Assembly (NCBI GenBank): GCA_022826005.1 | Contig: JAJDVT010000043.1 | Coordinates: forward strand, 1 to 64,000 | Direction: 5' to 3' | DNA: 64,000 nucleotides | Source: Gemmatimonadota bacterium | GTDB lineage: Bacteria; Gemmatimonadota; Gemmatimonadetes; Longimicrobiales; Gaopeijiaceae | Shown here: positions 1 through 64,000 of the stretch, piece by piece | Layout: each line of letters starts with the position of its first letter | How positions within the stretch are numbered: the first letter of the stretch is position 1 | Notes under the pieces: generated by a model | Databases searched by the model: none | What the model was told of the DNA's origin: nothing | The model's input: only the letters and a program-made list of their open reading frames with translations | Program-made: the position numbers and the translations under genes

Positions 1-73
1 ATTTCGCGATCCCAGGCCGATCCGGCCCGAACTCCTGAATCCAGTGGATCCCGGGATGTATTTCTCTGGGCAT
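1..73 (-). CDS. N-terminal fragment of an unidentified protein, cut by the window edge
   Basis: An ATG at 73 on the minus strand opens a frame that runs off the window after 24 codons and starts MPREIHPGIHWIQE. A GAGG lies about eight bases upstream as a possible ribosome binding site. The I-x-P-G-I-x-W-I pattern resembles the first strands of MBL-fold hydrolases, but 24 residues are too few to assign a family. It lies about 100 bases beyond the last DUF3526 permease on the same strand and could be the next gene of that operon. Confidence 0.4.
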   Translation of the reverse strand, partial: MPREIHPGIHWIQEFGPDRPGIAK

Positions 74-170
74 CACGCGCCTCGAGGGAGATGACGCCTC
101 TCCGGCGAGAGGCACCCGCGAAGGTGTAGCAGTGGAAGTGCCAGCGCCAGAGGTAAGCCGACGCGAAGGG

Positions 171-1583
171 TCAGGCCGCCCCGTCTTCGCTCCCCGCCGA
201 CGCCCGCGCGACCAGGATCCTCCCGAACACCAGCGCGCCGATGGATGCCAGGATCAGAGCGGCCGCGGCCGGAAATCCGGCTTGCGATGCCTCGCCGGCG
301 GTGGCAGCCGGCTCGAAGGCGGGAACCCGCTCCCAGTCCACCTGAGCGATCGGGGCGGCCGAGAACAGCACCGGCTGAAAATGGACCTTGAGACGCTCGT
401 GGTAGCGCCGGACCGCGTCCTGGTAGGCGAGTTGGCTGGCCAGATCCGTGGCGGCGAGCCGGTCGAGCGCAAGACGGGTTGCCAGCGGCGGCACCAGCAG
501 CGACCATCTGCGGGCCCATTCGTCCCGCCGTGTCAGGACATCGCGGTAGGCGCGGGAAGCATCCCGGGCAGCCCGGTCGCCCCGGTGGTTCATCGCGTAG
601 TACCAGGCCCAGGTGAACTCGTCTTCCGGGACGGTCTGGTCGCTCCACTCCGGGTAGTCCTCGAAGAACGCGTCCATCGTCTCGGACTTCGTCAGGTCCC
701 ATGCTTCGTGGTAACCCTGGCGCTGGCGCACGGTCAGCTCCAGGGCCTCGGGCGCGGGGTGCAGGATCGAGTTTGCCAGGCTCAGGACAGCCGGAGCCAG
801 GAAGGTGAAGGCGACCCACACCCCCACCAGGATCATCGCGTTGGCGGTCGAGGAGCGGCGACCGGTCGCCACGCCCAGGCAGAGCGCGAACCAGAAAAGG
901 GTTTGCAGCGCGATGAGCGCGGCTGCCCACCCGGCGCGGCCATCGCCATCGACTCCGGTAAGGAACGCGCCGATCACGGCCAGCGATGTGACCAGGCCGC
1001 CCATCAGGATCACCCGCGCGCCGATCTTTGCGGCGACCAGGCGCCGGGGCCGGGCGAAGAGCCGCGCCATGCCCCAGGTGCCGCGCTCACGTTCGCCCGA
1101 AACGATGTCGTAGGTAACGGCAATGACGAAGAGAGGAAGCAGGGCGATGAGGACAAACGTCAGATCGAGGTGCCCCGCAGCCGCGAGACGCGGATTCAGC
1201 GTCTCCTGTTCGTAGAGCTGTCCTTCGAGCGCCAGCAACCGGATTCGCAGGTTGGCCGTCTCGATCTCCGTCCTGCCGCTCGCGAGCGCCGACAGCCGGG
1301 ACGATGGCTGTGATGCCGGCAGGGCCAGGTAGTACAGCAACTCGCCCGCCTCGGTCGTCGGCGGATAGCGGGATACGAGATGGGCGAGCTGATCCCGGTA
1401 GGCGGCCTCGGCTGCGGCCGCGGCGTCCTCGGCCGCCTGGACTCTGCGATTTCCCTGCCAGGCCGCATGGATCCCGAGCACCAACAAGAGAGCCGCCGCG
1501 ACCGTGACGCCGCCGGAGCGGATCACACGGGCGAGTTCAAGCCGGATCAGGCGCACCCACGCTCTCGCGCTTTCGGACCTCAC
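171..1583 (-). CDS. ABC transporter permease, DUF3526-like, B-type copy 2
   Basis: This 470-residue integral membrane protein is the last permease of a leftward ABC cluster. I chose the GTG at 1583 because it lies 10 bases after the upstream stop, follows GAGGTGA, and begins the protein at a typical N-terminus (VRSESARAWVRLIRLE). The frame stays open upstream, but that part is the shadow of the preceding gene. There is one N-terminal membrane segment, a roughly 120-residue extracytoplasmic insert, then a membrane block with the family signature SGERERGTWGMA, and a final helix. It aligns by eye with the permease at 3054-4484, for example in the shared DLTFV-(V/I)-I-x-L-LPL stretch. The substrate is unknown. 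Confidence 0.8.
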   Translation of the reverse strand: MRSESARAWVRLIRLELARVIRSGGVTVAAALLLVLGIHAAWQGNRRVQAAEDAAAAAEAAYRDQLAHLVSRYPPTTEAGELLYYLALPASQPSSRLSALASGRTEIETANLRIRLLALEGQLYEQETLNPRLAAAGHLDLTFVLIALLPLFVIAVTYDIVSGERERGTWGMARLFARPRRLVAAKIGARVILMGGLVTSLAVIGAFLTGVDGDGRAGWAAALIALQTLFWFALCLGVATGRRSSTANAMILVGVWVAFTFLAPAVLSLANSILHPAPEALELTVRQRQGYHEAWDLTKSETMDAFFEDYPEWSDQTVPEDEFTWAWYYAMNHRGDRAARDASRAYRDVLTRRDEWARRWSLLVPPLATRLALDRLAATDLASQLAYQDAVRRYHERLKVHFQPVLFSAAPIAQVDWERVPAFEPAATAGEASQAGFPAAAALILASIGALVFGRILVARASAGSEDGAA

Positions 1584-1593
1584 CCGCCCGTTC

Positions 1594-3036
1594 TCACCTC
1601 GACGGACGATCCATGCCCACGCGCGGCAGCCGCTTGCGGCCCAACCCGAGGCCGGCGAGCGGAAGGGCGATCCACAGCCCCAGCGCGGCCAGCGAAAGAG
1701 GACGATCGGCCAGGACCCGGCGGAGTGAAGGCGGGTCCGGCCTGAAGACCGGGAACCGAGCCCATTCCTGGCGCGCAATGCGCTGAGCGCGGTCGTTCTC
1801 GTAGTGGATCTCGTGAATGTGGAGGTCGTTCAGCCGCTGGATGATGTCGTAGCGATGAGCTTCGGCCTGCGCGCGGAAGGCCTCCATCGCCTCCGGCCCG
1901 GTTCCCGCCGCCGCCATCGACAGGTCCCGGGCCGCCAGATGGGGAGAAAGCAGCCCCAGCCACGCCATGGCCCGATCCTGCCGCCGATGAAGGGCGAGCA
2001 GCTCCAGCTGGTGCTCCTCGGAGATCCGGCTGGTGACAGCCTCTCCCTCGTGGCTTACGACTCCTGCCCAGTTGACCGGAAGCTCCTCGACCGACGCCAC
2101 CTGGTACCGAGCCAGGTATTCGTCGCGCAGGGCACGGAAGAAGGGATCGTCGGGGTTGTGGCTGTCCCCCACCTGCCGCTGCGCCTCCTCCACCTGGGCG
2201 GTGAACTGGGCGCGCGACGGTACGGGATGAAGCGCGTTCACGAGGGAGGCGCCCAGCCGCGGGGCGGCAACGCACAGCACAACCCAGATGGCGACGAGCT
2301 GGGCGAGAGCGGCACGGGAGGAGGCTCTGCGTGACGAGACCCAGACCGTCAGCAGCACCCACCCCGCAAGATACGCCGCGTAGGTTGCCGCGAGCGCCGC
2401 CATCCGCGCGATCGAGGGTTGTTCTCCGCCTCCAGTGGCGACGAATGCGACCGTGATCAGCCCGATCGGCAGGGCCGCCGCCACGGCTGCCGTCCCGATG
2501 CCCAGCACCTTCCCTGCCATGATCCGGGCCGGGGTCGCGCCCTGGGCCAGGAGCAGGGGAAGCGTGCCCTGTTCTCTCTCGCGGCTTACCGATGCGAATC
2601 CCGCGGCCACAACCAGCAACGGAAGGAGCAGCCCCAGCACGGCGGCCGGCGTGAGCCGCCCGAAACTCAGCAATGCCGTCGCATGCCGGGCATCGCCGAA
2701 GCTGGCCGAATTCTGCCGGTGCCCCTCCAGAAAGAGCGATGTCCCCGCGTAGGCGCCGACCCCCGGATCGAAGAACGCCAGGGGCGCCTCCTCGCGGAAG
2801 ACGAGGAAACCGTAGTGGATCACGCGGTGCGGATGGCGGTCCGGCTGCTCTGTCCACTGGCGGTCGACCAGCGCCTGGTAGCGGGCACGCTGTTCCGCCT
2901 CGCTCGCGGTGTGATGCCGGGCCCCGAGGACGGAGACGATCCCCAGAGCGGCGACGAGTCCCAGCAGGAACACGACGTAGCGATCCTCGCGCATCGCGCC
3001 CACCTGCCGCCGTGCGATCAGCAGAATGTTGCTCAT
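1594..3036 (-). CDS. ABC transporter permease, DUF3526-like, A-type copy 2
   Basis: This is a 480-residue permease with an N-terminal membrane segment and an extracytoplasmic loop containing HYGFLVFREEAPLAFFDPGV and TSLFLEGHRQN. A multi-pass block follows with VSREREQGTLPLLLAQG and an AGKVLGIG motif. The same landmarks occur in the same order in the permease at 4486-5892, so the two are paralogues. The ATG at 3036 is the natural start, 17 bases after the stop of the previous permease. It presumably forms the membrane channel with its neighbour and the shared ATPase. Confidence 0.85.
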   Translation of the reverse strand: MSNILLIARRQVGAMREDRYVVFLLGLVAALGIVSVLGARHHTASEAEQRARYQALVDRQWTEQPDRHPHRVIHYGFLVFREEAPLAFFDPGVGAYAGTSLFLEGHRQNSASFGDARHATALLSFGRLTPAAVLGLLLPLLVVAAGFASVSREREQGTLPLLLAQGATPARIMAGKVLGIGTAAVAAALPIGLITVAFVATGGGEQPSIARMAALAATYAAYLAGWVLLTVWVSSRRASSRAALAQLVAIWVVLCVAAPRLGASLVNALHPVPSRAQFTAQVEEAQRQVGDSHNPDDPFFRALRDEYLARYQVASVEELPVNWAGVVSHEGEAVTSRISEEHQLELLALHRRQDRAMAWLGLLSPHLAARDLSMAAAGTGPEAMEAFRAQAEAHRYDIIQRLNDLHIHEIHYENDRAQRIARQEWARFPVFRPDPPSLRRVLADRPLSLAALGLWIALPLAGLGLGRKRLPRVGMDRPSR

Positions 3037-3053
3037 TGTTCGACCGATTCGCC

Positions 3054-4484
3054 TCAGTCCGCTCCCCGCACCCGGCCGAGCCCCACCCCGGCGCCCACAC
3101 CCGCCAGGACGAGAAGTGCGCCGAGGACCGTGAGCGGCACACCCGCGCGACGGGCCACGTCGGCGCCTTCCTCATCCTCGAGCCGGAACTTCGGCACGTC
3201 GGGAAGGACGCTGGCGTCCATTTGCTCGCTGGCCAGGATTGCGGGTACGAAGAACTCCCGCCACTGCTCGGCGAAGGCGCGTACCTGCGACTGGAAGCCC
3301 GCGAAACGCGCGTCTCCCGTTCCCGCCGCGTCGATGAGCACCTCCTGGGCCAGGAGCGCCGGCGACAGGAACCGGTAGCGGCGCACCAGGGCGATCTGCT
3401 CGGCGCGGCGTGCATCGTGTTCCGAGGTCACTTCCTCGAGGCGGCGGTTCACGGCGTCCGTGGCGGCCCAGGCGAGGGCGCCCAGGCCGGGCTCTTCGGC
3501 CACTACGCCGCCCGCCATCTCGGGATGGTCCTCCAGGTAGCGGGCGAGCAGTTCGCTGCGACGGTTCACGGCCTCGTTCGAGGCCTCCCGTTGCGCGGTG
3601 ACCATCTGAACGCGGGACGGCAACGGGTGCAGCAGGCCCGACGCGATGTTGATGGCGGCCGGAAGCACCACCACCAGGACCAGCCACGCCCCCACCAGAA
3701 CCGTGGCGTTCCACGCCGAGGATCGCCGCAGGCTGTTCACCCACGCCGCGAGCACGAACCAGAAGAGCGCGTAGGTGACCACCGTGGCGCACCACAGAAG
3801 CACCCGGCCCGGCGAGCCGAAGCCCCCCGTGACCAGAATCCCGAGCAGCGAGGCCGCCAGCACCATGCCCACCAGCAGCAGCGCGCGGAAGGCCAGCTTC
3901 GCCGCCACGACGCGGCGGGCCGACACGGGCTGTGAGAGCGTCAGGGCCAGGGTCCCCTGCTCGCGCTCCTCGGAGAGCACGTTGAAGCTGAGCGCCAGCA
4001 CCAGCAGGGGCAGCAGGTAGATCACCACGAAGGTCAGGTCGAAGCGCCCGACCATCAGGTTGAGGGGGTTCTCGACCTCGCCGTTCTGGTGGAACGACGA
4101 CTCGTTGGTGTAGATGTTGACGTCGTAATAGTAGGGCAGGAGATCGCTCTGACCGACCGCCAGCGCCGTCAGGGGACCGGGCTCCAGCACCGCGGTATGG
4201 CTGCCGCGGGCCCCGCCCATCACGTTGGGGGCGCGGGGATCGGCGAAGCGCGAAGCCGGCTCGGCGCCGTTCTCAATCGCGGCCAACTCGTCGGCGAGGG
4301 CGCGCGTGCGTTCGACGTTGCCGGTCTGCACGGCCTCCACCGTGCGCTCCTGAAAGCGCATCCAGACCACGCCGTTGGCCAGCGCATAGACGAGGAGGAC
4401 GGCGAAAAGCCCGAGCACGATGCGGAGCGCCCGGTCGGCCATGAGCAGGCGCCATTCGTTTCGGAGGACGGAGCGCGCGGTCAT
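3054..4484 (-). CDS. ABC transporter permease, DUF3526-like, B-type copy 1
   Basis: This 476-residue permease starts at the ATG at 4484 (MTARSVLRNEWRLLMADR), one base after the stop of the upstream permease, so translation is probably coupled. A first membrane helix lies at about residues 20-40, followed by an extracytoplasmic region rich in short loops. The membrane block contains DLTFVVIYLLPLLVLALS and the signature SEEREQGTLALTLSQP. It pairs with the A-type permease immediately upstream, and the two are repeated as a second A-B pair downstream. The single ATPase at 5905-6663 must serve one or both pairs. Confidence 0.87.
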   Translation of the reverse strand: MTARSVLRNEWRLLMADRALRIVLGLFAVLLVYALANGVVWMRFQERTVEAVQTGNVERTRALADELAAIENGAEPASRFADPRAPNVMGGARGSHTAVLEPGPLTALAVGQSDLLPYYYDVNIYTNESSFHQNGEVENPLNLMVGRFDLTFVVIYLLPLLVLALSFNVLSEEREQGTLALTLSQPVSARRVVAAKLAFRALLLVGMVLAASLLGILVTGGFGSPGRVLLWCATVVTYALFWFVLAAWVNSLRRSSAWNATVLVGAWLVLVVVLPAAINIASGLLHPLPSRVQMVTAQREASNEAVNRRSELLARYLEDHPEMAGGVVAEEPGLGALAWAATDAVNRRLEEVTSEHDARRAEQIALVRRYRFLSPALLAQEVLIDAAGTGDARFAGFQSQVRAFAEQWREFFVPAILASEQMDASVLPDVPKFRLEDEEGADVARRAGVPLTVLGALLVLAGVGAGVGLGRVRGAD

Positions 4485-4485
4485 G

Positions 4486-5892
4486 CTACCCCACCTCCGC
4501 GCGCCGGACCCGCGCCGCGGCCGCCAGGACTGCCCCGACCAGCCATGTCCCCAGAACCAGGATCGACAGGATGCGGTTGCCCAGCACCCAGCCCAGCGTG
4601 GGGGCGGCGTACTCGAGCGGCGGTGTTTCCTCCCACAGTTCGGGACCGGCCAGATAGGTGTCGCCCGTGCGGGAGTTTTCGGCCAGATCACCGTTCATCC
4701 GCCGCATCAGATCCCGGCGATACGCCTCCGCTGCGGTGGCGAAGTGCCGGTGCTGCTCGACATCGGTCCCGGCCAGCCCCATGGAGAGCGTGCGCACCGC
4801 CAGCAGCGGCGCCACCACCGCAAGCGCCTCGTGCACGACGCCCTGGCGTTCGAAGGTATCCCACAACGCACCGTAGTTGCGGTCGAAGATGCGGTTGCCG
4901 AACTCCTCGCTCTCCTGCAGGTAGACCCCCACCTCGTTTACGGGCAGATCCTCGACCCGCTCCACTCCGTGCTCGGCCAGCAGGCGCTCGGTCAGCGCCG
5001 CCCGGTCCGGGCGGGAGATGTCCTCCACGCCGGAGGCCATCTCGCGTTCGACATTGCGGGCGAACTCGAGCGCCGACGGCGTCGGATGGAGCCACTTCGA
5101 CAGATCCACCGCGACGCGCGGCGCCACCAGCCCGTTCACCACCCACACGCCCAGCAGAATCACCAGCGCGGTGCGCGCCGAGCGGGCCCAGGCGGATACC
5201 GCCAGTGACAGCGCCAGGAAGGCGGTGAAGTAGGCCAGGTAGACACCGGCCAGAACCACACCCCGGGCCAGCGGGGAGGCCGCCGGACCGGGACTCCCGA
5301 CAACCAGGGCCGCCGCGCCCACCAGTGCCGCAGGCACGAGCAGCAACGCCAGCGCCCCGGCGATGCCCAGCGCCTTGCCCACAGCCAGCTCCCGCCGCCC
5401 GATTCCGGTGGCCAGCAACTGGCGCAGCGTGCCCCGCTCCCGCTCGCCGGCGAGCGCGCCGAAGGTGAGCAGGATGATGAGCAGGGGCACCAGGTGCTGC
5501 AGCACCTGCGCGGCCGTCAGCGCGCCGATGCGCTGGGCCGCCGTCGCGTCCTGGGCCGGACGCAGAAGGAAGTCGTTCTGCCGGTGCGCCTCGAGCCACA
5601 CCGACGTGCCGGTATAGGGATCAACGCCCTCGTCGACGAAGGACAGCGCCAGACGGGGCTTGAAGGCGTAGATGCCGTAGTGGGCCGCCGAATGGGGATT
5701 CTTCTCGCCCTGAGACTCCCAGTGGTCCCGGGCAGTGGCCTGCGCGGCGGCGTGCTCCTGCTGCGCGCTTCGTGCCTGAGCCCATCCATGGCCCAGGGAA
5801 ACCAGCAGCAGCGCGCCCACCAGGATCGCGCACCAGCGGAAGCGCCCGTCCCGAAGGACATCGGTGAACTCCTTGCGTACTATGTGCCTCAT
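4486..5892 (-). CDS. ABC transporter permease, DUF3526-like, A-type copy 1
   Basis: This is a 468-residue multi-pass protein starting MRHIVRKEFTDVLRDGRFRW. It carries the extracytoplasmic markers HYGIYAFKPRLALSFVDEGV and TSVWLEAHRQN and the cytoplasmic signature AGERERGTLRQLLATG, followed by AVGKALGIAGA. It starts 12 bases downstream of the ATPase stop, in the usual ATPase-then-permease order. DUF3526-type permeases are known in ABC-2 exporters, often close to TonB-dependent receptors, but their substrates are generally uncharacterised. Export is therefore an inference. Confidence 0.87.
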   Translation of the reverse strand: MRHIVRKEFTDVLRDGRFRWCAILVGALLLVSLGHGWAQARSAQQEHAAAQATARDHWESQGEKNPHSAAHYGIYAFKPRLALSFVDEGVDPYTGTSVWLEAHRQNDFLLRPAQDATAAQRIGALTAAQVLQHLVPLLIILLTFGALAGERERGTLRQLLATGIGRRELAVGKALGIAGALALLLVPAALVGAAALVVGSPGPAASPLARGVVLAGVYLAYFTAFLALSLAVSAWARSARTALVILLGVWVVNGLVAPRVAVDLSKWLHPTPSALEFARNVEREMASGVEDISRPDRAALTERLLAEHGVERVEDLPVNEVGVYLQESEEFGNRIFDRNYGALWDTFERQGVVHEALAVVAPLLAVRTLSMGLAGTDVEQHRHFATAAEAYRRDLMRRMNGDLAENSRTGDTYLAGPELWEETPPLEYAAPTLGWVLGNRILSILVLGTWLVGAVLAAAARVRRAEVG

Positions 5893-5904
5893 CGTCGGTG
5901 CCTC

Positions 5905-6663
5905 CTAGTCGTGCATGTGCTTCAGATAGATGCGCTCGAGATCCGCGTGGCCGATCTCTTCCGTGCCCAACTCCGTGACCAGGCGCCCGTAGCGCATGAT
6001 GCCCACGCGCGTCCCGGTCTCCTTGGCGCGAAACAGATCGTGGGTCGCCATGAGCACCGCGACCCCGCGATCCTTGAGCCGTTCGATCAGCTCGGAGAAC
6101 TCGTTCGAGGCCTGCGGGTCGAGGCCGGAGGTGGGCTCGTCGAGCAGCAGCGCGTCGGCCTCCTTGGCGATGGCGATGGCGATGCCGACCTTCTGCCGCA
6201 TGCCCTTCGAGTACTCCGAAACCCGTTGATCGACCGCGGACCGCTCCAGTCCTGCTTCGACCAGGATGTCGGTGAGCCGAGCCGGGGTCAGGGCTCCCTT
6301 CCCCCCCAGTGCCGCGAAGTACTCCAGGTTTTCCAGACCGCTCAGGTTGCGGTAGAGCATGACCTGTTCGGGGATGTACGCGATGCGCTGCTTGGTCTCG
6401 CGGTCGTGGGTGGACACGTCCAGGCCGGCGATGAGCGCCTGTCCGGAGGTGGGCGCCACGAATCCGAGGAAGAGGTTGATGGTGGTGGTCTTGCCCGCCC
6501 CGTTGGGACCCAGCAGGCAGTAGACCTCCCCGGGCGCTATGGCCAGGTCGAGGGAGTCGAGGGCTCGCGTGGCGCCATAGTTCTTGCTGAGCCCGCGGGC
6601 CTCCAGAAGGGCTGTGCGCCCATTCCCCAATTCGGCGGGGTGCCGAGACTCGGGCGTATTCAT
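5905..6663 (-). CDS. ABC transporter ATP-binding protein
   Basis: This 252-residue nucleotide-binding subunit energises the four permeases encoded downstream. Walker A is GPNGAGKTT at about residues 52-60, the signature loop is YSKGMRQKVGIA, Walker B is ALLLDEPTSGLDP, and the switch histidine lies in MATHD. The length and the SKGMRQK signature fit the ABC-2 exporter class. I chose the ATG at 6663, which has GAGAGA nine bases upstream; an ATG at 6708 is an alternative. No other nucleotide-binding domain is encoded in the cluster, so one ATPase apparently serves two A-B permease pairs. Confidence 0.93.
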   Translation of the reverse strand: MNTPESRHPAELGNGRTALLEARGLSKNYGATRALDSLDLAIAPGEVYCLLGPNGAGKTTTINLFLGFVAPTSGQALIAGLDVSTHDRETKQRIAYIPEQVMLYRNLSGLENLEYFAALGGKGALTPARLTDILVEAGLERSAVDQRVSEYSKGMRQKVGIAIAIAKEADALLLDEPTSGLDPQASNEFSELIERLKDRGVAVLMATHDLFRAKETGTRVGIMRYGRLVTELGTEEIGHADLERIYLKHMHD

Positions 6664-6749
6664 GTGTTCTATCTCTCGGGTTGGGTACGCCGTTTCGGAC
6701 GCAACCATCAACAGGGTCCGCCGGCACGGGGGTCGGCGGGGGGGCTCTG

Positions 6750-7067
6750 TTACAGAGAGATGTGGAGGGGAGGCGCGCGGCTGCGCCGAGGGGCGAGATG
6801 GATGATCGCGGGAACGAACCAGCGCCCGGGAAGTGCGGGAGCCCGCAGCAGACTCGATCCCGCGAGGCTCGGAGTACCCGAGGCGACGGTCGACCCGGGG
6901 TGGTGGACGACCTGGCACACGGAACAAGCGCCAGGCGACTCGGATCCGCTGCCGTGTGCGTGGGAACTCTCCACGGAATGGACGAGGAGGAGGGAGAGGA
7001 TGACCGCAATTGCGGTCATCGCGCGCACACGCTCCCGCGATCCGGCAAGATCGAACAGGTGCGCCAT
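6750..7067 (-). CDS. small exported His/Cys-rich protein, DUF2946-like
   Basis: This is a 105-residue protein with one hydrophobic segment near the N-terminus (AMTAIAVILSLLLVHS). Possible metal ligands follow: HSVESSHAHG, CSVC and VVHHPG. It ends in SRAPPLHISL. The layout of a signal segment, a short CxxC/His region and an SRAPP tail recalls the small DUF2946-type proteins often found near metal transport genes; I recognise the pattern, not a specific family member. The ATG at 7067 was chosen over 7139 because the extra residues look non-native. It lies 86 bases upstream of the ABC ATPase on the same strand. A role in metal handling with that transporter is an inference. Confidence 0.6.
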   Translation of the reverse strand: MAHLFDLAGSRERVRAMTAIAVILSLLLVHSVESSHAHGSGSESPGACSVCQVVHHPGSTVASGTPSLAGSSLLRAPALPGRWFVPAIIHLAPRRSRAPPLHISL

Positions 7068-7283
7068 CGCTGGTTCCTCCACCTCGCGGACTTCCCACCG
7101 GCCCATTCCCGGCGCCCCTCTGGCCAACCGGGAACGCACCGGGCGCTACCGTAGCGAGCGGACGGGGAGAGGTCAAGGAGTTGGCCGGGCGCGCCGCAGT
7201 TGCCTCGACCTCACCCGAACCCGTTAGATTCAATCAGGCCCCGGCCGCCGAGCCGGCCGGTTCACCCGGAAGACAGGACGACC

Positions 7284-7832
7284 ATGAACGCTGCCGCCGC
7301 CATCCTGCTCGCCGCTTCTGTTCTGCACGCCCACGGCACTCCCCAGGAGCCCCTCTCCACGGGCCCCGCGCACGCCGGCTACACCGATGCCGTCACCATG
7401 CGGCACTCGCACGACGGGCCCCACGGCGAAGACCTCCTCCGCATCGAACTGATGATCCGTTGCACCTGCGGCTGTACGCTTGACACCCACACCTGCCAGT
7501 ACCAGATGCAGTGCGGCGAATCTCCTGTCTTCACTCAGCGCATCCTGGCGGCGCTGGAAGCGGGCGAGAGCGAGGAGGTGATCCTCGCGGGCTTCGTAGC
7601 CGACTACGGCCAGGAGATCCTTGGCGCGCCTCCCAGGGAAGGGTTCAACTGGGTCGGCTACGTTACGCCATGGGTCGCGTTCGTCTTCTCCGGCCTCCTT
7701 ATCGGCTTCTTCCTGCGCAGGAACGTGGCCCGCGGACGGGAGCGCGCGCCGGTGGTCGACTCGGACATCTCGGACACCGACTGGCAGCGCCTCCGGCAGG
7801 AGATGAAGGCGCTGGAGAAGGAAGACTGGTGA
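7284..7832 (+). CDS. CcmH-like cytochrome c maturation thiol protein
   Basis: This 182-residue protein has an N-terminal signal segment, a small Cys-containing domain and a C-terminal membrane helix (WVAFVFSGLLIGFFLRR). The domain has MIRCTCGCTLDTHTCQ, then RILAALEAGESEEVILAGFVADYG and a short linker to the helix, which is the order of the CcmH/CycL fold. Classical CcmH has RCxxC; here the cysteines are spaced C-T-C-G-C with two more nearby. A role as a periplasmic thiol-disulfide protein in haem attachment is expected from the family. No other ccm genes are nearby. The ATG at 7284 gives a sensible signal sequence, and the stop overlaps the next ATG by one base. Confidence 0.75.
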   Translation: MNAAAAILLAASVLHAHGTPQEPLSTGPAHAGYTDAVTMRHSHDGPHGEDLLRIELMIRCTCGCTLDTHTCQYQMQCGESPVFTQRILAALEAGESEEVILAGFVADYGQEILGAPPREGFNWVGYVTPWVAFVFSGLLIGFFLRRNVARGRERAPVVDSDISDTDWQRLRQEMKALEKEDW

Positions 7833-8266
7833 TGGCTGAACCCCAGAACTACGCCAATCACGGCAAGCGGCCGCCGGTACCGTTTCTCGTGGCGTGGTTC
7901 GCCACGACAGCCGCCGCCGCGAGCTTCCTCTATCAGTTGTTCGTCGACTTCCGGGTCGAGACCCTCGCCCTCTTCCTGACTGCGGCCGGCGCTTCGGTGG
8001 GCATCCCTCTCGCGCGTCGCTTCGCCCTGGGCGTGCAGGACCGGGTGATCCGCCTCGAGGAGCGCCTCCGCATTGAGGGACTGCTTGCGGATGACCTGAA
8101 GAGCCGAATCGAGGACCTCACAACAGATCAGCTGATCGGGCTGCGCTTCGCTTCCGACGCGGAGCTGTCCGGTCTGGTGCGCCGAGTCCTCGACGGCGAG
8201 CTCACGGACCGGAAGGCGATCAAGCAGGCCGTGGAGGACTGGCGGGCAGACCACCAGCGAATCTGA
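7832..8266 (+). CDS. DUF6526-like membrane protein
   Basis: This 144-residue protein starts MAEPQNYANHGKRPPV and has two hydrophobic helices in the first half (about residues 20-38 and 45-65). A soluble, mostly helical tail follows (DRVIRLEERLRIEGLL through to VEDWRADHQRI). The QNYxNHxKxxPP opening and two-helix layout match the DUF6526 family, whose function is not known. Its start codon overlaps the preceding stop (TGATG), so it is translationally coupled to the CcmH-like gene. Confidence 0.8.
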   Translation: MAEPQNYANHGKRPPVPFLVAWFATTAAAASFLYQLFVDFRVETLALFLTAAGASVGIPLARRFALGVQDRVIRLEERLRIEGLLADDLKSRIEDLTTDQLIGLRFASDAELSGLVRRVLDGELTDRKAIKQAVEDWRADHQRI

Positions 8267-8279
8267 CCCGCGAATCGCC

Positions 8280-8936
8280 GTGAGCCGTTCCCGGTGCTGC
8301 GGTCTCGAACGCCAGTTCGATGACGCGCACGCGCGCAGGAACCTGCGCAGGTTCCGCCGCAAGGGCCCCGCCAAAGCCACGCGATGGCTGCTGGGGGCCG
8401 TCGCGGAGGACGGCGTCGAAGGCCGCACCTTCATCGACGTCGGCGGGGGCATCGGAGCCATTCAGCACGAGTTGATGGCGGGCGGGGCGGCCGGGGGAAC
8501 GCACTCGGACGCGGCTCCGGCGTTCCTGCGCGCGGCGCGGTCGGAGGCGGAGGCGCGGGGCTATGCCGACCGCGTGCGCTACGTGGACGGCGACTTCGTC
8601 GAGCGGGCGGGCGAACTTCCCGCAGCGGACCTGGTGACCCTGGACCGGGTGGTGTGCTGCTATCCCGACATGCCGGCCCTGCTGGGCGCGGCGGCGCCCC
8701 TGGCGAAGCGGGTCCTCGGGCTGGTGATGCCGCGTGGCGGACCACTGGCACGCCTCGGCGTCGGGTTGGTGAACTTCATCCAGCGCCTCAGGCGGCATCC
8801 GTTCCGCGTGTTCGCGCACGACCCTTCCGAGGTCGAGGCAGTGGTGAAGAGCTACGGGCTCGTGAAGCGATTCGAGCGCGCCGGCCTGGTGTGGCGGGTG
8901 TTGGTCTTCACCAGGCCAGAGGCCGGTCGGCTCTGA
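8280..8936 (+). CDS. class I SAM-dependent methyltransferase
   Basis: This 218-residue protein begins at a GTG, 13 bases after the previous stop. The N-terminal CCGLERQFDDAHARRNLRRF, followed by a short basic RRKGPAKATR stretch, is typical of a methyltransferase group related to Mg-protoporphyrin O-methyltransferase. The SAM-binding motif is FIDVGGGIGAIQHEL at about residues 50-64, and DLVTLDRVVCCYPD corresponds to the post-II/IV region. The substrate cannot be told from the sequence, and no chlorophyll genes are visible, so a pigment role is not supported. Its last 29 bases overlap the end of the convergent copA gene. Confidence 0.85.
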   Translation: MSRSRCCGLERQFDDAHARRNLRRFRRKGPAKATRWLLGAVAEDGVEGRTFIDVGGGIGAIQHELMAGGAAGGTHSDAAPAFLRAARSEAEARGYADRVRYVDGDFVERAGELPAADLVTLDRVVCCYPDMPALLGAAAPLAKRVLGLVMPRGGPLARLGVGLVNFIQRLRRHPFRVFAHDPSEVEAVVKSYGLVKRFERAGLVWRVLVFTRPEAGRL

Positions 8937-11202
8937 GCTTCAGGCGCAGGCTGTTCAGCACCACGCTGACGCTCGAGAAGGCCATCGCCAGCGCCGCCAG
9001 AACCGGATGCAGCACGCTGCTGGCGGCGGCCACCGGAATGAGCGCCACGTTGTAGCCGAAGGCCCAGAAGAGATTCTGGCGGATGGTGCGCATGGTCGCG
9101 CGCGAAAGGTGGATGGCGTCGTTCACCCCCGCCAGGTCGCCACCCATGAGGGTGATGTCGGCGCTCTCGATGGCCACGTCGGTGCCGGTCCCGATGGCGA
9201 TGCCGACATCCGCGCGGGCCAGCGCGGGAGCGTCGTTGGTGCCGTCGCCCACCATGGCGACCTGCCCGCCCACTTCCTCCTTGAGAGCGCTCACCACCTC
9301 CGCCTTCTCGCGCGGCGGGACCCCGGCACGCACCTCGCGGATGCCGGCTTCGTCGGCGATGGCAGCCGCCGTGGCTGCGTTGTCGCCGGTGACCATTATC
9401 ACGCGCATGCGCGTGAGCAGCGTCTCGATCGCGTCGCGTGCGCCCGGCTTGATTTCGTCCGCAATGGCGATCAGGCCGATCGCGCGTCCGTCGACTCCGA
9501 CCCAGACCACCGTGCGCGCCTCCGCCTCCAGGCGCTCGGCCTGAGTGGCCAGGTGCTGCCCGCGACTGCCGTGGATGCCCGCGAACCGCCTCTTCCCCAC
9601 CACCACACGGTGATAGTTCACAGTGGCCGCCACCCCCAAGCCCGGAACGGCTTCAAAGTCGCGTGGACGCTCCAGTTCGATTCCGCGCGCCTGTGCCTCC
9701 CGCACCACTGCCCGTGCCAGCGGATGCTCGCTGCCCCACTCGGCGGAGCCCGCCATCCGAAGGATCCTGCGCGGGTTGTTGCCCACCACCGCACGCACGG
9801 CCGGCTCGCCCCTGGTAATGGTGCCGGTCTTGTCGAACACGACCACGCTCAACTGCCGCGCGAGCTCGAGCGCCTCGCTGTTCCTGAACAGGATGCCCTT
9901 CCCCGCCCCCACCCCCATCCCGACCATCACCGCCGTGGGCGTCGCCAGCCCCAGCGCGCACGGGCAGGCGATCACCAGCACCGCGACCATGCGGATCACC
10001 GCGGCCGGCAGACCGGCGCCCGCAGCCATCCACCACACCAGGAAGGTCCCCGCGGCGATCACGATCACGATCGGCACGAAGATCCCCGCCACGCGGTCGG
10101 CCAGCCGCTGCACTGGCGCCTTGCTGCCCTGGGCCTCGCGCACCAGGCGCACGATCCCCGCCAAGGCGGTATCGGCGCCCACCCGGGTCGCGCGCACCTG
10201 CAGCAGACCCTCGTGGTTGAGGGTCCCGCCGATTACCTCCGCCCCCGGCTCCTTGTCCAACGGGAGGCTCTCGCCGGTGAAGGCGCTCTCGTCCACCGAG
10301 GAACGCCCGTCGAGCACGACGCCGTCGACCGGAACCCGCTCGCCGGGCCGTACCAGCACGACCTGGCCCACCCGTACCTTGTCGAGCGGCACCTGCCGCT
10401 CGTCCCCACCCGCCAGAAGGGTGGCGGTGCGCGGGCGGAGCGCCATCATCCGGCGAATGGCGTCGCCGGTCTCGCCCCTGGCCCTGACCTCCAGCCACTT
10501 GCCCAGCTTGATGAGGGTGATTATGGCCGCGGCCGTCTCGAAGTAGACGTGCTCGCCCAGCGTGGTCACCCCGCGGGTGAGCGCGACCGTCACGGCCACG
10601 CTGTAGAAGAACGCCGCGGAAGACCCCAGCGCCACCAGCACGTCCATGTTGGCGCCGCGATTGCGAAGCGCCTTGAACGATCCCGTGTAGTAGCTCCACC
10701 CGACGTAGAACTGGACCGGAGTCGCGAGGACCAGGAAGGCCCAGTTCACCCAAGGGGCGTGCGCCCATGCGCCCACCAGCCCGAAGTCGCGGGCCATGCT
10801 GACCAGGAAGAGGGGAAGGGTGAACGCGAGCCCGGTGCGGAACTCGAGGCGGTGCCGGTCGATCTCCCGTGCGCGGGCGGCCGCTTCAGCGTCCTCCGTC
10901 CCGGCTCCGGAAGCCCCGTCCTCCTCCATCGCCTCCGCGACCACGCCGTAGCCGGCCTCCTCGATGACGCGCGTCACCTCGGCGGGGGTCACGGCGTCGG
11001 GCAGGTACTGGATGGTCGCGCGCCCGGAGGCGAAGTTCACGTCCGCACTCACCACTCCGGCGACCCCTGCGCGCAGGACGTTTTCTATGGTCGCCGCGCA
11101 AGCCATGCACGACATTCCCGTGACGGGAAGCTCAAGTCGTGCGGGCGCGGCGCCATCGCCGGCGGGGCCCGAGGGTGGTGCGGTTCGGCTGGCAACCGAC
11201 AA
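8908..11202 (-). CDS. copA: Cu(I)-exporting P1B-type ATPase
   Basis: This 764-residue heavy-metal P-type ATPase has one N-terminal metal-binding domain with GMSCMAC (Cys32, Cys35). Eight membrane helices are expected, with the transmembrane CPC in ACPCALGLATPTA. The phosphorylation site is DKTGTITRGEP, the nucleotide-binding SEHPLARAVV stands for the HP motif, and the hinge is MVGDGTNDAPALARADVG. The YN in GYNVALIP and MAFSS near the C-terminus are the helix 7/8 residues that mark Cu(I)/Ag(I) transporters (P1B-1). The start is a TTG preceded by GAGGTGA at five bases; no nearby ATG fits. It stands alone, with no copper regulator beside it. Confidence 0.95.
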   Translation of the reverse strand: MSVASRTAPPSGPAGDGAAPARLELPVTGMSCMACAATIENVLRAGVAGVVSADVNFASGRATIQYLPDAVTPAEVTRVIEEAGYGVVAEAMEEDGASGAGTEDAEAAARAREIDRHRLEFRTGLAFTLPLFLVSMARDFGLVGAWAHAPWVNWAFLVLATPVQFYVGWSYYTGSFKALRNRGANMDVLVALGSSAAFFYSVAVTVALTRGVTTLGEHVYFETAAAIITLIKLGKWLEVRARGETGDAIRRMMALRPRTATLLAGGDERQVPLDKVRVGQVVLVRPGERVPVDGVVLDGRSSVDESAFTGESLPLDKEPGAEVIGGTLNHEGLLQVRATRVGADTALAGIVRLVREAQGSKAPVQRLADRVAGIFVPIVIVIAAGTFLVWWMAAGAGLPAAVIRMVAVLVIACPCALGLATPTAVMVGMGVGAGKGILFRNSEALELARQLSVVVFDKTGTITRGEPAVRAVVGNNPRRILRMAGSAEWGSEHPLARAVVREAQARGIELERPRDFEAVPGLGVAATVNYHRVVVGKRRFAGIHGSRGQHLATQAERLEAEARTVVWVGVDGRAIGLIAIADEIKPGARDAIETLLTRMRVIMVTGDNAATAAAIADEAGIREVRAGVPPREKAEVVSALKEEVGGQVAMVGDGTNDAPALARADVGIAIGTGTDVAIESADITLMGGDLAGVNDAIHLSRATMRTIRQNLFWAFGYNVALIPVAAASSVLHPVLAALAMAFSSVSVVLNSLRLKLRADRPLAW

Positions 11203-11365
11203 GAGTCACCTCATGTCCGCGGTCTGTTCGCGGCTGCCGCAGTCTCTTTCACGATTCGATGCGCTGGCATGGCGCGCGAAGACCAAGAATGTTCACGTAA
11301 CCTTTCACCGGGATCCGTAACAAGCCAACCCCGATGCTCACACTTCCTACCCCGATCACGCCGAT

Positions 11366-12214
11366 ATGTCCTTCACCACGCTCGTAACCTCCGACGAACT
11401 GTCAGCACACCTCGACGATCCCGACTGGGTGATCCTCGATTGCCGCTTCTCCCTGGCCGATGCGGAACACGGCCGGCGCGAATACGCCGCGGCGCACGTG
11501 CCGGGCGCCGCCTACGCCCACCTGGAAGAAGATCTTTCGGGCCCCATCATTCCGGGCACGACCGGCCGCCACCCGCTTCCGGCCGTCGCCGACTTCGCGC
11601 GCAGGCTGGGCGCCTGGGGCGTCGACGAGCGGGTTCAGGTGGTGGTCTACGACGACATGGGGGGAGCCATGGCGGGACGGCTCTGGTGGATGCTCGGGTG
11701 GATCGGCCACGACGCCGTCGCCCTGCTCGACGGCGGCTGGCAGCGCTGGCGCGGCGAGGGGCGGCCGGTCACGGCGGAGGTGGCCGCGCGGCCGGCGCGG
11801 GTCTTCACGGCCGCTCCGCGACCCCAGCGTCTCGTCCGCGCGGCCGACGTGTTCGGCAGCCTCGGAGACGCGTCCACTCCCCTCGTCGACGCGCGCGCGG
11901 GAGAACGCTACCGCGGCGAGGTCGAACCGCTCGACCCGGTGGCGGGCCACATCCCGGGGGCGGTGTGTGCGGCGTTCGAGGAAAACCTCACCCCGGACGG
12001 GACCTTCAAATCCCGCGAGCAGCTCCGGCAACGCTTCCGGACCATCCTCGGCGACACGCCTCCGGAGAACTCCGTGTCCTACTGCGGCTCCGGCGTCACC
12101 GCCTGCCACAACCTGCTCGCCATGGAGCACGCGGGGCTGACCGGCGGGCGGCTCTACGCGGGCTCCTGGAGCCACTGGGTCACCGATCCGAACCGCCCGG
12201 TCGAGCGCGGCTGA
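11366..12214 (+). CDS. two-domain rhodanese-type sulfurtransferase
   Basis: This 282-residue protein has two rhodanese domains, the usual architecture and length for thiosulfate or 3-mercaptopyruvate sulfurtransferases. The N-terminal domain (about 5-135) carries VVVYDDMGGAMAGRLWWM, with no catalytic cysteine in the active loop, as is normal for this half. The C-terminal domain (about 155-280) has Cys240 in SYCGSGVTAC. The CGSGVTA loop is usual in sulfurtransferases and is the main functional evidence, but the sulfur donor cannot be decided from it. It diverges from copA with 163 bases between them, where I see no clear operator. Confidence 0.9.
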   Translation: MSFTTLVTSDELSAHLDDPDWVILDCRFSLADAEHGRREYAAAHVPGAAYAHLEEDLSGPIIPGTTGRHPLPAVADFARRLGAWGVDERVQVVVYDDMGGAMAGRLWWMLGWIGHDAVALLDGGWQRWRGEGRPVTAEVAARPARVFTAAPRPQRLVRAADVFGSLGDASTPLVDARAGERYRGEVEPLDPVAGHIPGAVCAAFEENLTPDGTFKSREQLRQRFRTILGDTPPENSVSYCGSGVTACHNLLAMEHAGLTGGRLYAGSWSHWVTDPNRPVERG

Positions 12215-12277
12215 GGGTCCCCGCCCGCTTCGGCGCGGCCCGGCAGCGACAACAGCGCCCGCCGGGACCAGGCAACT

Positions 12278-13414
12278 TCACCCGGGCCCTAGCACCCTCG
12301 CCACCCGTCTCGCGAGCCGGATCGGCATCGCGCGCAGCGCTCTCCCCAGCCCTCCGGAATCGCCATCGCCCTCGAATCGCCGCGAAGCCTCCAGGTCCGG
12401 CTCCAGCACCCGGCGCCGAAACGCTTCGATGACCTCCGGTGACCGGAACACGGCGACGATCTCGGCCAGAAACCCGTTGTAGCTCATCAGGTCGAAATTG
12501 GAGGATCCGGTGACGAGCATGCCGTCGTCGATCAGCATGCACTTCATGTGGATCATGCCATCGTCGAACAGCCACACCTCGAAACCGGCCCGCGCCGCCA
12601 TCGCCAGCAGATACTTCTGCAGGTAGGCCTTGTTGTTCGAGCGCGGGGTCACGATCCGGACCCGGACGCCACGCGCCGCGGCAGCCGCCAGATGGTCCGT
12701 GAAGGGCGGGCTCAGATAGGGGCTGATGACATCGATCGAGCGGCCGGCGCCATCGATGAGCCCGAGCAGGTCGTGATAGGCCGCTCGGTTGCCTTCACCC
12801 GGCAGCAGGTGAAGGTCCAGCCCCGGCGCTGCGAACGATGCGCGCGCATACTCCGAACGCCCCTCCCACGAGGACTCGAAGTCCCGCCTGAGGAAGCGCG
12901 CCACGCCTGCATCCTCGACCCGCACCATGAGATCGTGCCACTCGAAGTTGTGCTCCGAGAAGTTGATGCCTCCGATGTAGGATACGCGGTCGTCGAAGAG
13001 GATGAGCTTCTTGTGGTCGCGGTTGAGGAAGCGCTGGCCGAGGATCCCGAAGGGACGGCCGAAGCGGACGCCCACGCCTTCGGCGCGCAGCAGGCGCACC
13101 AGCCGCCCGGTGTTGCGCACCTCCGCCCGAAACGCGGGATCGAAGAGCGTACCGGGCAGGGCGATCCAGCGGTCGTTCTGGTTGGCCCGCGTATAGGAGT
13201 CGACGAGCAGCCGGCGGTCCGGGGCGCGCGCGTCGAGCAGGGCGTCCGAGAGCGCCGTCCCCACCCGGTCCCCCTCGAACGAGTAGGTCTGGATGAAGGC
13301 GTACTCGCGCGCCGCGGCGAGGTCTTGCTGCACCGCCGCCCAGACGGCCTCGGAGTCGACCAGGACTTCCGCTCGCGCGCCGACCCGCGGGCGGGCTCCG
13401 CCCCCGCGATCCAT
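12278..13414 (-). CDS. phospholipase D / cardiolipin synthase family protein
   Basis: This 378-residue protein carries two HKD motifs: H134-x-K136-x4-D141 in NRDHKKLILFDD and H289-x-K291-x4-D296 in MIHMKCMLIDDG. Each is followed by the usual Gly-rich/Asn strand (YIGGINFSEHN and VTGSSNFD). Both halves of the active site are therefore present and it should act as a phosphatidyltransferase or phosphodiesterase. Unlike cardiolipin synthase A it has no N-terminal membrane helices, which is closer to ClsB/YbhO-type enzymes. It starts 4 bases after the stop of the Nramp-like gene, so the two are probably co-transcribed. Confidence 0.88.
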   Translation of the reverse strand: MDRGGGARPRVGARAEVLVDSEAVWAAVQQDLAAAREYAFIQTYSFEGDRVGTALSDALLDARAPDRRLLVDSYTRANQNDRWIALPGTLFDPAFRAEVRNTGRLVRLLRAEGVGVRFGRPFGILGQRFLNRDHKKLILFDDRVSYIGGINFSEHNFEWHDLMVRVEDAGVARFLRRDFESSWEGRSEYARASFAAPGLDLHLLPGEGNRAAYHDLLGLIDGAGRSIDVISPYLSPPFTDHLAAAAARGVRVRIVTPRSNNKAYLQKYLLAMAARAGFEVWLFDDGMIHMKCMLIDDGMLVTGSSNFDLMSYNGFLAEIVAVFRSPEVIEAFRRRVLEPDLEASRRFEGDGDSGGLGRALRAMPIRLARRVARVLGPG

Positions 13415-13417
13415 CAG

Positions 13418-14890
13418 CTAAAACAGCCCCTGCAGCCAGAGCACCACAAAGGCACCGTAGAACACCGACGTCGCGACCAGCGCGACCCTTCGCCACATCG
13501 GCGGCCGGATCTCCTCCGGCAGGAAGCGCGTGTTGATGTAGAGAAGGTGGAGCGAGGAAATCACGAAAACGATGCCGGCCATGTTGGCGCCCAGCTGCAA
13601 CAGCACGATCGGCTGCGCCAGCCCCAGGCCGATGATCCCCCACGCGGCGATCCCCACGAGCACCGTGTAGTAGACGAAGCGCACATCGCCGCCGCGCCAG
13701 CGCCGCACGCGCCGGGAGCCGGTCCAGAGGATGTCGGTGATGGCGCGCGTCATTCCGTCCACGATGTCCAGTTGGGTCTTGAACAGGATCCAGACGCCCA
13801 TGAGCGCGATCACGCCTCCGAAGAGCGCGCCCGCCCGGGTGGCCATGGCATCGGCCAGCGCCGCCGCCACCGAGAGGCCGCGGATGTCGGTGCCGGCCTC
13901 GATGAAGGTCACGTAGAGCACGGCCGGCAGGATCATGCCCAGCAGCGCGCCACCGAAATAGACCCCCCACTGGTCGGCGCGCACGATGCGCCACCACCCC
14001 CGCCACCGCCCCATCGCCTCCTGGGTGGGGTCGAAGATGTAGCCGGTCGGGGCGAGGCGCACCTGCGTGCCTCCCACCGCGGCCGGGATGTAACCCACCA
14101 CGCTGCCCATCCCGTACCCCTTGTCGCGCGCCCAGTTGGAAAGGGTCAGGTTGGTCATCCCGCCCGCGCCCGAGTAGGCCGCGAAGGCGCCGATCAGGAA
14201 GAAGTCGGCCCCGCCCGGGATGAAGCGGAACGCCCCCTGCGCGGGGTCGTACCCCACCAGCCCCGCCGCCCCCGCGACCCAGGTCTCCGGGGCCACGAAC
14301 ATGAGTGCCAGCACCAGAAAGGTCCCGAGGATCGCCACCACCAGGATCCAGTTCAGGATCTCCAGCGTGCGTTCGATGCGCCGCCCGAAGAGCAGGATGG
14401 CGACGCACAGGACGAACGTCCCCACCCCGAACGCATGCACCAGCCCCGCGTTCTCCGGCCCGGCCAGGTCGCGGAACACCAGGAAGAACACCGCGCCCGC
14501 CGCCGTGCCCGCCCAGGCCGGCCACCCCAGTTGCAGGAAGTAGAGCAGGGCGTAGACCACCGCCCAGAACGGCGCCGCCGGACGCGTGCGCATGAAGCCG
14601 GTGAAGGCGGGCTCGCCGGTGGCGATCGTCCAGCGCATGAGCTCGGTGTTGAACACGGTCTGCAGGAAGGTGGCGACCAGCGTAACCCAGAGGAGCACCA
14701 GGCCGTAGCGCACGAACGCCGACGGACCCAGCAGAAACTCCCCTCCCCCGATGGACGCGCCCAGCACGATCACGCCGGGGCCCACGACCCCGATCCAGGC
14801 CAATCCCCGGGGCCGGGGCGGGACCGGCAGCTCGGCGCTCCGGAACGGGGCCAGGCCGGTCCGGGATTCGGGGCTCTGTGGTTCAGGCAC
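13418..14890 (-). CDS. Nramp-superfamily transporter without canonical metal motifs
   Basis: This is a 490-residue protein with about 11-12 hydrophobic segments. It opens with GPGVIVLGASIGGGEFLLGP, the position where canonical Nramp proteins carry DPGN in helix 1. The helix 6 region has no MPH motif. The Gly-rich first helix and overall layout resemble Nramp-related proteins that lack the manganese/iron ligands, so substrate specificity is open. The start is a GTG at 14890. The neighbouring PLD-family gene begins 4 bases after its stop. Confidence 0.72.
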   Translation of the reverse strand: MPEPQSPESRTGLAPFRSAELPVPPRPRGLAWIGVVGPGVIVLGASIGGGEFLLGPSAFVRYGLVLLWVTLVATFLQTVFNTELMRWTIATGEPAFTGFMRTRPAAPFWAVVYALLYFLQLGWPAWAGTAAGAVFFLVFRDLAGPENAGLVHAFGVGTFVLCVAILLFGRRIERTLEILNWILVVAILGTFLVLALMFVAPETWVAGAAGLVGYDPAQGAFRFIPGGADFFLIGAFAAYSGAGGMTNLTLSNWARDKGYGMGSVVGYIPAAVGGTQVRLAPTGYIFDPTQEAMGRWRGWWRIVRADQWGVYFGGALLGMILPAVLYVTFIEAGTDIRGLSVAAALADAMATRAGALFGGVIALMGVWILFKTQLDIVDGMTRAITDILWTGSRRVRRWRGGDVRFVYYTVLVGIAAWGIIGLGLAQPIVLLQLGANMAGIVFVISSLHLLYINTRFLPEEIRPPMWRRVALVATSVFYGAFVVLWLQGLF

Positions 14891-15192
14891 GGGTCACCGC
14901 CCTTCGTTTCGGTTTTGACCGCGAATCGGCAAGGGGACGCACGGCGTCCCAAATCTTGCACTCGGGGCCGTTCTCGTACATCATTGGGGGCAATCGGGGT
15001 CGGATGCGACCCCCAGCGCAACGGGCCTTCCGGCCCAGCTTCGAACGGGGTCGAACCCAGCTAAGCCGTTTTCGTGACGAACACTCGGCCCCTTCCCCGC
15101 CCCCGTCTCGCCTCCGGCTGCCCGCCGGCGGTCCGCGCTGACGCCAACTCCGCGAGTCGCATGCGCCCCTTCAGGTCCACCGGCAAGGACTG
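14891..15192 (+). other. 302-base divergent intergenic region with two perfect short dyads
   Basis: This stretch separates the leftward Nramp-like gene from the rightward oxidoreductase operon and has no convincing coding frame. GGGACGC at 14934-14940 pairs with GCGTCCC at 14944-14950 across a three-base loop. GGGGTCG at 14996-15002 pairs with CGACCCC at 15007-15013 across GATG. They could be operators or hairpins in the 5' leader of the operon. I see no good promoter pair; a TTGCAC at 14957 has only a poor -10 after it. Confidence 0.4.
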
Positions 15193-16992
15193 ATGCAACC
15201 GACGGACGTCGGCAATCCCGACTACTACCACAAGGTGGTGGACTGCCAGTGGGGCTGTCCGGCCCACACCAACGTCCCCGAGTACATCCGGCTGATCGCC
15301 AACGGCCGCTATACCGATTCCTTCTGGCTGAACCGGTCCTCGAACGTCTTCCCGGGGATCCTGGGCCGCACCTGCGACCGTCCCTGCGAGCCGGCGTGCC
15401 GCCGCACTCGCGTCGACGGGAAGCCGGTCGCCATCTGCCGCCTGAAGCGGGTTGCGGCCGACCTGCGCGATCCGACCGACGACCGCCTGCCCGAGATCCC
15501 CGTGGTCAAGAACGGCAAGCGCATTGCCCTGGTCGGGTGCGGGCCGGCGTCGCTCACCGTCTGCAACGATCTGATGCCGCTGGGCTACGAGTGCACGATT
15601 TTCGAGGCACTCCCCCGCTCCGGCGGGCTCATGCGCACCAACATCCCCGCCTTCCGGCTCCCCGTCGCGGTGCTCGAGGAAGAGATCGACATGATCCTCG
15701 ACATGGGCGTCGAGATCCACTACAACACGCGCATCGAGTCGATGGAGGAGCTTCTCGAGGAAGGCTACGACGCCATCTTCGTGGGCACCGGCGCCCCCAA
15801 GGGCAAGGAGTTGAATATCCCGGGCCGCCAGGAAGCCGCCGACAACATCCACATCGGCATCGAGTGGCTGGAGGCGGTGCACTTCGGGCATGTCGACGCC
15901 ATCGGCGAGCGCGTGCTGGTGATCGGGGTCGGCAACACGGCGATGGATTGCTGCCGCACCTCGAAGCGCCTCGGCGGCACGGACATCAAGGTGATGGCGC
16001 GCAAGTCGCGGCCCTACTTCAAGGCGTCGCCCTGGGAGCTCGAGGACGCCGAGGAGGAGCTGGTCGAGATCGTCGAGAACTATTCCCCGAAGCGCTTCGT
16101 GCTGGAAGACGGCAGGCTGGTCGGGATGGAATTCGAGCTGGTCAGCTGGCACAAGGACGAGGAATCGGGACGCCTCAAGGCGACGGTCCACGACACCGAG
16201 TTCCTTCCCTGTGACGACGTCATCCTCGCCATCGGCCAGGACAACGCCTTCCCCTGGATCGAGCGCGACATCGGCATCGAGTTCAACCACTGGGACATGC
16301 CGGAAGTCGACCGCACCACCTTCATGACCACCCGCGAGGGGATCTTCGTGGGCGGTGACGCGGCCTGGGGGCCGGAGAACATCATCTGGGCGGTGGAGCA
16401 CGGCCACCAGGCGGCCATCTCCATCCACAACTACTGCCAGGGGCTGTCGCTTACCGAAGACCGCCCGCCCCAGGACCACAACCTCATCTCCGCCAAGATG
16501 GGGATGCACGAGTGGGCCTACTCCAACGACTACAATCCCTCGCCGCGCCAGAAGATGAAGCACGTGGAGCTGGTGCGCCGTTTCGAGGAGCTCTCCATCG
16601 AGGTGGAGATGGGCTTCGACCCGGAGCAGACCGCGCACGAGGTGGAGCGCTGCCTCAACTGCGACATCCAGACCCATTTCGAAGCAAAGCTGTGCATCGA
16701 ATGCGACGCCTGCATCGACATCTGCCCGGTGCACTGCCTCACGATCACCGTGAACGGCGATGAAGAGGACCTCCGGACCCGTCTCATGGCGCCCGCGGAG
16801 AACCTCACCCAGGATCTGATGGTATCAGAAGGACTCCCCCAGACCGGGCGCGTGATGGTGAAGGACGAGGACCTCTGCGTGCATTGCGGCCTGTGCGCGG
16901 AGCGCTGTCCCACGGCAGCGTGGGACATGCGCAAGTTCGAACTGATGATTCCCTACGCGGGGCAGGAAGCGGCATGTCCGACGCACGTCTAG
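15193..16992 (+). CDS. GltD-like FAD/NAD(P) oxidoreductase with C-terminal 2[4Fe-4S] ferredoxin domain
   Basis: This 599-residue protein probably moves electrons between NAD(P)H and the oxidoreductase encoded next. The N-terminal Fe-S domain has CQWGC at residues 18-22 and C61, C65, C69 in GRTCDRPCEPAC. A Rossmann FAD site (ALVGCGPASLTVCND) lies near 113-127 and a second nucleotide site (VLVIGVGNTAMDCC) near 242-255, as in the small subunit of glutamate synthase. The last 100 residues carry two ferredoxin clusters, CIECDACIDICP and CVHCGLCAERCP. The start at 15193 has AAGGAC upstream. Its 3' end overlaps the next gene by 19 bases, so the three genes form one operon. Confidence 0.88.
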   Translation: MQPTDVGNPDYYHKVVDCQWGCPAHTNVPEYIRLIANGRYTDSFWLNRSSNVFPGILGRTCDRPCEPACRRTRVDGKPVAICRLKRVAADLRDPTDDRLPEIPVVKNGKRIALVGCGPASLTVCNDLMPLGYECTIFEALPRSGGLMRTNIPAFRLPVAVLEEEIDMILDMGVEIHYNTRIESMEELLEEGYDAIFVGTGAPKGKELNIPGRQEAADNIHIGIEWLEAVHFGHVDAIGERVLVIGVGNTAMDCCRTSKRLGGTDIKVMARKSRPYFKASPWELEDAEEELVEIVENYSPKRFVLEDGRLVGMEFELVSWHKDEESGRLKATVHDTEFLPCDDVILAIGQDNAFPWIERDIGIEFNHWDMPEVDRTTFMTTREGIFVGGDAAWGPENIIWAVEHGHQAAISIHNYCQGLSLTEDRPPQDHNLISAKMGMHEWAYSNDYNPSPRQKMKHVELVRRFEELSIEVEMGFDPEQTAHEVERCLNCDIQTHFEAKLCIECDACIDICPVHCLTITVNGDEEDLRTRLMAPAENLTQDLMVSEGLPQTGRVMVKDEDLCVHCGLCAERCPTAAWDMRKFELMIPYAGQEAACPTHV

Positions 16993-18845
16993 AGCAAGCC
17001 GACCGGACCAACGACTTCGCGTTCAAGATCGGGACCGTCAACGGCACCGGCTCGGCGAGCGCAAACGGCCTCATCATGCAGGCGATCTTCCGCATGGGGA
17101 TCCCCTGCACCGGCAAGAACGTCTTCCCCTCCAACATCCAGGGGCTCCCGACCTGGTACGAAATCCGGGTCAGTCGCGACGGATACTCCGCGCGCACCCC
17201 CGAGTTCGACCTGATCGTGGCCATGAATCCCGCCACCTACGAGCGCGACATCGCCGAGGTGCGTCCGGGCGGATACCTGCTGCACGACTCCTCCTGGCCC
17301 ATGACGAAGGAGTTCCTGCGCGACGACATCACTTTCCTGGGCGTTCCGCTGGGCGAGATGTGCGTGCGCGAGTTCAAGGGCGCGCGCGTGCGCATCCTGA
17401 TGAAGAACATCGCCTATGCCGGGGCACTGGCCGCGCTGCTGTCGATGGACCTGGACGTCATCCGGGGCATGATCCAGGAGAAGTTCGCGGCCAAGCCCAA
17501 ACTCATCGGCTCGAACTACAAGGCGATCGAGCTGGGCTACGACTATGCGATGGAGCACTTCGACTGCCCGCTGCCGATCCGGCTCGAGACGATGGACGCG
17601 ACCTCGGACCACGTGCTGATGGACGGCAACACCTCGGCGGCACTGGGCTGCGTGTACGCCGGCGCGACCGTGGGCGCCTGGTACCCGATCACGCCCTCCA
17701 CCTCCCTGATGGACGCCTTCAAGCGCTTCTGCGAGCGCTTCCGCAAGGATTCGGAGACGGGCGAGCGCAGCTTCTTCATCGCGCAGGCCGAGGACGAGCT
17801 GGCGGCCGCCGGCGTGGTGGTGGGCGCGGGATGGGCGGGGGCGCGCGCCTTTACCCCGACCAGCGGCCCGGGCATCTCGCTCATGAGCGAGTTCATCGGG
17901 CTGGCCTACTACGCGGAGGTGCCGTCGGTGTTCGTGGACGTGCAGCGGGTGGGGCCGTCGACGGGCATGCCGACCCGCACCCAGCAGGGGGACATCGCGG
18001 CGGTCGCATACGCTTCGCACGGCGACACCAAGCACATCGTGCTCTTCCCGGCCAACCCCCAAGAGTCGTTCCACATGGCGGTGGAGGCCTTCGACCTGGC
18101 CGAGCGCTTCCAGACCCCGGTGTTCCTGGTGCAGGACCTGGACATCGGCATGAACGACTGGATGATCCCGAAGCTGACCTGGGACGACAGCTTCGCGCCC
18201 GACCGGGGCAAGGTGCTCGGGGCGGCGGAGCTGGAGCGCATCGAGAAGTTCTACCGCTACATGGATGTCGACGGCGATGGCATTCCCTACCGGTCCCTCC
18301 CGGGCGTGCACCCGAAGGGGGCGTACTTCACACGGGGTTCGGGGCACACCAGCCGCGGGACCTACACCGAGGACGCCGACGAGTACACCGAGGTGATGGA
18401 CCGGCTGCACCGCAAGATCGACTCGGCGGCGAGCGAAGTCCCCTCGCCGGCGATCGAGATGCGCGAGGGCGCCAGCGTGGCGCTGGTCACCATCGGTTCG
18501 TGCGACGGGGCGGTGCGGGAGGCGGCCGACATCCTGGAGAGCCAGGGCGTACCCGTGGACTACATGCGCGCGCGCGGCTTCCCCTTCGACACCCTCGTGC
18601 GCGAATTCCTGGACGCCCACGAGCTCAACTTCGTGGTGGAGCAGAACCGGGACGCGCAGCTGAAGAGGCTGCTGTTGACCGAGACCGAGGTCGACCCGGC
18701 GCGCCTCCATTCGGTTCTGGACTACGGGGGCTTCCCGATGAGCGCGGCCTTCGTGGCGGGCGAAGTGGCTGAGCGGCTCGGACTCAAGGTGGAGGAGACG
18801 CGCGTGCGGCCGGCGGCGGAAGAGCCGGAAGGAGCAGTGGCATGA
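16974..18845 (+). CDS. 2-oxoacid:acceptor oxidoreductase, fused gamma-alpha subunit (KorA-like)
   Basis: This 623-residue protein starts at the ATG at 16974, preceded by AGGAAG inside the end of the upstream gene. The first 190 residues form a gamma domain (GTVNGTGSASANGLIMQAIF, then GKNVFPSNIQGLPTWYEIRV). The rest is the alpha or pyrimidine-binding domain, with WYPITPSTSLMDAF and later GPGISLMSEFIGLAYYAE. This gamma-alpha order is typical of 2-oxoglutarate-type ferredoxin oxidoreductases. The enzyme oxidatively decarboxylates a 2-oxoacid to an acyl-CoA. Which 2-oxoacid is used cannot be read from the sequence. Its stop overlaps the beta-subunit ATG (ATGA). Confidence 0.88.
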   Translation: MSDARLEQADRTNDFAFKIGTVNGTGSASANGLIMQAIFRMGIPCTGKNVFPSNIQGLPTWYEIRVSRDGYSARTPEFDLIVAMNPATYERDIAEVRPGGYLLHDSSWPMTKEFLRDDITFLGVPLGEMCVREFKGARVRILMKNIAYAGALAALLSMDLDVIRGMIQEKFAAKPKLIGSNYKAIELGYDYAMEHFDCPLPIRLETMDATSDHVLMDGNTSAALGCVYAGATVGAWYPITPSTSLMDAFKRFCERFRKDSETGERSFFIAQAEDELAAAGVVVGAGWAGARAFTPTSGPGISLMSEFIGLAYYAEVPSVFVDVQRVGPSTGMPTRTQQGDIAAVAYASHGDTKHIVLFPANPQESFHMAVEAFDLAERFQTPVFLVQDLDIGMNDWMIPKLTWDDSFAPDRGKVLGAAELERIEKFYRYMDVDGDGIPYRSLPGVHPKGAYFTRGSGHTSRGTYTEDADEYTEVMDRLHRKIDSAASEVPSPAIEMREGASVALVTIGSCDGAVREAADILESQGVPVDYMRARGFPFDTLVREFLDAHELNFVVEQNRDAQLKRLLLTETEVDPARLHSVLDYGGFPMSAAFVAGEVAERLGLKVEETRVRPAAEEPEGAVA

Positions 18846-19897
18846 CCTATATCCCCAAGCCCGCGGTCCGGCATCCGGGTCTGGGCGCGAACGAACTCGG
18901 ACTTCACCTGCGCGACTACGAGGGCACCATCTCGACCCTGTGCGCGGGGTGCGGTCACGACTCGGTGACGGCCGCCATCATCCAGGCCTTCTACGAACTC
19001 TCCATCCCGCCCCACCGCATCGCCAAGATGAGCGGCATCGGCTGCTCGGCCAAGACGCCGGCGTACTTCGTGGACGAGGCCCACGGCTTCAACGGCGTGC
19101 ACGGGCGCATGCCCGCCCTCGCGACCGGAGCCAACGCGGCCAACAAGGACCTCTACTACATCGGCATTTCAGGCGACGGTGACTCGCTCTCGATCGGCCT
19201 GGGCCAGTTCTGCCACGCGATCCGCCGCAACGTCAACATGCTGTACGTGCTGGAGAACAACGGCGTCTACGGACTCACGAAGGGCCAGTTCTCGGCTTCC
19301 GCCGACGTGGGCTCGCGCTCCAAGCGCGGCGTGCCCAACAAGAGCGAGCCCATCGACCCTGTGGCGCTGGCGCTCACCCTCGGCGCCACCTTCGTCGCCC
19401 GCGGCTTCTCGGGCGACAAGCAGCAGCTCCTCCCGCTGCTCAAGGCGGGACTGATGCACAAGGGTTTCGCCTTCCTGGACGTGATCTCGCCGTGCGTCAC
19501 CTTCAACGACCACGTCGGGTCGACGAAGAGCTACCTCTACACCCGCCACCACGGACACGAGCTGGTGCCGGTCGATTTCGTGCCCATCCGCTCGGAGATC
19601 TCGGCTTCGTACGAAAAGGGAAGCCGCACCTCCATCACCATGCACGACGGCAGCATGGTGCGCTTCCGCAAGGTCCCCGAGGACTACGACCCCACCGACC
19701 GCCTGTCCGCCTACGAGCACTACCGCTCGCTGCAGAACCGGGGCGAGGTGGTGACCGGACTCCTCTACCTGGACCCGGGCGGCGAGGACATGCACGACGA
19801 CAACGCGACCACCTCGACACCGCTCGCCGAAATGGCCTACGAGGACCTCTGCCCCGGCAGCGAGCAGATGGACGCGCTGATGGAGGAGTTCAGGTAG
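18842..19897 (+). CDS. 2-oxoacid:acceptor oxidoreductase, thiamine-pyrophosphate beta subunit (KorB-like)
   Basis: This 351-residue catalytic subunit carries the TPP/Mg motif GDGD at residues 111-114 in YYIGISGDGDSLSIG, and ENNGVYGLTKGQ after it. C34 and C37 (CAGCGH), C68 (GIGCSAKTP) and the later SPCVTFND provide the four ligands expected for the [4Fe-4S] cluster. It is translated through an ATGA overlap with the alpha subunit. With the FAD/Fe-S protein two genes upstream, it likely forms a complex that can pass electrons to pyridine nucleotides as well as ferredoxin. That coupling is an inference from the operon. Confidence 0.92.
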   Translation: MTYIPKPAVRHPGLGANELGLHLRDYEGTISTLCAGCGHDSVTAAIIQAFYELSIPPHRIAKMSGIGCSAKTPAYFVDEAHGFNGVHGRMPALATGANAANKDLYYIGISGDGDSLSIGLGQFCHAIRRNVNMLYVLENNGVYGLTKGQFSASADVGSRSKRGVPNKSEPIDPVALALTLGATFVARGFSGDKQQLLPLLKAGLMHKGFAFLDVISPCVTFNDHVGSTKSYLYTRHHGHELVPVDFVPIRSEISASYEKGSRTSITMHDGSMVRFRKVPEDYDPTDRLSAYEHYRSLQNRGEVVTGLLYLDPGGEDMHDDNATTSTPLAEMAYEDLCPGSEQMDALMEEFR

Positions 19898-19909
19898 GGT
19901 CGCTGCCCG

Positions 19910-20656
19910 CTATTGCGGCGGCGCCTTCACGTACCGGGCGATCCGGTCCACCAGCGCTTCCGCCTCCGCGCGGCGCTTGCGTCCGGTCGACTTCATGACC
20001 TGGCGCATGGCCACGTACAGTCCGCCGATGAGGGTGACAGGAAAGGCCGCAGCGAAGAGCCACGACCCCAGCGCGCCCAGGCCGACGCCGAAACCGACAC
20101 CCATCCCGATTCCCATCCCGGCGCCACCCACGACACCGCCGTAGAGCGCTCCCGCGTAGGCTTGCAGGCGCTCTTCGGCCTGGATGCGCGTCTCGCCGTT
20201 GCGGGACGCCACTATTACCTGAAGTGACCGAGTCTGGTAGTCCGAGGTTTCCGATCTCCATGTCAGGGTGCGTCCGACCATCGACGCGCTTCCCGGCACG
20301 TCGGTAGCCATCTGGATCTCCGTGACGATCTGTTCGTAGTCCTCGTCCCGCAGTTCGCCCGGGATGATCCGCTCGGCGCGAACCAGGAGGGGGGTGCCGG
20401 CCAGCGAGTCTCTTGGTCCCGTGGGCTCCGGGCTGTCGATGCGGGCCGCAGCCAGCTGGATATAGCGGGGCTCGATCCCCGCCTCCGCCGCCACCTCCTG
20501 AAGTGTAGCCAGCGTCATCCCTCCGCCCTCATGGCCACCCGGCGCACCGGCCTCGTCCGACTGCTGGAGCTCGGTGGCATACTTCAGGAGACGGCTGACC
20601 TCGGTTTCGCTGTAGCGGCGGGGCAGGTCTCGGCGCGGGGAGTCGTCCTGGGGCAT
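19910..20656 (-). CDS. uncharacterised protein with C-terminal Gly-rich membrane segment
   Basis: This is a 248-residue protein of unknown function. The start at 20656 gives MPQDDSPRRDLPRRYSETEV; an earlier in-frame start adds only weak sequence. The N-terminal third looks helical, with a YSETEVSRLLKYATELQ and LATLQEVAAEAGIEPRYIQ pair reminiscent of SHOCT-like or regulatory helical modules. A mixed domain follows, and then a glycine-zipper-like membrane region (GGVVGGAGMGIGMGVGFGVG) and a second hydrophobic segment. It converges with the oxidoreductase operon with 12 bases between the two stops. I do not recognise a named family. Confidence 0.7.
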   Translation of the reverse strand: MPQDDSPRRDLPRRYSETEVSRLLKYATELQQSDEAGAPGGHEGGGMTLATLQEVAAEAGIEPRYIQLAAARIDSPEPTGPRDSLAGTPLLVRAERIIPGELRDEDYEQIVTEIQMATDVPGSASMVGRTLTWRSETSDYQTRSLQVIVASRNGETRIQAEERLQAYAGALYGGVVGGAGMGIGMGVGFGVGLGALGSWLFAAAFPVTLIGGLYVAMRQVMKSTGRKRRAEAEALVDRIARYVKAPPQ

Positions 20657-20812
20657 CGCGATCTCTGGCGCGGACGGGCAGTCGTTTCGGGTGGCTTGGG
20701 GTCCGAGTTGTCGGGAGCCCACCACGGGGCACGAAAGATAGGCGGAACTCCGCGCCAGGACATGGCAAGAGCCGATTGGGGCTACCGGCCTCGGTTCCCG
20801 ATGGGATCGAGT

Positions 20813-22300
20813 TCAATCCTCCCCGTACACGAACCGCTCCACCTCCCCGTGCACCCGCTCGACCGTCTCGGCCGAAGGCGGCGGCGTGAGGGCGGACACG
20901 GCGATAGCCACCACGAAGTTCGCCGCCAGGCCCCAGAGCCCGCCGTGGATGCCCATCGGGTTTGGATCGAGCAGGAGGGACCACCACAGGGTGGCCACGC
21001 CGGCAGCCAGCCCTGCCAGCACTCCCGCCTTGGTGAGCGAGCGGCCGCCCGGGAAGCAGATCCCGAGAATGGCGGGCAGCAGCTGGAGGGCGCCCGAGCC
21101 CGAGAGGTTGATGATGCTCACCAGCAGGGCGCTCTCCTGGAGCGACAGCCAGTAGGCCACCACCAACAGCGCCAGGACGATGGCCTGGCCGACGCGCACG
21201 TAGTGCTTCTGGCTGCGGTCGCGCACCAGGTAGCGCTGGTACACGTCGCGAGTCAGCACGGTCATGTTGGCGTGCAGGATGGAGTCCAGGGTCGACATGG
21301 CGGCGGCCGCCGCGCCGGCCAGGATCAGGCCGGTGAGCCAGGGGGGCGCGAAGGAGAAGAGCAGTTCGGGAAAGATGCGGTCCGCCTGGGCGAGGTCCGG
21401 GAGCACCAGGGCGCCTCCGAGGCCGACCAGCGCCGCCGGGATGTAGAGCGTCATCAGGTAGATGGGCGTGGTGGCACCCAGCAGCTTGAGCGTCTTGCCG
21501 TCCACCGCCGTGTAGTAGCGGATCATCATATGGGGCTGCAGGACGATGCCGAAGGAAAGCGTGATCACCATCCCCACCCAGATGCCCGGCGTGAACAGGC
21601 CTTCCGGGCCGGGGAGTGTGAGCAGTTCGGGTCGCTGTTCCGCCACCGCACGCCACAACTCGACCGGCCCGCCGAACAGCTCGAAGGAGAGCACCAGCGC
21701 GCCCGCCCAGACCGCGACGTACATCCACACGCCCTGCATGACGTCGGTCCAGTAGACCGCCCGCAGCCCGCCGATCGCCAGGTGCACCGCCGCCACCGCG
21801 AGCATCACGAACACGCCGACTTCGAAGGAGATGCGCCCGTCCGAAGCGACCTCCACGATGTAGCCCAGCGCGAGGGCCTGGACCTGGATGTAGAGGATGG
21901 TGAAGAGGACCGAGAACAGCGCGATCGCCACCCGCACCGCCTCGGACTCGTAGAAGTCGGCCAGCATGTCCGCCGGGGTGATATAGCCGAACGTCTTGCC
22001 CAGCGCCCAGATGCGCGTGCCGATGACGTAGGTGATGGCGCCGACCAGCACCGTCCACGCCCCGGCGGCCCAGAAGCCGATGCCGTGGGTGTAGAAGAAC
22101 CCGCCCGAGCCCAGGAACGCGAAGGCGGAGTGGAAGGTCGCCACGACCGTAAGGTAGAGGACGACGAACCCGGTGCGCCGTCCGGCCAGAAGGAAGTCCT
22201 CCATGTCCACCGACATGTGCCGGTTGGCCACCACCGCCACCCCGAGCGTGATCAGCAGATAGATGAAGATCAGGCTGGTGGCGACGACCCAGGTTTCCAT
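20813..22300 (-). CDS. sodium:solute symporter (SSS family)
   Basis: This 495-residue protein has about 13 hydrophobic helices and starts with the typical SSS N-terminus VATSLIFIYLLITLGVAVVA. The region RRTGFVVLYLTVVATFHSAF is at the position of the first core helix, and AAAAMSTLDSILHANMTVLT matches the family sodium-site helix (A-x-A-A-x-M-S-T-x-D-S). The DUF3311 gene lies 13 bases upstream, a common SSS partner. It ends the locus that begins with SusC/SusD, which suggests it carries the imported solute across the inner membrane. The substrate is unknown. Confidence 0.92.
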   Translation of the reverse strand: METWVVATSLIFIYLLITLGVAVVANRHMSVDMEDFLLAGRRTGFVVLYLTVVATFHSAFAFLGSGGFFYTHGIGFWAAGAWTVLVGAITYVIGTRIWALGKTFGYITPADMLADFYESEAVRVAIALFSVLFTILYIQVQALALGYIVEVASDGRISFEVGVFVMLAVAAVHLAIGGLRAVYWTDVMQGVWMYVAVWAGALVLSFELFGGPVELWRAVAEQRPELLTLPGPEGLFTPGIWVGMVITLSFGIVLQPHMMIRYYTAVDGKTLKLLGATTPIYLMTLYIPAALVGLGGALVLPDLAQADRIFPELLFSFAPPWLTGLILAGAAAAAMSTLDSILHANMTVLTRDVYQRYLVRDRSQKHYVRVGQAIVLALLVVAYWLSLQESALLVSIINLSGSGALQLLPAILGICFPGGRSLTKAGVLAGLAAGVATLWWSLLLDPNPMGIHGGLWGLAANFVVAIAVSALTPPPSAETVERVHGEVERFVYGED

Positions 22301-22313
22301 CAGGAAGCCACCT

Positions 22314-22547
22314 CTACAAACCCCGCCGGTAGGCCCAGATCAACACGCCGATGAGCACCGAGTAGACCACGAAGAGCGCGACGTAGAGGAACGGGAGCCC
22401 GAGGAAGGTCGGCTCGATCCGGTTCAGCACCCTGTGCGTCACCGGCGGCATGGCGAGCATGAACAGCAGGACGAACGCAACCACCGCGATGCGGCCGTCG
22501 CGGGTGCGCGGCCAGAGATGGCTGCGGGGAGGATCGGGCCGGGACAT
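22314..22547 (-). CDS. DUF3311-like small membrane protein
   Basis: This 77-residue protein has two hydrophobic helices (IAVVAFVLLFMLAMPPV and LPFLYVALFVVYSVLIGVLI) joined by HRVLNRIEPTFLG. It ends WAYRRGL. The arrangement P-P-V-x-N-R-x-E-P-x-x-x-G-x-P fits the DUF3311 family, which is usually encoded just before an SSS transporter and is thought to be an accessory subunit. The ATG at 22547 was chosen over 22583 because the extra residues look unlike the family. Confidence 0.8.
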   Translation of the reverse strand: MSRPDPPRSHLWPRTRDGRIAVVAFVLLFMLAMPPVTHRVLNRIEPTFLGLPFLYVALFVVYSVLIGVLIWAYRRGL

Positions 22548-22601
22548 GGCGGGGAAGATGCCCGGGCCGGCCGTTGCGGGCAAGCGCCCCCGCCAGCCCC
22601 T

Positions 22602-23777
22602 TCAGTTCAGCAGCATCGGCTGACCCAGCAGCCTGGCCGGGTCGGCTCCCGGCCTGGGTACGAACTTCTGTACGTGCCCGCCGTTGTAGGAGGCGACGTA
22701 CAGGTTGCCCTCCTGGTCGACCGCCGCCTGGTGGGGCAGCACCAGCCCGCCCTGCCAAGGCGGCCGCCCGATCGCGCCCGCCTCGCCGTACGCCCCCCAG
22801 GTGTCCTGCAGCCGCCCATCGCGGTCGTACCTGAGCAGCCGGTTGAGGGTGGCGTCCAGCACCCACACGGCGTGGCTCTCGTCAATGTAGATGTTGACCG
22901 GATCGAAGATGTCGGGCCACTCCTCGATGAAGTCGCCGTCCTCCGTAAACACCTGAATCCGGCTGTTGCGGCGATCCGCCACGTAGACGCGCCGGTCGGC
23001 GTCCACCGCGATGCTGTGCAGCAGGTTGAACTCTCCGGGCCCGTCGCCCGGCCTGCCCCACTCCATCAGGTACTCGCCCTCTGCGCTGAACTTCACCACC
23101 CGGGTCTTCCAGTAGCCGTCCGCCACGTAGAAGCTTCCGTCCGGCAGGAAGGCGATGTCGGCCTGGCGCCCGAACACGTAGGGCTCGTCGTTGGCACGCG
23201 CCTCCACCATGGTCTCGGGATAGTTCGCCCGCCCGATCTCCATCACCAGTTCGCTGCCGTCGTTGGTGAACTTGAAGATCTGCATGCGGCGGTTGTCGAT
23301 GACCCAGACGTGCCGCTCCGGGTCATAGGGGCTGATGTAGACCGTGTGCGGCTCGCGCATGATCGAGTCCCACTGGCTCCAGTTCTCGATGATGTTGCCG
23401 TCGCGGTCGACCACGACGATGAAGTTGCCGGGGCGCGCCTGCTCCGCCCACGGCCTGTCGTCGTCGAAATCAACCGGCAGGTCGCCCCGGGTCACCACGA
23501 TGATGCGGTCGGGGCTGTCCACCGCCACGCCCGCGACACGTCCCCAGGTCCAGTCCTTGTCGTGGCTGGCGGCGGCCTTCCACCACCCCCCCACCACCTG
23601 GTAGTGGCCGGTGCGGTCGTCGCCCCCCTTCGGGCCCCCGGCGTCCATCGTCGCGGACGATGCCTCCGAGGCGGGGCCGCAGCCCGTGAGGGCCACCAGC
23701 CAGGCGAAGGGTGCCCACGCGCGCGGCGATGCCGCCAACCGCGCGCCGCCCGTGGTTCCTGAAGAGTTGATTCTCAT
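22602..23777 (-). CDS. NHL-type beta-propeller lipoprotein
   Basis: This is a 391-residue exported lipoprotein. The start at 23777 has GAGGAGG seven bases upstream, and the lipobox LTGC places the lipidated cysteine at residue 33. The body is made of about six repeats of the NHL/6-bladed propeller type, each with a pattern such as DRRVYVADRRNSRIQVFTED or GNLYVASYNGGHVQKF. Such propellers often bind ligands or peptidoglycan at the cell surface. Its position between SusD and the DUF3311/SSS genes suggests a part in recognising the imported compound. There are no clear catalytic residues. Confidence 0.85.
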   Translation of the reverse strand: MRINSSGTTGGARLAASPRAWAPFAWLVALTGCGPASEASSATMDAGGPKGGDDRTGHYQVVGGWWKAAASHDKDWTWGRVAGVAVDSPDRIIVVTRGDLPVDFDDDRPWAEQARPGNFIVVVDRDGNIIENWSQWDSIMREPHTVYISPYDPERHVWVIDNRRMQIFKFTNDGSELVMEIGRANYPETMVEARANDEPYVFGRQADIAFLPDGSFYVADGYWKTRVVKFSAEGEYLMEWGRPGDGPGEFNLLHSIAVDADRRVYVADRRNSRIQVFTEDGDFIEEWPDIFDPVNIYIDESHAVWVLDATLNRLLRYDRDGRLQDTWGAYGEAGAIGRPPWQGGLVLPHQAAVDQEGNLYVASYNGGHVQKFVPRPGADPARLLGQPMLLN

Positions 23778-23842
23778 TACGTCCTCCTCAGCGCGGGGTG
23801 CTTCCCGGGCCCGGGTCCGCCGGCGCGCCTGCGGTGAACGAA

Positions 23843-23874
23843 CCGACCCCGGAGCCGGCAAGCCCCGGGGTCGG
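23843..23874 (-). terminator. hairpin between SusD and NHL genes, possible partial terminator
   Basis: CCGACCCCGG at 23843-23852 pairs perfectly with CCGGGGTCGG at 23865-23874 across a 12-base loop. On the minus-strand transcript it is followed only by TTCGTTC and not a true U-run. It lies 27 bases after the SusD stop. It could attenuate transcription into the propeller, DUF3311 and SSS genes or stabilise the SusCD transcript end. Confidence 0.45.
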
Positions 23875-23900
23875 CGCGTCCGAACAGTCCGGCCCCCGCG

Positions 23901-25379
23901 CTAGAAGCCGACGGGCCGCGTGGCCGCATCGCAGAGCGTTGCACGATCCGCGATGGTCAGGTTTTCGTTCAGGTGAAACTCGTTCTCGGGCATGAGGAAG
24001 CGAACCCCGCCCTGCAGCTGATGGCCGCCGCGCAGGGTGGCGCCCACGTCCCTCGGGAACCAGAGCAGATCCGGGTTCTGGAGCTTGGTCATGAAATAGC
24101 GGGCCTCGAGGAAGAGGGCCCGGCGCCGCTCCTCGATGATCATGTACCGGATCTCCTCGGCGTCGCCGGCATTCGCGTAGGTCACCAGCGGCAGTCCGTC
24201 GGCAGCCCGGAGTTCGTTGACAAGATCGATCGCCCTCTGACCGCCCTCGACCTCGGCGCGGATCAGCACCATCTCCTTCCAGTTGACCAGGGGAATGTCG
24301 GCGCCCTCGGCGTTGTACTTGGCGTTGACGAAGGACTCGACCCCGACACCCTGAATCTCCGCCTGCATGTGCTGGACGCGCGTGTCGGGCACGGCGGCAT
24401 CCTCGTCCATCATGCGGTGGCCGCCCGCCGTCCGGATCGGAATGCCGTCCGCCCGGATCGCCCGCCCGTCAGGCAGGATCCCAAGGTTCAGGTAGCCGGT
24501 GAAGGGGATGACGTCCGGCCACGGCGCGCCGGTCACCGGGTTGGGCGGACCCTCCCACCAGTCGATGACGTCGTACAGCTCGCCGTAGTGAATGAAGGTG
24601 CCCGCGTAGTAGGGCTTGTTGCGCCGCACCGGGTCTCCCGCATCGCGGGTGACGTAGGCGACGAACCCCTGCGGCACCTGCTGGGCATCGGCCAGCGCGC
24701 CCGAGCCGTCGCCGGCCATCCAGCGCGCTTGCGCACGCAGCCCGTGCGCCATGGCCTGGGCGCTCGAGGCGATGTCGAAGGGCATCTCGAAGTCGCCGGA
24801 ACTCCCGATCTCGCCGAGGGCCCGCGTGAGGCGGTCCTCCGCCATGCCCAGCGTTTCGGCGGGCGTCATCAGCGGTCCCCCGTCGATGGAGACCTCGCAC
24901 ATGGTGGAGCCCATCAGGTTGAAGACGGCTCCCTCGTAGAGGGAAGCGATCGCCAGAAACCGGGCCCTGTTGGACACCTGATCGGCCGTCCACTCGGTCT
25001 CGAGCTTTTCGTGCAGTCCGGCGGCGAAGCTGCGCGCGGTCATGAAGTCGAGGAACCGGAATTCGTAGTTGTACTGGAAGTGTCCGCAGTCGGTGCCGCC
25101 GCTGCAGAGATAGACTTCACCGCCGTCCTCGCGGCCGTGAAGCTCCCATACGTAGTCGTTGTAGGTGTTCTGGAAGTGGGTGATGATCGTGTTGACCTGG
25201 GTCTGGGCCCCGGCCGGATCCACCAGCGCCTCGTCCGTTAGCTGGGCGGGCAGGTCGACCTCCAGCACGTCGCTGCAGGCGCCGACAAAGGCCAGCGAGA
25301 ACCCGGTCGCCAGGACGGCGAGAGTTCGCCCCGTCCGATGCGCGGTGCGCTCGTATTCAAAGAAGCTGTTCATATGCAT
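23901..25379 (-). CDS. SusD/RagB-family outer-membrane lipoprotein (locus A)
   Basis: This 492-residue surface lipoprotein is paired with the SusC receptor encoded 31 bases upstream. The signal sequence ends in FVGAC, with the lipidated cysteine near residue 35, followed by DVLEVDLPAQLTDEAL, a typical SusD opening. The central TPR-like helices (for example ALGEIGSSGDFEMPF and AQAMAHGLRAQARW) and a C-terminal YMIIEERRRALFLEARYF motif are family marks. SusD proteins form a lid on the SusC barrel and capture the substrate. Nothing in the sequence says which substrate, and no glycoside hydrolase is nearby. Confidence 0.9.
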   Translation of the reverse strand: MHMNSFFEYERTAHRTGRTLAVLATGFSLAFVGACSDVLEVDLPAQLTDEALVDPAGAQTQVNTIITHFQNTYNDYVWELHGREDGGEVYLCSGGTDCGHFQYNYEFRFLDFMTARSFAAGLHEKLETEWTADQVSNRARFLAIASLYEGAVFNLMGSTMCEVSIDGGPLMTPAETLGMAEDRLTRALGEIGSSGDFEMPFDIASSAQAMAHGLRAQARWMAGDGSGALADAQQVPQGFVAYVTRDAGDPVRRNKPYYAGTFIHYGELYDVIDWWEGPPNPVTGAPWPDVIPFTGYLNLGILPDGRAIRADGIPIRTAGGHRMMDEDAAVPDTRVQHMQAEIQGVGVESFVNAKYNAEGADIPLVNWKEMVLIRAEVEGGQRAIDLVNELRAADGLPLVTYANAGDAEEIRYMIIEERRRALFLEARYFMTKLQNPDLLWFPRDVGATLRGGHQLQGGVRFLMPENEFHLNENLTIADRATLCDAATRPVGF

Positions 25380-25410
25380 CTATCCTCCGACGGTATTCGT
25401 TCCCGGAAAC

Positions 25411-28400
25411 TCAGAAGGTGACCCGAAGCTCGAGGTGCATGCTGGTAAGCGGCGCCATGAGCCTGTGGTTCGCGCTCCCGAAGTCGGACGTACCCATTTC
25501 GGGGTCCAGAACCGGGAGACCGGGATTCCCGGCCTGCGTGCCGAGGAAGTTCCCCACCTCCTTCTGGCGCTGCCAGATGGTCCACAGTTCGCGGCCCGAG
25601 AAGGACATCGATGCGCGATCCGCCCCGATGCGATTGGCCATCGCCTCGGTGAAGTTGTAGCGGACCCCGACCTCGCGGAGCTTCCAGAAGTCGGCGTCGA
25701 AGTAGCCCCAGGTGGCCTGCGAACGGTAGCGGTCGCCCGCGACCCAGACCGGATCGCATTCGCAGCGGGAGTCGTAGCTGTTGTTGTAGCGGTGCCCCCA
25801 CTCCTGGGCGCCGTCCAGGCCGACCTTGCCAAAGCCCCCGTCCGCCAGCAGATGGATGGAGACGGCGTTGTCGGCCAGGCTGATGCTCGGGTTGACGGAG
25901 AACCGGTACGGGAAGAAGGCCGGTCCGGCCATGATGTTGTACCCTGCGTCCTGGCAGGGAATCAGGGGTCCTCCGAGGATCACGCCATACTGATCGGTCG
26001 GTCCGGTGCCGGAGGGAACCGTGGCCGGAGTGCCATCAGGACCGACGATGACGCCCGCGTCGCACATCGCGCTGACGTTCTCGCCGTACGAGTTCCGGAC
26101 CGGGCCATTGGGGTCGAACTGGGCCGACATCACGTAGTACCTGGGCTCGGAGTAGTTCGGATACGGCAGCCCGATCCGGATCTCGCGGGTGCCCGCGAAG
26201 CTCCCCAGGTCCTTGATCCGGTTCATGACGTAGGACCCGGTCAGCCCCAGGTTGACGGAGACGCCCGACCCCTCGTAGAGCCGGGTGTTGACCGAGGCCT
26301 CCCATCCCCAGTTGTCGATGCGGCCCAGATTGCGCTGGGTGACTCCGCCGAAGCCGAGGCTGGGCGGAAGGGCCACGGCCAGGAGTGCATCCTCGTTCTT
26401 CTGGTCGAAGTAGGTGAACTCGGCGGATACCCTGTCGTCCAGCAGCGCGACGTCGAACCCGACCTCGAGCTCCGTGCTGCGCTCGGGACCCACGGCAGGG
26501 TTGCCCGGGTTGGAGGGGTCGAGGGCCGTCGTCCCGCCCGCTCCGGGAATGACGCTGTACTGGTTGGTTCCGGCGAACGCGTCCGGCTGCCGGCCGGCCT
26601 GGCCCCAGGCGCCGCGCAGACGGAACGAGTTGACCATGTCGAAGTTCCAGAAGCTCTCCTCGGACATGACCCAGGTGGCCGAGACCTTGGGATAGGTCTC
26701 CGGCTCGAGCTCGGCGCCGAAGGCGGAGTTGTCGTCGAAGCGGACCGCACCGGTAAGGAACAGCCGGTCGTTGTAGCTGAACTCCTCCTGCACGTAGAAG
26801 CCGATCGACTTGTTCTCGATGTAGTCGAAGTTGAGGTCGGCACTCGCGGGCGGAGTCTGGTTGACGGTGCGCGAGAAGGGGGACGCGAATCCCCGTCCGG
26901 TGGTGCCGAGCATGGAGAGGCGCTCGAAGTAGTACTGCGCCCCCACGGAGGTCGCGGTGCCCCAGGAGTCGGTCAGGGCCCTCCGGGCGGTGGCGGACCA
27001 GTCCGCCGTGAAGTTGGTGGTGACCGGCCGCTCCAGAACTACCAGCCCGGAAGCGGTCTCCTCGTACACCGGCGACAGCTGCACCTCGAGAGGCCAGAGC
27101 ACGTTGTTCTCGTCCCAGCCCTTGTCCAGGCCGACCACGACCCGTGACGAGAGCCAGTCCCCGGTGGTGAAGTTGAGCGTGCCGCTTCCGGTGAAGCGGC
27201 TGAACTCGCGCGTCGCCTCGAGCTTGGCCACGTCCGAGGGAAGGTGCTCCTGGAACCCCATCAGCCGGGCGCATGCGTTGCGCCCGTTGATGCGCGGATA
27301 GCAGAAGCCGTTGCCCCAGGCGAGGTCTTCCCAGATGCCGCCGTCGCCGTCCGCGGGCGACAGGAACCTCGTCTTGCCGTCCACATATCCGGTGGAGACG
27401 TCGAGCGAGAAATTCTCGGAGAAGACTACGCCTACGTTGGCGCGCAGCCGCAGCGCCTTGTTCCAGTTGTAGTAGGTGATGCCTTCGTCGTTGTCGTAGT
27501 TCCCGGAGAGAAAGTAGCGGTAGTTCTGGGTGCCGCCGCGCACGCCCAGGTTGTAGCTCTGGCTGAGCCCTCTCTGGAACAACTCGTCCTGCGGCCACGG
27601 GAAGGCTCCCTGGTCGATCAGGACGTTGGACTCCTCGTAGGCGTTGTAGGGCACCAGCCCCTCGCCCTCGCGGCAGGGCGGGTCGAAGCTGTTCTGGCAT
27701 GTCCACTTGGTGCCGATGCGCGCCGCCGGATTGCGCAGGTAGTTGGTGCCCATGCGCACCGAGGCGTCGAACTGGGCCTCGCCCTCGGCGCCGCGCTTGG
27801 TGATGATCTGAATCACCCCGGCCGACGCCTCGGTCCCGTACAGCGTGGCGGCCGCCGGTCCCTTGATGATCTCGATGCTCTCGATGTCCTGGGGATTGAA
27901 GTCGTTGAGGACGTTGACCTCTCGCTCATTCCCCAGATCGGGTCCTGCCTGCGAGTTGTTGTTCACGCGGACGCCGTCCACGTAGATGAGGGGATTGGAG
28001 CCCAGATTGAAGCTCCCGGTGCCCCGGACCTCGATCGCCGACCCGGTCCCGACGTTCCCGCCGGCCCTGGCGAACTGCACTCCGGGGGTCCGGGCGGTCA
28101 GCAGGTCCTGCATGTTGAGGACAGCGACTTCCTGGGTCACCTGCGCCGCTTCCAGCGTGGCCACCGCGTTGCCGATCGCGCGCCGCTGCGTGCCCCCCGG
28201 CGTCCCGGTCACGATGATCTCGTCGAGCCCGAGCGCCTCTTCGGTGAGCTGAAAGTCCAGCAGGGTGGTCTCGTCGGCCGCCACCGTGACCTCGATGGTC
28301 GAGGAGGTGTAACCGATGCGCTGCGCCGTGACCGCGTGCGTGCCGGCGGGCACGCCCGCCATGAGAAAGCGCCCGTTCTGCTGGGTGAGGGCGCCGATGC

Positions 28401-28557
28401 TGGGTTCGGCGATGAAGACCTGCACGGCGGCAAGGGGCTCGCCGGTCTGCCGGTCGGTTACCGTTCCCGTCAGGGTCGCCTGCTGTGCCTGCACGCCTGG
28501 CACAAGCACGAGGACGGCCACGGCGGACAGGGAAAGAAGACATAGTCGTCGAAGCAT
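25411..28557 (-). CDS. SusC/RagA-family TonB-dependent outer-membrane receptor (locus A)
   Basis: This 1048-residue receptor starts at the ATG at 28557, with GGAGGA five bases upstream. A signal peptide (to about residue 25) is followed by a CarboxypepD_reg domain (TLTGTVTDRQTGEPLAAVQV), a TonB-box-like segment (LDEIIVTGTP) and a plug domain. The plug has GVQFARAGGNVGTGSAIEVR, LIYVDGVRVNNNS and IEIIKGPAAATLYGTEASAG. A 22-stranded barrel then runs to a C-terminal ELRVTF, whose final aromatic residue fits barrel assembly. It should import a substrate bound by the adjacent SusD. The long barrel has no broken frames. Confidence 0.95.
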   Translation of the reverse strand: MLRRLCLLSLSAVAVLVLVPGVQAQQATLTGTVTDRQTGEPLAAVQVFIAEPSIGALTQQNGRFLMAGVPAGTHAVTAQRIGYTSSTIEVTVAADETTLLDFQLTEEALGLDEIIVTGTPGGTQRRAIGNAVATLEAAQVTQEVAVLNMQDLLTARTPGVQFARAGGNVGTGSAIEVRGTGSFNLGSNPLIYVDGVRVNNNSQAGPDLGNEREVNVLNDFNPQDIESIEIIKGPAAATLYGTEASAGVIQIITKRGAEGEAQFDASVRMGTNYLRNPAARIGTKWTCQNSFDPPCREGEGLVPYNAYEESNVLIDQGAFPWPQDELFQRGLSQSYNLGVRGGTQNYRYFLSGNYDNDEGITYYNWNKALRLRANVGVVFSENFSLDVSTGYVDGKTRFLSPADGDGGIWEDLAWGNGFCYPRINGRNACARLMGFQEHLPSDVAKLEATREFSRFTGSGTLNFTTGDWLSSRVVVGLDKGWDENNVLWPLEVQLSPVYEETASGLVVLERPVTTNFTADWSATARRALTDSWGTATSVGAQYYFERLSMLGTTGRGFASPFSRTVNQTPPASADLNFDYIENKSIGFYVQEEFSYNDRLFLTGAVRFDDNSAFGAELEPETYPKVSATWVMSEESFWNFDMVNSFRLRGAWGQAGRQPDAFAGTNQYSVIPGAGGTTALDPSNPGNPAVGPERSTELEVGFDVALLDDRVSAEFTYFDQKNEDALLAVALPPSLGFGGVTQRNLGRIDNWGWEASVNTRLYEGSGVSVNLGLTGSYVMNRIKDLGSFAGTREIRIGLPYPNYSEPRYYVMSAQFDPNGPVRNSYGENVSAMCDAGVIVGPDGTPATVPSGTGPTDQYGVILGGPLIPCQDAGYNIMAGPAFFPYRFSVNPSISLADNAVSIHLLADGGFGKVGLDGAQEWGHRYNNSYDSRCECDPVWVAGDRYRSQATWGYFDADFWKLREVGVRYNFTEAMANRIGADRASMSFSGRELWTIWQRQKEVGNFLGTQAGNPGLPVLDPEMGTSDFGSANHRLMAPLTSMHLELRVTF

Positions 28558-28863
28558 TGGCTCCTCCAGGATGGTGGATGGCTCGGGGCGCCACGGCGAG
28601 ATGGGACCCGGCGCGGCGCAAGGCGGGAATGGAGCACAAGGAGAGTGCTCCGGGAGGTGGGTCACGCGGGACACGCTGCGGGCGAGCGGGAGGCAGCGCT
28701 ACCAGCCCCGGCGACTCCGGCAGCGGAATTCCTCCGGCAGTCCGCGAATCTCGATCGGAAAAATCTGATCGCCCGCTTGACTGATACGGAGCGCGGTTTC
28801 CCGTGTCAAACGGCACGGTTGCACGGGATTACGTCCAGCGGGCCCGTCAATCGGCGCCCGAAC
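28558..28863 (-). other. 306-base leader upstream of locus A SusC
   Basis: The gap between the stand-alone plug gene and SusC contains no good coding frame. A sigma-70-like promoter at 28781-28809 leaves about 215 bases of untranslated leader before SusC. I see no recognisable riboswitch in that leader. Confidence 0.5.
28781..28809 (-). promoter_or_regulatory. sigma-70-like promoter for locus A SusC-SusD
   Basis: On the minus strand TTGACA (28809-28804) and TATCAG (28786-28781) are separated by exactly 17 bases. The -35 box is a perfect consensus and the -10 matches at four of six positions. The site lies after the stop of the plug gene and before SusC, so the receptor operon can be transcribed independently of the plug gene. 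Confidence 0.55.
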
Positions 28864-29574
28864 TCAGTTCGTACCCGAGCGGGTCTCGATGTGGATGGAT
28901 CCGTCCGCGGATCCCTGAAGGAAGGCCGAAGCCGGGCCCCGCAACACACGGATGTTCCTGACTTCGCTCGCCGGAATCTGGCTCAGGACCTCCATCGCGG
29001 GGCCGAAGGTTCCGATGCGCACGCCGTCCAGAAACACGGCCGGCTCGCCGCTGAGCCCGAAGGTGCCGGTGCCGCGCAGACGCACGGGGTTGGTGTTCAG
29101 CCCCAGGTTTCCGGAGTTGGGGTTCATGTCCAGTACCCTGCGGGCCACGAGTTCGGCGGCGGTCCTCGCCTCGCTGACCCCGCTGGGCGCGGCCAGCAGC
29201 TCTTCCAGGACCACATCGGCCCGGGGCATCATGACCTGCATGTAGAGCAGGACGTCGCGCACCACCTCGACCTGCTCCACCACCACCGGGTATCCCGGGG
29301 CCTCGATGCGCACGGCCAGCGCGCCGAGCGGAACCCCCTCGAACGAGAAGGTGCCGTCCCCTCCGGTTACCGCCTCCAGCTCCGTGCCGACCACCGTCAC
29401 GCGGGCCGAGTCGATGAGAGAGAGCGTGGCCTGGTCTGCGACCACCCCGTGGAGCGGTCGCTGGGCCAGGCCCGCCGCCGGCTTGAGGCTCAGCCCCAGC
29501 GCGACGGCCAGGAAGATGAAGGCCGCCCGCGACCGGGAGACGAATGGATGTGGTGGGCAGGAAAACGGATTCAA
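28864..29574 (-). CDS. stand-alone CarboxypepD_reg + TonB plug domain protein, no barrel (locus A)
   Basis: This 236-residue exported protein starts at a TTG preceded by AGGGGG and has a signal peptide ending near GLAQ. Residues about 40-110 form a CarboxypepD_reg domain (HGVVADQATLSLIDSARVTV, then GTFSFEGVPLG). Residues about 130-236 form a plug domain (VRLRGTGTFGLSGEP, AVFLDGVRIGT, NIRVLRGPASAFLQGSADGS). It stops at IHIETRSGTN, exactly where SusC proteins continue into the first barrel strand (compare VIQIITKRG in the adjacent SusC). No barrel sequence follows in any frame. It may be a soluble periplasmic partner or competitor of the receptor plug; its function is unknown. A second protein of this form lies at 49056-49862. 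Confidence 0.82.
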   Translation of the reverse strand: MNPFSCPPHPFVSRSRAAFIFLAVALGLSLKPAAGLAQRPLHGVVADQATLSLIDSARVTVVGTELEAVTGGDGTFSFEGVPLGALAVRIEAPGYPVVVEQVEVVRDVLLYMQVMMPRADVVLEELLAAPSGVSEARTAAELVARRVLDMNPNSGNLGLNTNPVRLRGTGTFGLSGEPAVFLDGVRIGTFGPAMEVLSQIPASEVRNIRVLRGPASAFLQGSADGSIHIETRSGTN

Positions 29575-29710
29575 CGAAGCCCCCTGCGGACCGTTTTGCC
29601 TGGTAGTGGACTTAAAACATATGCATCTCCGCGCTGTTTCGCCTTACCCGAACCCGCGGCAGCGTTCCCTCACCGACGCACAGCCGCCCGTTGGACGCGA
29701 CATCCGAGCC

Positions 29711-30163
29711 ATGAACAGTTCCGCAAACCATCCCTTGACGACGCCCGGGGCCGGCAGCCGCAAGGCCCTGCACCCGTTCAGGACGTGCCTGCAGTTGTGT
29801 GCAGTCGTCGTGTTGGCCCTCGGCGCCCTTTCAGGTTGCACCTCGACGCGGGGCGAGCCCCGGCCGCCCGGCCGTGTGGAGGGCATCTCCCTGGAAGTCA
29901 ACAACCAGAGCCGCAACGCCGTGACCATCTACGTGTGGAGCGACACCTACCAGAACCGGCTGGGGATGGTCGAGGCGCTCAACCGCGACACCTTCGACTT
30001 CCGGTGGAACCTGGCAGGGCGCGTGTACTTCCTGATGGACTTTCTCGCCCAGGGATGCGTCCTCTCGGAACCCATCGACGTCATCGACGGCGACGAACTC
30101 ATTCTCACCGTCCAGCCGATCGACCACCGGCGCGCCTCGCGCGCGGCCTGCCGCAGACCGTAG
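29711..30163 (+). CDS. small lipoprotein of unknown function
   Basis: This 150-residue protein has a signal segment (LQLCAVVVLALGALSGC) and a lipobox cysteine at residue 43. The mature part starts with a basic linker and then a compact beta-rich domain: LEVNNQSRNAVTIYVW, NRLGMVEALNRDTFDFRW, RVYFLMDFL, DELILTVQP. The pattern N-N-x-x-x-x-A-V-x-I-Y and a short G-x-V-x-x-L-N-x-x-x-x-x-F suggests a small immunoglobulin-like fold. I do not recognise a named family. It diverges from the plug gene with about 136 bases between them and converges with the TPR lipoprotein. Confidence 0.68.
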   Translation: MNSSANHPLTTPGAGSRKALHPFRTCLQLCAVVVLALGALSGCTSTRGEPRPPGRVEGISLEVNNQSRNAVTIYVWSDTYQNRLGMVEALNRDTFDFRWNLAGRVYFLMDFLAQGCVLSEPIDVIDGDELILTVQPIDHRRASRAACRRP

Positions 30164-30210
30164 ATCATCGGCCCGGACCGGGTGAGCGGCCGCCGCGGCA
30201 CCATCCGCCT

Positions 30211-31596
30211 CTACGGCGTCCCCTCCGCTTCGAACTCGTAGCGGTAACCGAGCGCGCGCCCCTCGATGAAGACACTGAAGTCCGCGCTGGCGTCCGGCGC
30301 CGGAGCCCTGGCTTCCAGGAACCTCTCTCCCAGCACTCCGGCGTTGTCCTGGAAGATGAAGCGCAGCCGCAGCGGCGCGCCCTCCGGCAGCGCGTTCCCC
30401 ACGATGCGTCCCTGCACCAGGGTGCCCTGGTCGGTCACGCGCAGCCTCAGGCCGTCGACGTGGACGGGCAGGCCGTCGGAACGGGCCACCCCGGCGCGCG
30501 CGCCAGCTTCGTCTCCCGTCTCCAGCCGCGCCCGCGCCATGATGAGATGTGCCGCCTCGCTCAGCGGATCGACCGCCAGCAGCCGATCGCCGGCGTCGAC
30601 GAGCGCCGCCCACGCCTCGTCCGCGAACAGCGCGTTGGCGTAGTTGAACCACGCGTCGCGCGAGTCGGGCTGCTTTGCCGTGAGCAGTTCGAACGCCCGC
30701 CCCGCCTGCTCGTAGCGCGATGAACGGAAGAGCGTGATCCCCAGGTTGAACAGGTCGGCCGCGGCCAGCGACTCGTCGGTGAGGAGCGAAGCGTAGAGTT
30801 CGGCGGCTTCGTCCGCGCGTCCCAGCTCCACCAGGGTCCTCGCGAGATCGCTCCGCACGCGGATGCTCCCCGGATCGCGGGCCAGCTGCCGCTGGAGCAG
30901 CGGTTCGACCCCGGCGAAGCGGCCGGCGGCGAGGAGAAGCTGGACGAGCCGATTCTCCGTGTCGGCGCGCAACTCGCCACGCTCGCGAATCTCGGCTTCC
31001 TCCAGCAGGCGGGTCGCCGGGCGCCCTTCGAGGCCGCGCAGCGCATCCTCATACACGCGGATGGCTTCGTCCCGGCGCCCAAGCTCCACCAGGAGGCTGG
31101 CCACGTTGCGGTGGGCCGCCGGTTGCAGGTCGTAGATGGCCGTGGCGCGGAGCCAGTGCTCGGCAGCCGCATCCTGCTCTCCTCTCGCGTAGGCCTCCAA
31201 ACCCGCGTTGAAGGCCCGGGCCCACGCGGCCTCCCGCTCCGGCTCGATGTCCAGCTCGTACGCGGGATAGATGCGCTCGGCCTCCACAAACCAGCGGTGG
31301 GCGTCGCGATAGTCCCCGAGCCTGGCCCCGGCGACCCCGGCGAGGAAGTAGTGGATGGAGTTGCCCGGATCGGCCTCGATGCCCTCCAGGGCCTGCGCGA
31401 GCGCGGCCTCCTCCTCCCCGTGGATGTTCAGATAGAGCGTGGCCGTCTGCGAAAACCGGGTCTCGGCGGGCGGCACTCCCGGAGGGTAGACGATCCCGGT
31501 GGGCGACCGTACCGGCCCCGAGGGTCCCCGGCCGACCGCGCAACCGAGAAACAGCATCCCCGCCAGCAGAGCAGGGCCCGCGGCGCAAGGTCGCAT
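30211..31596 (-). CDS. TPR-repeat lipoprotein
   Basis: This 461-residue protein has a very short signal sequence with the lipobox LFLGC (Cys19). Tandem TPR helices run from about residue 60 to 370 (for example AALAQALEGIEADPGNSIHYF, HRNVASLLVELGRRDEAIRV, LARTLVELGRADEAAELYAS, FNYANALFADEAWAALVDAG). The last 100 residues form a beta-rich domain ending YRYEFEAEGTP. Its ATG overlaps the tonB stop by one base (TGATG), so the two are made together. A scaffold role in the TonB-linked envelope machinery is inferred from this coupling only. Confidence 0.85.
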   Translation of the reverse strand: MRPCAAGPALLAGMLFLGCAVGRGPSGPVRSPTGIVYPPGVPPAETRFSQTATLYLNIHGEEEAALAQALEGIEADPGNSIHYFLAGVAGARLGDYRDAHRWFVEAERIYPAYELDIEPEREAAWARAFNAGLEAYARGEQDAAAEHWLRATAIYDLQPAAHRNVASLLVELGRRDEAIRVYEDALRGLEGRPATRLLEEAEIRERGELRADTENRLVQLLLAAGRFAGVEPLLQRQLARDPGSIRVRSDLARTLVELGRADEAAELYASLLTDESLAAADLFNLGITLFRSSRYEQAGRAFELLTAKQPDSRDAWFNYANALFADEAWAALVDAGDRLLAVDPLSEAAHLIMARARLETGDEAGARAGVARSDGLPVHVDGLRLRVTDQGTLVQGRIVGNALPEGAPLRLRFIFQDNAGVLGERFLEARAPAPDASADFSVFIEGRALGYRYEFEAEGTP

Positions 31597-32468
31597 CAGG
31601 TCCACGGGAAGGGGATGCTGAAGACGGCGGAGCGCGCCACCGCCACTCCCTGTTCCCGGGCGGGCCGAAACGAGATCACCTCGTTGACGAGTTCCAACGC
31701 GATTTCGTCGACGCGCCGGTCGCCGCTGGACTCCATGATCTCGGACCACTCGACCGACCCGGTGCGGTCGATCCAAAGGGTGACGCGCACGGTCATGAAG
31801 TCCTCCTCGACCAGCCCTTCCTGCGCGGCGGAACGGCGCATGAACTCCATGACCTCGTCGGGATTGCGCACGAGCACCCACGCCGACAGCGAAGTCAGGG
31901 AGAGTTCGGGCTCGAGCACGGAGAGCCGATCCAGATCGAGCTCATCGGGATCCGGCAGCGATTCCAGCGACGCCGTGGAGGCGCTGCCTCCGATGGAAAG
32001 CTCGCCGTCGACAGAGGCTGCCTCGCCCTCGAAAGCGCCGGAGGGCTCCGGCTCGGAGAGTTCCAGCTCCGGTTCGACGACAGCGGGCCTGGGCGCCGCG
32101 CGTCCACGCAGACGTTCCAGGAAGCTGCCCCCGCCACCCCCGCCGGCGGCGTCCGCCAACGCCGCGGGATCGAACTCCTCCTGGTCTTCCTCCTCCTCGA
32201 GATCTGCGGCGGAAGCCGAGTCCTCACCCGCACCCGACACGGCCGCGAACGCGATGGCCTCCAGGCCGGCAATGGGTCCGGGAGGCTGGAGGAGGATCCA
32301 CTCCGTACCCCGGGCGCCGAAGAGGGGCTCCGGCGACAGGTCTCTCAGCCTCCATCCCGGGAAGAAAGCGAAGCCCGCCAGATGGACGAACACGGCAACC
32401 ACGATCGACCAGGCCAGCCGGTCGTCCCACTGTGCCTTGAAGCGGTCGTTGGCGGTGGGAACGAACAT
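31596..32468 (-). CDS. tonB: energy transducer TonB
   Basis: This 290-residue protein has one N-terminal membrane anchor (LAWSIVVAVFVHLAGFAFF, about 18-36), a long acidic and Gly-rich linker (DLEEEEDQEEFDP, then a run of glycines, then PELELSEPEPSG), and a C-terminal TonB domain. That domain shows MTVRVTLWIDRTGSVEWSEI, RRVDEIALELVNEVISFRPA and VFSIPFPW. The linker is acidic rather than the usual Pro-Lys type. No exbB or exbD is nearby. It lies between the two SusC/SusD loci and could power either receptor. Confidence 0.87.
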   Translation of the reverse strand: MFVPTANDRFKAQWDDRLAWSIVVAVFVHLAGFAFFPGWRLRDLSPEPLFGARGTEWILLQPPGPIAGLEAIAFAAVSGAGEDSASAADLEEEEDQEEFDPAALADAAGGGGGGSFLERLRGRAAPRPAVVEPELELSEPEPSGAFEGEAASVDGELSIGGSASTASLESLPDPDELDLDRLSVLEPELSLTSLSAWVLVRNPDEVMEFMRRSAAQEGLVEEDFMTVRVTLWIDRTGSVEWSEIMESSGDRRVDEIALELVNEVISFRPAREQGVAVARSAVFSIPFPWT

Positions 32469-32473
32469 GGGTC

Positions 32474-32503
32474 ACACTAGGGAGGGACGTGCGGAACGGA
32501 CAA
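32474..32503 (-). promoter_or_regulatory. possible promoter placing the tonB start at or near the transcript 5' end
   Basis: On the minus strand TTGTCC (32503-32498) and TAGTGT (32479-32474) are 18 bases apart. The -10 box ends five bases before the tonB ATG, so the transcript would begin at about the start codon. No ribosome binding site is visible upstream of that ATG, which is consistent with a leaderless message. Confidence 0.35.
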
Positions 32504-32548
32504 GCCCCCAATCCGCGTCATCCGCAGACCGCGCCGGAACGGTGCTGC

Positions 32549-33310
32549 ATGAAGATCTCCCTGCCGTGGCTGACGGCGATCCTGACCGTGTGCGGGTTCA
32601 TGTTCTGGTTGTCTTCGACTCGACCGAAACCTGCCACAGACACCCTCCCGACTCCGCCTGACGCCGAACCGGACCGGGTCGAACCCCCGACCGAGGGATC
32701 GTCGATGCCGTGCCAGGTCCCGCTCCCATGGCGAATCGCGCGGCTGGACGAGGAGTTCGGCCTCGACGCCCCGACCGCGGAAACCGTGCTGCGTGAAGGG
32801 GCCGCGCTCTGGGAAACGGCGGTCGGGCGGCCGCTCTTCGCGCACGATCCGGAGGCCGGCATGCCCGTCCGTCTGGTGTACGACCAGCGCCAGGCGCGGA
32901 CGGACGAGCGGAGGCGCCTGGAGGCCGAGCTTGAGCGCGAGCGCGAGACACTGGAATCTGCCGATTTCGAAGCTCGCGCCCGCGAACTCGCCGAACTCCT
33001 TCCTCCCGACACCGCGGAGGCGGCGGTCTACCGCGAGGCGGTTGTCCGCGACGGCGCGGGCGGGGTCACCGTCAGCCGCGAGATCCGCATCTATCGCTTC
33101 GCCGATCTGGACGATCTGCGACGGGTCGCGGCACATGAACTGGGGCATGCCCTCGGCCTCGGACACGTGTCCGACGCGGCGTCGCTGATGCGAGGCGGAC
33201 CCCCGCCCGAGGGCGACGATCACACGAGCCCGGCCGTGGGCCCCGCCGACATCGATCGGCTGCGCGTGCTGTGCCCGGGATTGCGGGTCGAAGCCAGCCG
33301 CCCGAACTGA
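32549..33310 (+). CDS. membrane-anchored matrixin-like zinc metalloprotease
   Basis: This 253-residue protein has an N-terminal signal or anchor (ISLPWLTAILTVCGFMFWL) and a Pro-rich linker. Its metzincin-type domain has HELGHALGLGH, with zinc ligands His196, His200 and His206 and catalytic Glu197. DAASLMRGG downstream supplies the Met-turn. A helical insert rich in Arg/Glu (about 115-150) precedes the active site. The HExxHxxGxxH pattern with an adjacent Met supports the matrixin/M10 group. Its targets are unknown. It diverges from tonB by 80 bases. Confidence 0.85.
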   Translation: MKISLPWLTAILTVCGFMFWLSSTRPKPATDTLPTPPDAEPDRVEPPTEGSSMPCQVPLPWRIARLDEEFGLDAPTAETVLREGAALWETAVGRPLFAHDPEAGMPVRLVYDQRQARTDERRRLEAELERERETLESADFEARARELAELLPPDTAEAAVYREAVVRDGAGGVTVSREIRIYRFADLDDLRRVAAHELGHALGLGHVSDAASLMRGGPPPEGDDHTSPAVGPADIDRLRVLCPGLRVEASRPN

Positions 33311-33321
33311 TCCGCACCTCT

Positions 33322-33350
33322 TTGCGGCTCCCGCTTGTCGGTCCTATACT
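33322..33350 (+). promoter_or_regulatory. sigma-70-like promoter for the DUF1592-DUF1552-ankyrin operon
   Basis: TTGCGG (33322-33327) and TATACT (33345-33350) are 17 bases apart and lie about 60 bases before the DUF1592 start. The -10 matches five of six consensus bases, making it the best promoter in the window. Confidence 0.65.
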
Positions 33351-33412
33351 GAAGGCTGGTGCGGAGTGTCTCGTCGCGATGAGACGAGTCCCCCTTGGTT
33401 CTGGCGGAGGCA

Positions 33413-35842
33413 ATGAGAACACTCGTCATCGGCACGTCTCTGGGTGTGGCCCTGGCACTGCTCGGCGATCCCCATTCCCTTCCCCACGCGAAATCCCGGC
33501 CCGATCCGGCGCGGGCCCCGTCCGCAACTCGCGCCCCGTCGATCGAGTCGCCTGTCCTCACGCGGGTGGTGACGCAGTATTGTCAGGTCTGCCACAACGA
33601 CGCGCTGCTCACGGGCAACGTCTCGTTTCAGGGGTTCGAAGTGGAACGTGCTCCGGATCAGGCGGAGACGGCGGAACGCATGATCCGCAAGCTGCGCGCG
33701 GGCATGATGCCGCCGCCCGGGATGCCGCGCCCGGCAGGCGACACCCTCCAGGTGCTGGTGGAAACGCTGGAGCAGCTGGTCGACGAAGCCGCGGTCTTCC
33801 GCCCCAATCCCGGAATCCGCCGCTTCCAGAGGCTGAGCCGCGCGGAGTACGAGCGCGTCATCCGGGACATGCTGAATATCGAGATCGACGCCGGCCGCTG
33901 GCTCCCCGCCGACGTGCTGCTCGGCAGCTTCGACAACCTGTCCGCGGCCCAGGGGCTTTCGACGACCCTGCTGGCCTCGTACATGCGCGCCGCCACCGAG
34001 GTCAGCCGCCTCGCGGTGGGGAACCCCGATGCGGTTTCGTCCTCGTCGAAGTACACCAACCCGATCGAGGTCTCGCAGCACGCCTGGGATCACATCGAGG
34101 GAACCCCGTTCGGCACCCGTGGCGGGATGGTGGTGACCCACGACTTCCCCGCCGACGGTGAATACGTCCTGACGGTGGAAACCCTGTTCGGACAGGGCAC
34201 CGGCTTCGAGGACCTCGACATCTCCATCGACGGCGAGGGCGTGGCGGTCATTCCGATCCCGCACAACGGCGAGCGCAGCGTGCCGCTCAACACCGATCCC
34301 GTCTTCGTGCGTGCCGGTCAGCGCCAGGTGGCGGCGGCGTTCGTGCGGCGCATGGACGGTCCCTACGACGACCGCTTCAGCCCGTTCGACTGGTCGTTCG
34401 TGGGCGGCGAAGACGCCCAGCAGTGGGCCAACTACGGCATCACCGCGCTCCCGCACCTCTCCAACCTGATGATCACCGGGCCCACGACCGTAACCGGCGT
34501 ATCCGACACGCCGACCCGGGACCGGATCTTCTCATGCCGTCCGTCGTCCGCGGCGGATCAGCGTCCCTGCGCAGAGTCCATCGTCGCCAGACTCGCGGAA
34601 CAGGCCTATCGGCGCCCCGTCACCAACGAAGACATGCTGGGGCTGATGGCATTCTACGACCAGGGATCCGCCGACGGCGGGTTCGAGATCGGCGTGCGCA
34701 CCGCGCTTCAGGCACTGCTCGCGAGCCCCTCGTTCGTGTTCCGGCTCGAGCGGGAGCCATCCGGGACCGCGGAAGGCGAGAACTACTACCTGGGCGACCT
34801 CGACCTGGCTTCCCGGCTCTCCTTCCTGCTCTGGGCATCGGTGCCGGACCGGGAGCTGCTCGATGTCGCCGCCAGCGGCCGGCTTTCCGACGATGACGTG
34901 CTGGAAGCGCAGGTACGGCGCATGCTCGCCGATCCGCGCTCCGAGGCGCTGGGAACGCGCTTCGCGCATCAGTGGCTGCGCCTGCAGGACGCCGCCAAGA
35001 ACAACCCCGAGCCGTATCTCTATCCCGACTTCACAGGTCAGTTGAGCGACGACCTGGTGCGGGAGACCGAGCTCTTCTTCAACCATCTCGTGCAGGAAGA
35101 CCGCAACTTCCTGGAGTTCTTCAGCGCCGATTACACGTTCCTCAACGAGCGTGTGGCCCGGCATTACGCGATCGAAGGCGTCACCGGAAGCGACTTCCGC
35201 CTGGTCACGTATCCCGACGACAAGCGCCGCGGCATCCTCGGCCACGGGAGCGTGCTTCTGCTGACCTCGATGTCGGCCCGAACCTCTCCGGTTCTGCGCG
35301 GAAAGTGGGTCATGGAGGTCCTGATGGGTACGCCTCCGCCGCACCCTCCGCCCAACGTTCCCGCCTTCGACCAGACCGAGGGAACGGCGGACGGCCGCCG
35401 CCTCACCACTCGTGAGCGGATGGAGCGGCATCGCGCCAACCCCACCTGCAACGCCTGCCACCGCTTCATGGATCCGATCGGCCTCGCGCTCGACAACTAC
35501 GACGTGACCGGCCGCTGGCGCATCCGCGAGAACATGGTGGCGCTCGACACGCGCGGCGACTTCTACGACGGAACGCCCATCACCACGCCGGCGGAACTGA
35601 CCCAGGTCATCCTCAAGCGCCCGGTCCCGCTCGTGCGCAACTTCACGGCGCATCTGCTGGCGTACGCGATCGGCCGCCCCGTGGAGTACTTCGATCAACC
35701 GACCATTCGAGTCATCGCGAACGACGCGGCGGCCGAAGGATACAGCATGTCCGCCTTCGTTCTGGGGGTCGTGAAGAGCGATCCGTTCCGGATGAGACGA
35801 ACCGAGGCGACCGCAGACACGGAAGCCAACCAGGGAGTGTAA
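33413..35842 (+). CDS. DUF1592-family cytochrome c-like protein
   Basis: This 809-residue secreted protein carries the modules of the DUF1587/1592/1588/1585 family, common in Planctomycetota and related phyla. A signal peptide is followed by a haem-binding motif CQVCH at residues 57-61 and MMPPPGMPRP. DUF1587-like FQRLSRAEYERVIRDMLN and the DUF1592 body come next, then TCNACHRFMDPIGLALDNYD and a DUF1585 C-terminus. One real haem site is expected; CNACH is a second possible one. The next gene, DUF1552, begins 6 bases after the stop, the standard partner. Roles in these families are undescribed or only proposed (polymer or carbohydrate oxidation). Confidence 0.9.
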   Translation: MRTLVIGTSLGVALALLGDPHSLPHAKSRPDPARAPSATRAPSIESPVLTRVVTQYCQVCHNDALLTGNVSFQGFEVERAPDQAETAERMIRKLRAGMMPPPGMPRPAGDTLQVLVETLEQLVDEAAVFRPNPGIRRFQRLSRAEYERVIRDMLNIEIDAGRWLPADVLLGSFDNLSAAQGLSTTLLASYMRAATEVSRLAVGNPDAVSSSSKYTNPIEVSQHAWDHIEGTPFGTRGGMVVTHDFPADGEYVLTVETLFGQGTGFEDLDISIDGEGVAVIPIPHNGERSVPLNTDPVFVRAGQRQVAAAFVRRMDGPYDDRFSPFDWSFVGGEDAQQWANYGITALPHLSNLMITGPTTVTGVSDTPTRDRIFSCRPSSAADQRPCAESIVARLAEQAYRRPVTNEDMLGLMAFYDQGSADGGFEIGVRTALQALLASPSFVFRLEREPSGTAEGENYYLGDLDLASRLSFLLWASVPDRELLDVAASGRLSDDDVLEAQVRRMLADPRSEALGTRFAHQWLRLQDAAKNNPEPYLYPDFTGQLSDDLVRETELFFNHLVQEDRNFLEFFSADYTFLNERVARHYAIEGVTGSDFRLVTYPDDKRRGILGHGSVLLLTSMSARTSPVLRGKWVMEVLMGTPPPHPPPNVPAFDQTEGTADGRRLTTRERMERHRANPTCNACHRFMDPIGLALDNYDVTGRWRIRENMVALDTRGDFYDGTPITTPAELTQVILKRPVPLVRNFTAHLLAYAIGRPVEYFDQPTIRVIANDAAAEGYSMSAFVLGVVKSDPFRMRRTEATADTEANQGV

Positions 35843-35848
35843 GGCACC

Positions 35849-37279
35849 ATGAACTTCATCACGGGAAAGCACCTCTCTCGCCGCACCTTCCTGCAAGGGA
35901 TGGGCACGACGGTCGCCCTCCCCCTGCTGGACGCGATGGTCCCCGCAGGCAGGTTGTGGCGCGACCGCGCCGCCACCGACTTCACGCGCTTCGTGGGCAT
36001 CGAGGAGTCGATGGGGTGCGCGGGCGGAAGCGACTGGGGCGACCAGCAGTTCCTGTTCGCGCCCGAGAAGGTCGGCCGCGACTTCGAGTTCGTGGCGACC
36101 AGCCAGCTCAAGCCGCTGGAGCCCTTCCGCGAATACCTGACGGTGATCAGCAACACCGACTCGCGCATGGCGGAGGCGTACCGCGCGGAGGAGATCGGCG
36201 GCGACCACGACCGCACCACCGCCGTCTTCCTGACCCAGGCCCATCCCAAGCAGACCCAGGGATCGGACGTCTATCTCGGGACCTCGCTGGACCAGCTGCA
36301 TGCACGCCGCTTCGGCCAGGACACCGCGCTGCCCTCGCTCGAGCTCACCACCGAGTCGATCGACCGCGGGGGCGGATGCGCCTACAACTACCACTGCGCC
36401 TACACGACCTCCGTGGCGTGGGCCTCGCCGACCCAGCCGCTCCCGGCCATTCGCGAGCCGCGCGCTGTCTTCGAGCAGCTCTTCGGCGCGGGTGACTCCG
36501 CCGCCGACCGCGCGGCCCGCCGCCGCACCGACCGCAGCGTCATCGACTGGATTGCCAGCGAAGTGGCGCGCCTGAAGAGAGAGCTGGGGGCCGTCGACCG
36601 CCGGGCCATGGACGAGTACCTGACCCACATCCGCGAACTGGAGCGCCGCATCGAGCTGGTCGAGGAGCGCAACAGCAGCGGCGACGAGCGGGCGATGCCC
36701 GAGGCTCCTTCCGGGGTTCCCGATTCCTGGGAAGAGCACATGGAGATCATGTTCGACCTCCAGCTGCTCGCGCTGCAGACGGACATGACCCGGGTCATCA
36801 CCTTCAAGATCGGCTTCGATCAGTCGAACCGGACCTTCCCGCTGAGCGGCACCAACAAGTCGATCCACGGAGCGTCGCACCACGGCAACGTCCCCGCCGA
36901 CATCATGGACTTCAACCTCATCAACACCCACAGGCTGAGCCTGATGGGCTACTTCCTCGAGAAGATGAAGAACACGATGGAGGGCGACGCCTCCCTGCTG
37001 GACAAGACCGCGATCGTCTGGGGCTCGTCCATGGGCGATCCGAACCTGCACAACCACCGCCGCTGCCCGCTCATCCTGATGGGGCACGCCAACGGCGCCC
37101 TGGAAGGCAACATGCACCTGCGGGCACCCAAGGGGACGCCGATGGCCGACGTCTTCGTGAGCCTGATGCAGGGCATCGGACACGACGACATGGCTTCGTT
37201 CGGCGACAGCGTGAGCCCGTTCCCGCTCACGTTTCCGAGAGGCGGCATCGCTGACGCGCTGCGGGAGGCGGGATCGTGA
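35849..37279 (+). CDS. DUF1552-family secreted protein (Tat signal)
   Basis: This 476-residue protein begins with a twin-arginine signal (SRRTFLQGMGTTVALPLLDA), so it is likely exported folded. The body has the DUF1552 hallmarks: a metal-like site with DHDRTTAVFLT, GSDVYLGTSLDQLHA, and a C-terminal VWGSSMGDPNLHNHRRCPL segment before GHANGALEGNMHL. The start lies 6 bases after the DUF1592 stop and the 3' end overlaps the ankyrin gene by four bases. The family is functionally uncharacterised but nearly always accompanies DUF1592. Confidence 0.92.
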   Translation: MNFITGKHLSRRTFLQGMGTTVALPLLDAMVPAGRLWRDRAATDFTRFVGIEESMGCAGGSDWGDQQFLFAPEKVGRDFEFVATSQLKPLEPFREYLTVISNTDSRMAEAYRAEEIGGDHDRTTAVFLTQAHPKQTQGSDVYLGTSLDQLHARRFGQDTALPSLELTTESIDRGGGCAYNYHCAYTTSVAWASPTQPLPAIREPRAVFEQLFGAGDSAADRAARRRTDRSVIDWIASEVARLKRELGAVDRRAMDEYLTHIRELERRIELVEERNSSGDERAMPEAPSGVPDSWEEHMEIMFDLQLLALQTDMTRVITFKIGFDQSNRTFPLSGTNKSIHGASHHGNVPADIMDFNLINTHRLSLMGYFLEKMKNTMEGDASLLDKTAIVWGSSMGDPNLHNHRRCPLILMGHANGALEGNMHLRAPKGTPMADVFVSLMQGIGHDDMASFGDSVSPFPLTFPRGGIADALREAGS

Positions 37280-39240
37280 GGGCCCCGAACCGGGCGGCGC
37301 GACGCCGCATGGGGCTGTTGGGCGCGACCCTGCTGCTGGTTTCGCTCGCCGGCTCCGTTGAGGCCCAGGATGCCGGGCTGATGGCGGCGGCGAAGCAGGG
37401 TGACGCGGTTGCGGTGGAGGCGCTGCTTGCCGGAGGCGCGGACCCGAATCGGGCGCGGGGCGACGGCATGACCGCGCTGCACATGGCTGCAATCGAGGGG
37501 CACGGCGATGTGGTGGCCGCGCTGCTGGAAGCGGGCGCCGAGGTCGGCGCGACCACCCGCATCGGGGCGTACACGCCGCTCCACCTGGCCAGTCAGGGCG
37601 GGCACGGCGCGGTGGTGCGCGCGCTCCTCGAAAAGGGCGCGGACGCAACGCTGGCGACCACCAACAGCGGGACCACCCCGCTCCATCTGGCCTCGCGGGT
37701 GCTGGACGGCGAGGAAGCCGTCGCCGCGCTGCTGGAATACGGCGCCGAGGTGAACGCGCGCGAGGGCTCCGTCGGCCAGACCCCGCTGATGTTCGCGGCT
37801 GCGTACAACCGGACACCCGCCATTCGGGTGCTCCTGAAGCACGGGGCGTATCCGAACATCGCCACCACGGTCGTGGACGTGCTGCGCAACGTGGCCATCG
37901 ACCGCGAGGCCAGCCAGCTCCTGCGCGACCGCATCGAGGGGCTTCGCTTCCAGGCCGCGCCGGGTACGGAACCCGAACTGACCCCCGCGCAGGTACAGGA
38001 AGCGATCGCCGCCCAGCGGGAGTTCCTGCGCGCCGACCACTCGCGGCGGGACCTCGACCCCGACGATCTCACTCAGTACCGGGCGGACTATCCGGGCGGC
38101 CCGCCGCTCGCGCGCCCCCCCTACCGGGAGACGCTTGTGGGCATGACCGGCGGCATGACCGCGCTGCTGCACGCCGCGCGCGAAGGACACGTCGAAGCTG
38201 CCCTCGCCCTCCTCGACGGCGGGGCCGACATCGACCAGGTCAGCGGCGACGGCACCAGCCCGCTGTTGATGACCATCCTCAACGGCCAGTTCGACGTGGC
38301 CATGGAGCTGGTCGAGCGCGGCGCGGACCCGGACCGGGCCGCCGACACCGACGGAATCTCCCCGCTGTTCGCGGTGCTGCAGACCCACTGGGCGCCCAAG
38401 TCCAACTACCCGCAGCCGCGCGCGCACGACAACGAGCAGACCGAGTACCTCGAGTTGCTGCAGGCGCTTCTGGACGCTGGCGCGGACCCGAACGTCCAGC
38501 TCAACACGCATCTCTGGTACTGGGAGTTCGGCCTCACCAAGATGGGCATCAACCTGGAGGGCGCCACGCCGTTCTATCGGGCCGCCTTCGCGCAGGACAT
38601 CGAGGCGATGAAGATGCTGGCCGCCCACGGCGCCGACCCCGACATTCCCACGCGCTGGCCGGCGGTCGGCATGCGTGAGCGCCGCCAGCAGGACGGGCGG
38701 CAGCAGGAGGATTCAGGCCTTCCCTGGATTCCCGAGGGGTCCTACAACGCCTATCCCATTCACGCGGCAGCGGGCGGCGGCTGGCAGGGGCTCGGCGCAT
38801 TCAGCGTGCGCGCCGTTCCAGACAACTTCCTCAATGCCGTCAAGTACCTGGTCGACGAGCACGGGGCGGATGTGAACCTGGCCGACTCGTGGCTGTACCG
38901 GCCGATCCATTACGCCGCGGCCCGGGGTGACAACGAACTCATCATGTACCTCGTCGAGCAGGGAGCGGACGTGACCGCCATTACCCGGCTGGGTCAGTCC
39001 GCAGCCGACATGGCGCGTGGAGGCCGTTCGGGCTTCTTCGTGCGCGTCGCCTACCCCGAAACGGAGGAACTGCTGGTCAGCCTCGGCTCCAGCCGCGAGT
39101 GCGAGCACACCCACTTCCTCGACACCGGCGACTTCTGCGAGGGTCTCGGAGTCTTCGACCCGTGGAAGGAGAAGGGGATTCCGCAGACGACGGAGACCGT
39201 GGTGCCGCCACCGCCTCCTCCGGGAGGGAATCGGAGGTAG
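37276..39240 (+). CDS. exported ankyrin-repeat protein
   Basis: This 654-residue protein starts at a GTG overlapping the previous stop (GTGA) and has a signal peptide (MGLLGATLLLVSLAGSVEAQ). About ten ankyrin repeats follow in two blocks. Residues roughly 35-200 hold repeats such as GMTALHMAAIEGHGDVVAAL and YTPLHLASQGGHGAVVRAL; 280-580 hold more, including LIMYLVEQGADV. A non-repeat linker with charged helices lies between the blocks. The C-terminus is Pro-rich. Third place after DUF1592 and DUF1552 is a recurrent arrangement, which suggests that the three act together in the envelope. Confidence 0.9.
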   Translation: MRAPNRAARRRMGLLGATLLLVSLAGSVEAQDAGLMAAAKQGDAVAVEALLAGGADPNRARGDGMTALHMAAIEGHGDVVAALLEAGAEVGATTRIGAYTPLHLASQGGHGAVVRALLEKGADATLATTNSGTTPLHLASRVLDGEEAVAALLEYGAEVNAREGSVGQTPLMFAAAYNRTPAIRVLLKHGAYPNIATTVVDVLRNVAIDREASQLLRDRIEGLRFQAAPGTEPELTPAQVQEAIAAQREFLRADHSRRDLDPDDLTQYRADYPGGPPLARPPYRETLVGMTGGMTALLHAAREGHVEAALALLDGGADIDQVSGDGTSPLLMTILNGQFDVAMELVERGADPDRAADTDGISPLFAVLQTHWAPKSNYPQPRAHDNEQTEYLELLQALLDAGADPNVQLNTHLWYWEFGLTKMGINLEGATPFYRAAFAQDIEAMKMLAAHGADPDIPTRWPAVGMRERRQQDGRQQEDSGLPWIPEGSYNAYPIHAAAGGGWQGLGAFSVRAVPDNFLNAVKYLVDEHGADVNLADSWLYRPIHYAAARGDNELIMYLVEQGADVTAITRLGQSAADMARGGRSGFFVRVAYPETEELLVSLGSSRECEHTHFLDTGDFCEGLGVFDPWKEKGIPQTTETVVPPPPPPGGNRR

Positions 39241-39247
39241 GCCCCGG

Positions 39248-39688
39248 CTAGTCCTCCCAGCTCACGGCGTCCCCCACCTGGATGCGGGCGTCACTCAGCA
39301 CCGTGCAGAAGACGCCGCCGCGCCAGTCGGGATCGAGGGCGTCCCGCAGCCCGGTGAGCTGTTCCTCCATGATCGTGCAGGGCCGGGTCTCACCGCGCAC
39401 CTGAAGCACGCAGTCCCCGATTCGCATCCTGCGGTCGCGGGTGTCGGCCAGGCTCACCCCGCTCACCATCAGGTTCGCGCGTCGTAGAGTTGGATCGACA
39501 GCGGTGCCGAGTTCGTCGTTGAGCGTGTCGAAGACTTCCTTCTCGATCAACGTGACCTGGCGCCGGGTGCGCCCGTAGTTCGCGTCGCCGGCAAGTCCGC
39601 CTCCCGCTTCCGCGGTGGCCGCGGAGACGGCGCTCATCTCGCCCCCACGCTGCCGCTTCAGCCAGATCGCCTCGAGTCTTCCGCTCAT
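39248..39688 (-). CDS. MOSC-domain protein
   Basis: This 146-residue protein begins at the ATG at 39688, eight bases after GGAG; a second ATG six bases upstream has poor spacing. It shows MOSC features: GRLEAIWLKRQRGGEM at the start, GLAGDANYGRTRRQVTLIE, RRANLMVSGVSLAD, and RIGDCVLQVRGETRPCTIME, in which the cysteine may hold a molybdenum cofactor or sulfur. MOSC proteins act in molybdenum cofactor sulfuration or N-hydroxylated compound reduction. No partner is nearby. It converges with the ankyrin gene. Confidence 0.85.
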   Translation of the reverse strand: MSGRLEAIWLKRQRGGEMSAVSAATAEAGGGLAGDANYGRTRRQVTLIEKEVFDTLNDELGTAVDPTLRRANLMVSGVSLADTRDRRMRIGDCVLQVRGETRPCTIMEEQLTGLRDALDPDWRGGVFCTVLSDARIQVGDAVSWED

Positions 39689-40060
39689 CCCCATCGCTCC
39701 TGTCGATTCCGTTCCGGTTACTGGATATGTCGTGGTTTCAAGGGTTTATCGTCGTCTCGGGTTCCGAGATGAACCGTCCTCCGCTCCTCGGCCCGGACCG
39801 CTCCAGAATACCCTATCGGGTCGCTGAAGGCGAGGGGGATTCCTGCCGGTCGGAAAGCCGACCACGGCGAAGTCCGGGCCTGCGCCGATGGCCAGCGTCG
39901 AAGCCGGTGCCGAGGAAGTCCCGGTCAGCCATGGACTCGCCCGGGAGTCCGGGTTCGGAATGCTCCGTGAAGGGGATCTCAAGCCAACGACGTGCGGCCG
40001 GTCGGTGGCTTCGGACCACCGATTCGTGTCCGCCGAAAGCCTACCGTCAACACGGAGACC
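39689..40060 (+). other. 372-base divergent intergenic region, no gene seen
   Basis: I see no convincing coding frame, RNA gene or promoter between MOSC and the next small gene. Two short dyads are present: TCTCGG/CCGAGA at 39755-39769 and GGTCGG/CCGACC at 39848-39863 with an AAAG loop. Their role is unknown. Confidence 0.35.
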
Positions 40061-40285
40061 ATGGACATGACCCCTCGACGCAAGACCCCACGACGCCTCG
40101 CGATGGCCGCACTATCCCTCGCGGCCGCCCTCGCCCTGCAGACCGAACCGGCGGCCGCGCAGTTCGTCGATCACTCCGAACCTGTCGAAGAGGAGATCGT
40201 CGATGGGCGTCCGGACCGCGACTCCGACGGCAACTGGACCTGGTGCTGGCCGCTGCACTGGCTCACTTACTGCTGGACCAGATAG
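40061..40285 (+). CDS. small secreted protein, Trp-rich C-terminus
   Basis: This is a predicted 74-residue protein with a basic N-terminus (TPRRKTPRRLA), a clear signal peptide (MAALSLAAALALQTEPAAAQ) and a mature part of only about 40 residues. The mature part is acidic (EPVEEEIVDGRPDRDSD) and ends WCWPLHWLTYCW plus two residues. GGAG lies three bases before the ATG at 40061, or nine before an in-frame ATG at 40067, which may be the true start. I know no family for it. The two cysteines near the end could form a disulfide. Confidence 0.5.
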   Translation: MDMTPRRKTPRRLAMAALSLAAALALQTEPAAAQFVDHSEPVEEEIVDGRPDRDSDGNWTWCWPLHWLTYCWTR

Positions 40286-40314
40286 CAGGGCACCGATGCC
40301 GGTGCGGTCCAGCA

Positions 40315-40351
40315 GCCGGTGGCGGCGGTCGTCATGGCCGCCGCCACCGGC
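40315..40351. terminator. GC-rich 14-bp hairpin between convergent genes
   Basis: GCCGGTGGCGGCGG at 40315-40328 pairs perfectly with CCGCCGCCACCGGC at 40338-40351 across a nine-base loop. It sits between the stops of two convergent genes. No T-run follows on either strand, so it would be a Rho-independent-like stop without a U-tract, or a simple 3'-end stabiliser. Confidence 0.45.
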
Positions 40352-40409
40352 GAGCGCGGCCCCCCGCGGACCGAGGTGGGAGTGCGCTTCCGCCGCGAAT
40401 GGCCCCGCC

Positions 40410-41921
40410 TCAGTTCGCCGGCACGGCCTCCATCAGCAGGCGCAGCGCGTCGTCGAGCGCCCGGCCTCCCGGTCCGCCGCCACTGTAGTGCCCGATGCGC
40501 ACCACCACCATGTCGTGCGTGGGGATGATGATCGTGCTCTGGCCTCCGGCGCCCGCCATGCGGAAGGCGCTGGTCGGAATGGGATCACCGCCGTTGGCAT
40601 TCACCCAGAAAAACGCGCCCCCGTACACATGGCGCCCGTCCGCCTCCCAGGCGGGCGCGAGCGTGGACGCGTACTCCACGTATCCCTCCGGGAGGATGCG
40701 CTCGCCGTTCACGACGCCATCGGTGAGGTACAGGTTGCCTAGCCGCGCCCAGTCGCGCCCGCTGCCGAAGCCGTATCCCTGGAGCAGGAAGTTGCCGTAG
40801 GGATCGGTCATGGCGATGAAGTTGCGCATCCCCAGCTTGTCGAAGAGATGCCGCTGCGGGAACTGATGGTAGTTCTCGCCCAGCTCCCCTTCCACGCCCA
40901 GGCGGACCAGGTAGTTGGTAAGCACCGGATCGCAGTTCCGGTACCGTCCCACTGTGTCGGGCTCCCACTGCTGGTCTTTGCCGGCAGCCCACTCGAACGA
41001 GTTGACGGTGCCAGTATAGAGGTACAGGTGGTCGGGGTACCCGATGTTCGGGTCGTCGCCCGGGTCGCCCAGGTTGCGGCAGCGCAGCCCGGACGACATC
41101 CGCATGATGTCGCCGATGCGGATGGCCTGGCGCGGGTCGCCTTCGCCCTGCCACTCGGGAATCGGCGCGGACTGCCAGAGGTCATAGACCCCCTTCTGAA
41201 TCAGGATGCCCATGAGCGTGCCGGTCAGGCTTTTGTTCATGGACCAGCTCTCGAGCGGCGTGGTGTGGTCGATGCCCTCGCGGTAGCGCTCCGCCAGCAG
41301 ACGGCCCCGGTGGGTCACGACGAAGGCCGCGGTCAGCGCCTCGGGGGGCGCGAAGGCAGCCTCCACCGCCTGCGCCACCTTGTCCATGTCCACGTCGGCC
41401 GGGAAGGGCTCGTCCGGAAGCAGATCGCCCAGCGGCCAGGCCGTGGTCTCGGCGTCCGGGAGGGTTGAAACCACATCAACGGTCTCGTAGTACGGCTCCT
41501 CCTCGCCGATGGGGAGGGCGAGACACCCCTGGTCGCCGTGCAGCTTGGCGGAGCGCACCGTGCCGTCCGGCAGGGTGAGGTGCACGCGCTGGTTCTCGTA
41601 GTCGACCACCCGGTCGGTCACGGCGCCGCGGTGCTCCCGCAGCGCGGTGAAGAAGCCGGTGTGCTCGGCGGCGAAGTCCGGATCCAGCCCGGACAGGAAG
41701 ACGTTGGAGCACAGGATCTTCGCGAAGCCCGCAGTCGAATGCACCACCGGGTCTCCCGGCGGCAGCGCGTATTCGCCAGGAAGTTCGAGCTCGGCAGCGC
41801 GGGCGAGGAGTTGCGCCTGCGGATCGTCGTCGGCCGGTTCGGGCGCGTCGGCCGGGGCGCAGCCAGCGGCGAGGAGCGTAAGGAGGACGAAAGACGGGAT
41901 AAGGCGGTGCAGCATCTTCAT
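40410..41921 (-). CDS. serine hydrolase lipoprotein (class C beta-lactamase/penicillin-binding-like)
   Basis: This 503-residue lipoprotein has the lipobox LAAGC (Cys21). The beta-lactamase-like domain starts near residue 175. The S-x-x-K motif is S227-M-N-K230 in SWSMNKSLTGTLMG, the general-base region is probably YRNCDP, and HYSGGGPGGR at the end of the domain is where the KTG-like strand should be, but no clear KTG is present. Proteins of this type are often peptidases or esterases rather than beta-lactamases. The start could be the ATG at 41921 or the one at 41915; spacing from GGAG favours the second. Confidence 0.85.
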   Translation of the reverse strand: MKMLHRLIPSFVLLTLLAAGCAPADAPEPADDDPQAQLLARAAELELPGEYALPPGDPVVHSTAGFAKILCSNVFLSGLDPDFAAEHTGFFTALREHRGAVTDRVVDYENQRVHLTLPDGTVRSAKLHGDQGCLALPIGEEEPYYETVDVVSTLPDAETTAWPLGDLLPDEPFPADVDMDKVAQAVEAAFAPPEALTAAFVVTHRGRLLAERYREGIDHTTPLESWSMNKSLTGTLMGILIQKGVYDLWQSAPIPEWQGEGDPRQAIRIGDIMRMSSGLRCRNLGDPGDDPNIGYPDHLYLYTGTVNSFEWAAGKDQQWEPDTVGRYRNCDPVLTNYLVRLGVEGELGENYHQFPQRHLFDKLGMRNFIAMTDPYGNFLLQGYGFGSGRDWARLGNLYLTDGVVNGERILPEGYVEYASTLAPAWEADGRHVYGGAFFWVNANGGDPIPTSAFRMAGAGGQSTIIIPTHDMVVVRIGHYSGGGPGGRALDDALRLLMEAVPAN

Positions 41922-42076
41922 GACTCCGCTGGAAGGATGTGGAGACCGACCATCGGCCGAATCATCGAGAGATTCACCATACGAGTCGGCTGCGGGGGCA
42001 ACAAGACGAGTGAACCGGCCAGCGCTACCGCGTCGGCGTGGTTTCCCGGAGGAAGCGCCGGGAATCCCAACTCGCT

Positions 42077-42105
42077 TTCCCGGCCAGATGCGGAGCGCTA
42101 GTCTG
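42077..42105 (+). promoter_or_regulatory. candidate promoter for the YwaF-like gene
   Basis: TTTCCC (42077-42082) and TAGTCT (42100-42105) are 17 bases apart. The -10 is of the TANNNT type common in GC-rich genomes; the -35 is weak. It lies about 60 bases before the start at 42168. Confidence 0.35.
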
Positions 42106-42167
42106 AGCCCTCCGATCCGGGCTTCTTCCGGTCTCCGTGGGGAACGAACTGTGGGGAGGCAGGCGTC

Positions 42168-42878
42168 TTGGATTTCCTTTTTTCCGCAGGCGACCCCGCA
42201 AGCCCGTTCGTGATCTTCGGGCGCGCACACTTGCTCTCACTGGCAGTGCTCGCCCTTTTCGGCCATGTGACCATCCGCCTCGGGAAGTTGGGAAGCGAGG
42301 AAACCCGACGCCGCATCAAGCGGGGCATGATCGCCATGCTCCTCGTCACCTTCGTGGAAGGGCACTTCTGGTTCGCATTCCACGGCGAGTGGGCGGTGGT
42401 GGAGCGCCTACCCCTGCACATGTGCGGGGCCATGGTCTGGGTGAGCATCTACGGGCTCTGGACGGACCGGCCATGGACCCGCCCGCTCATGTACTATCTG
42501 GGAATCGCCGGGGCGATTCAGGGGGTCATCCAGCCGGACAGTCCCTACGGGTTTCCCCACGTGCGCTTCGTGGCCACTATGCTCTCACACACCACGATCG
42601 TGGTCGCCGGATTGTGGGTGATCTCGGTGGAGAAGTACACACCGAGCCTTCGCTCGACCCTGTGGACGCTCGCGCTCGTCCATGTCTACGCGGCGGTCAT
42701 CTTCGTCTTCAACCTTCTCGTGGGTTCGAACTACCTGTACATCGTCGAAAAACCGGAGTCCACGTCGCTCATGGACATCTTCCCGGAATGGCCCTGGTAC
42801 CTGCTGGTCCTCGAAGCGCTCCTCTTGGTCATCGTTGCAGGCATGTACCTGCCCTTTGCGCGCCCGCGCAGAGCCTAG
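42168..42878 (+). CDS. YwaF/TIGR02206-like membrane protein
   Basis: This 236-residue protein has about seven membrane helices and starts at a TTG preceded by GGGGAGG. LPLHMCGAMVWVSIY, GIAGAIQGVIQPD, RFVATMLSHTTIVVAGLWV and LLVGSNYLYIVEKP match the TIGR02206/YwaF family, whose function is unknown. The final helix is LLVLEALLLVIVAGMYLPF. It is the only gene here transcribed before the DUF1028 gene and the two are separated by about 430 bases. Confidence 0.87.
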   Translation: MDFLFSAGDPASPFVIFGRAHLLSLAVLALFGHVTIRLGKLGSEETRRRIKRGMIAMLLVTFVEGHFWFAFHGEWAVVERLPLHMCGAMVWVSIYGLWTDRPWTRPLMYYLGIAGAIQGVIQPDSPYGFPHVRFVATMLSHTTIVVAGLWVISVEKYTPSLRSTLWTLALVHVYAAVIFVFNLLVGSNYLYIVEKPESTSLMDIFPEWPWYLLVLEALLLVIVAGMYLPFARPRRA

Positions 42879-42922
42879 AGGCGACAGGGCCCACGAGTCG
42901 TGGACTGGAGCCAGATCCGCCC

Positions 42923-42951
42923 TTTCCTTTCCTGATCAGCAACGCTAATCT
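42923..42951 (+). promoter_or_regulatory. candidate promoter upstream of the small frame and DUF1028
   Basis: TTTCCT (42923-42928) and TAATCT (42946-42951) are 17 bases apart and lie about 50 bases before a small frame with a strong ribosome binding site. The boxes resemble those upstream of the YwaF-like gene. Confidence 0.38.
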
Positions 42952-43008
42952 GACCGGTGCCGCCCGGGCTTCCTCCCTCCCTCGGAACGCCCGCGCAGGA
43001 GGAGGTAC

Positions 43009-43215
43009 ATGTTGGATTCTTGTTCCCGGCCGGCACTCCGGCAGTTCCCCTCTTTGCTGTTCGCCGGCGCCCATTCCCTCATCATGGCCGGCCTCGTCGC
43101 TCTCGAGTATCCGGTCATTTCGCTCCAGCGAGTCGGCCCGGCGCCGGTTTGCGTCAGGCCCGACAAAGCCATCTGCCTGGCCCGCGGAAGCCGTTGGTCC
43201 TCGAAGGGCTCGTGA
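43009..43215 (+). CDS. possible small protein or remnant of a gene
   Basis: A 68-codon frame starts with ATG at 43009 and follows a strong GGAGGAGGT ribosome binding site. It has a hydrophobic segment (SLLFAGAHSLIMAGLVALEY) but the rest is unlike a known fold. A second frame, from about 43197 to 43313, has VLEGLVILIVLGMCRSVARR, another short helix, so the region may be a frameshifted membrane protein. The whole stretch of 42879-43309 is otherwise empty. Confidence 0.33.
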   Translation: MLDSCSRPALRQFPSLLFAGAHSLIMAGLVALEYPVISLQRVGPAPVCVRPDKAICLARGSRWSSKGS

Positions 43216-43309
43216 TTCTCATCGTGCTCGGCATGTGCCGATCCGTCGCACGCCGGCCCAGGGGCCTGATGCCGGTACATCGGTTTCCGTCCCCGAACTG
43301 GAGGTCCGC

Positions 43310-44353
43310 ATGAAAGAAGCCAGAGAGGGCCGCGCCATCGTCATCTTCCTCCTGATCCTCGCGCTGCTGCCGCACTGGACGCCGGCGGATGCGTCCGCGC
43401 AGGAGGATGATTCCGACTATCTGGCAACCTATTCGATCATCGCCCGTGATCCGGCGACCGGTGAACTCGGCATGGGCGTCCAGTCCAAGGCCTTCGCGGC
43501 CGGCAACCGGGCCATGCACGCAAAGGGCGGCGTGGCGGTCATCGCGCACCAGGCGTCGGCCAACCCCATGTACGGCGCGATCGGCGTCGACCTGATCGAG
43601 CGCGGCTACAGCCCGCAGGAGGCACTCGACATGATGGTGGCGAGCGACGAGGGGCGCGACCGGCGGCAGGTGGCGATTCTGGACATGGAGGGCCGCACGG
43701 CGGCCTGGACCGGAACCGGCGCAAGCGACTGGAAGGGCCACCGGTGTGGCCGGGACTTCTGCGCCCAGGGCAACATCCTGGCAGGTCCCGAGGTGGTCGA
43801 CGCCATGGCAGCCTCCTTCGAGTCCTCCAGCGGCCCACTGGCCGAGCGGCTCATGGACGCGCTCGACGCGGCCGAGGCCGCGGGCGGGGACGCTCGCGGC
43901 AAGCAGTCGGGCGCGATCCTGGTGGTGGCTCCACGCGCGGGTAGTGGCGGGTTCAGCGACCGGGTGGTGGACATCCGGGTGGACGACCACCCCGCGCCAC
44001 TCAAGGAACTGCGGCGCGTGCTGAATCTCTTCCGATCCGGCCAGATGGTGCGCAACGCCAATGCAAGCATGGCGCAGGGAAACCTGGAAGAGGCTCTGGC
44101 CACAGCCACCGCCGCGCGCGACAAGTCGCCGGAGAACGACAACGCGTGGGTGGCACTGGCCGCCGTGCAGACGCGTATGGGACGGGACACGGATGCGCTG
44201 GAGTCGCTCCGCAGGGCAGTCGAGCTGAATCCCGGGCGCACGCGCACGCTGCCCCGGGACCGGAACTTCGAGACTCTCCACGAGCACCCGGATTTCCGGC
44301 GCCTGATCGGGGCCGATGATCCCGGCGCAGGTGCTCGTCTGACGGATAGATAG
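43310..44353 (+). CDS. DUF1028-family protein with C-terminal TPR
   Basis: This 347-residue protein starts at the ATG at 43310, with GGAGGT five bases upstream. A signal peptide ends near residue 30. The DUF1028 domain (about 37-250) has ATYSIIARDPATGELGMGVQ, MHAKGGVAVIAHQASANPMY and GTGASDWKGHRC, and probably has an Ntn-hydrolase-like fold. Residues about 255-335 hold TPR helices (EEALATATAARDKSPEND, AVQTRMGRDTDALESL). The end abuts the SusC leader, 69 bases from the SusC ATG. A role in hydrolysing or processing an imported compound is conjectural. Confidence 0.87.
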   Translation: MKEAREGRAIVIFLLILALLPHWTPADASAQEDDSDYLATYSIIARDPATGELGMGVQSKAFAAGNRAMHAKGGVAVIAHQASANPMYGAIGVDLIERGYSPQEALDMMVASDEGRDRRQVAILDMEGRTAAWTGTGASDWKGHRCGRDFCAQGNILAGPEVVDAMAASFESSSGPLAERLMDALDAAEAAGGDARGKQSGAILVVAPRAGSGGFSDRVVDIRVDDHPAPLKELRRVLNLFRSGQMVRNANASMAQGNLEEALATATAARDKSPENDNAWVALAAVQTRMGRDTDALESLRRAVELNPGRTRTLPRDRNFETLHEHPDFRRLIGADDPGAGARLTDR

Positions 44354-44421
44354 TGCAACGTCGCCGCGGGCGATCTGCCCGCTTCAAGTCTTCCTTCAAG
44401 ACCGCCATGTGCGAGGAGGTC

Positions 44422-47400
44422 ATGATGCTCGAATTATGTCTGCAAAGCGTAGGCGCCAACTGGACAGCTCCAAGGAGATCGGCACGATGTATGCCAATCC
44501 TTGGCGCGTGTCTGTCTCTGCTGGTCCCCGTCAGCGCGGCGGCGCAGAACACCGCGACGGTGACCGGTCTGGTCTCGGACGCGAACACGCTGGTCCCCCT
44601 GAGCGGCGTCGAGATCCAGGTCCAGGGTACCGGCATCAATGTGGCCACCAACAACGACGGCCGGTTCATTCTCCTGAACGTTCCGGTGGGGGACGTCGTT
44701 GTCACGGCGTCGCTGATCGGCCGCCGTACCGCTGAACAGGAGGTGACGGTCACGGCCGACACACCGACGGAGGTGAATTTCCTCCTGGTCGAGACGGCGA
44801 TCAACCTCGATGAGATCGTGGTTACCGGCACGGCAGGGGAACAGCAGGCCCGTTCCCTGGGGACCACGGTCGGATCCCTCCCGGTGGCCGAAACGCAGGT
44901 AATCGCTCCCCGAGACAACTTCGAGACCATGCTGGGGGGCGCCGTGCCGGGCGTGAACGTAGCCTACGGCGGCGGCCACGTCGGAGGCGGCAACAACATA
45001 CGCATCCGGGGAGCCGGATCCATGGTCCTCTCAGGGCAGCCACTCATCTACATCGACGGTGTCCGGGTGAACAGCGGCGGTCCGGGGGCCGAAGGGTCCC
45101 TTGGCGTGGGCACGCAGAGTCCGTCCACGCGGCTGAACGACATCAGCCCGGAACTCATCGAGTCCATCGAGATCATCAAGGGTCCGGCGGCGGCTACGCT
45201 CTACGGGACGGAGGCGTCGAACGGGGTCATCAACATCATCACCAAGCGAGGCGCTCGGGGCGCCCCCGTTTTCACTCTGACGTCGAAGGTCGGGCAGAAC
45301 TGGTATCGGGATCCCAAGGAGCACTGGCCGGGAAGTTTCTACACCTGCACCGGCCGCGGGACGGACCCGTGCACTCCCGGTGAGATCGTGGAAGTGAACG
45401 TCTTCAAGCGCGACTACGAGGTCCACGGCATGGAGCACTTCCAGGTCGGCATGCCTCTTGGAAGCGTCGGTACCGTCTCGGGAGGCACCGACGCGGTCCG
45501 GTATCATTTCACGCTGGGCTGGGATTTTGATGAAGGACCCGTCCCAAACAATACCAACAACAGGCTGGACGCACGTGCGAACCTCAACTGGCTGCCCCGC
45601 GAGGACCTGACGGTGGACTTCGGCTTCGGGGGGATTCGCTCCGAACTGCACACCACGACGGGGCGCCAGCCCGCGCGTGTCACAGGGTTCCATTGGTCCT
45701 GCCCTGGCGGTGGATGCGAGATCGGTACAGGGACGCCTAACGCGCTGGATGGTGCTTTCCGCGGCTATATCGCGTATCTGCCGGACCTGTACGACGAGTT
45801 GCTCGATTCCGGGCAGAAAGTCTATCGCAGCATCTATACGCTAACGGCCACGCATCGCCCATTCGACTGGCTCACCCACCGGTTGGTCGTGGGACTGGAC
45901 CAAGCGGAGACGAACGGTTTCCGGCTCAATCGCCACTCGTCGGGGCGGGTTGGCATCAGCGGCCGTCAGGGCGACAAGAGGCTCGAATTTCGCAACACCG
46001 ACAATTTCAGCTTCGACTACTCCGGTACGTTGACCTACGAGCCTGTAGCCGGGTTCTCGCTGGCGACATCGTCCGGTGCCCAGTACTACGAGCGGTCCTC
46101 GGAGTGGCTCGCGGGGCGTGGCTCACGCTTCGCGGTGCCCAGTCTCGAGACGATCTCCGCGGGAGAGACCCGAGAGACATCCGATGGCTTTTCCAGCAAC
46201 AAGACCGTCGGGGTGTATGTACAGGAGCAAGCTTCCTGGCAGAACCGAATCTTCCTGACGGGTGCTCTCCGAGGGGACGACAACTCCGCCTTCGGGGCGG
46301 ACTACGACTTCGTAGTCTATCCGAAGCTGAGCGCGAGTTGGGTTGTCTCGGAGGAGTCCGCGCTGGAGGGTTTGGACTGGATCAACTCGCTGCGGCTCCG
46401 GACAGCCTGGGGGAAAGCCGGACAGCAGCCCGATCAGTTCGCAGCGGTGAGGCTCTACAATCCGGAGCCGGGATACCAGGGCGCGGGCGGCGTGACTCCC
46501 TTGACGATCGGAAACTCCGACGTGCAGCCCGAGGTTGGCGTGGAGACCGAGATCGGCTTCGACGCCGGGCTCTTCAACGACCGGGTCGGTCTCGAGTTTA
46601 CCTACTACGACCAAAGGCGGACGAATGCCCTGATCAGCGTTCCGGTTAAGCCCTCGACCGGCTTTCCCGGCTCCCAGCTCAGGAATATCGGAGAGATTCA
46701 GAACACGGGAATCGAACTCGGGCTCAACGTGGATGCATACCAGGGTCCGACCGTGGGGGTCGAGTTCGGCCTCGCGCTCCACATGAACAGGAATGAGGTG
46801 CTCGATCTGGGGGGACTGGACCCGATTCCGGTGTTCGGGCGGAACTTTACAACCGGGTGGACGGGCCAGCGCCACGCAGTGGGCTTCCCGCTTGGGTCCA
46901 TTTTCCTGCCTGTGGTGGTGTCGTCCGACATCGTGGGCACAGGCTTGCAAGCGCGCGCGACGAACGTGATGTGCGAAAGCGGTCCGATCGCAGCGCCGGG
47001 CACCCGAATCACCCGGGGAGGAGGTCCTCCTGTGCCGTGCACCAGCGGAGAGACCGCACCCGAGGTCTACAGGGGCTCGACTGTTCCAACACGCGAAATG
47101 GCTTTCAACGCGACCGTGTCGTTCCTGGACAACACACGCTTTTACGTCGACCTGCAATACGTGGGCGGGCACACCATGGTGGACGGGATCACGGCGGGCT
47201 CCCACCTTTTCTTCCGGAACACAAGGGCGATCAACGAGAAGACCGACCCGATCTTCCTCGGCTACGACGAAATCGGGGAAGTCAACCCTTCGGGCATCTT
47301 CGACGCGTCTCAGCTCACCATGCGCAGCGTGTCGCTGAGTCACAGTTTTTCAGGTGAAATGGCCGCGAGACTCGGTGCCTCCCGGCTCAATCTGACGCTC

Positions 47401-47583
47401 TCCGGTCAGAACCTCTGGAGGATATGGAGAGCGCAGAGCGAAGCCTTTGGGCACCCCATCGTCGATTCGGAGATTCGGGACACCGGCGCAAGGAATACCG
47501 ACCCCGGAGGGATCTCAGCCTATACGCAGGACGGTTTCCCGATGTTCAAACGTTTCTTGGCGACCGTGCGGGTGACCTGGTGA
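44422..47583 (+). CDS. SusC/RagA-family TonB-dependent outer-membrane receptor (locus B)
   Basis: This receptor has 1053 residues from the ATG at 44422, which follows GAGGAGGTC; an ATG three bases later is equally possible. A signal segment (ARCMPILGACLSLLVPVSAAA), a CarboxypepD_reg domain (TVTGLVSDANTLVPLSGVEI), a TonB-box-like LDEIVVTGTAG, a plug (PLIYIDGVRVNSG, IEIIKGPAAATLYGTEASNG) and a full barrel follow. The C-terminus is TVRVTW. By eye, the gene uses more A/T at third positions than neighbouring genes, which may reflect transfer. It pairs with the SusD at 47652. Confidence 0.95.
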   Translation: MMLELCLQSVGANWTAPRRSARCMPILGACLSLLVPVSAAAQNTATVTGLVSDANTLVPLSGVEIQVQGTGINVATNNDGRFILLNVPVGDVVVTASLIGRRTAEQEVTVTADTPTEVNFLLVETAINLDEIVVTGTAGEQQARSLGTTVGSLPVAETQVIAPRDNFETMLGGAVPGVNVAYGGGHVGGGNNIRIRGAGSMVLSGQPLIYIDGVRVNSGGPGAEGSLGVGTQSPSTRLNDISPELIESIEIIKGPAAATLYGTEASNGVINIITKRGARGAPVFTLTSKVGQNWYRDPKEHWPGSFYTCTGRGTDPCTPGEIVEVNVFKRDYEVHGMEHFQVGMPLGSVGTVSGGTDAVRYHFTLGWDFDEGPVPNNTNNRLDARANLNWLPREDLTVDFGFGGIRSELHTTTGRQPARVTGFHWSCPGGGCEIGTGTPNALDGAFRGYIAYLPDLYDELLDSGQKVYRSIYTLTATHRPFDWLTHRLVVGLDQAETNGFRLNRHSSGRVGISGRQGDKRLEFRNTDNFSFDYSGTLTYEPVAGFSLATSSGAQYYERSSEWLAGRGSRFAVPSLETISAGETRETSDGFSSNKTVGVYVQEQASWQNRIFLTGALRGDDNSAFGADYDFVVYPKLSASWVVSEESALEGLDWINSLRLRTAWGKAGQQPDQFAAVRLYNPEPGYQGAGGVTPLTIGNSDVQPEVGVETEIGFDAGLFNDRVGLEFTYYDQRRTNALISVPVKPSTGFPGSQLRNIGEIQNTGIELGLNVDAYQGPTVGVEFGLALHMNRNEVLDLGGLDPIPVFGRNFTTGWTGQRHAVGFPLGSIFLPVVVSSDIVGTGLQARATNVMCESGPIAAPGTRITRGGGPPVPCTSGETAPEVYRGSTVPTREMAFNATVSFLDNTRFYVDLQYVGGHTMVDGITAGSHLFFRNTRAINEKTDPIFLGYDEIGEVNPSGIFDASQLTMRSVSLSHSFSGEMAARLGASRLNLTLSGQNLWRIWRAQSEAFGHPIVDSEIRDTGARNTDPGGISAYTQDGFPMFKRFLATVRVTW

Positions 47584-47651
47584 TGCGCGCGCAGGTGGAG
47601 GGACCCAGAAACGAATTGTTGATTTCAGACGAAACCACAGAGGGACGTGTC

Positions 47652-48983
47652 ATGAATAGATTGATTGAGATGGTGCCGTGGTCGCGGAGGCTGTGCGGCA
47701 TTGTGGCGCTTTCGGTGGCCCTTGGGGTGGCGGGGTGCGACACTGCCGAGCTCCTCGAGGTGGATCTTCCGGGTAACGTCACGGCCGATGACATCGAGAA
47801 TCCCAGTTTGGCCGGTACCATGCGGGTATCCGCCATCGGTGACTTCGAGTGGGCGTGGGATGAGTACGTAGACTTCGCGGCCAAACATTCGGACGAGTAC
47901 ATCCAGTCTTCCGGAAACTTCACCGGACGGCGACTGCAGATCCGGGATATCCCGGCTAATGAGCCACGGTATCAGGACAACATCTTTGGCCGGCTCCATC
48001 GGGCGAGGGTCATGCTCGAGAGCCATTTTGACCGGCTTCAGACCTTTGCCGACGGTGACGTCCTGAACCGGACCCAGTACCTGGCCGAGATGCGGACGTA
48101 TGGGGCCTTTATCTACGTGGTCTTCGGCGAGGGCTTCTGCGGAACGCCGCTCAACGGAGACGGCGTGGTCCGGACCCCGGAACAGCTCCTGGAGATCGCC
48201 GTGGAGCAGTTTACGGAGGCCCTGAGCATCGCCGGGCAGTTGGGGACGAGGCGGGGTCAGGAACTCGTGCAGGCGGCGCGGATTGGACGCGCCCGGGCGT
48301 ACCTCAACCTGGATCAGTATTCCAACGCCATCGCCGACGCGCAGTCGATCGTGAACGATCCCGACCTCGATTTCTACGCAACTCGGGAGTATGGAGAGAA
48401 TCGGCGCGAGAACTCGATGGCGAACACGAACGAGCTCGATACCAACCAGCAGTCGACCGTCGCCCCGAGCTACCGTGACGTGCGGTGGAAGGGCGTGCCC
48501 GACCCCCGGGTGACGGTCATGGAAACCGGGCTCATCGGCCACGACAACGCCACCATCGTCTGGCGCCACAACAAGACGCCCGAGAGTTTCCCCGCGGGCG
48601 CGGCCCAGGACGTCATCATCGCTTCGTCGCGTGAGGCCCGCATGATCATTGCCGAGGCCTCGGCAATGACCGGGGATCTGGCCACGGCGATCAGCATCAT
48701 GGATGATTTCCACACCGCTGCCGGGATTCCTCCGATCACCGCGGAAGACGTGCCTACCCAGGACGACGTCATCCGGCAAGTCATCGAGGAGCGCCGTCGG
48801 GAGTTCTTCGTCGAAGGCGGTCATCGCCAGAGGGACCATCTGCGGTGGCGGGGTACCCAGTTCAACATCCCGTATCTCGGTGAACCCGGCTCCGATCATC
48901 CGAACGGGGTCGACCAGTACGGTCAGGTCTACGGCAACACAACTTGCTTCCCAATCGCTCAGAACGAGCAGGTGGGAAGCTGA
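47652..48983 (+). CDS. SusD/RagB-family outer-membrane lipoprotein (locus B)
   Basis: This 443-residue lipoprotein starts at the ATG at 47652; in-frame codons upstream belong to the end of the SusC region. The lipobox VAGC has Cys29, followed by DTAELLEVDLPGNVTADDIE. SusD helices and QVIEERRREFFVEGGHRQRD near the C-terminus mark the family. It is shorter than the locus A SusD and ends without the long C-terminal extension. A strong hairpin terminator follows at once. Confidence 0.9.
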   Translation: MNRLIEMVPWSRRLCGIVALSVALGVAGCDTAELLEVDLPGNVTADDIENPSLAGTMRVSAIGDFEWAWDEYVDFAAKHSDEYIQSSGNFTGRRLQIRDIPANEPRYQDNIFGRLHRARVMLESHFDRLQTFADGDVLNRTQYLAEMRTYGAFIYVVFGEGFCGTPLNGDGVVRTPEQLLEIAVEQFTEALSIAGQLGTRRGQELVQAARIGRARAYLNLDQYSNAIADAQSIVNDPDLDFYATREYGENRRENSMANTNELDTNQQSTVAPSYRDVRWKGVPDPRVTVMETGLIGHDNATIVWRHNKTPESFPAGAAQDVIIASSREARMIIAEASAMTGDLATAISIMDDFHTAAGIPPITAEDVPTQDDVIRQVIEERRREFFVEGGHRQRDHLRWRGTQFNIPYLGEPGSDHPNGVDQYGQVYGNTTCFPIAQNEQVGS

Positions 48984-48989
48984 TCTCAC

Positions 48990-49055
48990 ACTCCGTGGAA
49001 GCTGACTCCGGCCTCCCGCTGCGGGAGGTCGGAGGCTTCCGGGGAGTTCTTTTTC
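48990..49055 (+). terminator. strong intrinsic terminator after locus B SusD
   Basis: A multi-part hairpin is formed by GGAAGC (48997-49002) with GCTTCC (49035-49040) and by CTCCGGCCTCCC (49006-49017) with GGGAGGTCGGAG (49023-49034, one G-U pair). An outer ACTCC pairs with GGAGT. A TTCTTTTT run follows directly. The opposing plug gene ends on the adjacent base. Confidence 0.82.
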
Positions 49056-49862
49056 CTAACCGCCCCGGCTCATCGTCTCAACCAGGATGACGCCCGCCGC
49101 GGCACCCGGGTACCGCGATGTCGATGCGGGTCCGCGCAGCACTCGGATCCGCGTTACGGACGTTGCCGGGATCTGCTCGAGAGTCAACATTGCCCGGTCC
49201 TGTCCGCCGGCGTCGATCCTGACGCCGTCCAGGTAGATTTGTGGTTCCTCGCTCAGCAGGAACGAGTTGACGCCTCTGAGTCGAATCCTCACTCCGGTCC
49301 CGACTCCCCCCTGGGGTTGCTGGGCCGCGACGCCGGGAACGCCCGTCAGCAGGAGGTCAGCAGCAGTTCGTGAACTCGCACCGGTTCCGCTGACCTGCGC
49401 TTCCGAGTGCCCGCGTCCAAGATCGTCGCGTCGCGGGACCTCCACCAGGAGCTGATCGAGCACGACCGAGACGCGGTGGACATGGAAGTGGATCAGCGAT
49501 TCCTCCAACGGAGTGATCTCCACTGTTTCGACGAGGGTGATGAACCCGTCTCCCTCGACGCGCACCACCACTTCCCCGGCGGGAACGTTGAGGAGCCGGA
49601 ACCACCCGTCGGCGTCCGTGCGAGTGCGATGGTGGGCGAATTCCGGAAGTTCCACCAGGGCCCCAGGTACGGGCTCGAGGCCTTCCTCATCCAACACCAG
49701 GCCCATCACCGAACCGGATTCCTGAAGCCCGGCGGCGCCTTCGTTCGCCGCAAAAGCAGCCACCAGCGCGTACACACCAGGGATGAGTTTTCGTGTAGCG
49801 TGGAGGGGACGCTTTACCAAACGCGCTTTTTCCACCATAGCGTTCTCTGCGGCTGGATCCAT
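49056..49862 (-). CDS. stand-alone CarboxypepD_reg + TonB plug domain protein, no barrel (locus B)
   Basis: This 268-residue protein begins at the ATG at 49862 (an ATG at 49838 is possible) with a hydrophobic export segment (GVYALVAAFAANEGAAG). A CarboxypepD_reg domain (VMGLVLDEEGLEPVPGALVE, GWFRLLNVPAGEVVV) is followed by a plug domain (GVRIRLRGVNSFLLSEEP, QIYLDGVRIDAGG, RIRVLRGPASTSRYPGAAAG). It ends VILVETMSRGG, at the plug-barrel border, just like the protein at 28864-29574. It is convergent with SusC/SusD locus B. Sequence similarity between the two plug proteins is moderate, so they are not a recent copy of each other. Confidence 0.82.
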   Translation of the reverse strand: MDPAAENAMVEKARLVKRPLHATRKLIPGVYALVAAFAANEGAAGLQESGSVMGLVLDEEGLEPVPGALVELPEFAHHRTRTDADGWFRLLNVPAGEVVVRVEGDGFITLVETVEITPLEESLIHFHVHRVSVVLDQLLVEVPRRDDLGRGHSEAQVSGTGASSRTAADLLLTGVPGVAAQQPQGGVGTGVRIRLRGVNSFLLSEEPQIYLDGVRIDAGGQDRAMLTLEQIPATSVTRIRVLRGPASTSRYPGAAAGVILVETMSRGG

Positions 49863-49914
49863 CTTCTATCGGTACCCACGCCAGGCCGAAAAGCTTCCCG
49901 CGCGACCCCGCACC

Positions 49915-50601
49915 TCAGTACCCCACCCCCAGCGCTCCGCACAGCCAGCGCTGGAACGGCGCGGCGTCCCGGCACAACCGGGTGAATTCATCCAGGAACC
50001 CCTCGGACGAGACCGTTTCCTCGTCGAGATACGCGACACCGATGAAGTCCTTGCGCCGGAGATCCACGATGAGCGGATGGTCCACACTGAAGCCCTTGGG
50101 GGCGCGGATCAGGGAATCGCCCTCAAGCTCGAACGACGCCCGAAAGCCCTCGTCCCGGGAGGCCCGCAGCCACGCATCCGGGTCTTCGTCGATCGCTTCC
50201 CGGATCTTCCGCAGGGCGGGACCACCAGGCCGCCAGATGCCGCAGCCCACGAAGACGCTGCCCGGCTCCAGGTGCAGGTAGAACCCGGGCGCGTGCGCGT
50301 CCTTCGCCGCCTCATGCCGGAAGTGGATGCCGGTGTGGGTCTTGTACGGGCTCTTGTCCCTGGAGAAGCGCGTGTCCCGATAGATGCGGAACAGCGAGCC
50401 GCCGTTGGCCCGGGGATCCGCGCGGAAGCGGGGGCCGATGCGCGCAAGGCGGGGTCCGAAGTCGGAGATGAACCGGAGGGCCGGCGCCTTCACGTCGCCC
50501 TCATAGCGTGGCTTGTTCGCCGCAAACCAGTCGCGGTTGTTGTTTGCAGCGAGTTCGGTGAGGAAATCGAAGGTCGCGGGCGTGAAATGGGCGCGGTTCA
50601 T
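49915..50601 (-). CDS. DUF2461-family protein
   Basis: This 228-residue protein starts MNRAHFTPATFDFLTELAAN; a longer start at 50640 is possible but less like the family. The family marks are NNNRDWFAANKPRYE, SLFRIYRDTRFSRDKSPYKT and GFYLHLEPGSVFVGCGIWRP. DUF2461 proteins are single-domain cytoplasmic proteins of unknown function. No conserved partner is visible; the CHAD gene lies upstream on the same strand. Confidence 0.88.
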   Translation of the reverse strand: MNRAHFTPATFDFLTELAANNNRDWFAANKPRYEGDVKAPALRFISDFGPRLARIGPRFRADPRANGGSLFRIYRDTRFSRDKSPYKTHTGIHFRHEAAKDAHAPGFYLHLEPGSVFVGCGIWRPGGPALRKIREAIDEDPDAWLRASRDEGFRASFELEGDSLIRAPKGFSVDHPLIVDLRRKDFIGVAYLDEETVSSEGFLDEFTRLCRDAAPFQRWLCGALGVGY

Positions 50602-50680
50602 GGGCGTGACGGTATTGGATGGAGATGGAGGCTGAGGCATAACCTAACACGGTGGTCCCGCGCCTCGGGTCAGTGCCCAG

Positions 50681-51565
50681 TCAGGCCCGGCCGCCGGAGC
50701 GGGCATCCCAGCAGGCGCGCATCCGTGCGATGAAGCGTCCCGGCTTCTCCGCATAGACCCGCCCGCCGATCGTGATCGCGGCCGCCTCCAGCTCGCGTGC
50801 CAGACACCCTCCCGCCGCCAGGACGGACTCACGCTCGTGCTCGCTCCCCGCGAGTCCGGGCGACTTCGAAAGCAGGGCGCGAAGCTGGTGCAGATCGTGA
50901 TGATCGCCGAGCAGATCCCCCAGCCTGCGTGCCGTCCCGGCAGCGCCCGCCAGGACATCGGGCCCAAGCCCGACCAGCAGCTCCAGATGGTGACGATGGT
51001 ACTTGACATCCTTGCGCCACTCATGGAGAGCGGTCGCGGACGCGCCTCGGACCGCTCCGCGGAGGCCCTTGCGCCCGCGTCGATAGGTCGCGCGCAGGCC
51101 CGGCTCGATGGTCTCGAATCCTCCTCCTGCCAGCGGCCATCCCGCGATCCGCTCCCGGGCTTCCGCCAGGCCTTCGATCAGCACAGCCAGCACATTGGCG
51201 TCCCTGAACTGGAGCCCGCCGCGAGCCGAGTAGCGGGCCTCCAGCTTCCGGCGCAGGGTTGCATCCGCGGAGTCCCCCAGCCGGTCCAGCGTCTCGAGAC
51301 TCGCCTGAGCCTCGCGCACCCCTGCCAATTGGCGGGCAGCGTCCCGAAAAAAGCGGTTTTCCCGCCGGAAGGCGGGCCCCAGCGGGAGCGCCACCAGCCG
51401 CAGCAGCGCGCGAATGGCCTTGAAGCGCTTGCGCGCGTCATGAATCCCCCTGGACCTCCCCTCGCGGGCCCCGTCGAGCGCCGTCATGGCCCGGTCAACC
51501 TCCTCCCGGGCAACCCGGCGGATCTCCGCCGCAACGTCCCGGTGAAGCCTGATCTCGAACGCCAT
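50681..51565 (-). CDS. CHAD-domain protein
   Basis: This 294-residue helical protein starts MAFEIRLHRDVAAEIRRVA. The CHAD hallmarks are conserved His and Lys/Arg residues: HDARKRFKAIRALLRL near 50, LHEWRKDVKYHRHHLELL and LGDLLGDHHDLHQLRALL. These basic patches bind inorganic polyphosphate in studied CHAD proteins. It lacks the CYTH domain that sometimes precedes CHAD. A polyphosphate role is the best guess. Confidence 0.9.
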   Translation of the reverse strand: MAFEIRLHRDVAAEIRRVAREEVDRAMTALDGAREGRSRGIHDARKRFKAIRALLRLVALPLGPAFRRENRFFRDAARQLAGVREAQASLETLDRLGDSADATLRRKLEARYSARGGLQFRDANVLAVLIEGLAEARERIAGWPLAGGGFETIEPGLRATYRRGRKGLRGAVRGASATALHEWRKDVKYHRHHLELLVGLGPDVLAGAAGTARRLGDLLGDHHDLHQLRALLSKSPGLAGSEHERESVLAAGGCLARELEAAAITIGGRVYAEKPGRFIARMRACWDARSGGRA

Positions 51566-51666
51566 GCGAGTCCCACGGTTCGTGCGCACCTGCTACCGAA
51601 GGGAGAATGCGGACGGAATCCCGGATCGGACAACCGTCCGGGCTCCGAAGGGCGTCTCCGCCATCG

Positions 51667-51695
51667 TTGACACGCCATCCGGGGCTGGGCAGATT
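51667..51695 (+). promoter_or_regulatory. sigma-70-like promoter for the small-protein/MBL/peroxiredoxin set
   Basis: A perfect TTGACA (51667-51672) is followed after 17 bases by CAGATT (51690-51695), a weak -10. The expected start of transcription lies about 65 bases before the small membrane protein gene. Confidence 0.5.
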
Positions 51696-51766
51696 CGACC
51701 TGAACAACCCTGTCCGGCGCGTCCGGACGGGCCCTGCCTGCGCAATCCCAGCCGAGAGATCGATCG

Positions 51767-51937
51767 ATGGCCGCTGCCCGTCACAATCCCCTCCTTTTCT
51801 ACGTCCTGCTGATCGCCACCTTCGTGATGTCCTACGGAGTGATCTGGTTCGTCGTCAGTGCCAACGCGGCGTCGGTCGGCGTCGCCCTGGTGGGTGCCGC
51901 GGTGGTTTTCCTCACCGGCCGGAAGGTCTGCCAATGA
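51767..51937 (+). CDS. 56-residue membrane protein
   Basis: The frame at 51767 encodes 56 residues with two hydrophobic helices: PLLFYVLLIATFVMSYGVIW and SVGVALVGAAVVFL. It ends TGRKVCQ. GAGAG about nine bases upstream could be the ribosome binding site. Its stop overlaps the start of the MBL-fold gene (ATGA), which strongly supports real, coupled translation. I know no family for it; a membrane-partner role for the adjacent hydrolase is conjecture. Confidence 0.65.
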   Translation: MAAARHNPLLFYVLLIATFVMSYGVIWFVVSANAASVGVALVGAAVVFLTGRKVCQ

Positions 51938-52839
51938 GGGCCGGGGCGCGCATGCTGCGCGCGATTCCGGTCGTGGTCGGCGCGCTGGCGCTCGCCCCGC
52001 TGTCGGCTGCAGCCCAGCAGGATTTTTCGCAGGTCGAGATTCGCACCGAGCAGGTCGCCGACGGGCTCTATGTGCTTTTCGGTGCGGGCGGTAACATCGG
52101 TCTGTCGGTGGGAGACGACGGGGCCTTCCTGGTCGACGACCAGTTCGCCCCGCTCACCGAGAAGATCCTCGCGGCGGTCGCGGAGGTCACCGACCAGCCG
52201 GTGCGCTGGGTGCTGAACACGCACTGGCACGGCGACCACACCGGCGGCAACGAGAACCTGGGCCGCGAAGGCGCCCTGATCGTTGCGCACGAGAACGTGT
52301 ACCGCCGCCTCAATCCCGCCGAGTTCGCCGACCTGGTCGGGCGCTCCCAGCAGGTCGCGCCGGAGGGGCTGCCGGTGGTGACCTTCAACGACCGGGTCAG
52401 CTTCCACTGGAACGGCGAGGACATCCGCGTCAACCACATGCCCAACGCGCACACCGACGGCGACGCGCTCGTGTTCTTCACCAACGCCGACGCCGTGCAC
52501 ATGGGGGACACCTTCTTCAACGGGCGCTATCCCTTCATCGATGTGGACAGCGGCGGCAACGTCGATGGGGTGATCGCCATCGCCGACTACGTGCTCGGGC
52601 ACACGACGACCGCGACGACCATCATCCCCGGGCACGGCGAGATCACCGACCAGACCTCGCTGCAAGCCTACCGCGACATGCTGTCTACGGTGCGCGAGCG
52701 GGTGAGCGGCATGATCGACGACGGGATGACGGAGGACGAAGTGGTGGCCGCGGCCCCCACCTCCGATCTGGACGCCACCTGGGGCGAGAATCCCGAGGGC
52801 TTCGTGCGCGGCGTCTACGTCAGCCTCACGGGCAGCTGA
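51934..52839 (+). CDS. exported MBL-fold metallo-hydrolase
   Basis: This 301-residue protein has a signal peptide (MLRAIPVVVGALALAPLSAAA) and an MBL fold with HWHGDH (His97, His99, Asp101, His102) in the zinc site. The other ligands are His in PNAHTDGDAL, Asp in HMGDTFFNG and His in IIPGHG. All seven positions of a di-zinc site appear present. It resembles periplasmic MBL proteins that are not beta-lactamases in the strict sense. The substrate is unknown. It is coupled to the small membrane protein and followed 86 bases later by the selenoprotein gene. Confidence 0.9.
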   Translation: MRAGARMLRAIPVVVGALALAPLSAAAQQDFSQVEIRTEQVADGLYVLFGAGGNIGLSVGDDGAFLVDDQFAPLTEKILAAVAEVTDQPVRWVLNTHWHGDHTGGNENLGREGALIVAHENVYRRLNPAEFADLVGRSQQVAPEGLPVVTFNDRVSFHWNGEDIRVNHMPNAHTDGDALVFFTNADAVHMGDTFFNGRYPFIDVDSGGNVDGVIAIADYVLGHTTTATTIIPGHGEITDQTSLQAYRDMLSTVRERVSGMIDDGMTEDEVVAAAPTSDLDATWGENPEGFVRGVYVSLTGS

Positions 52840-52925
52840 GCCCAACTCTCACGCAACGCCAGGCCCCCGCGCGACTCCATGTAACCCGCCTGGGCCGCGT
52901 GCCGAAATCCATCCTCCGGAGAAAG

Positions 52926-53588
52926 ATGATGACGCGACGCACTGGAATCGCGATCGCAACAGCCGTGGTGCTGCTGGGCGGCTACTACCTGCTGGCCGGC
53001 CGCCAGGGCGCCGCGCCGGCCTCGCCTGAGAACGGGCCCGACGCCGCCGGCCAAACGGCCGACCTGGGCCCCGCCGACGGCCGCGACCTGCCCGGCCAGG
53101 ACACCGGTCGAGTGGCGGTCGGCGATGCCGCCCCCGACTTTTCGCTCCTCGCCTACTCGGGCGACGTGATCACCCTCTCGGACTTCCGCGGGCAAAGGAA
53201 CGTCATCCTCGCCTTCTACCGCGGCCACTGGTGACCCTGGTGCGCCGGTCAGCTCGGGGAGCTGAGTGAACTGCTGGACGCCGACCAGGAAGCGGACGCG
53301 GAGATCCTCGCCATTTCCGTGGATGAACGCCCGGAACAGCAGATGATGATCGACCGGGTGGCCGCCGAACAGGGCCGCGCCATCGACTACCATATCCTGG
53401 CCGATCCGGACCACGCCGTGATCGACCGCTACGGCCTCTTCAACGCCGACAGCCGGCGCCCGGTGCCCCACCCCGCCGTCTACGTCATCGACATGGAAGG
53501 CGTCGTGCGCTGGAAGTTCATCGAGGTCGACTACCGCATCCGTCCGAGCAACGAGGACGTGATGGCGGCGCTGGCGGAGATCGGCTGA
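52926..53588 (+). CDS. membrane-anchored peroxiredoxin, probable selenoprotein (in-frame TGA at 53232)
   Basis: The gene reads through one in-frame TGA at 53232-53234 to give about 220 residues. The frame is unbroken on both sides, and GHW-U-PWCAGQL replaces the usual GHWCPxCxxQL of an AhpC/TSA-like peroxiredoxin, so the TGA sits at the expected catalytic position (residue 103), with Cys106 forming a U-x-x-C pair. Upstream is an N-terminal helix (IAIATAVVLLGGYYLLAG) and a linker, then GDAAPDFSLLAYSG; downstream are ILAISVDERPEQQ and HPAVYVIDMEGVVRWKF. A SECIS-like stem-loop lies at the right distance. GGAG at 52918 precedes two possible starts, at 52926 and 52929. A sequencing error or pseudogene cannot be excluded without a read check. 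Confidence 0.85.
53249..53265 (+). promoter_or_regulatory. candidate bacterial SECIS stem-loop after the Sec codon
   Basis: TCAGCTC (53249-53255) pairs perfectly with GAGCTGA (53259-53265) with a GGG apical loop. The loop starts 21 bases after the TGA, within the spacing known for bacterial SECIS elements, which need guanines in the apical loop. Part of the stem is also the coding sequence. Confidence 0.65.
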
Positions 53589-53591
53589 GCC

Positions 53592-55838
53592 CTAGTCCTC
53601 CCCGAGCAGCTCCCGCATCTCCTCTTCCGTGAGGCCGATGCTGTCGAAGTCGATGTCCTCCTCGGGGTCTGCGGGACCGGGAGGAGGAGGGGGCGCGGAG
53701 CCGCGGGCGGCTGCGGCGGATGTGACGCCCGGTGTCGTGACGGGGGGTGTCGTGACGGCTGGCGTGGTGCGGGATGGCGTCGCTCCGGGTGCCGGTCCGG
53801 GCACCCTGGCCCCCCGCGGGGCCTGAGCTCCCTTCGCGGCATCCTCACCCTTCCTCGACGTCCTGCGCTTCTTCAGTGGTCGCTGCGAGATCGGCCTGCC
53901 CCACCACGAACCCAGCACCTCGGCCAGTTCCGTCGTGTCCCGGCTGCGGAAGAAGTAGCTTCGTCCCTTGACGGGGCGCAGGTGAATGCCCGGGCCGATC
54001 AGCCCGAACGCGAGCGGAGGGCTCCGGAGGATTCCGCGGCTAAGCCAGGCGCCCGAGCCGCGCTCCATGGCAATCTCCTCGATGTCCCCGGCCTTGAGGA
54101 TGCGCGAGCGCCAGGCGCGCGACTTGATGCGGAGGTGGTCCTCGAAGATGAGCAGCTTGCGCGGGGATGATGTCAGGAGCAGGGCCGCCGCCACGAGTCC
54201 GACGACCAGCATCCCGGCGATGGCGGCGTGCTGGATTACATAGTCGTCCACGGGGAGGAGCCAGCGTTCCACTCCCCACCCGATCCCCACCGCGGCGATG
54301 CGTCCCAGAGCGAGCGTAACCGCGATCAACCCGAGCGCGTACGCGGTTCTCAGCACCACTGGCAGCCGGAAATGCGCGACATAGCGGATGTCCTTCATCC
54401 GGACGGGCCTGGTCAGCGCCCATGCGACCACCTTCAGGGTGATCCAGATGAGCACCGCCACCGCGAGCACGGCCATTCCCTGGCTGACCGGCTGTGTTCG
54501 CGACACCGACAGGACCCGGCGTGACTCGTCGAAGGCGTGCGCCGCGAAGGACGCGACCTGGCTCTGGCTCAGGTTCTCGTAGAAGGAGAGGACGTCGGGG
54601 AAATCGGTGAAGGTGGCCGGGTCGTAGAAGACCTGGCGGGTCCAGGTGTTGAGGGATTCCGCGGTCTGGTTCGCGCCGCGAAGGCGTTCGATCACCGCCG
54701 CGCGGTCGGCTTCGAACTCGGCCGTGCCGAGCGAGCCCGAACGCAGGTACTCGATCTCTTCGTCGATGATCGCGCTGGCGAAATCATAGTCGTCTTCGTC
54801 GATGCGGCTGCTCACCTGCAGGAAGGCTGCCGGCCCGCGCATCACCAGGTTGGCGCTCGCGCCGTAGACGGCCTTGCGCTCCCCGTAGCGCAGGCGCTGG
54901 TTGAGCCGGCGGTTCAGCAGGTCGCGGACGAACATGGCCGTCAGCAACTCGTCGGAGTTGGCGTAGAAGAGCTTGTGGCGCGACAGGTAACCGGCCGTCG
55001 ACTGGAACCCCCACTGGTACGTGGACCGCCCGCGCCCCGGATCCTCGGCCGTGGTCGCCCAGCGCTCGACCGGTCGCGCGGGGAATGATCCGAAGGTGCG
55101 CTGCGCGCGGTCGAGCGCCTCGTCCCGGTCGAGGTCGCCTACGATCGTGACGGTCATGACCGAGGGCGAGTAGTACCGGTCGTAGAAGCCGCGCAGATCC
55201 TCCGGGGTGATGCCCTGCAGGCTCCGCCACATGTCCGGGAAGGGGGCGCGCAGCCGCTCAATGCCGAACTCGCGCTCCCAGAAGTCCGGGAACGCGAGCC
55301 AGCCCGGGTTGAGCGCGGCCACGAGGTGGTCGAAGAACTCGCGCGGCCGGGCGCGGATCTCGTTCTCGACCGGCTGCCGCCCGCGGTCCACCACGGCCGG
55401 GTCCATCTCGTGCGGGGAAAGGATGCCGGCCAGCCACTCGATGGCGAACAGCCCGTGCTCCCGGCCGATGGTCACGTAGTACCAGGTGCGGTCGCGGTAG
55501 GTGAAGCCGTTGCGCCGCCCGCCGATCCCTTCCACGGCGTCCTTGATCTCCTGCTCGGTGCGGCCGTCGTGGTCCGAGAAGAGCATGTGCTCAGTGAAAT
55601 GGGCTAGCTGCTCCTTGCCCGGCGGATCCGCGTCGGACCCCACCGGCACTCCCGCGCTAACCGATACGTTCGGCGCGCCGGGAAGCTGCTTGAACCAGAT
55701 CTTGACGCCGTTGGAGAGGAAGTGGGTCTCGAAGCCGGCGAAGGGGTTGGAGGTCTCCTGACCCACGCCTCGTCCCGCGCCAAGCAGCACGGCCAACGCC
55801 AGGCCGATGGCAACCGACCCGGACCGCACACCTTCCAT
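53592..55838 (-). CDS. M16-family metallopeptidase fused to membrane helices and a PH-like domain
   Basis: This 748-residue protein has a signal peptide, then an M16 domain with HFTEH (His80, Glu83, His84) and Glu158 in PVENEIRARP, 75 residues later, completing the zinc site. A second M16-like half (to about 430) lacks a motif, as usual. A membrane segment (MAVLAVAVLIWITLKVVAW) and several further hydrophobic stretches follow, then a PH-like beta domain (LLIFEDHLRIKSRAW, GPGIHLRPVKG). A Pro/Ala/Thr-rich linker and an acidic tail (DSIGLTEEEMRELLGED) end it. Family members are usually about 420-480 residues; the extra C-terminal membrane and PH-like part is unusual. Confidence 0.87.
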   Translation of the reverse strand: MEGVRSGSVAIGLALAVLLGAGRGVGQETSNPFAGFETHFLSNGVKIWFKQLPGAPNVSVSAGVPVGSDADPPGKEQLAHFTEHMLFSDHDGRTEQEIKDAVEGIGGRRNGFTYRDRTWYYVTIGREHGLFAIEWLAGILSPHEMDPAVVDRGRQPVENEIRARPREFFDHLVAALNPGWLAFPDFWEREFGIERLRAPFPDMWRSLQGITPEDLRGFYDRYYSPSVMTVTIVGDLDRDEALDRAQRTFGSFPARPVERWATTAEDPGRGRSTYQWGFQSTAGYLSRHKLFYANSDELLTAMFVRDLLNRRLNQRLRYGERKAVYGASANLVMRGPAAFLQVSSRIDEDDYDFASAIIDEEIEYLRSGSLGTAEFEADRAAVIERLRGANQTAESLNTWTRQVFYDPATFTDFPDVLSFYENLSQSQVASFAAHAFDESRRVLSVSRTQPVSQGMAVLAVAVLIWITLKVVAWALTRPVRMKDIRYVAHFRLPVVLRTAYALGLIAVTLALGRIAAVGIGWGVERWLLPVDDYVIQHAAIAGMLVVGLVAAALLLTSSPRKLLIFEDHLRIKSRAWRSRILKAGDIEEIAMERGSGAWLSRGILRSPPLAFGLIGPGIHLRPVKGRSYFFRSRDTTELAEVLGSWWGRPISQRPLKKRRTSRKGEDAAKGAQAPRGARVPGPAPGATPSRTTPAVTTPPVTTPGVTSAAAARGSAPPPPPGPADPEEDIDFDSIGLTEEEMRELLGED

Positions 55839-55850
55839 CCTGGCCTGGAA

Positions 55851-56729
55851 TCAGCTCGCGAGCGTGCGCTCGAGGTAGGCCTTGAGCCGGTCCCATGCAT
55901 CCTGCGCGGGCGCGGTACGCAGATCGGGATCGTCGTCCACGCGCAGCCAGAATCCGTGGTTGACAGCGTCGTAGATGTGGACGTCGTTCTCGATGCCCTG
56001 CGCGCGCAACGCGTCCACGAACTGGTTCACCTGGTCGGGCGGGATCCCGCCGTCGATTTCGGCAAAGGTGCCGTACACCTCGTGGTCGATCGCCGCCAGC
56101 ACCGCCGGATCGGTGACCAGCCGCCCGTAGAAGATCGCGGTGGCATCGTGATGCTCGCCCCCCAGCGCGTAGCTGAGCGCGATGCCGCCGCCGAAACACC
56201 ACCCCATGGTGCCGATCGCGCCGGTCACGTCGTCGCGCGCGCGCAGGAAGTTCACCGCCTCGTTGAGGTTGGCGATGACCGAGTTCGGATCGGCGTTCGC
56301 CTCCGCCATCAGCGCCCGGTTCTCGTCCGGGTTGGATCCGGTGCGGCCCTGGAACAGGTCCGCGGCCAGCGCCACGTAGCCTTCATCGGCCATGGCATCC
56401 GCCACCTGCCGGACCCGGTCTACCAGCCCGTTCCACTCATGGATCAGCACCAGCGCCGGAAAGGGGCCCTCCCCCTCGGGCACCGCCAGGTAGCCGCGTG
56501 TGGCCTCGTTCCCGGCGACGTAGTGCACGTCCTCTCCGCGCGGTGCGGGCGCGGTGCCGAGGATCGCGGCCGGAAGCCCGCCATCATCCCTGGAGCCCAT
56601 CTCGACGCGGACTTCCATGCTGCCGCCATCGGAGCCCTCGCCGCCCTCCGAGGCCGGCGCACAGGCAGAGAGCATGAAGAGGAGGCCGATGCCGAGGATG
56701 CGTGATGGATGGAGCGTGACGGCGTTCAT
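55851..56729 (-). CDS. dienelactone hydrolase-family lipoprotein
   Basis: This 292-residue lipoprotein starts at the ATG at 56729, with AGGGAGG upstream; the lipobox LSAC has Cys23. The alpha/beta-hydrolase domain has the cysteine nucleophile Cys178 in GTMGWCFGGGIALSYA, a catalytic His258 in DAVNHGFWL and a probable Asp in EIDGG. Cysteine as nucleophile is the mark of the dienelactone hydrolase group. It sits just downstream of a small secreted protein of unknown role and upstream of the M16 peptidase on the same strand. The natural substrate is unknown. Confidence 0.9.
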   Translation of the reverse strand: MNAVTLHPSRILGIGLLFMLSACAPASEGGEGSDGGSMEVRVEMGSRDDGGLPAAILGTAPAPRGEDVHYVAGNEATRGYLAVPEGEGPFPALVLIHEWNGLVDRVRQVADAMADEGYVALAADLFQGRTGSNPDENRALMAEANADPNSVIANLNEAVNFLRARDDVTGAIGTMGWCFGGGIALSYALGGEHHDATAIFYGRLVTDPAVLAAIDHEVYGTFAEIDGGIPPDQVNQFVDALRAQGIENDVHIYDAVNHGFWLRVDDDPDLRTAPAQDAWDRLKAYLERTLAS

Positions 56730-56806
56730 CTTCCCTCCCTGTGGATATGACTGCGGGGACGACCGGCAGGAATGGAAACTACGGCAGGGCGCAGCCGTCC
56801 GCGACG

Positions 56807-57382
56807 TTACCGGGGCGCGGAGCGCTCTCCCCGGTATTCCACGTGAAGCCGGGGCGTTCGTTCGTTCACACGAATCCACATGCGTACTTCGTCGTACGGC
56901 GGCTCCGGGTTTCCGAACCCCATGCGCCATTCTTCCCGATGATAGTTGTAGACGAAGTACTCGCAGTCGGACTCGTAGACGGGCCGGTGCGCGTTCCTGC
57001 GTGACGGCAGCTCGCCCTGCCGCTCGAGGCCGGGATAGGTGCGCTGGATATCGCGGGTCAGGAGGTCCCAGATGGTCTGGCAGCTCTCGAGGGGCATCAC
57101 CATGACGTAGGCGCCCTCGACCAGCTTCCCGGTCTCGGGATGGAAGTAGTAGCCGGCGAGGGCCTGGCGCCCCAGAAGCCGGGCTTCCGTCGAGTAGATG
57201 CGAAGCCCTTCGCGCTCGCCCACCTGCTCGTTGCCGGCAAGCTCTGGAATGTCCTCGACCCGGCTGCCCCAGGGGTGTCCCCGGAAGCCGTCGACGATGG
57301 GTTCCTGCGCGGCGGCGGGAAGCGCAGAGGCGGCCAGAGTCGCGACGAGGACGATGCGGCGCATGTTGTAGGGCATGTTCAC
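56807..57382 (-). CDS. secreted protein of unknown function
   Basis: This 191-residue protein has a signal peptide (MRRIVLVATLAASALPAAAQ); one of three closely spaced ATGs at 57382, 57376 and 57364 is the start. The mature part is about 165 residues with FRGHPWGSRVEDIPELAG, a stretch resembling proteins that measure or bind within the envelope (G-x-x-W-G-x-x), a central YYFHPETGKLVEGAYVMV strand pair and two cysteines. I do not recognise a family. It is followed by the dienelactone hydrolase gene at 77 bases. Confidence 0.68.
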   Translation of the reverse strand: MNMPYNMRRIVLVATLAASALPAAAQEPIVDGFRGHPWGSRVEDIPELAGNEQVGEREGLRIYSTEARLLGRQALAGYYFHPETGKLVEGAYVMVMPLESCQTIWDLLTRDIQRTYPGLERQGELPSRRNAHRPVYESDCEYFVYNYHREEWRMGFGNPEPPYDEVRMWIRVNERTPRLHVEYRGERSAPR

Positions 57383-57499
57383 AAGCTAGCGCGTTGACCG
57401 ATGAGGAGCGACCGCGCGTGCCTGCGGCATCGTTGCCGACCTGACGCCGCACCAGGCAAGCCCCGAATTGCGTCGAGTCAGGACTTGCGCTCCCTCGCA

Positions 57500-58255
57500 T
57501 CAGTCGGCGTAGTCCTGACCCTCCTCATCCAGAACTTCCTTCATGCCTTCGAGATAGCCCGCTTCGCCCGAGGACTCGATGGACAGTTCGGCGTTGAGCT
57601 TCGCGGCCGCGACCGGGATCGGGCGAATCCTCCGGCCCGCCTGGAGCACCAGCAGTTCGTTCATGCAGGCGCGCTCCAGCTGATAGAGCCAGAGCATCGC
57701 CTTCTCGATGGTGTCCCCCACGACGAGCACCCCGTGATTCGCGAGAAAGAGCACCCGCTTGTCGGCGAGCACCTCGGCCATGCGCTCGCCTTCGTCGGAC
57801 TCGGTGACCAGCCCCTCGTATCCGAAATAGGCGCAGTTCCCGTAGAAGACGGCCGCGTTCTGGCTTCCGCGCTCATCCAACCTCCATCCGTCGATGGAGG
57901 CGAGGGCGGTGCTCCAGGGGGCGTGGACGTGCAGCGCGCACACGATGTCGGGGCGCGCGCGCTGGATGGGAGCGTGGATCGCCCACGCGCTCACGTTGAG
58001 CCGCCCTTCCCTGCCGAACGGCGTCCCCTCCGGGTCCACCTCGACGAGGCTGCTCGCCGTCACGCGCGAGAAGTGCGTCTGCCCGGGCGTGATGAGCAGG
58101 TGTCCGGGCCTGCCCGGAACCTTGCAGCTGAAGTGGTTCCAGGTGCCCTCGTGCATGTTCTCGTGCACCACGATGCGATGCACCGCCGCGAAATCGACGC
58201 GGCACCGCCGCGACACGCGGGTCTCGCGCGCTACAGCGTCCGCGCCGACAATCAA
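57500..58255 (-). CDS. class II aldolase/adducin-family protein
   Basis: This 251-residue protein is a single class II aldolase-like domain. The zinc ligands are His109 and His111 in ALHVHAPWSTALA and His174 in LANHGVLVVG. The nucleotide of the start is TTG at 58255, overlapping the stop of the upstream coiled-coil gene (TTGA). Family members act as fuculose-phosphate or ribulose-phosphate aldolases or epimerases, or as decarboxylases. The N-terminal HENMHEGTWNHFSCKV is typical of the family, but nothing here selects a sugar substrate. Confidence 0.88.
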   Translation of the reverse strand: MIVGADAVARETRVSRRCRVDFAAVHRIVVHENMHEGTWNHFSCKVPGRPGHLLITPGQTHFSRVTASSLVEVDPEGTPFGREGRLNVSAWAIHAPIQRARPDIVCALHVHAPWSTALASIDGWRLDERGSQNAAVFYGNCAYFGYEGLVTESDEGERMAEVLADKRVLFLANHGVLVVGDTIEKAMLWLYQLERACMNELLVLQAGRRIRPIPVAAAKLNAELSIESSGEAGYLEGMKEVLDEEGQDYAD

Positions 58256-58794
58256 AAGACCAGCGCCTCCAGCGCGACGAGTATTCCCAGCGCCGCGCTC
58301 ACGATACCACCCAGTTTGATCGTCATGCGGTGTTCGAGAGCGCGCATGTCGGCACGGAGCGACGCCTCCATCTTCTCCAAGTCCTCCCGCAGCGACCCCT
58401 CCCTCTTCGCCAGATCGCCCCGCAGTACGGTGATCTCGCCACGCAGTGCCGCTTCGGTCTCTTTCAGGTCGCCGCGCACCCCGGCTATCTCGGCCCGCAG
58501 CGACGCCTCGGTCTTTTCCAGATCGCCGCGAACCCCGGCTATCTCGGCCCGCAGCGATGCCTCGGTCTTTTCCAGATCGCCGCGAACCCCGGCTATCTCG
58601 CCACGCAGCGATGCGTCCATCCGCCGCATTTCACGACTGAGCGCCACTTCGGTTTCCTTCACATGTCGCTTCGTGGGCAGGCTCTCGTCCACACACTGTG
58701 CGAAGGTGTCCACGAGCACGCGAGCCTGATCCTCGCTGAAGCCCGCTTCCTGCCGCAGTCTGGTGGCTGCGCTGAGCGTGTCGAAGGCGATCAT
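58252..58794 (-). CDS. DUF1640-like coiled-coil protein with C-terminal membrane helix
   Basis: This 180-residue protein starts MIAFDTLSAATRLRQEAGFS. A long charged coiled coil (about residues 45-155) is built of 18-residue units such as GVRGDLEKTEASLRAEIA. It ends in one hydrophobic helix (LGGIVSAALGILVALEALVF). The layout matches DUF1640/CCDC90-type proteins, which have a similar coiled coil before a C-terminal anchor. The repeats have 54-base DNA copies (see the repeat entry). It is translationally coupled to the class II aldolase-like gene by a TTGA overlap. Confidence 0.78.
   Translation of the reverse strand: MIAFDTLSAATRLRQEAGFSEDQARVLVDTFAQCVDESLPTKRHVKETEVALSREMRRMDASLRGEIAGVRGDLEKTEASLRAEIAGVRGDLEKTEASLRAEIAGVRGDLKETEAALRGEITVLRGDLAKREGSLREDLEKMEASLRADMRALEHRMTIKLGGIVSAALGILVALEALVF
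58479..58640. repeat. 54-base tandem repeat inside the coiled-coil gene
   Basis: The block beginning CCCCGGCTATCTCG occurs at 58479, 58533 and 58587, a period of 54 bases (18 codons). The first two copies are almost identical; the third diverges after about 40 bases. Less exact copies extend on both sides. Copy number could vary by slippage or recombination. Confidence 0.85.
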
Positions 58795-59026
58795 GATCTC
58801 CCTAATGTTGCCGCTTGTTGCCGTTATTGCCAGAACGCGGCCCCCGAGGCGGAGCCAAGGAGCAGTGGCGATACCAATCTCGCGGTCGTTTCCCGGCGCG
58901 CGAATGGCGACCGGGGACGGAAGGGAGCCCGATTCGCGGGGTGCGCGCTCTTGCCGGTGCGCCCGCGCGCGCGCACGATCAGAAAAGGATCTGCGGAACC
59001 GCCCCACAGCCGCTTGGAGGTGTCCC

Positions 59027-59887
59027 ATGAGAACATCATCGACGTCAATGTTCGCACTCGCCCTCACCGTCATCCTCTCAGCAGGCGCCGGACAGGCCGC
59101 CGCCCAGGGAGAGAACATGCTCGACATGATGGAGTTCGAGCGTCCCATCGCGGCTCTGGACAACGTCTGGCTCGAGGAGCTGACCATGCTCGAGGTCCGG
59201 GACGCGCTGCGCGAGGGCACCAACACCGCCCTCATCCTCACCGGAGGGATCGAGGAGAACGGGCCCTACCTGACGACCGGCAAGCACAACCACGTGCTGC
59301 GGGTAATGGGGGATGCGATCGCGCGCCGGCTGGGAAACACCCTGGTCGCGCCCATCGTCACCATCGAGCCCGGCAACCCGGAGACCGCGAGCTCGCCCGG
59401 CGGCATCCGCTTCTCGCAGGAGACCTACCAGGCGGTGCTGCGCGACATGGCGGTCAGCCTCAAGGCCCAGGGGTTCACGCGCATCTTCATGCTGGGCGAC
59501 AGCGGCGGGAATCAGCGCGGCATGGCCGCCGTGGCCACGGAGCTCTCGGAGAGATGGTCGGACGAGGACGTCGTGATCGCCCACATCCGCGAGTACTACA
59601 ACTACGGGGATGTGCTGACATATCAGCGCGAGGTGCTTGGAATCGACGAGGATCCCCGGCTGGAAGGTCTCCACGACGACTACTACATCACGTCGATCAT
59701 CATGAACGACGACCCACAGCATGTGCGCCTCCAGCAGCGCATCGCAGCCGACAAGGCGTCGATCAACGGGATCAGCATCCTGCCAGCCGAGCGGACGATC
59801 GAGCACGGAAAGCGGCTGATCGAGTTCCGCACCGATGCGACCGTGGAGGCGATCCACAGGGTGCTGATGGCGGCTCGTGGAGGTTGA
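59027..59887 (+). CDS. exported creatininase-family protein with altered ligands
   Basis: This 286-residue protein starts at the ATG at 59027, with TTGGAGGTG upstream, and has a signal peptide (FALALTVILSAGAGQAAAQ). The fold is recognisable: ALILTGGIEENGPYLTTGKHN, VAPIVTIEPGNPETASSPGG, FTRIFMLGDSGGNQRGM. Canonical creatininases have E-x-HGPHLP and G-x-D and a GHGGN loop for two metals; here the positions read E-E-N-G-P-Y, G-K-H and GDSGGN. Some of the metal ligands are thus replaced. It may be a creatininase-like amidohydrolase with a changed metal site. No partner gene is evident, although the large BNR protein follows 52 bases later. Confidence 0.8.
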   Translation: MRTSSTSMFALALTVILSAGAGQAAAQGENMLDMMEFERPIAALDNVWLEELTMLEVRDALREGTNTALILTGGIEENGPYLTTGKHNHVLRVMGDAIARRLGNTLVAPIVTIEPGNPETASSPGGIRFSQETYQAVLRDMAVSLKAQGFTRIFMLGDSGGNQRGMAAVATELSERWSDEDVVIAHIREYYNYGDVLTYQREVLGIDEDPRLEGLHDDYYITSIIMNDDPQHVRLQQRIAADKASINGISILPAERTIEHGKRLIEFRTDATVEAIHRVLMAARGG

Positions 59888-59939
59888 GGCAGGACCCTTT
59901 TCGAGATTCCCGGTGCTGCCAATCCAATGGAGCCATACC

Positions 59940-62900
59940 ATGTCCGCATCCCGCTTCAGCCCGTTCCTGGCCGCTTTCCGCATTGCCGCGCCCGCCGCCG
60001 CAGTTCGCCCCGCGCTGGTCGCAGGCCTTGCCTTGGCCGCAAACCTCGCGCTGGCGGCGACCCTCGCGCTCCCGGCCGTCCCGCTCTCCGCCCAGGAGGT
60101 CCCGGAAAAACATCTGAGCGGCCTCCGCTTCCGCCACATCGGACCGGTGGGCAACCGGCTCGCGTCGGTGGTGGGGGTGCCCGGCAACCGGAACATCTAC
60201 TTCGCGGGGGCCGCGAGCGGCGGCATCTGGCGCACCGAGGACGCGGGGCTCAACTGGGAGCCGGTGTTCGACGACCAGCCGGTGCACTCCATCGGCGCGC
60301 TCGCGGTGGCGCCCAGCGACCACGCCATCGTGTGGGCCGGGACGGGGGAGTCGTCGATCCGGTCGAACGTCTCCATCGGCAACGGCATGTGGAAGTCGAC
60401 CGACGGCGGCGACACCTGGGCGCACATGGGGCTGGAGGGGACGGGGCGGGTCGGCCGCATCCTCATCCATCCCGCCGACCCGAACATCGTCTACGTGGCC
60501 GCGCTCGGGCACGCGTACCAGCCGTCCGAGGATCGGGGCGTGTATCGCACCCTCGACGGGGGCGAGAGCTGGGAGCGGGTGCTCTTCGTGGACCCGGGGG
60601 CGGGCGCATACGAGATGGTGATGGACCCGAACAACCCGCGGAAGATCGTGGCCAGCATGTGGGACCTCGACCTGAAGACCTGGAAGCGGGACAGTGGCGG
60701 CCCCGCGAGCGGCATCCACGTGACCATGGACGGGGGTGACACATGGCGCGAGATCGAGGGCAACGGCCTACCCACGCGCCGCATCGGCAAGATCGGGCTC
60801 TGCATGTCGGCGTCCGATTCCGACCGCATCTACGCCCTTATCGAGACGGGAGACGGGGTGCCCATCGACGGCGAGGAGACCGACTCGGGCGAGCTCTGGA
60901 GCACGAGCGACGGGGGCGACAGCTGGCGCCTCGCCTCATACAGCCATGACCTCGCCACGCGCCAGGCCTACTACACGCGCTGCGGCGTGGCGCCCGACGA
61001 CCGCGACGAGGTCTACTTCCTGTCGTCCAGCTACAGTGTGAGCCGGAACGGCGGCGAGACCCACGAGACCACCAACTTCCTCTTCGCCGGGGACGCGCCC
61101 GGCTGGGACCACCATGACATCTGGAGCGATCCCCTGAACGCCGACCGGATCGCCGTGGCGCACGATGGAGGATTCTCGGTCAGCGAGAACCGGGGGCGCT
61201 CCTGGTTCCGGGTGCAGCTGCCGATCGCGCAGATGTATCACGTGACCGCCGACAACGCGATTCCCTACAACGTGCTGGGCAACCGCCAGGACGGACCTTC
61301 ATTCCGGGGGCCGTCGAATTCGCGGATGGGCGGTCTGTTCTCGAACGGGCGCATCCCGCGCGGGGAGTGGCGCGGCGTGGGCGGCGGCGAGAGCGGATTC
61401 GCGACCCCCGACCCGCGCGATCCCAACATCGTGTGGTCGAGCGCATCCGGGGCCGGGGCCGCAGGCGGGATCGTGGTGCGTCACGATGTCGCCAGGGGAC
61501 AGTTCCGGGACGTCGAGGTGTGGCCCATGTCCACATTGGGATGGCCCGCGGAGGACATGCGCTTCCGATTCCAGTGGACCTTCCCGCTGCTGCTTTCGCC
61601 GCACGACCCCAACACCCTCTACGTCACCAGCCAGCACGTGCACCGCACCCGCAACAACGGGCAGAGCTGGGAGGTGATCAGCCCGGACCTCTCCACCAAC
61701 GACAAGTCCCGCCAGACCATCTCCGGAGGACTGACCCCGGACAACATCGGCGTCGAGTTCTGCTGCGTGATCTACGCCTTCGACGAGTCGCCGGTGCAGG
61801 CCGGCGTGCTGTGGGCGGGCACCAACGACGGGCTCATGCAGGTGAGCCGCGACAACGGCGCCACCTGGACCAACGTGACCGGAAACATCCCCGATCTGCC
61901 GCCCGACGGCGTCGTGCGCAGCATCGACGCGTCGCGCTGGGACGCCGCCCGCGCCTACATCACCATCGAGCACCACCAGGTGGGCGACTTCGAGGCGCGC
62001 GCCTATCGCACCGACGACTTCGGCGAAAGCTGGGCCCGGATCACCGACGGCGTCGACAACTATCCCGTCGACTATACGCGGTATCTGCTGGAGGACGCGG
62101 TGCGGCCGGGGCTGCTCTATCTCGGAACCGAGAGCTCGCTCTACATCAGCTACGACGACGGCGACAACTGGCAGCGCTTCATGCCGGGCCTGCCGCCGAC
62201 GCCGTACTACGGGATTTTCCAGCAGGAGCATTTCAACGACCTGGTGATCGGGACCTACGGGCGCGGCTACTGGATCCTGGACGATCTGGGTCCGGTGCAG
62301 CAGCTGACCGACGAGGTGGCCGCGTCGGCCGCGCACCTCTTCGAGCCGCGTGACGCCTACCGCTTCCGCCCGGTGACCGAGCCCGCGACCATGCTGGACG
62401 ACTGGTCCGACGGCGAGAACCCGGAGGGCGAGGCCCCGCTGACCTATTGGCTGGGCGAAGGCGCCGGCACGGTGCAGCTGCGCATCGACGACAGCGCCGG
62501 AGAGGAGGTCACGACCCTCGACGGCACCAACAGCGCAGGCTTCAACCGCGTGTGGTGGAACCTGACCGGGGACGGCCCGACCGAGATCCGGCTGCGCACG
62601 AAGCCGCTCTACTCGGACTGGTTCCCGATGCCGGACGAGGGCTACCGCGTGGGCGGGATGGGCTTCGGCGGCGGCGGTGGGCCGCTCCAGCCGCCCGGCA
62701 CCTACACCGTCACGCTGCTCGTCGACGATGAAGAGATGGGAAGCCAGCCGCTGACCGTGCTGAAGGACCCCAACTCGGAGGGCACGCTCGCCGACATCGC
62801 CGCGCAGACCAACCTGGTGCAGGAGATCATGGCCGACCGCAACCGCGCCGCGGAAATGGTGAACCGCATCGAGCTGCTACGCCGCCAGATCTACGACCTG

Positions 62901-63239
62901 CGGCCCGTGCTCGAGGAAGAAGAGGGCGCGGAGGATCTGATCGAGGCCGGGGAGGCGCTGGACGCGGCCCTCATCGAGGTGGAGCACGAGCTGATCCAGC
63001 TGATCGACACAGGGAGCGACGGCGTGCGCTGGCCGTCGAAGATCGTGGGGAGGCTGCGCTACCTGCAGGGGGCCGTGGCCACGGCGGACTTCCGGCCGAC
63101 CGACCAGCACACTGAGGTGTCCCAGGTGCTGAGGGTCCAGTTGGGGGAAGTGGAGGAGGCGCTTCAGGAGGTGCTGGCGGAGGACCTGGAGAACTTCAAC
63201 CGGATGCTGCAGCAGAGGATCGGGAGGGTGATTACTTGA
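59940..63239 (+). CDS. large secreted BNR/VPS10-like beta-propeller protein
   Basis: This 1099-residue protein has a signal peptide (ALAANLALAATLALPAVPLSA) and, over about residues 60-760, many BNR/Asp-box or WD40/YVTN-like repeats, for example WKSTDGGDTWAHM, YRTLDGGESWERV, STSDGGDSWRL and QVSRDNGATWTNV. Sortilin/VPS10-like and glycosyl hydrolase-like entries share such propellers. The last 300 residues are a beta-rich part with a Gly-rich stretch (GMGFGGGGGPLQPPG) and a helical C-terminus (NLVQEIMADRNRAAEMVNRI). Family members occur widely in secretion-rich bacteria with unknown role. I see no catalytic sialidase residues. Confidence 0.86.
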   Translation: MSASRFSPFLAAFRIAAPAAAVRPALVAGLALAANLALAATLALPAVPLSAQEVPEKHLSGLRFRHIGPVGNRLASVVGVPGNRNIYFAGAASGGIWRTEDAGLNWEPVFDDQPVHSIGALAVAPSDHAIVWAGTGESSIRSNVSIGNGMWKSTDGGDTWAHMGLEGTGRVGRILIHPADPNIVYVAALGHAYQPSEDRGVYRTLDGGESWERVLFVDPGAGAYEMVMDPNNPRKIVASMWDLDLKTWKRDSGGPASGIHVTMDGGDTWREIEGNGLPTRRIGKIGLCMSASDSDRIYALIETGDGVPIDGEETDSGELWSTSDGGDSWRLASYSHDLATRQAYYTRCGVAPDDRDEVYFLSSSYSVSRNGGETHETTNFLFAGDAPGWDHHDIWSDPLNADRIAVAHDGGFSVSENRGRSWFRVQLPIAQMYHVTADNAIPYNVLGNRQDGPSFRGPSNSRMGGLFSNGRIPRGEWRGVGGGESGFATPDPRDPNIVWSSASGAGAAGGIVVRHDVARGQFRDVEVWPMSTLGWPAEDMRFRFQWTFPLLLSPHDPNTLYVTSQHVHRTRNNGQSWEVISPDLSTNDKSRQTISGGLTPDNIGVEFCCVIYAFDESPVQAGVLWAGTNDGLMQVSRDNGATWTNVTGNIPDLPPDGVVRSIDASRWDAARAYITIEHHQVGDFEARAYRTDDFGESWARITDGVDNYPVDYTRYLLEDAVRPGLLYLGTESSLYISYDDGDNWQRFMPGLPPTPYYGIFQQEHFNDLVIGTYGRGYWILDDLGPVQQLTDEVAASAAHLFEPRDAYRFRPVTEPATMLDDWSDGENPEGEAPLTYWLGEGAGTVQLRIDDSAGEEVTTLDGTNSAGFNRVWWNLTGDGPTEIRLRTKPLYSDWFPMPDEGYRVGGMGFGGGGGPLQPPGTYTVTLLVDDEEMGSQPLTVLKDPNSEGTLADIAAQTNLVQEIMADRNRAAEMVNRIELLRRQIYDLRPVLEEEEGAEDLIEAGEALDAALIEVEHELIQLIDTGSDGVRWPSKIVGRLRYLQGAVATADFRPTDQHTEVSQVLRVQLGEVEEALQEVLAEDLENFNRMLQQRIGRVIT

Positions 63240-63429
63240 GCTGATGCCGTTGGGCGTCAACGGGCCTGCCGGTTATCCGCCGAACCGGTTCTCGTTGTGC
63301 CATTCCAGGTAGTTCGGCGCAGGCCGCTGCCGCGGTTTGTCCGCCCCATCCCCACCGCCGTAAGTTGCCGGTGTCACCGTTGGATTACTGCCGGCTTCGA
63401 TGCCCGGTAGCCGGTGAAGGCGGATACGC

Positions 63430-64000
63430 ATGGCTGAACCGACACCCGCAACACCCCTCTTCCGACGCATCCTGCGCGAGCCGACGTCCCATTTTGTGCT
63501 CCTGGCGGCCGTGCTGTTCGCCGCGAACGCGGCGCTCGAGTCGTGGCGGGGCAACGTCATCACGATCGAGCGCGTGCAAATCGAGGTTCGGATCGCGGAG
63601 CTGGAGGCGCTGCGTGGCGCTCCGCTGAGCCCGGAGGAGCGGCTGCTCGTCGAGGAAGCGTACATCGACGAGCAGGTTCTCGTGCGCGAGGCCCTCGACA
63701 TGCGACTCGAAAGCGATCGCAGGATCGACGACATCCTCGTGCAGAAGATGCTGCACGTTCTGAGCGGGGACGTCATTCAGCCCACCGAGGACGAGCTCAG
63801 AGAGTTCTACGAGGCGAACCGGGCGAGCTACACGCCGGAGTCGACGCTCACCATTGAGGAGGTCGTCATCGCCGACGGCTCGCCCGCAGCCGAAGACCTG
63901 GTGGAGCGGCTGCGAGCCGACGCGTCTGCCCAGGAGCTCGCCGAGAACCCCGGCGTGCGGGCGTCGGTGTTGCGCGAGGTGACGGGCGGCGATCTGAGGA
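63430..64000 (+). CDS. N-terminal part of a PpiC-type peptidylprolyl isomerase (runs off the window)
   Basis: The frame opens at the ATG at 63430 and continues beyond the window, giving at least 190 residues. A membrane anchor (SHFVLLAAVLFAANAAL) near residue 20 is followed by a SurA/PpiD-type N-terminal chaperone domain: LSPEERLLVEEAYIDEQVLV, REALDMRLESDRRIDDILVQ, and PTEDELREFYEANRASYTPE. The domain that would follow is a parvulin fold. This family often precedes a HupE/UreJ-like gene. A function in folding of envelope proteins is expected. Confidence 0.82.
   Translation, partial: MAEPTPATPLFRRILREPTSHFVLLAAVLFAANAALESWRGNVITIERVQIEVRIAELEALRGAPLSPEERLLVEEAYIDEQVLVREALDMRLESDRRIDDILVQKMLHVLSGDVIQPTEDELREFYEANRASYTPESTLTIEEVVIADGSPAAEDLVERLRADASAQELAENPGVRASVLREVTGGDLR

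Follow-up and report, generated by a model that had tools for sequence, protein, structure and literature searches.

A predicted exported selenoprotein of the Prx-like UxxC type in Gemmatimonadota

Thiol-disulfide oxidoreductases of the ResA/TlpA type are exported and carry a CxxC-type motif where a helix begins. The Prx-like thiol:disulfide oxidoreductases are selenoproteins with a pfam00578 domain and a UxxC or UxxU motif that were named "Prx-like" in the Sargasso Sea set (PMC1088965). In the GOS set, "Prx-like 1" is represented by 225 entries and is among the more numerous selenoproteins (PMC2398784), and a 2026 table lists the Prx-like UxxC class as having a predicted activity, with high confidence (PMC13188914). 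In a different arrangement, the selenocysteine (Sec, U) of PrxU (NF040737) replaces the peroxidatic Cys, giving the motif PxxxTxxU (PMC13188914). For the Gemmatimonadota, we found no paper on selenoproteins in the open-licence literature.

We analyzed a stretch of 64,000 nt of DNA assigned to a Gemmatimonadota bacterium (hereafter, the window), in which a gene for a protein of 220 aa (52926..53588, plus strand) had been predicted to encode an exported selenocysteine peroxiredoxin. The coordinates of the gene proved to be right, and the TGA at 53232..53234 is, as predicted, the sole internal stop in an otherwise open frame that ends with a TGA terminator at 53586-53588. Read as Sec, this codon yields the motif FYRGHW-U103-PWC106, so that the proposed U-x-x-C pair consists of Sec103, the first residue of UxxC, and Cys106 (codon 53241..53243, plus strand). 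A putative Shine-Dalgarno-like GGAG (52918..52921, plus strand), identified by reading the sequence, precedes the first ATG (52926) by 4 nt and a second ATG (52929) by 7 nt; judging from this spacing, translation may in fact begin at the second ATG. For the reasons given below, we consider it almost certain that the TGA at 53232 encodes Sec.

The AhpC/TSA (peroxiredoxin-fold) domain of the protein spans residues 65-196 (53118..53513, plus strand) and matches Pfam AhpC-TSA PF00578 with 99.8 bits, compared with a cut-off of 26. Together with the UxxC motif, this is the combination by which the Prx-like UxxC class is defined (PMC13188914, PMC1088965). Judged by motif and domain, the gene is thus assigned to this published class. 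Like its described members, it combines the Pfam domain with UxxC in place of TxxU, a bacterial SECIS downstream and Cys homologues (PMC1088965, PMC2398784, PMC13188914). The features that appear to set the proteins analyzed here apart are a conserved YRGHWUPYC motif, predicted export and occurrence in Gemmatimonadota and in some Acidobacteriota, Binatota and Myxococcota.

None of the curated NCBIfam models reached its cut-off with the window's protein. The highest score was that of ResA (NF002854), at 48.9 bits against a cut-off of 170, and PrxU (NF040737), which shares the AhpC/TSA fold and an active-site Sec with our protein, scored 47.8 bits against a cut-off of 270. The same models are matched by 48 relatives, a count of matches irrespective of the cut-offs. 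The predicted export and the CxxC-type motif at a helix start are features in common with ResA/TlpA, but the fold ranks nearest to the peroxiredoxins. In the AlphaFold2 model (mean pLDDT 87.9, with block means above 90 across the AhpC/TSA domain), the nearest solved fold is M. tuberculosis AhpE, a 1-Cys peroxiredoxin (PDB 1XVW, 4X1U), with a Z score of 22.7 and an rmsd of 1.8 over 156 residues at 27% identity (VIA-align). In the sense of fold and superfamily, that is, the AhpC/TSA thioredoxin-like fold, the protein is a peroxiredoxin.

The position of Sec within this fold differs from that originally proposed. We aligned the protein with AhpE (PDB 1XVW, 4XIH), alone and then with the family profile. 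U103 aligns with the Thr of the peroxiredoxin motif PxxxTxxC, and Cys106 with the peroxidatic Cys. Sec thus does not lie exactly where the peroxidatic Cys should be, as had been claimed, but three residues earlier, on the Thr place. Arg99 occupies the place of the motif Pro, and Pro183 (codon 53472..53474, plus strand, in an HP motif) that of the active-site Arg116, where the R116A mutant 4XIH also aligns; both H182 and P183 are invariant in A3. AhpE, by comparison, has neither UxxC nor CxxC and retains the three residues Pro, Thr and Arg, all of which are replaced in the selenoprotein. The reading as a Sec peroxiredoxin in which Sec is the peroxidatic residue is therefore not supported, and the protein is better described as a Prx-like UxxC protein than as a TxxU Sec-peroxiredoxin, in which Sec would stand at the Cys place and not at that of Thr. 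In the catalytic sense (PxxxT/SxxC(U) plus the active-site Arg), it is not a peroxiredoxin, only the Cys place being kept.

The residue at position 106 is Cys in 128 of the 129 homologues and Ser in one, and in the same proportion (128/129) the mature domain is devoid of Cys residues other than those of the motif. Since no other Cys is available in these domains, Sec103-Cys106 is the predicted redox unit of the selenoprotein. In the one homologue with Ser (L179, 3001-3519), UPFS replaces UPYC, the resolving Cys being changed to Ser (TCC) while the TGA and the hairpin are retained; the first position of the motif is thus the more constant one.

The protein carries a hydrophobic N-terminal segment, GIAIATAVVLLGGYYLLAG (52944..53000, plus strand; residues about 7-25), with a mean Kyte-Doolittle value of 1.99 over 14 residues, which could serve as a signal anchor or as a signal peptide. 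The predicted membrane anchor thus finds support in hydropathy, but its description as unusual does not. A hydrophobic or lipobox N-terminus is present in 127 of the 129 extracted homologues, the other two being incomplete, and all complete homologues examined carry an export signal by the simple hydropathy rules that we applied in place of a trained predictor. The type of N-terminus varies: it resembles a signal anchor in the group to which the window belongs, and a cleavable signal peptide or a lipoprotein signal elsewhere. Export is therefore predicted to be the rule for the whole family and no peculiarity of this protein.

From the features obtained computationally, namely Sec coding, hairpin, machinery, fold, export signals and motif conservation, we infer the chemistry, the direction of electron flow, the donor and the substrate as follows. 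SelB and tRNA-Sec would decode the UGA at 53232 as Sec, directed by the hairpin at 53249-53265, and the product would be exported, held by its N-terminal anchor, and would present UxxC at a helix start of the Prx-like domain. From there, Sec103 would attack an oxidised substrate, a disulfide or possibly a hydroperoxide, Cys106 would close a Se-S bond with Sec103, and a periplasmic thiol donor would reopen this bond and recycle the selenoprotein. We regard this explanation as a whole, an exported Sec-dependent thiol oxidoreductase with a Prx-like fold, UxxC and hairpin-directed Sec, as likely, and we lean toward thiol-disulfide rather than peroxide chemistry as its main activity.

The competing reading is that of a true Sec peroxidase, in which Sec103 (or else Cys106, occupying the peroxidatic place) attacks a hydroperoxide and is resolved by its partner, the role being extracytoplasmic peroxide detoxification. 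The nearest PDB fold and the sequence relatives are indeed peroxiredoxins, the best one, AhpE of M. tuberculosis, being a true peroxidase; Cys106 retains the peroxidatic Cys place; and selenolates are established to react quickly with peroxides. However, the exchanges of Pro for Arg99, of Thr for Sec103 and of Arg for Pro183 alter the peroxiredoxin site at three places, and all peroxiredoxin models, including the Sec-containing PrxU, remained below their cut-offs. We therefore consider a true peroxidase the less likely of the two readings. Returning to the oxidoreductase reading, we see about an even chance that a phylum-wide, always-exported subfamily arose by rebuilding of the peroxiredoxin fold into a selenenyl-sulfide oxidoreductase, with Pro, Thr and Arg giving way to Arg, Sec and Pro.

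As to the call of Sec itself, the original prediction of a selenoprotein is strongly supported by the Sec machinery, TGC orthologues, a SECIS-type hairpin and family-wide conservation. The genome holding the window contains selA (483 bits, cut-off 268), selB (297 bits, cut-off 242), selD (377 bits) and tRNA-Sec (77.9 bits, anticodon TCA), all above the curated cut-offs, so that the set selA, selB, selD and tRNA-Sec expected alongside a bacterial selenoprotein is complete. Across genomes, selA was found in 81 of the 82 with the Sec form compared with 201 of the 313 others (Fisher p 1.3e-12, uncorrected for relatedness); the one Sec-form genome in which selA was not seen, G334, is 90% complete. 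The selD gene has an in-frame TGA in SHGAGU-ACK, at the known, classic Sec site of SelD. This gene lies in the same bin on contig C71 (L010) and is followed by a hairpin downstream of the TGA, and SelD itself appears to be a selenoprotein in this bin.

In the homologue search of the phylum, 82 of the 395 genomes proved to have a close homologue with exactly one in-frame TGA. In the collection with named records, TGA was present at the Sec site in 80 of the 80 best loci. These were mostly from Gemmatimonadota (Longimicrobiales, Palauibacter, BD2-11 clade), in agreement with the assignment of the DNA to a Gemmatimonadota-like organism; the others were from Acidobacteriota, Binatota and Myxococcota, plus one Pseudomonadota MAG by its record title; for near-identical contigs, some GenBank titles (e.g., "Gammaproteobacteria") are clearly in error. 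Altogether, the TGA form was observed in well over 100 homologues from independent assemblies, at identities down to 44%. Substitutions 3' of the TGA fall mostly at third codon positions; therefore, the downstream part is under selection as protein. The bin that holds the window also contains a second Sec-form copy (L051/L104, on contig C60), which is 54% identical, has kept the TGA and the hairpin and adjoins an asparagine synthase gene.

Cys-codon homologues, which the original prediction expected to support Sec, do exist. Three orthologues have no in-frame stop and carry TGC at exactly the codon that is TGA elsewhere, and their genomes have neither selA nor tRNA-Sec. Bacterial selenoproteins are recognized by a UGA with conserved coding sequence on both sides and by homologues that have Cys in its place, and the present gene shows this pattern. 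The three Cys forms group as a single clade (100/98) nested among the Sec forms in a maximum-likelihood tree. The simplest reading of this topology would be one change from Sec to Cys, together with loss of the Sec machinery.

Downstream of the TGA, the transcript can form a SECIS-type hairpin (53249..53265, plus strand) with a 7 bp stem, UCAGCUC / GAGCUGA, and an apical GGG loop (53256-53258, plus strand) that starts 22 nt after the UGA. Among 76 distinct sequences, standard pairs were observed in 96.2% of the stem cells, compared with 27-50% when one side was slid, and compensatory changes were found at three stem pairs (UA to GC, AU or CG; CG to UA). The covariation score was reached by none of 500 shuffles. 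Because shuffles do not preserve relatedness, we added a test at the codon level. In 46 distinct Sec genes, the synonymous choice is frozen at codons +6, +7, +9, +10 and +11 (for example, Leu +10 is CTG in 46/46 and Leu +7 is CTC in 44/46), and it is free at the loop codon +8 and at Leu +13 and +14. Thus, the frozen codons fall exactly on the stem of the hairpin, and on stem codons only. In the Cys forms, the hairpin region reads CAGCTCAAGGAGATG, CAATTGAAAGAGATG and CAACTCGGTGAGCTT, and the hairpin is broken or weakened. Taken singly, the hairpin window had an unremarkable folding energy (z from -0.5 to -2.75), which was uninformative; the SECIS call was decided by conservation and covariation. 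Bacterial SECIS elements are marked, according to published work (PMC1088965), by a small apical loop in which a guanosine is conserved, and in the homologues of our gene the loop always starts with G; accordingly, the gene has a SECIS-type stem-loop 3' of the UGA with a small, G-bearing loop. An Rfam scan of the 64,000 nt window yielded no match, and a tRNA search within it found none.

These data bear on two further readings of the TGA. Reading of the codon as another residue, such as Trp under a different code, or simple read-through could in principle explain the open frame as well. However, both the selenoprotein gene and the preceding metallo-beta-lactamase (MBL) gene terminate in TGA, Cys (TGC) is the sole other residue seen at the site, and the genome has selA, selB, selD and tRNA-Sec and a hairpin that tracks the TGA, so that we consider this reading very improbable. 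Still less probable is that the TGA arose by sequencing error or that the gene of a Cys protein has decayed into a pseudogene. Only the general rule that in-frame stops often indicate such cases speaks for this reading, which is refuted by the family-wide conservation of the same TGA in well over 100 homologues of independent assemblies, by the third-position bias of the substitutions after it and by the conservation of the hairpin in TGA forms only.

The contig on which the window lies, C12, has 90-96% nucleotide identity to another genus of the same family, g4, and about 75% to its nominal genus. Between 43.9 and 62.3 kb, it runs colinear with contigs of g4 at about 82-95%, and a piece at 15 kb is 92-96% identical to g4 compared with 75-76% to the nominal genus. 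The bin also holds nominal-genus-like copies of both loci tested (C60, C103). Contig C12 is thus probably mis-binned, or else represents a large transfer; tetranucleotide profiles are weak evidence on this point. If C12 is mis-binned, the bin's sel genes and the window may derive from different cells. The Sec call would remain intact, because the genomes of g4 have selA (8/8) and tRNA-Sec (7/8).

As far as these comparisons of genomes can tell, what is new is that exported proteins of Gemmatimonadota and of some other phyla form a coherent subfamily, with a SECIS and a coupled change of Sec and machinery. Many Gemmatimonadota, together with some relatives, would accordingly possess an exported selenoprotein. 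Sec has persisted through deep divergence, and its single loss in this sample went together with that of the machinery, a pattern that may point to an extracytoplasmic role profiting from selenium in these bacteria. The paired Sec and Cys orthologues provide a natural experiment on the benefit of selenium outside the cytoplasm. Because no curated NCBIfam model covers the selenoprotein, standard annotation would truncate its gene at the TGA or lose half of it. What is known of the mechanism of Sec insertion is left unchanged.

The original prediction also drew attention to linkage with an exported MBL hydrolase. An MBL-fold gene (51934-52839 from its likely start, HWHGDH) does lie on the same strand and ends 86 nt upstream, but a meaningful linkage is not borne out, because the arrangement is kept in one genus and absent around most orthologues. 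The gene order is conserved in relatives of that genus that are 84-95% identical; in the nominal genus of the window, the orthologue has an MBL relative at a distance of about 3-4 kb, and outside these two genera no MBL gene was found near the orthologues. A search for operon partners revealed no neighbor common to the whole family, most other orthologues having different neighbors, and the MBL gene, an M16 peptidase gene and others adjoin the selenoprotein gene in one genus only. In two other genera (L098, 8698-11600; L099, 4957-9548), a Sec-form selD lies about 2.6-3.3 kb from the selenoprotein gene, a proximity that speaks in favor of Sec, and the interval holds a GcvT-like gene (aminomethyltransferase fold) on the opposite strand. 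In HRbin33 (L100, 9460-10002), an exported AhpC-TSA/redoxin gene follows directly 3' on the same strand, and its product is a possible redox partner. Neither the GcvT/selD neighborhood of the two genera nor the AhpC-TSA/redoxin neighbor in HRbin33 indicates a substrate.

Two further features of the window were observed. The M16 peptidase gene (53592-55838, minus strand; HFTEH) encodes a membrane segment and has an unusual architecture, in which about 300 aa at the C-terminus have no Pfam match. At 58388-58611, there is a 54-bp tandem repeat of 4.1 copies, which sits within a gene for a coiled-coil (CCDC90-like) protein on the minus strand (58252-59241).
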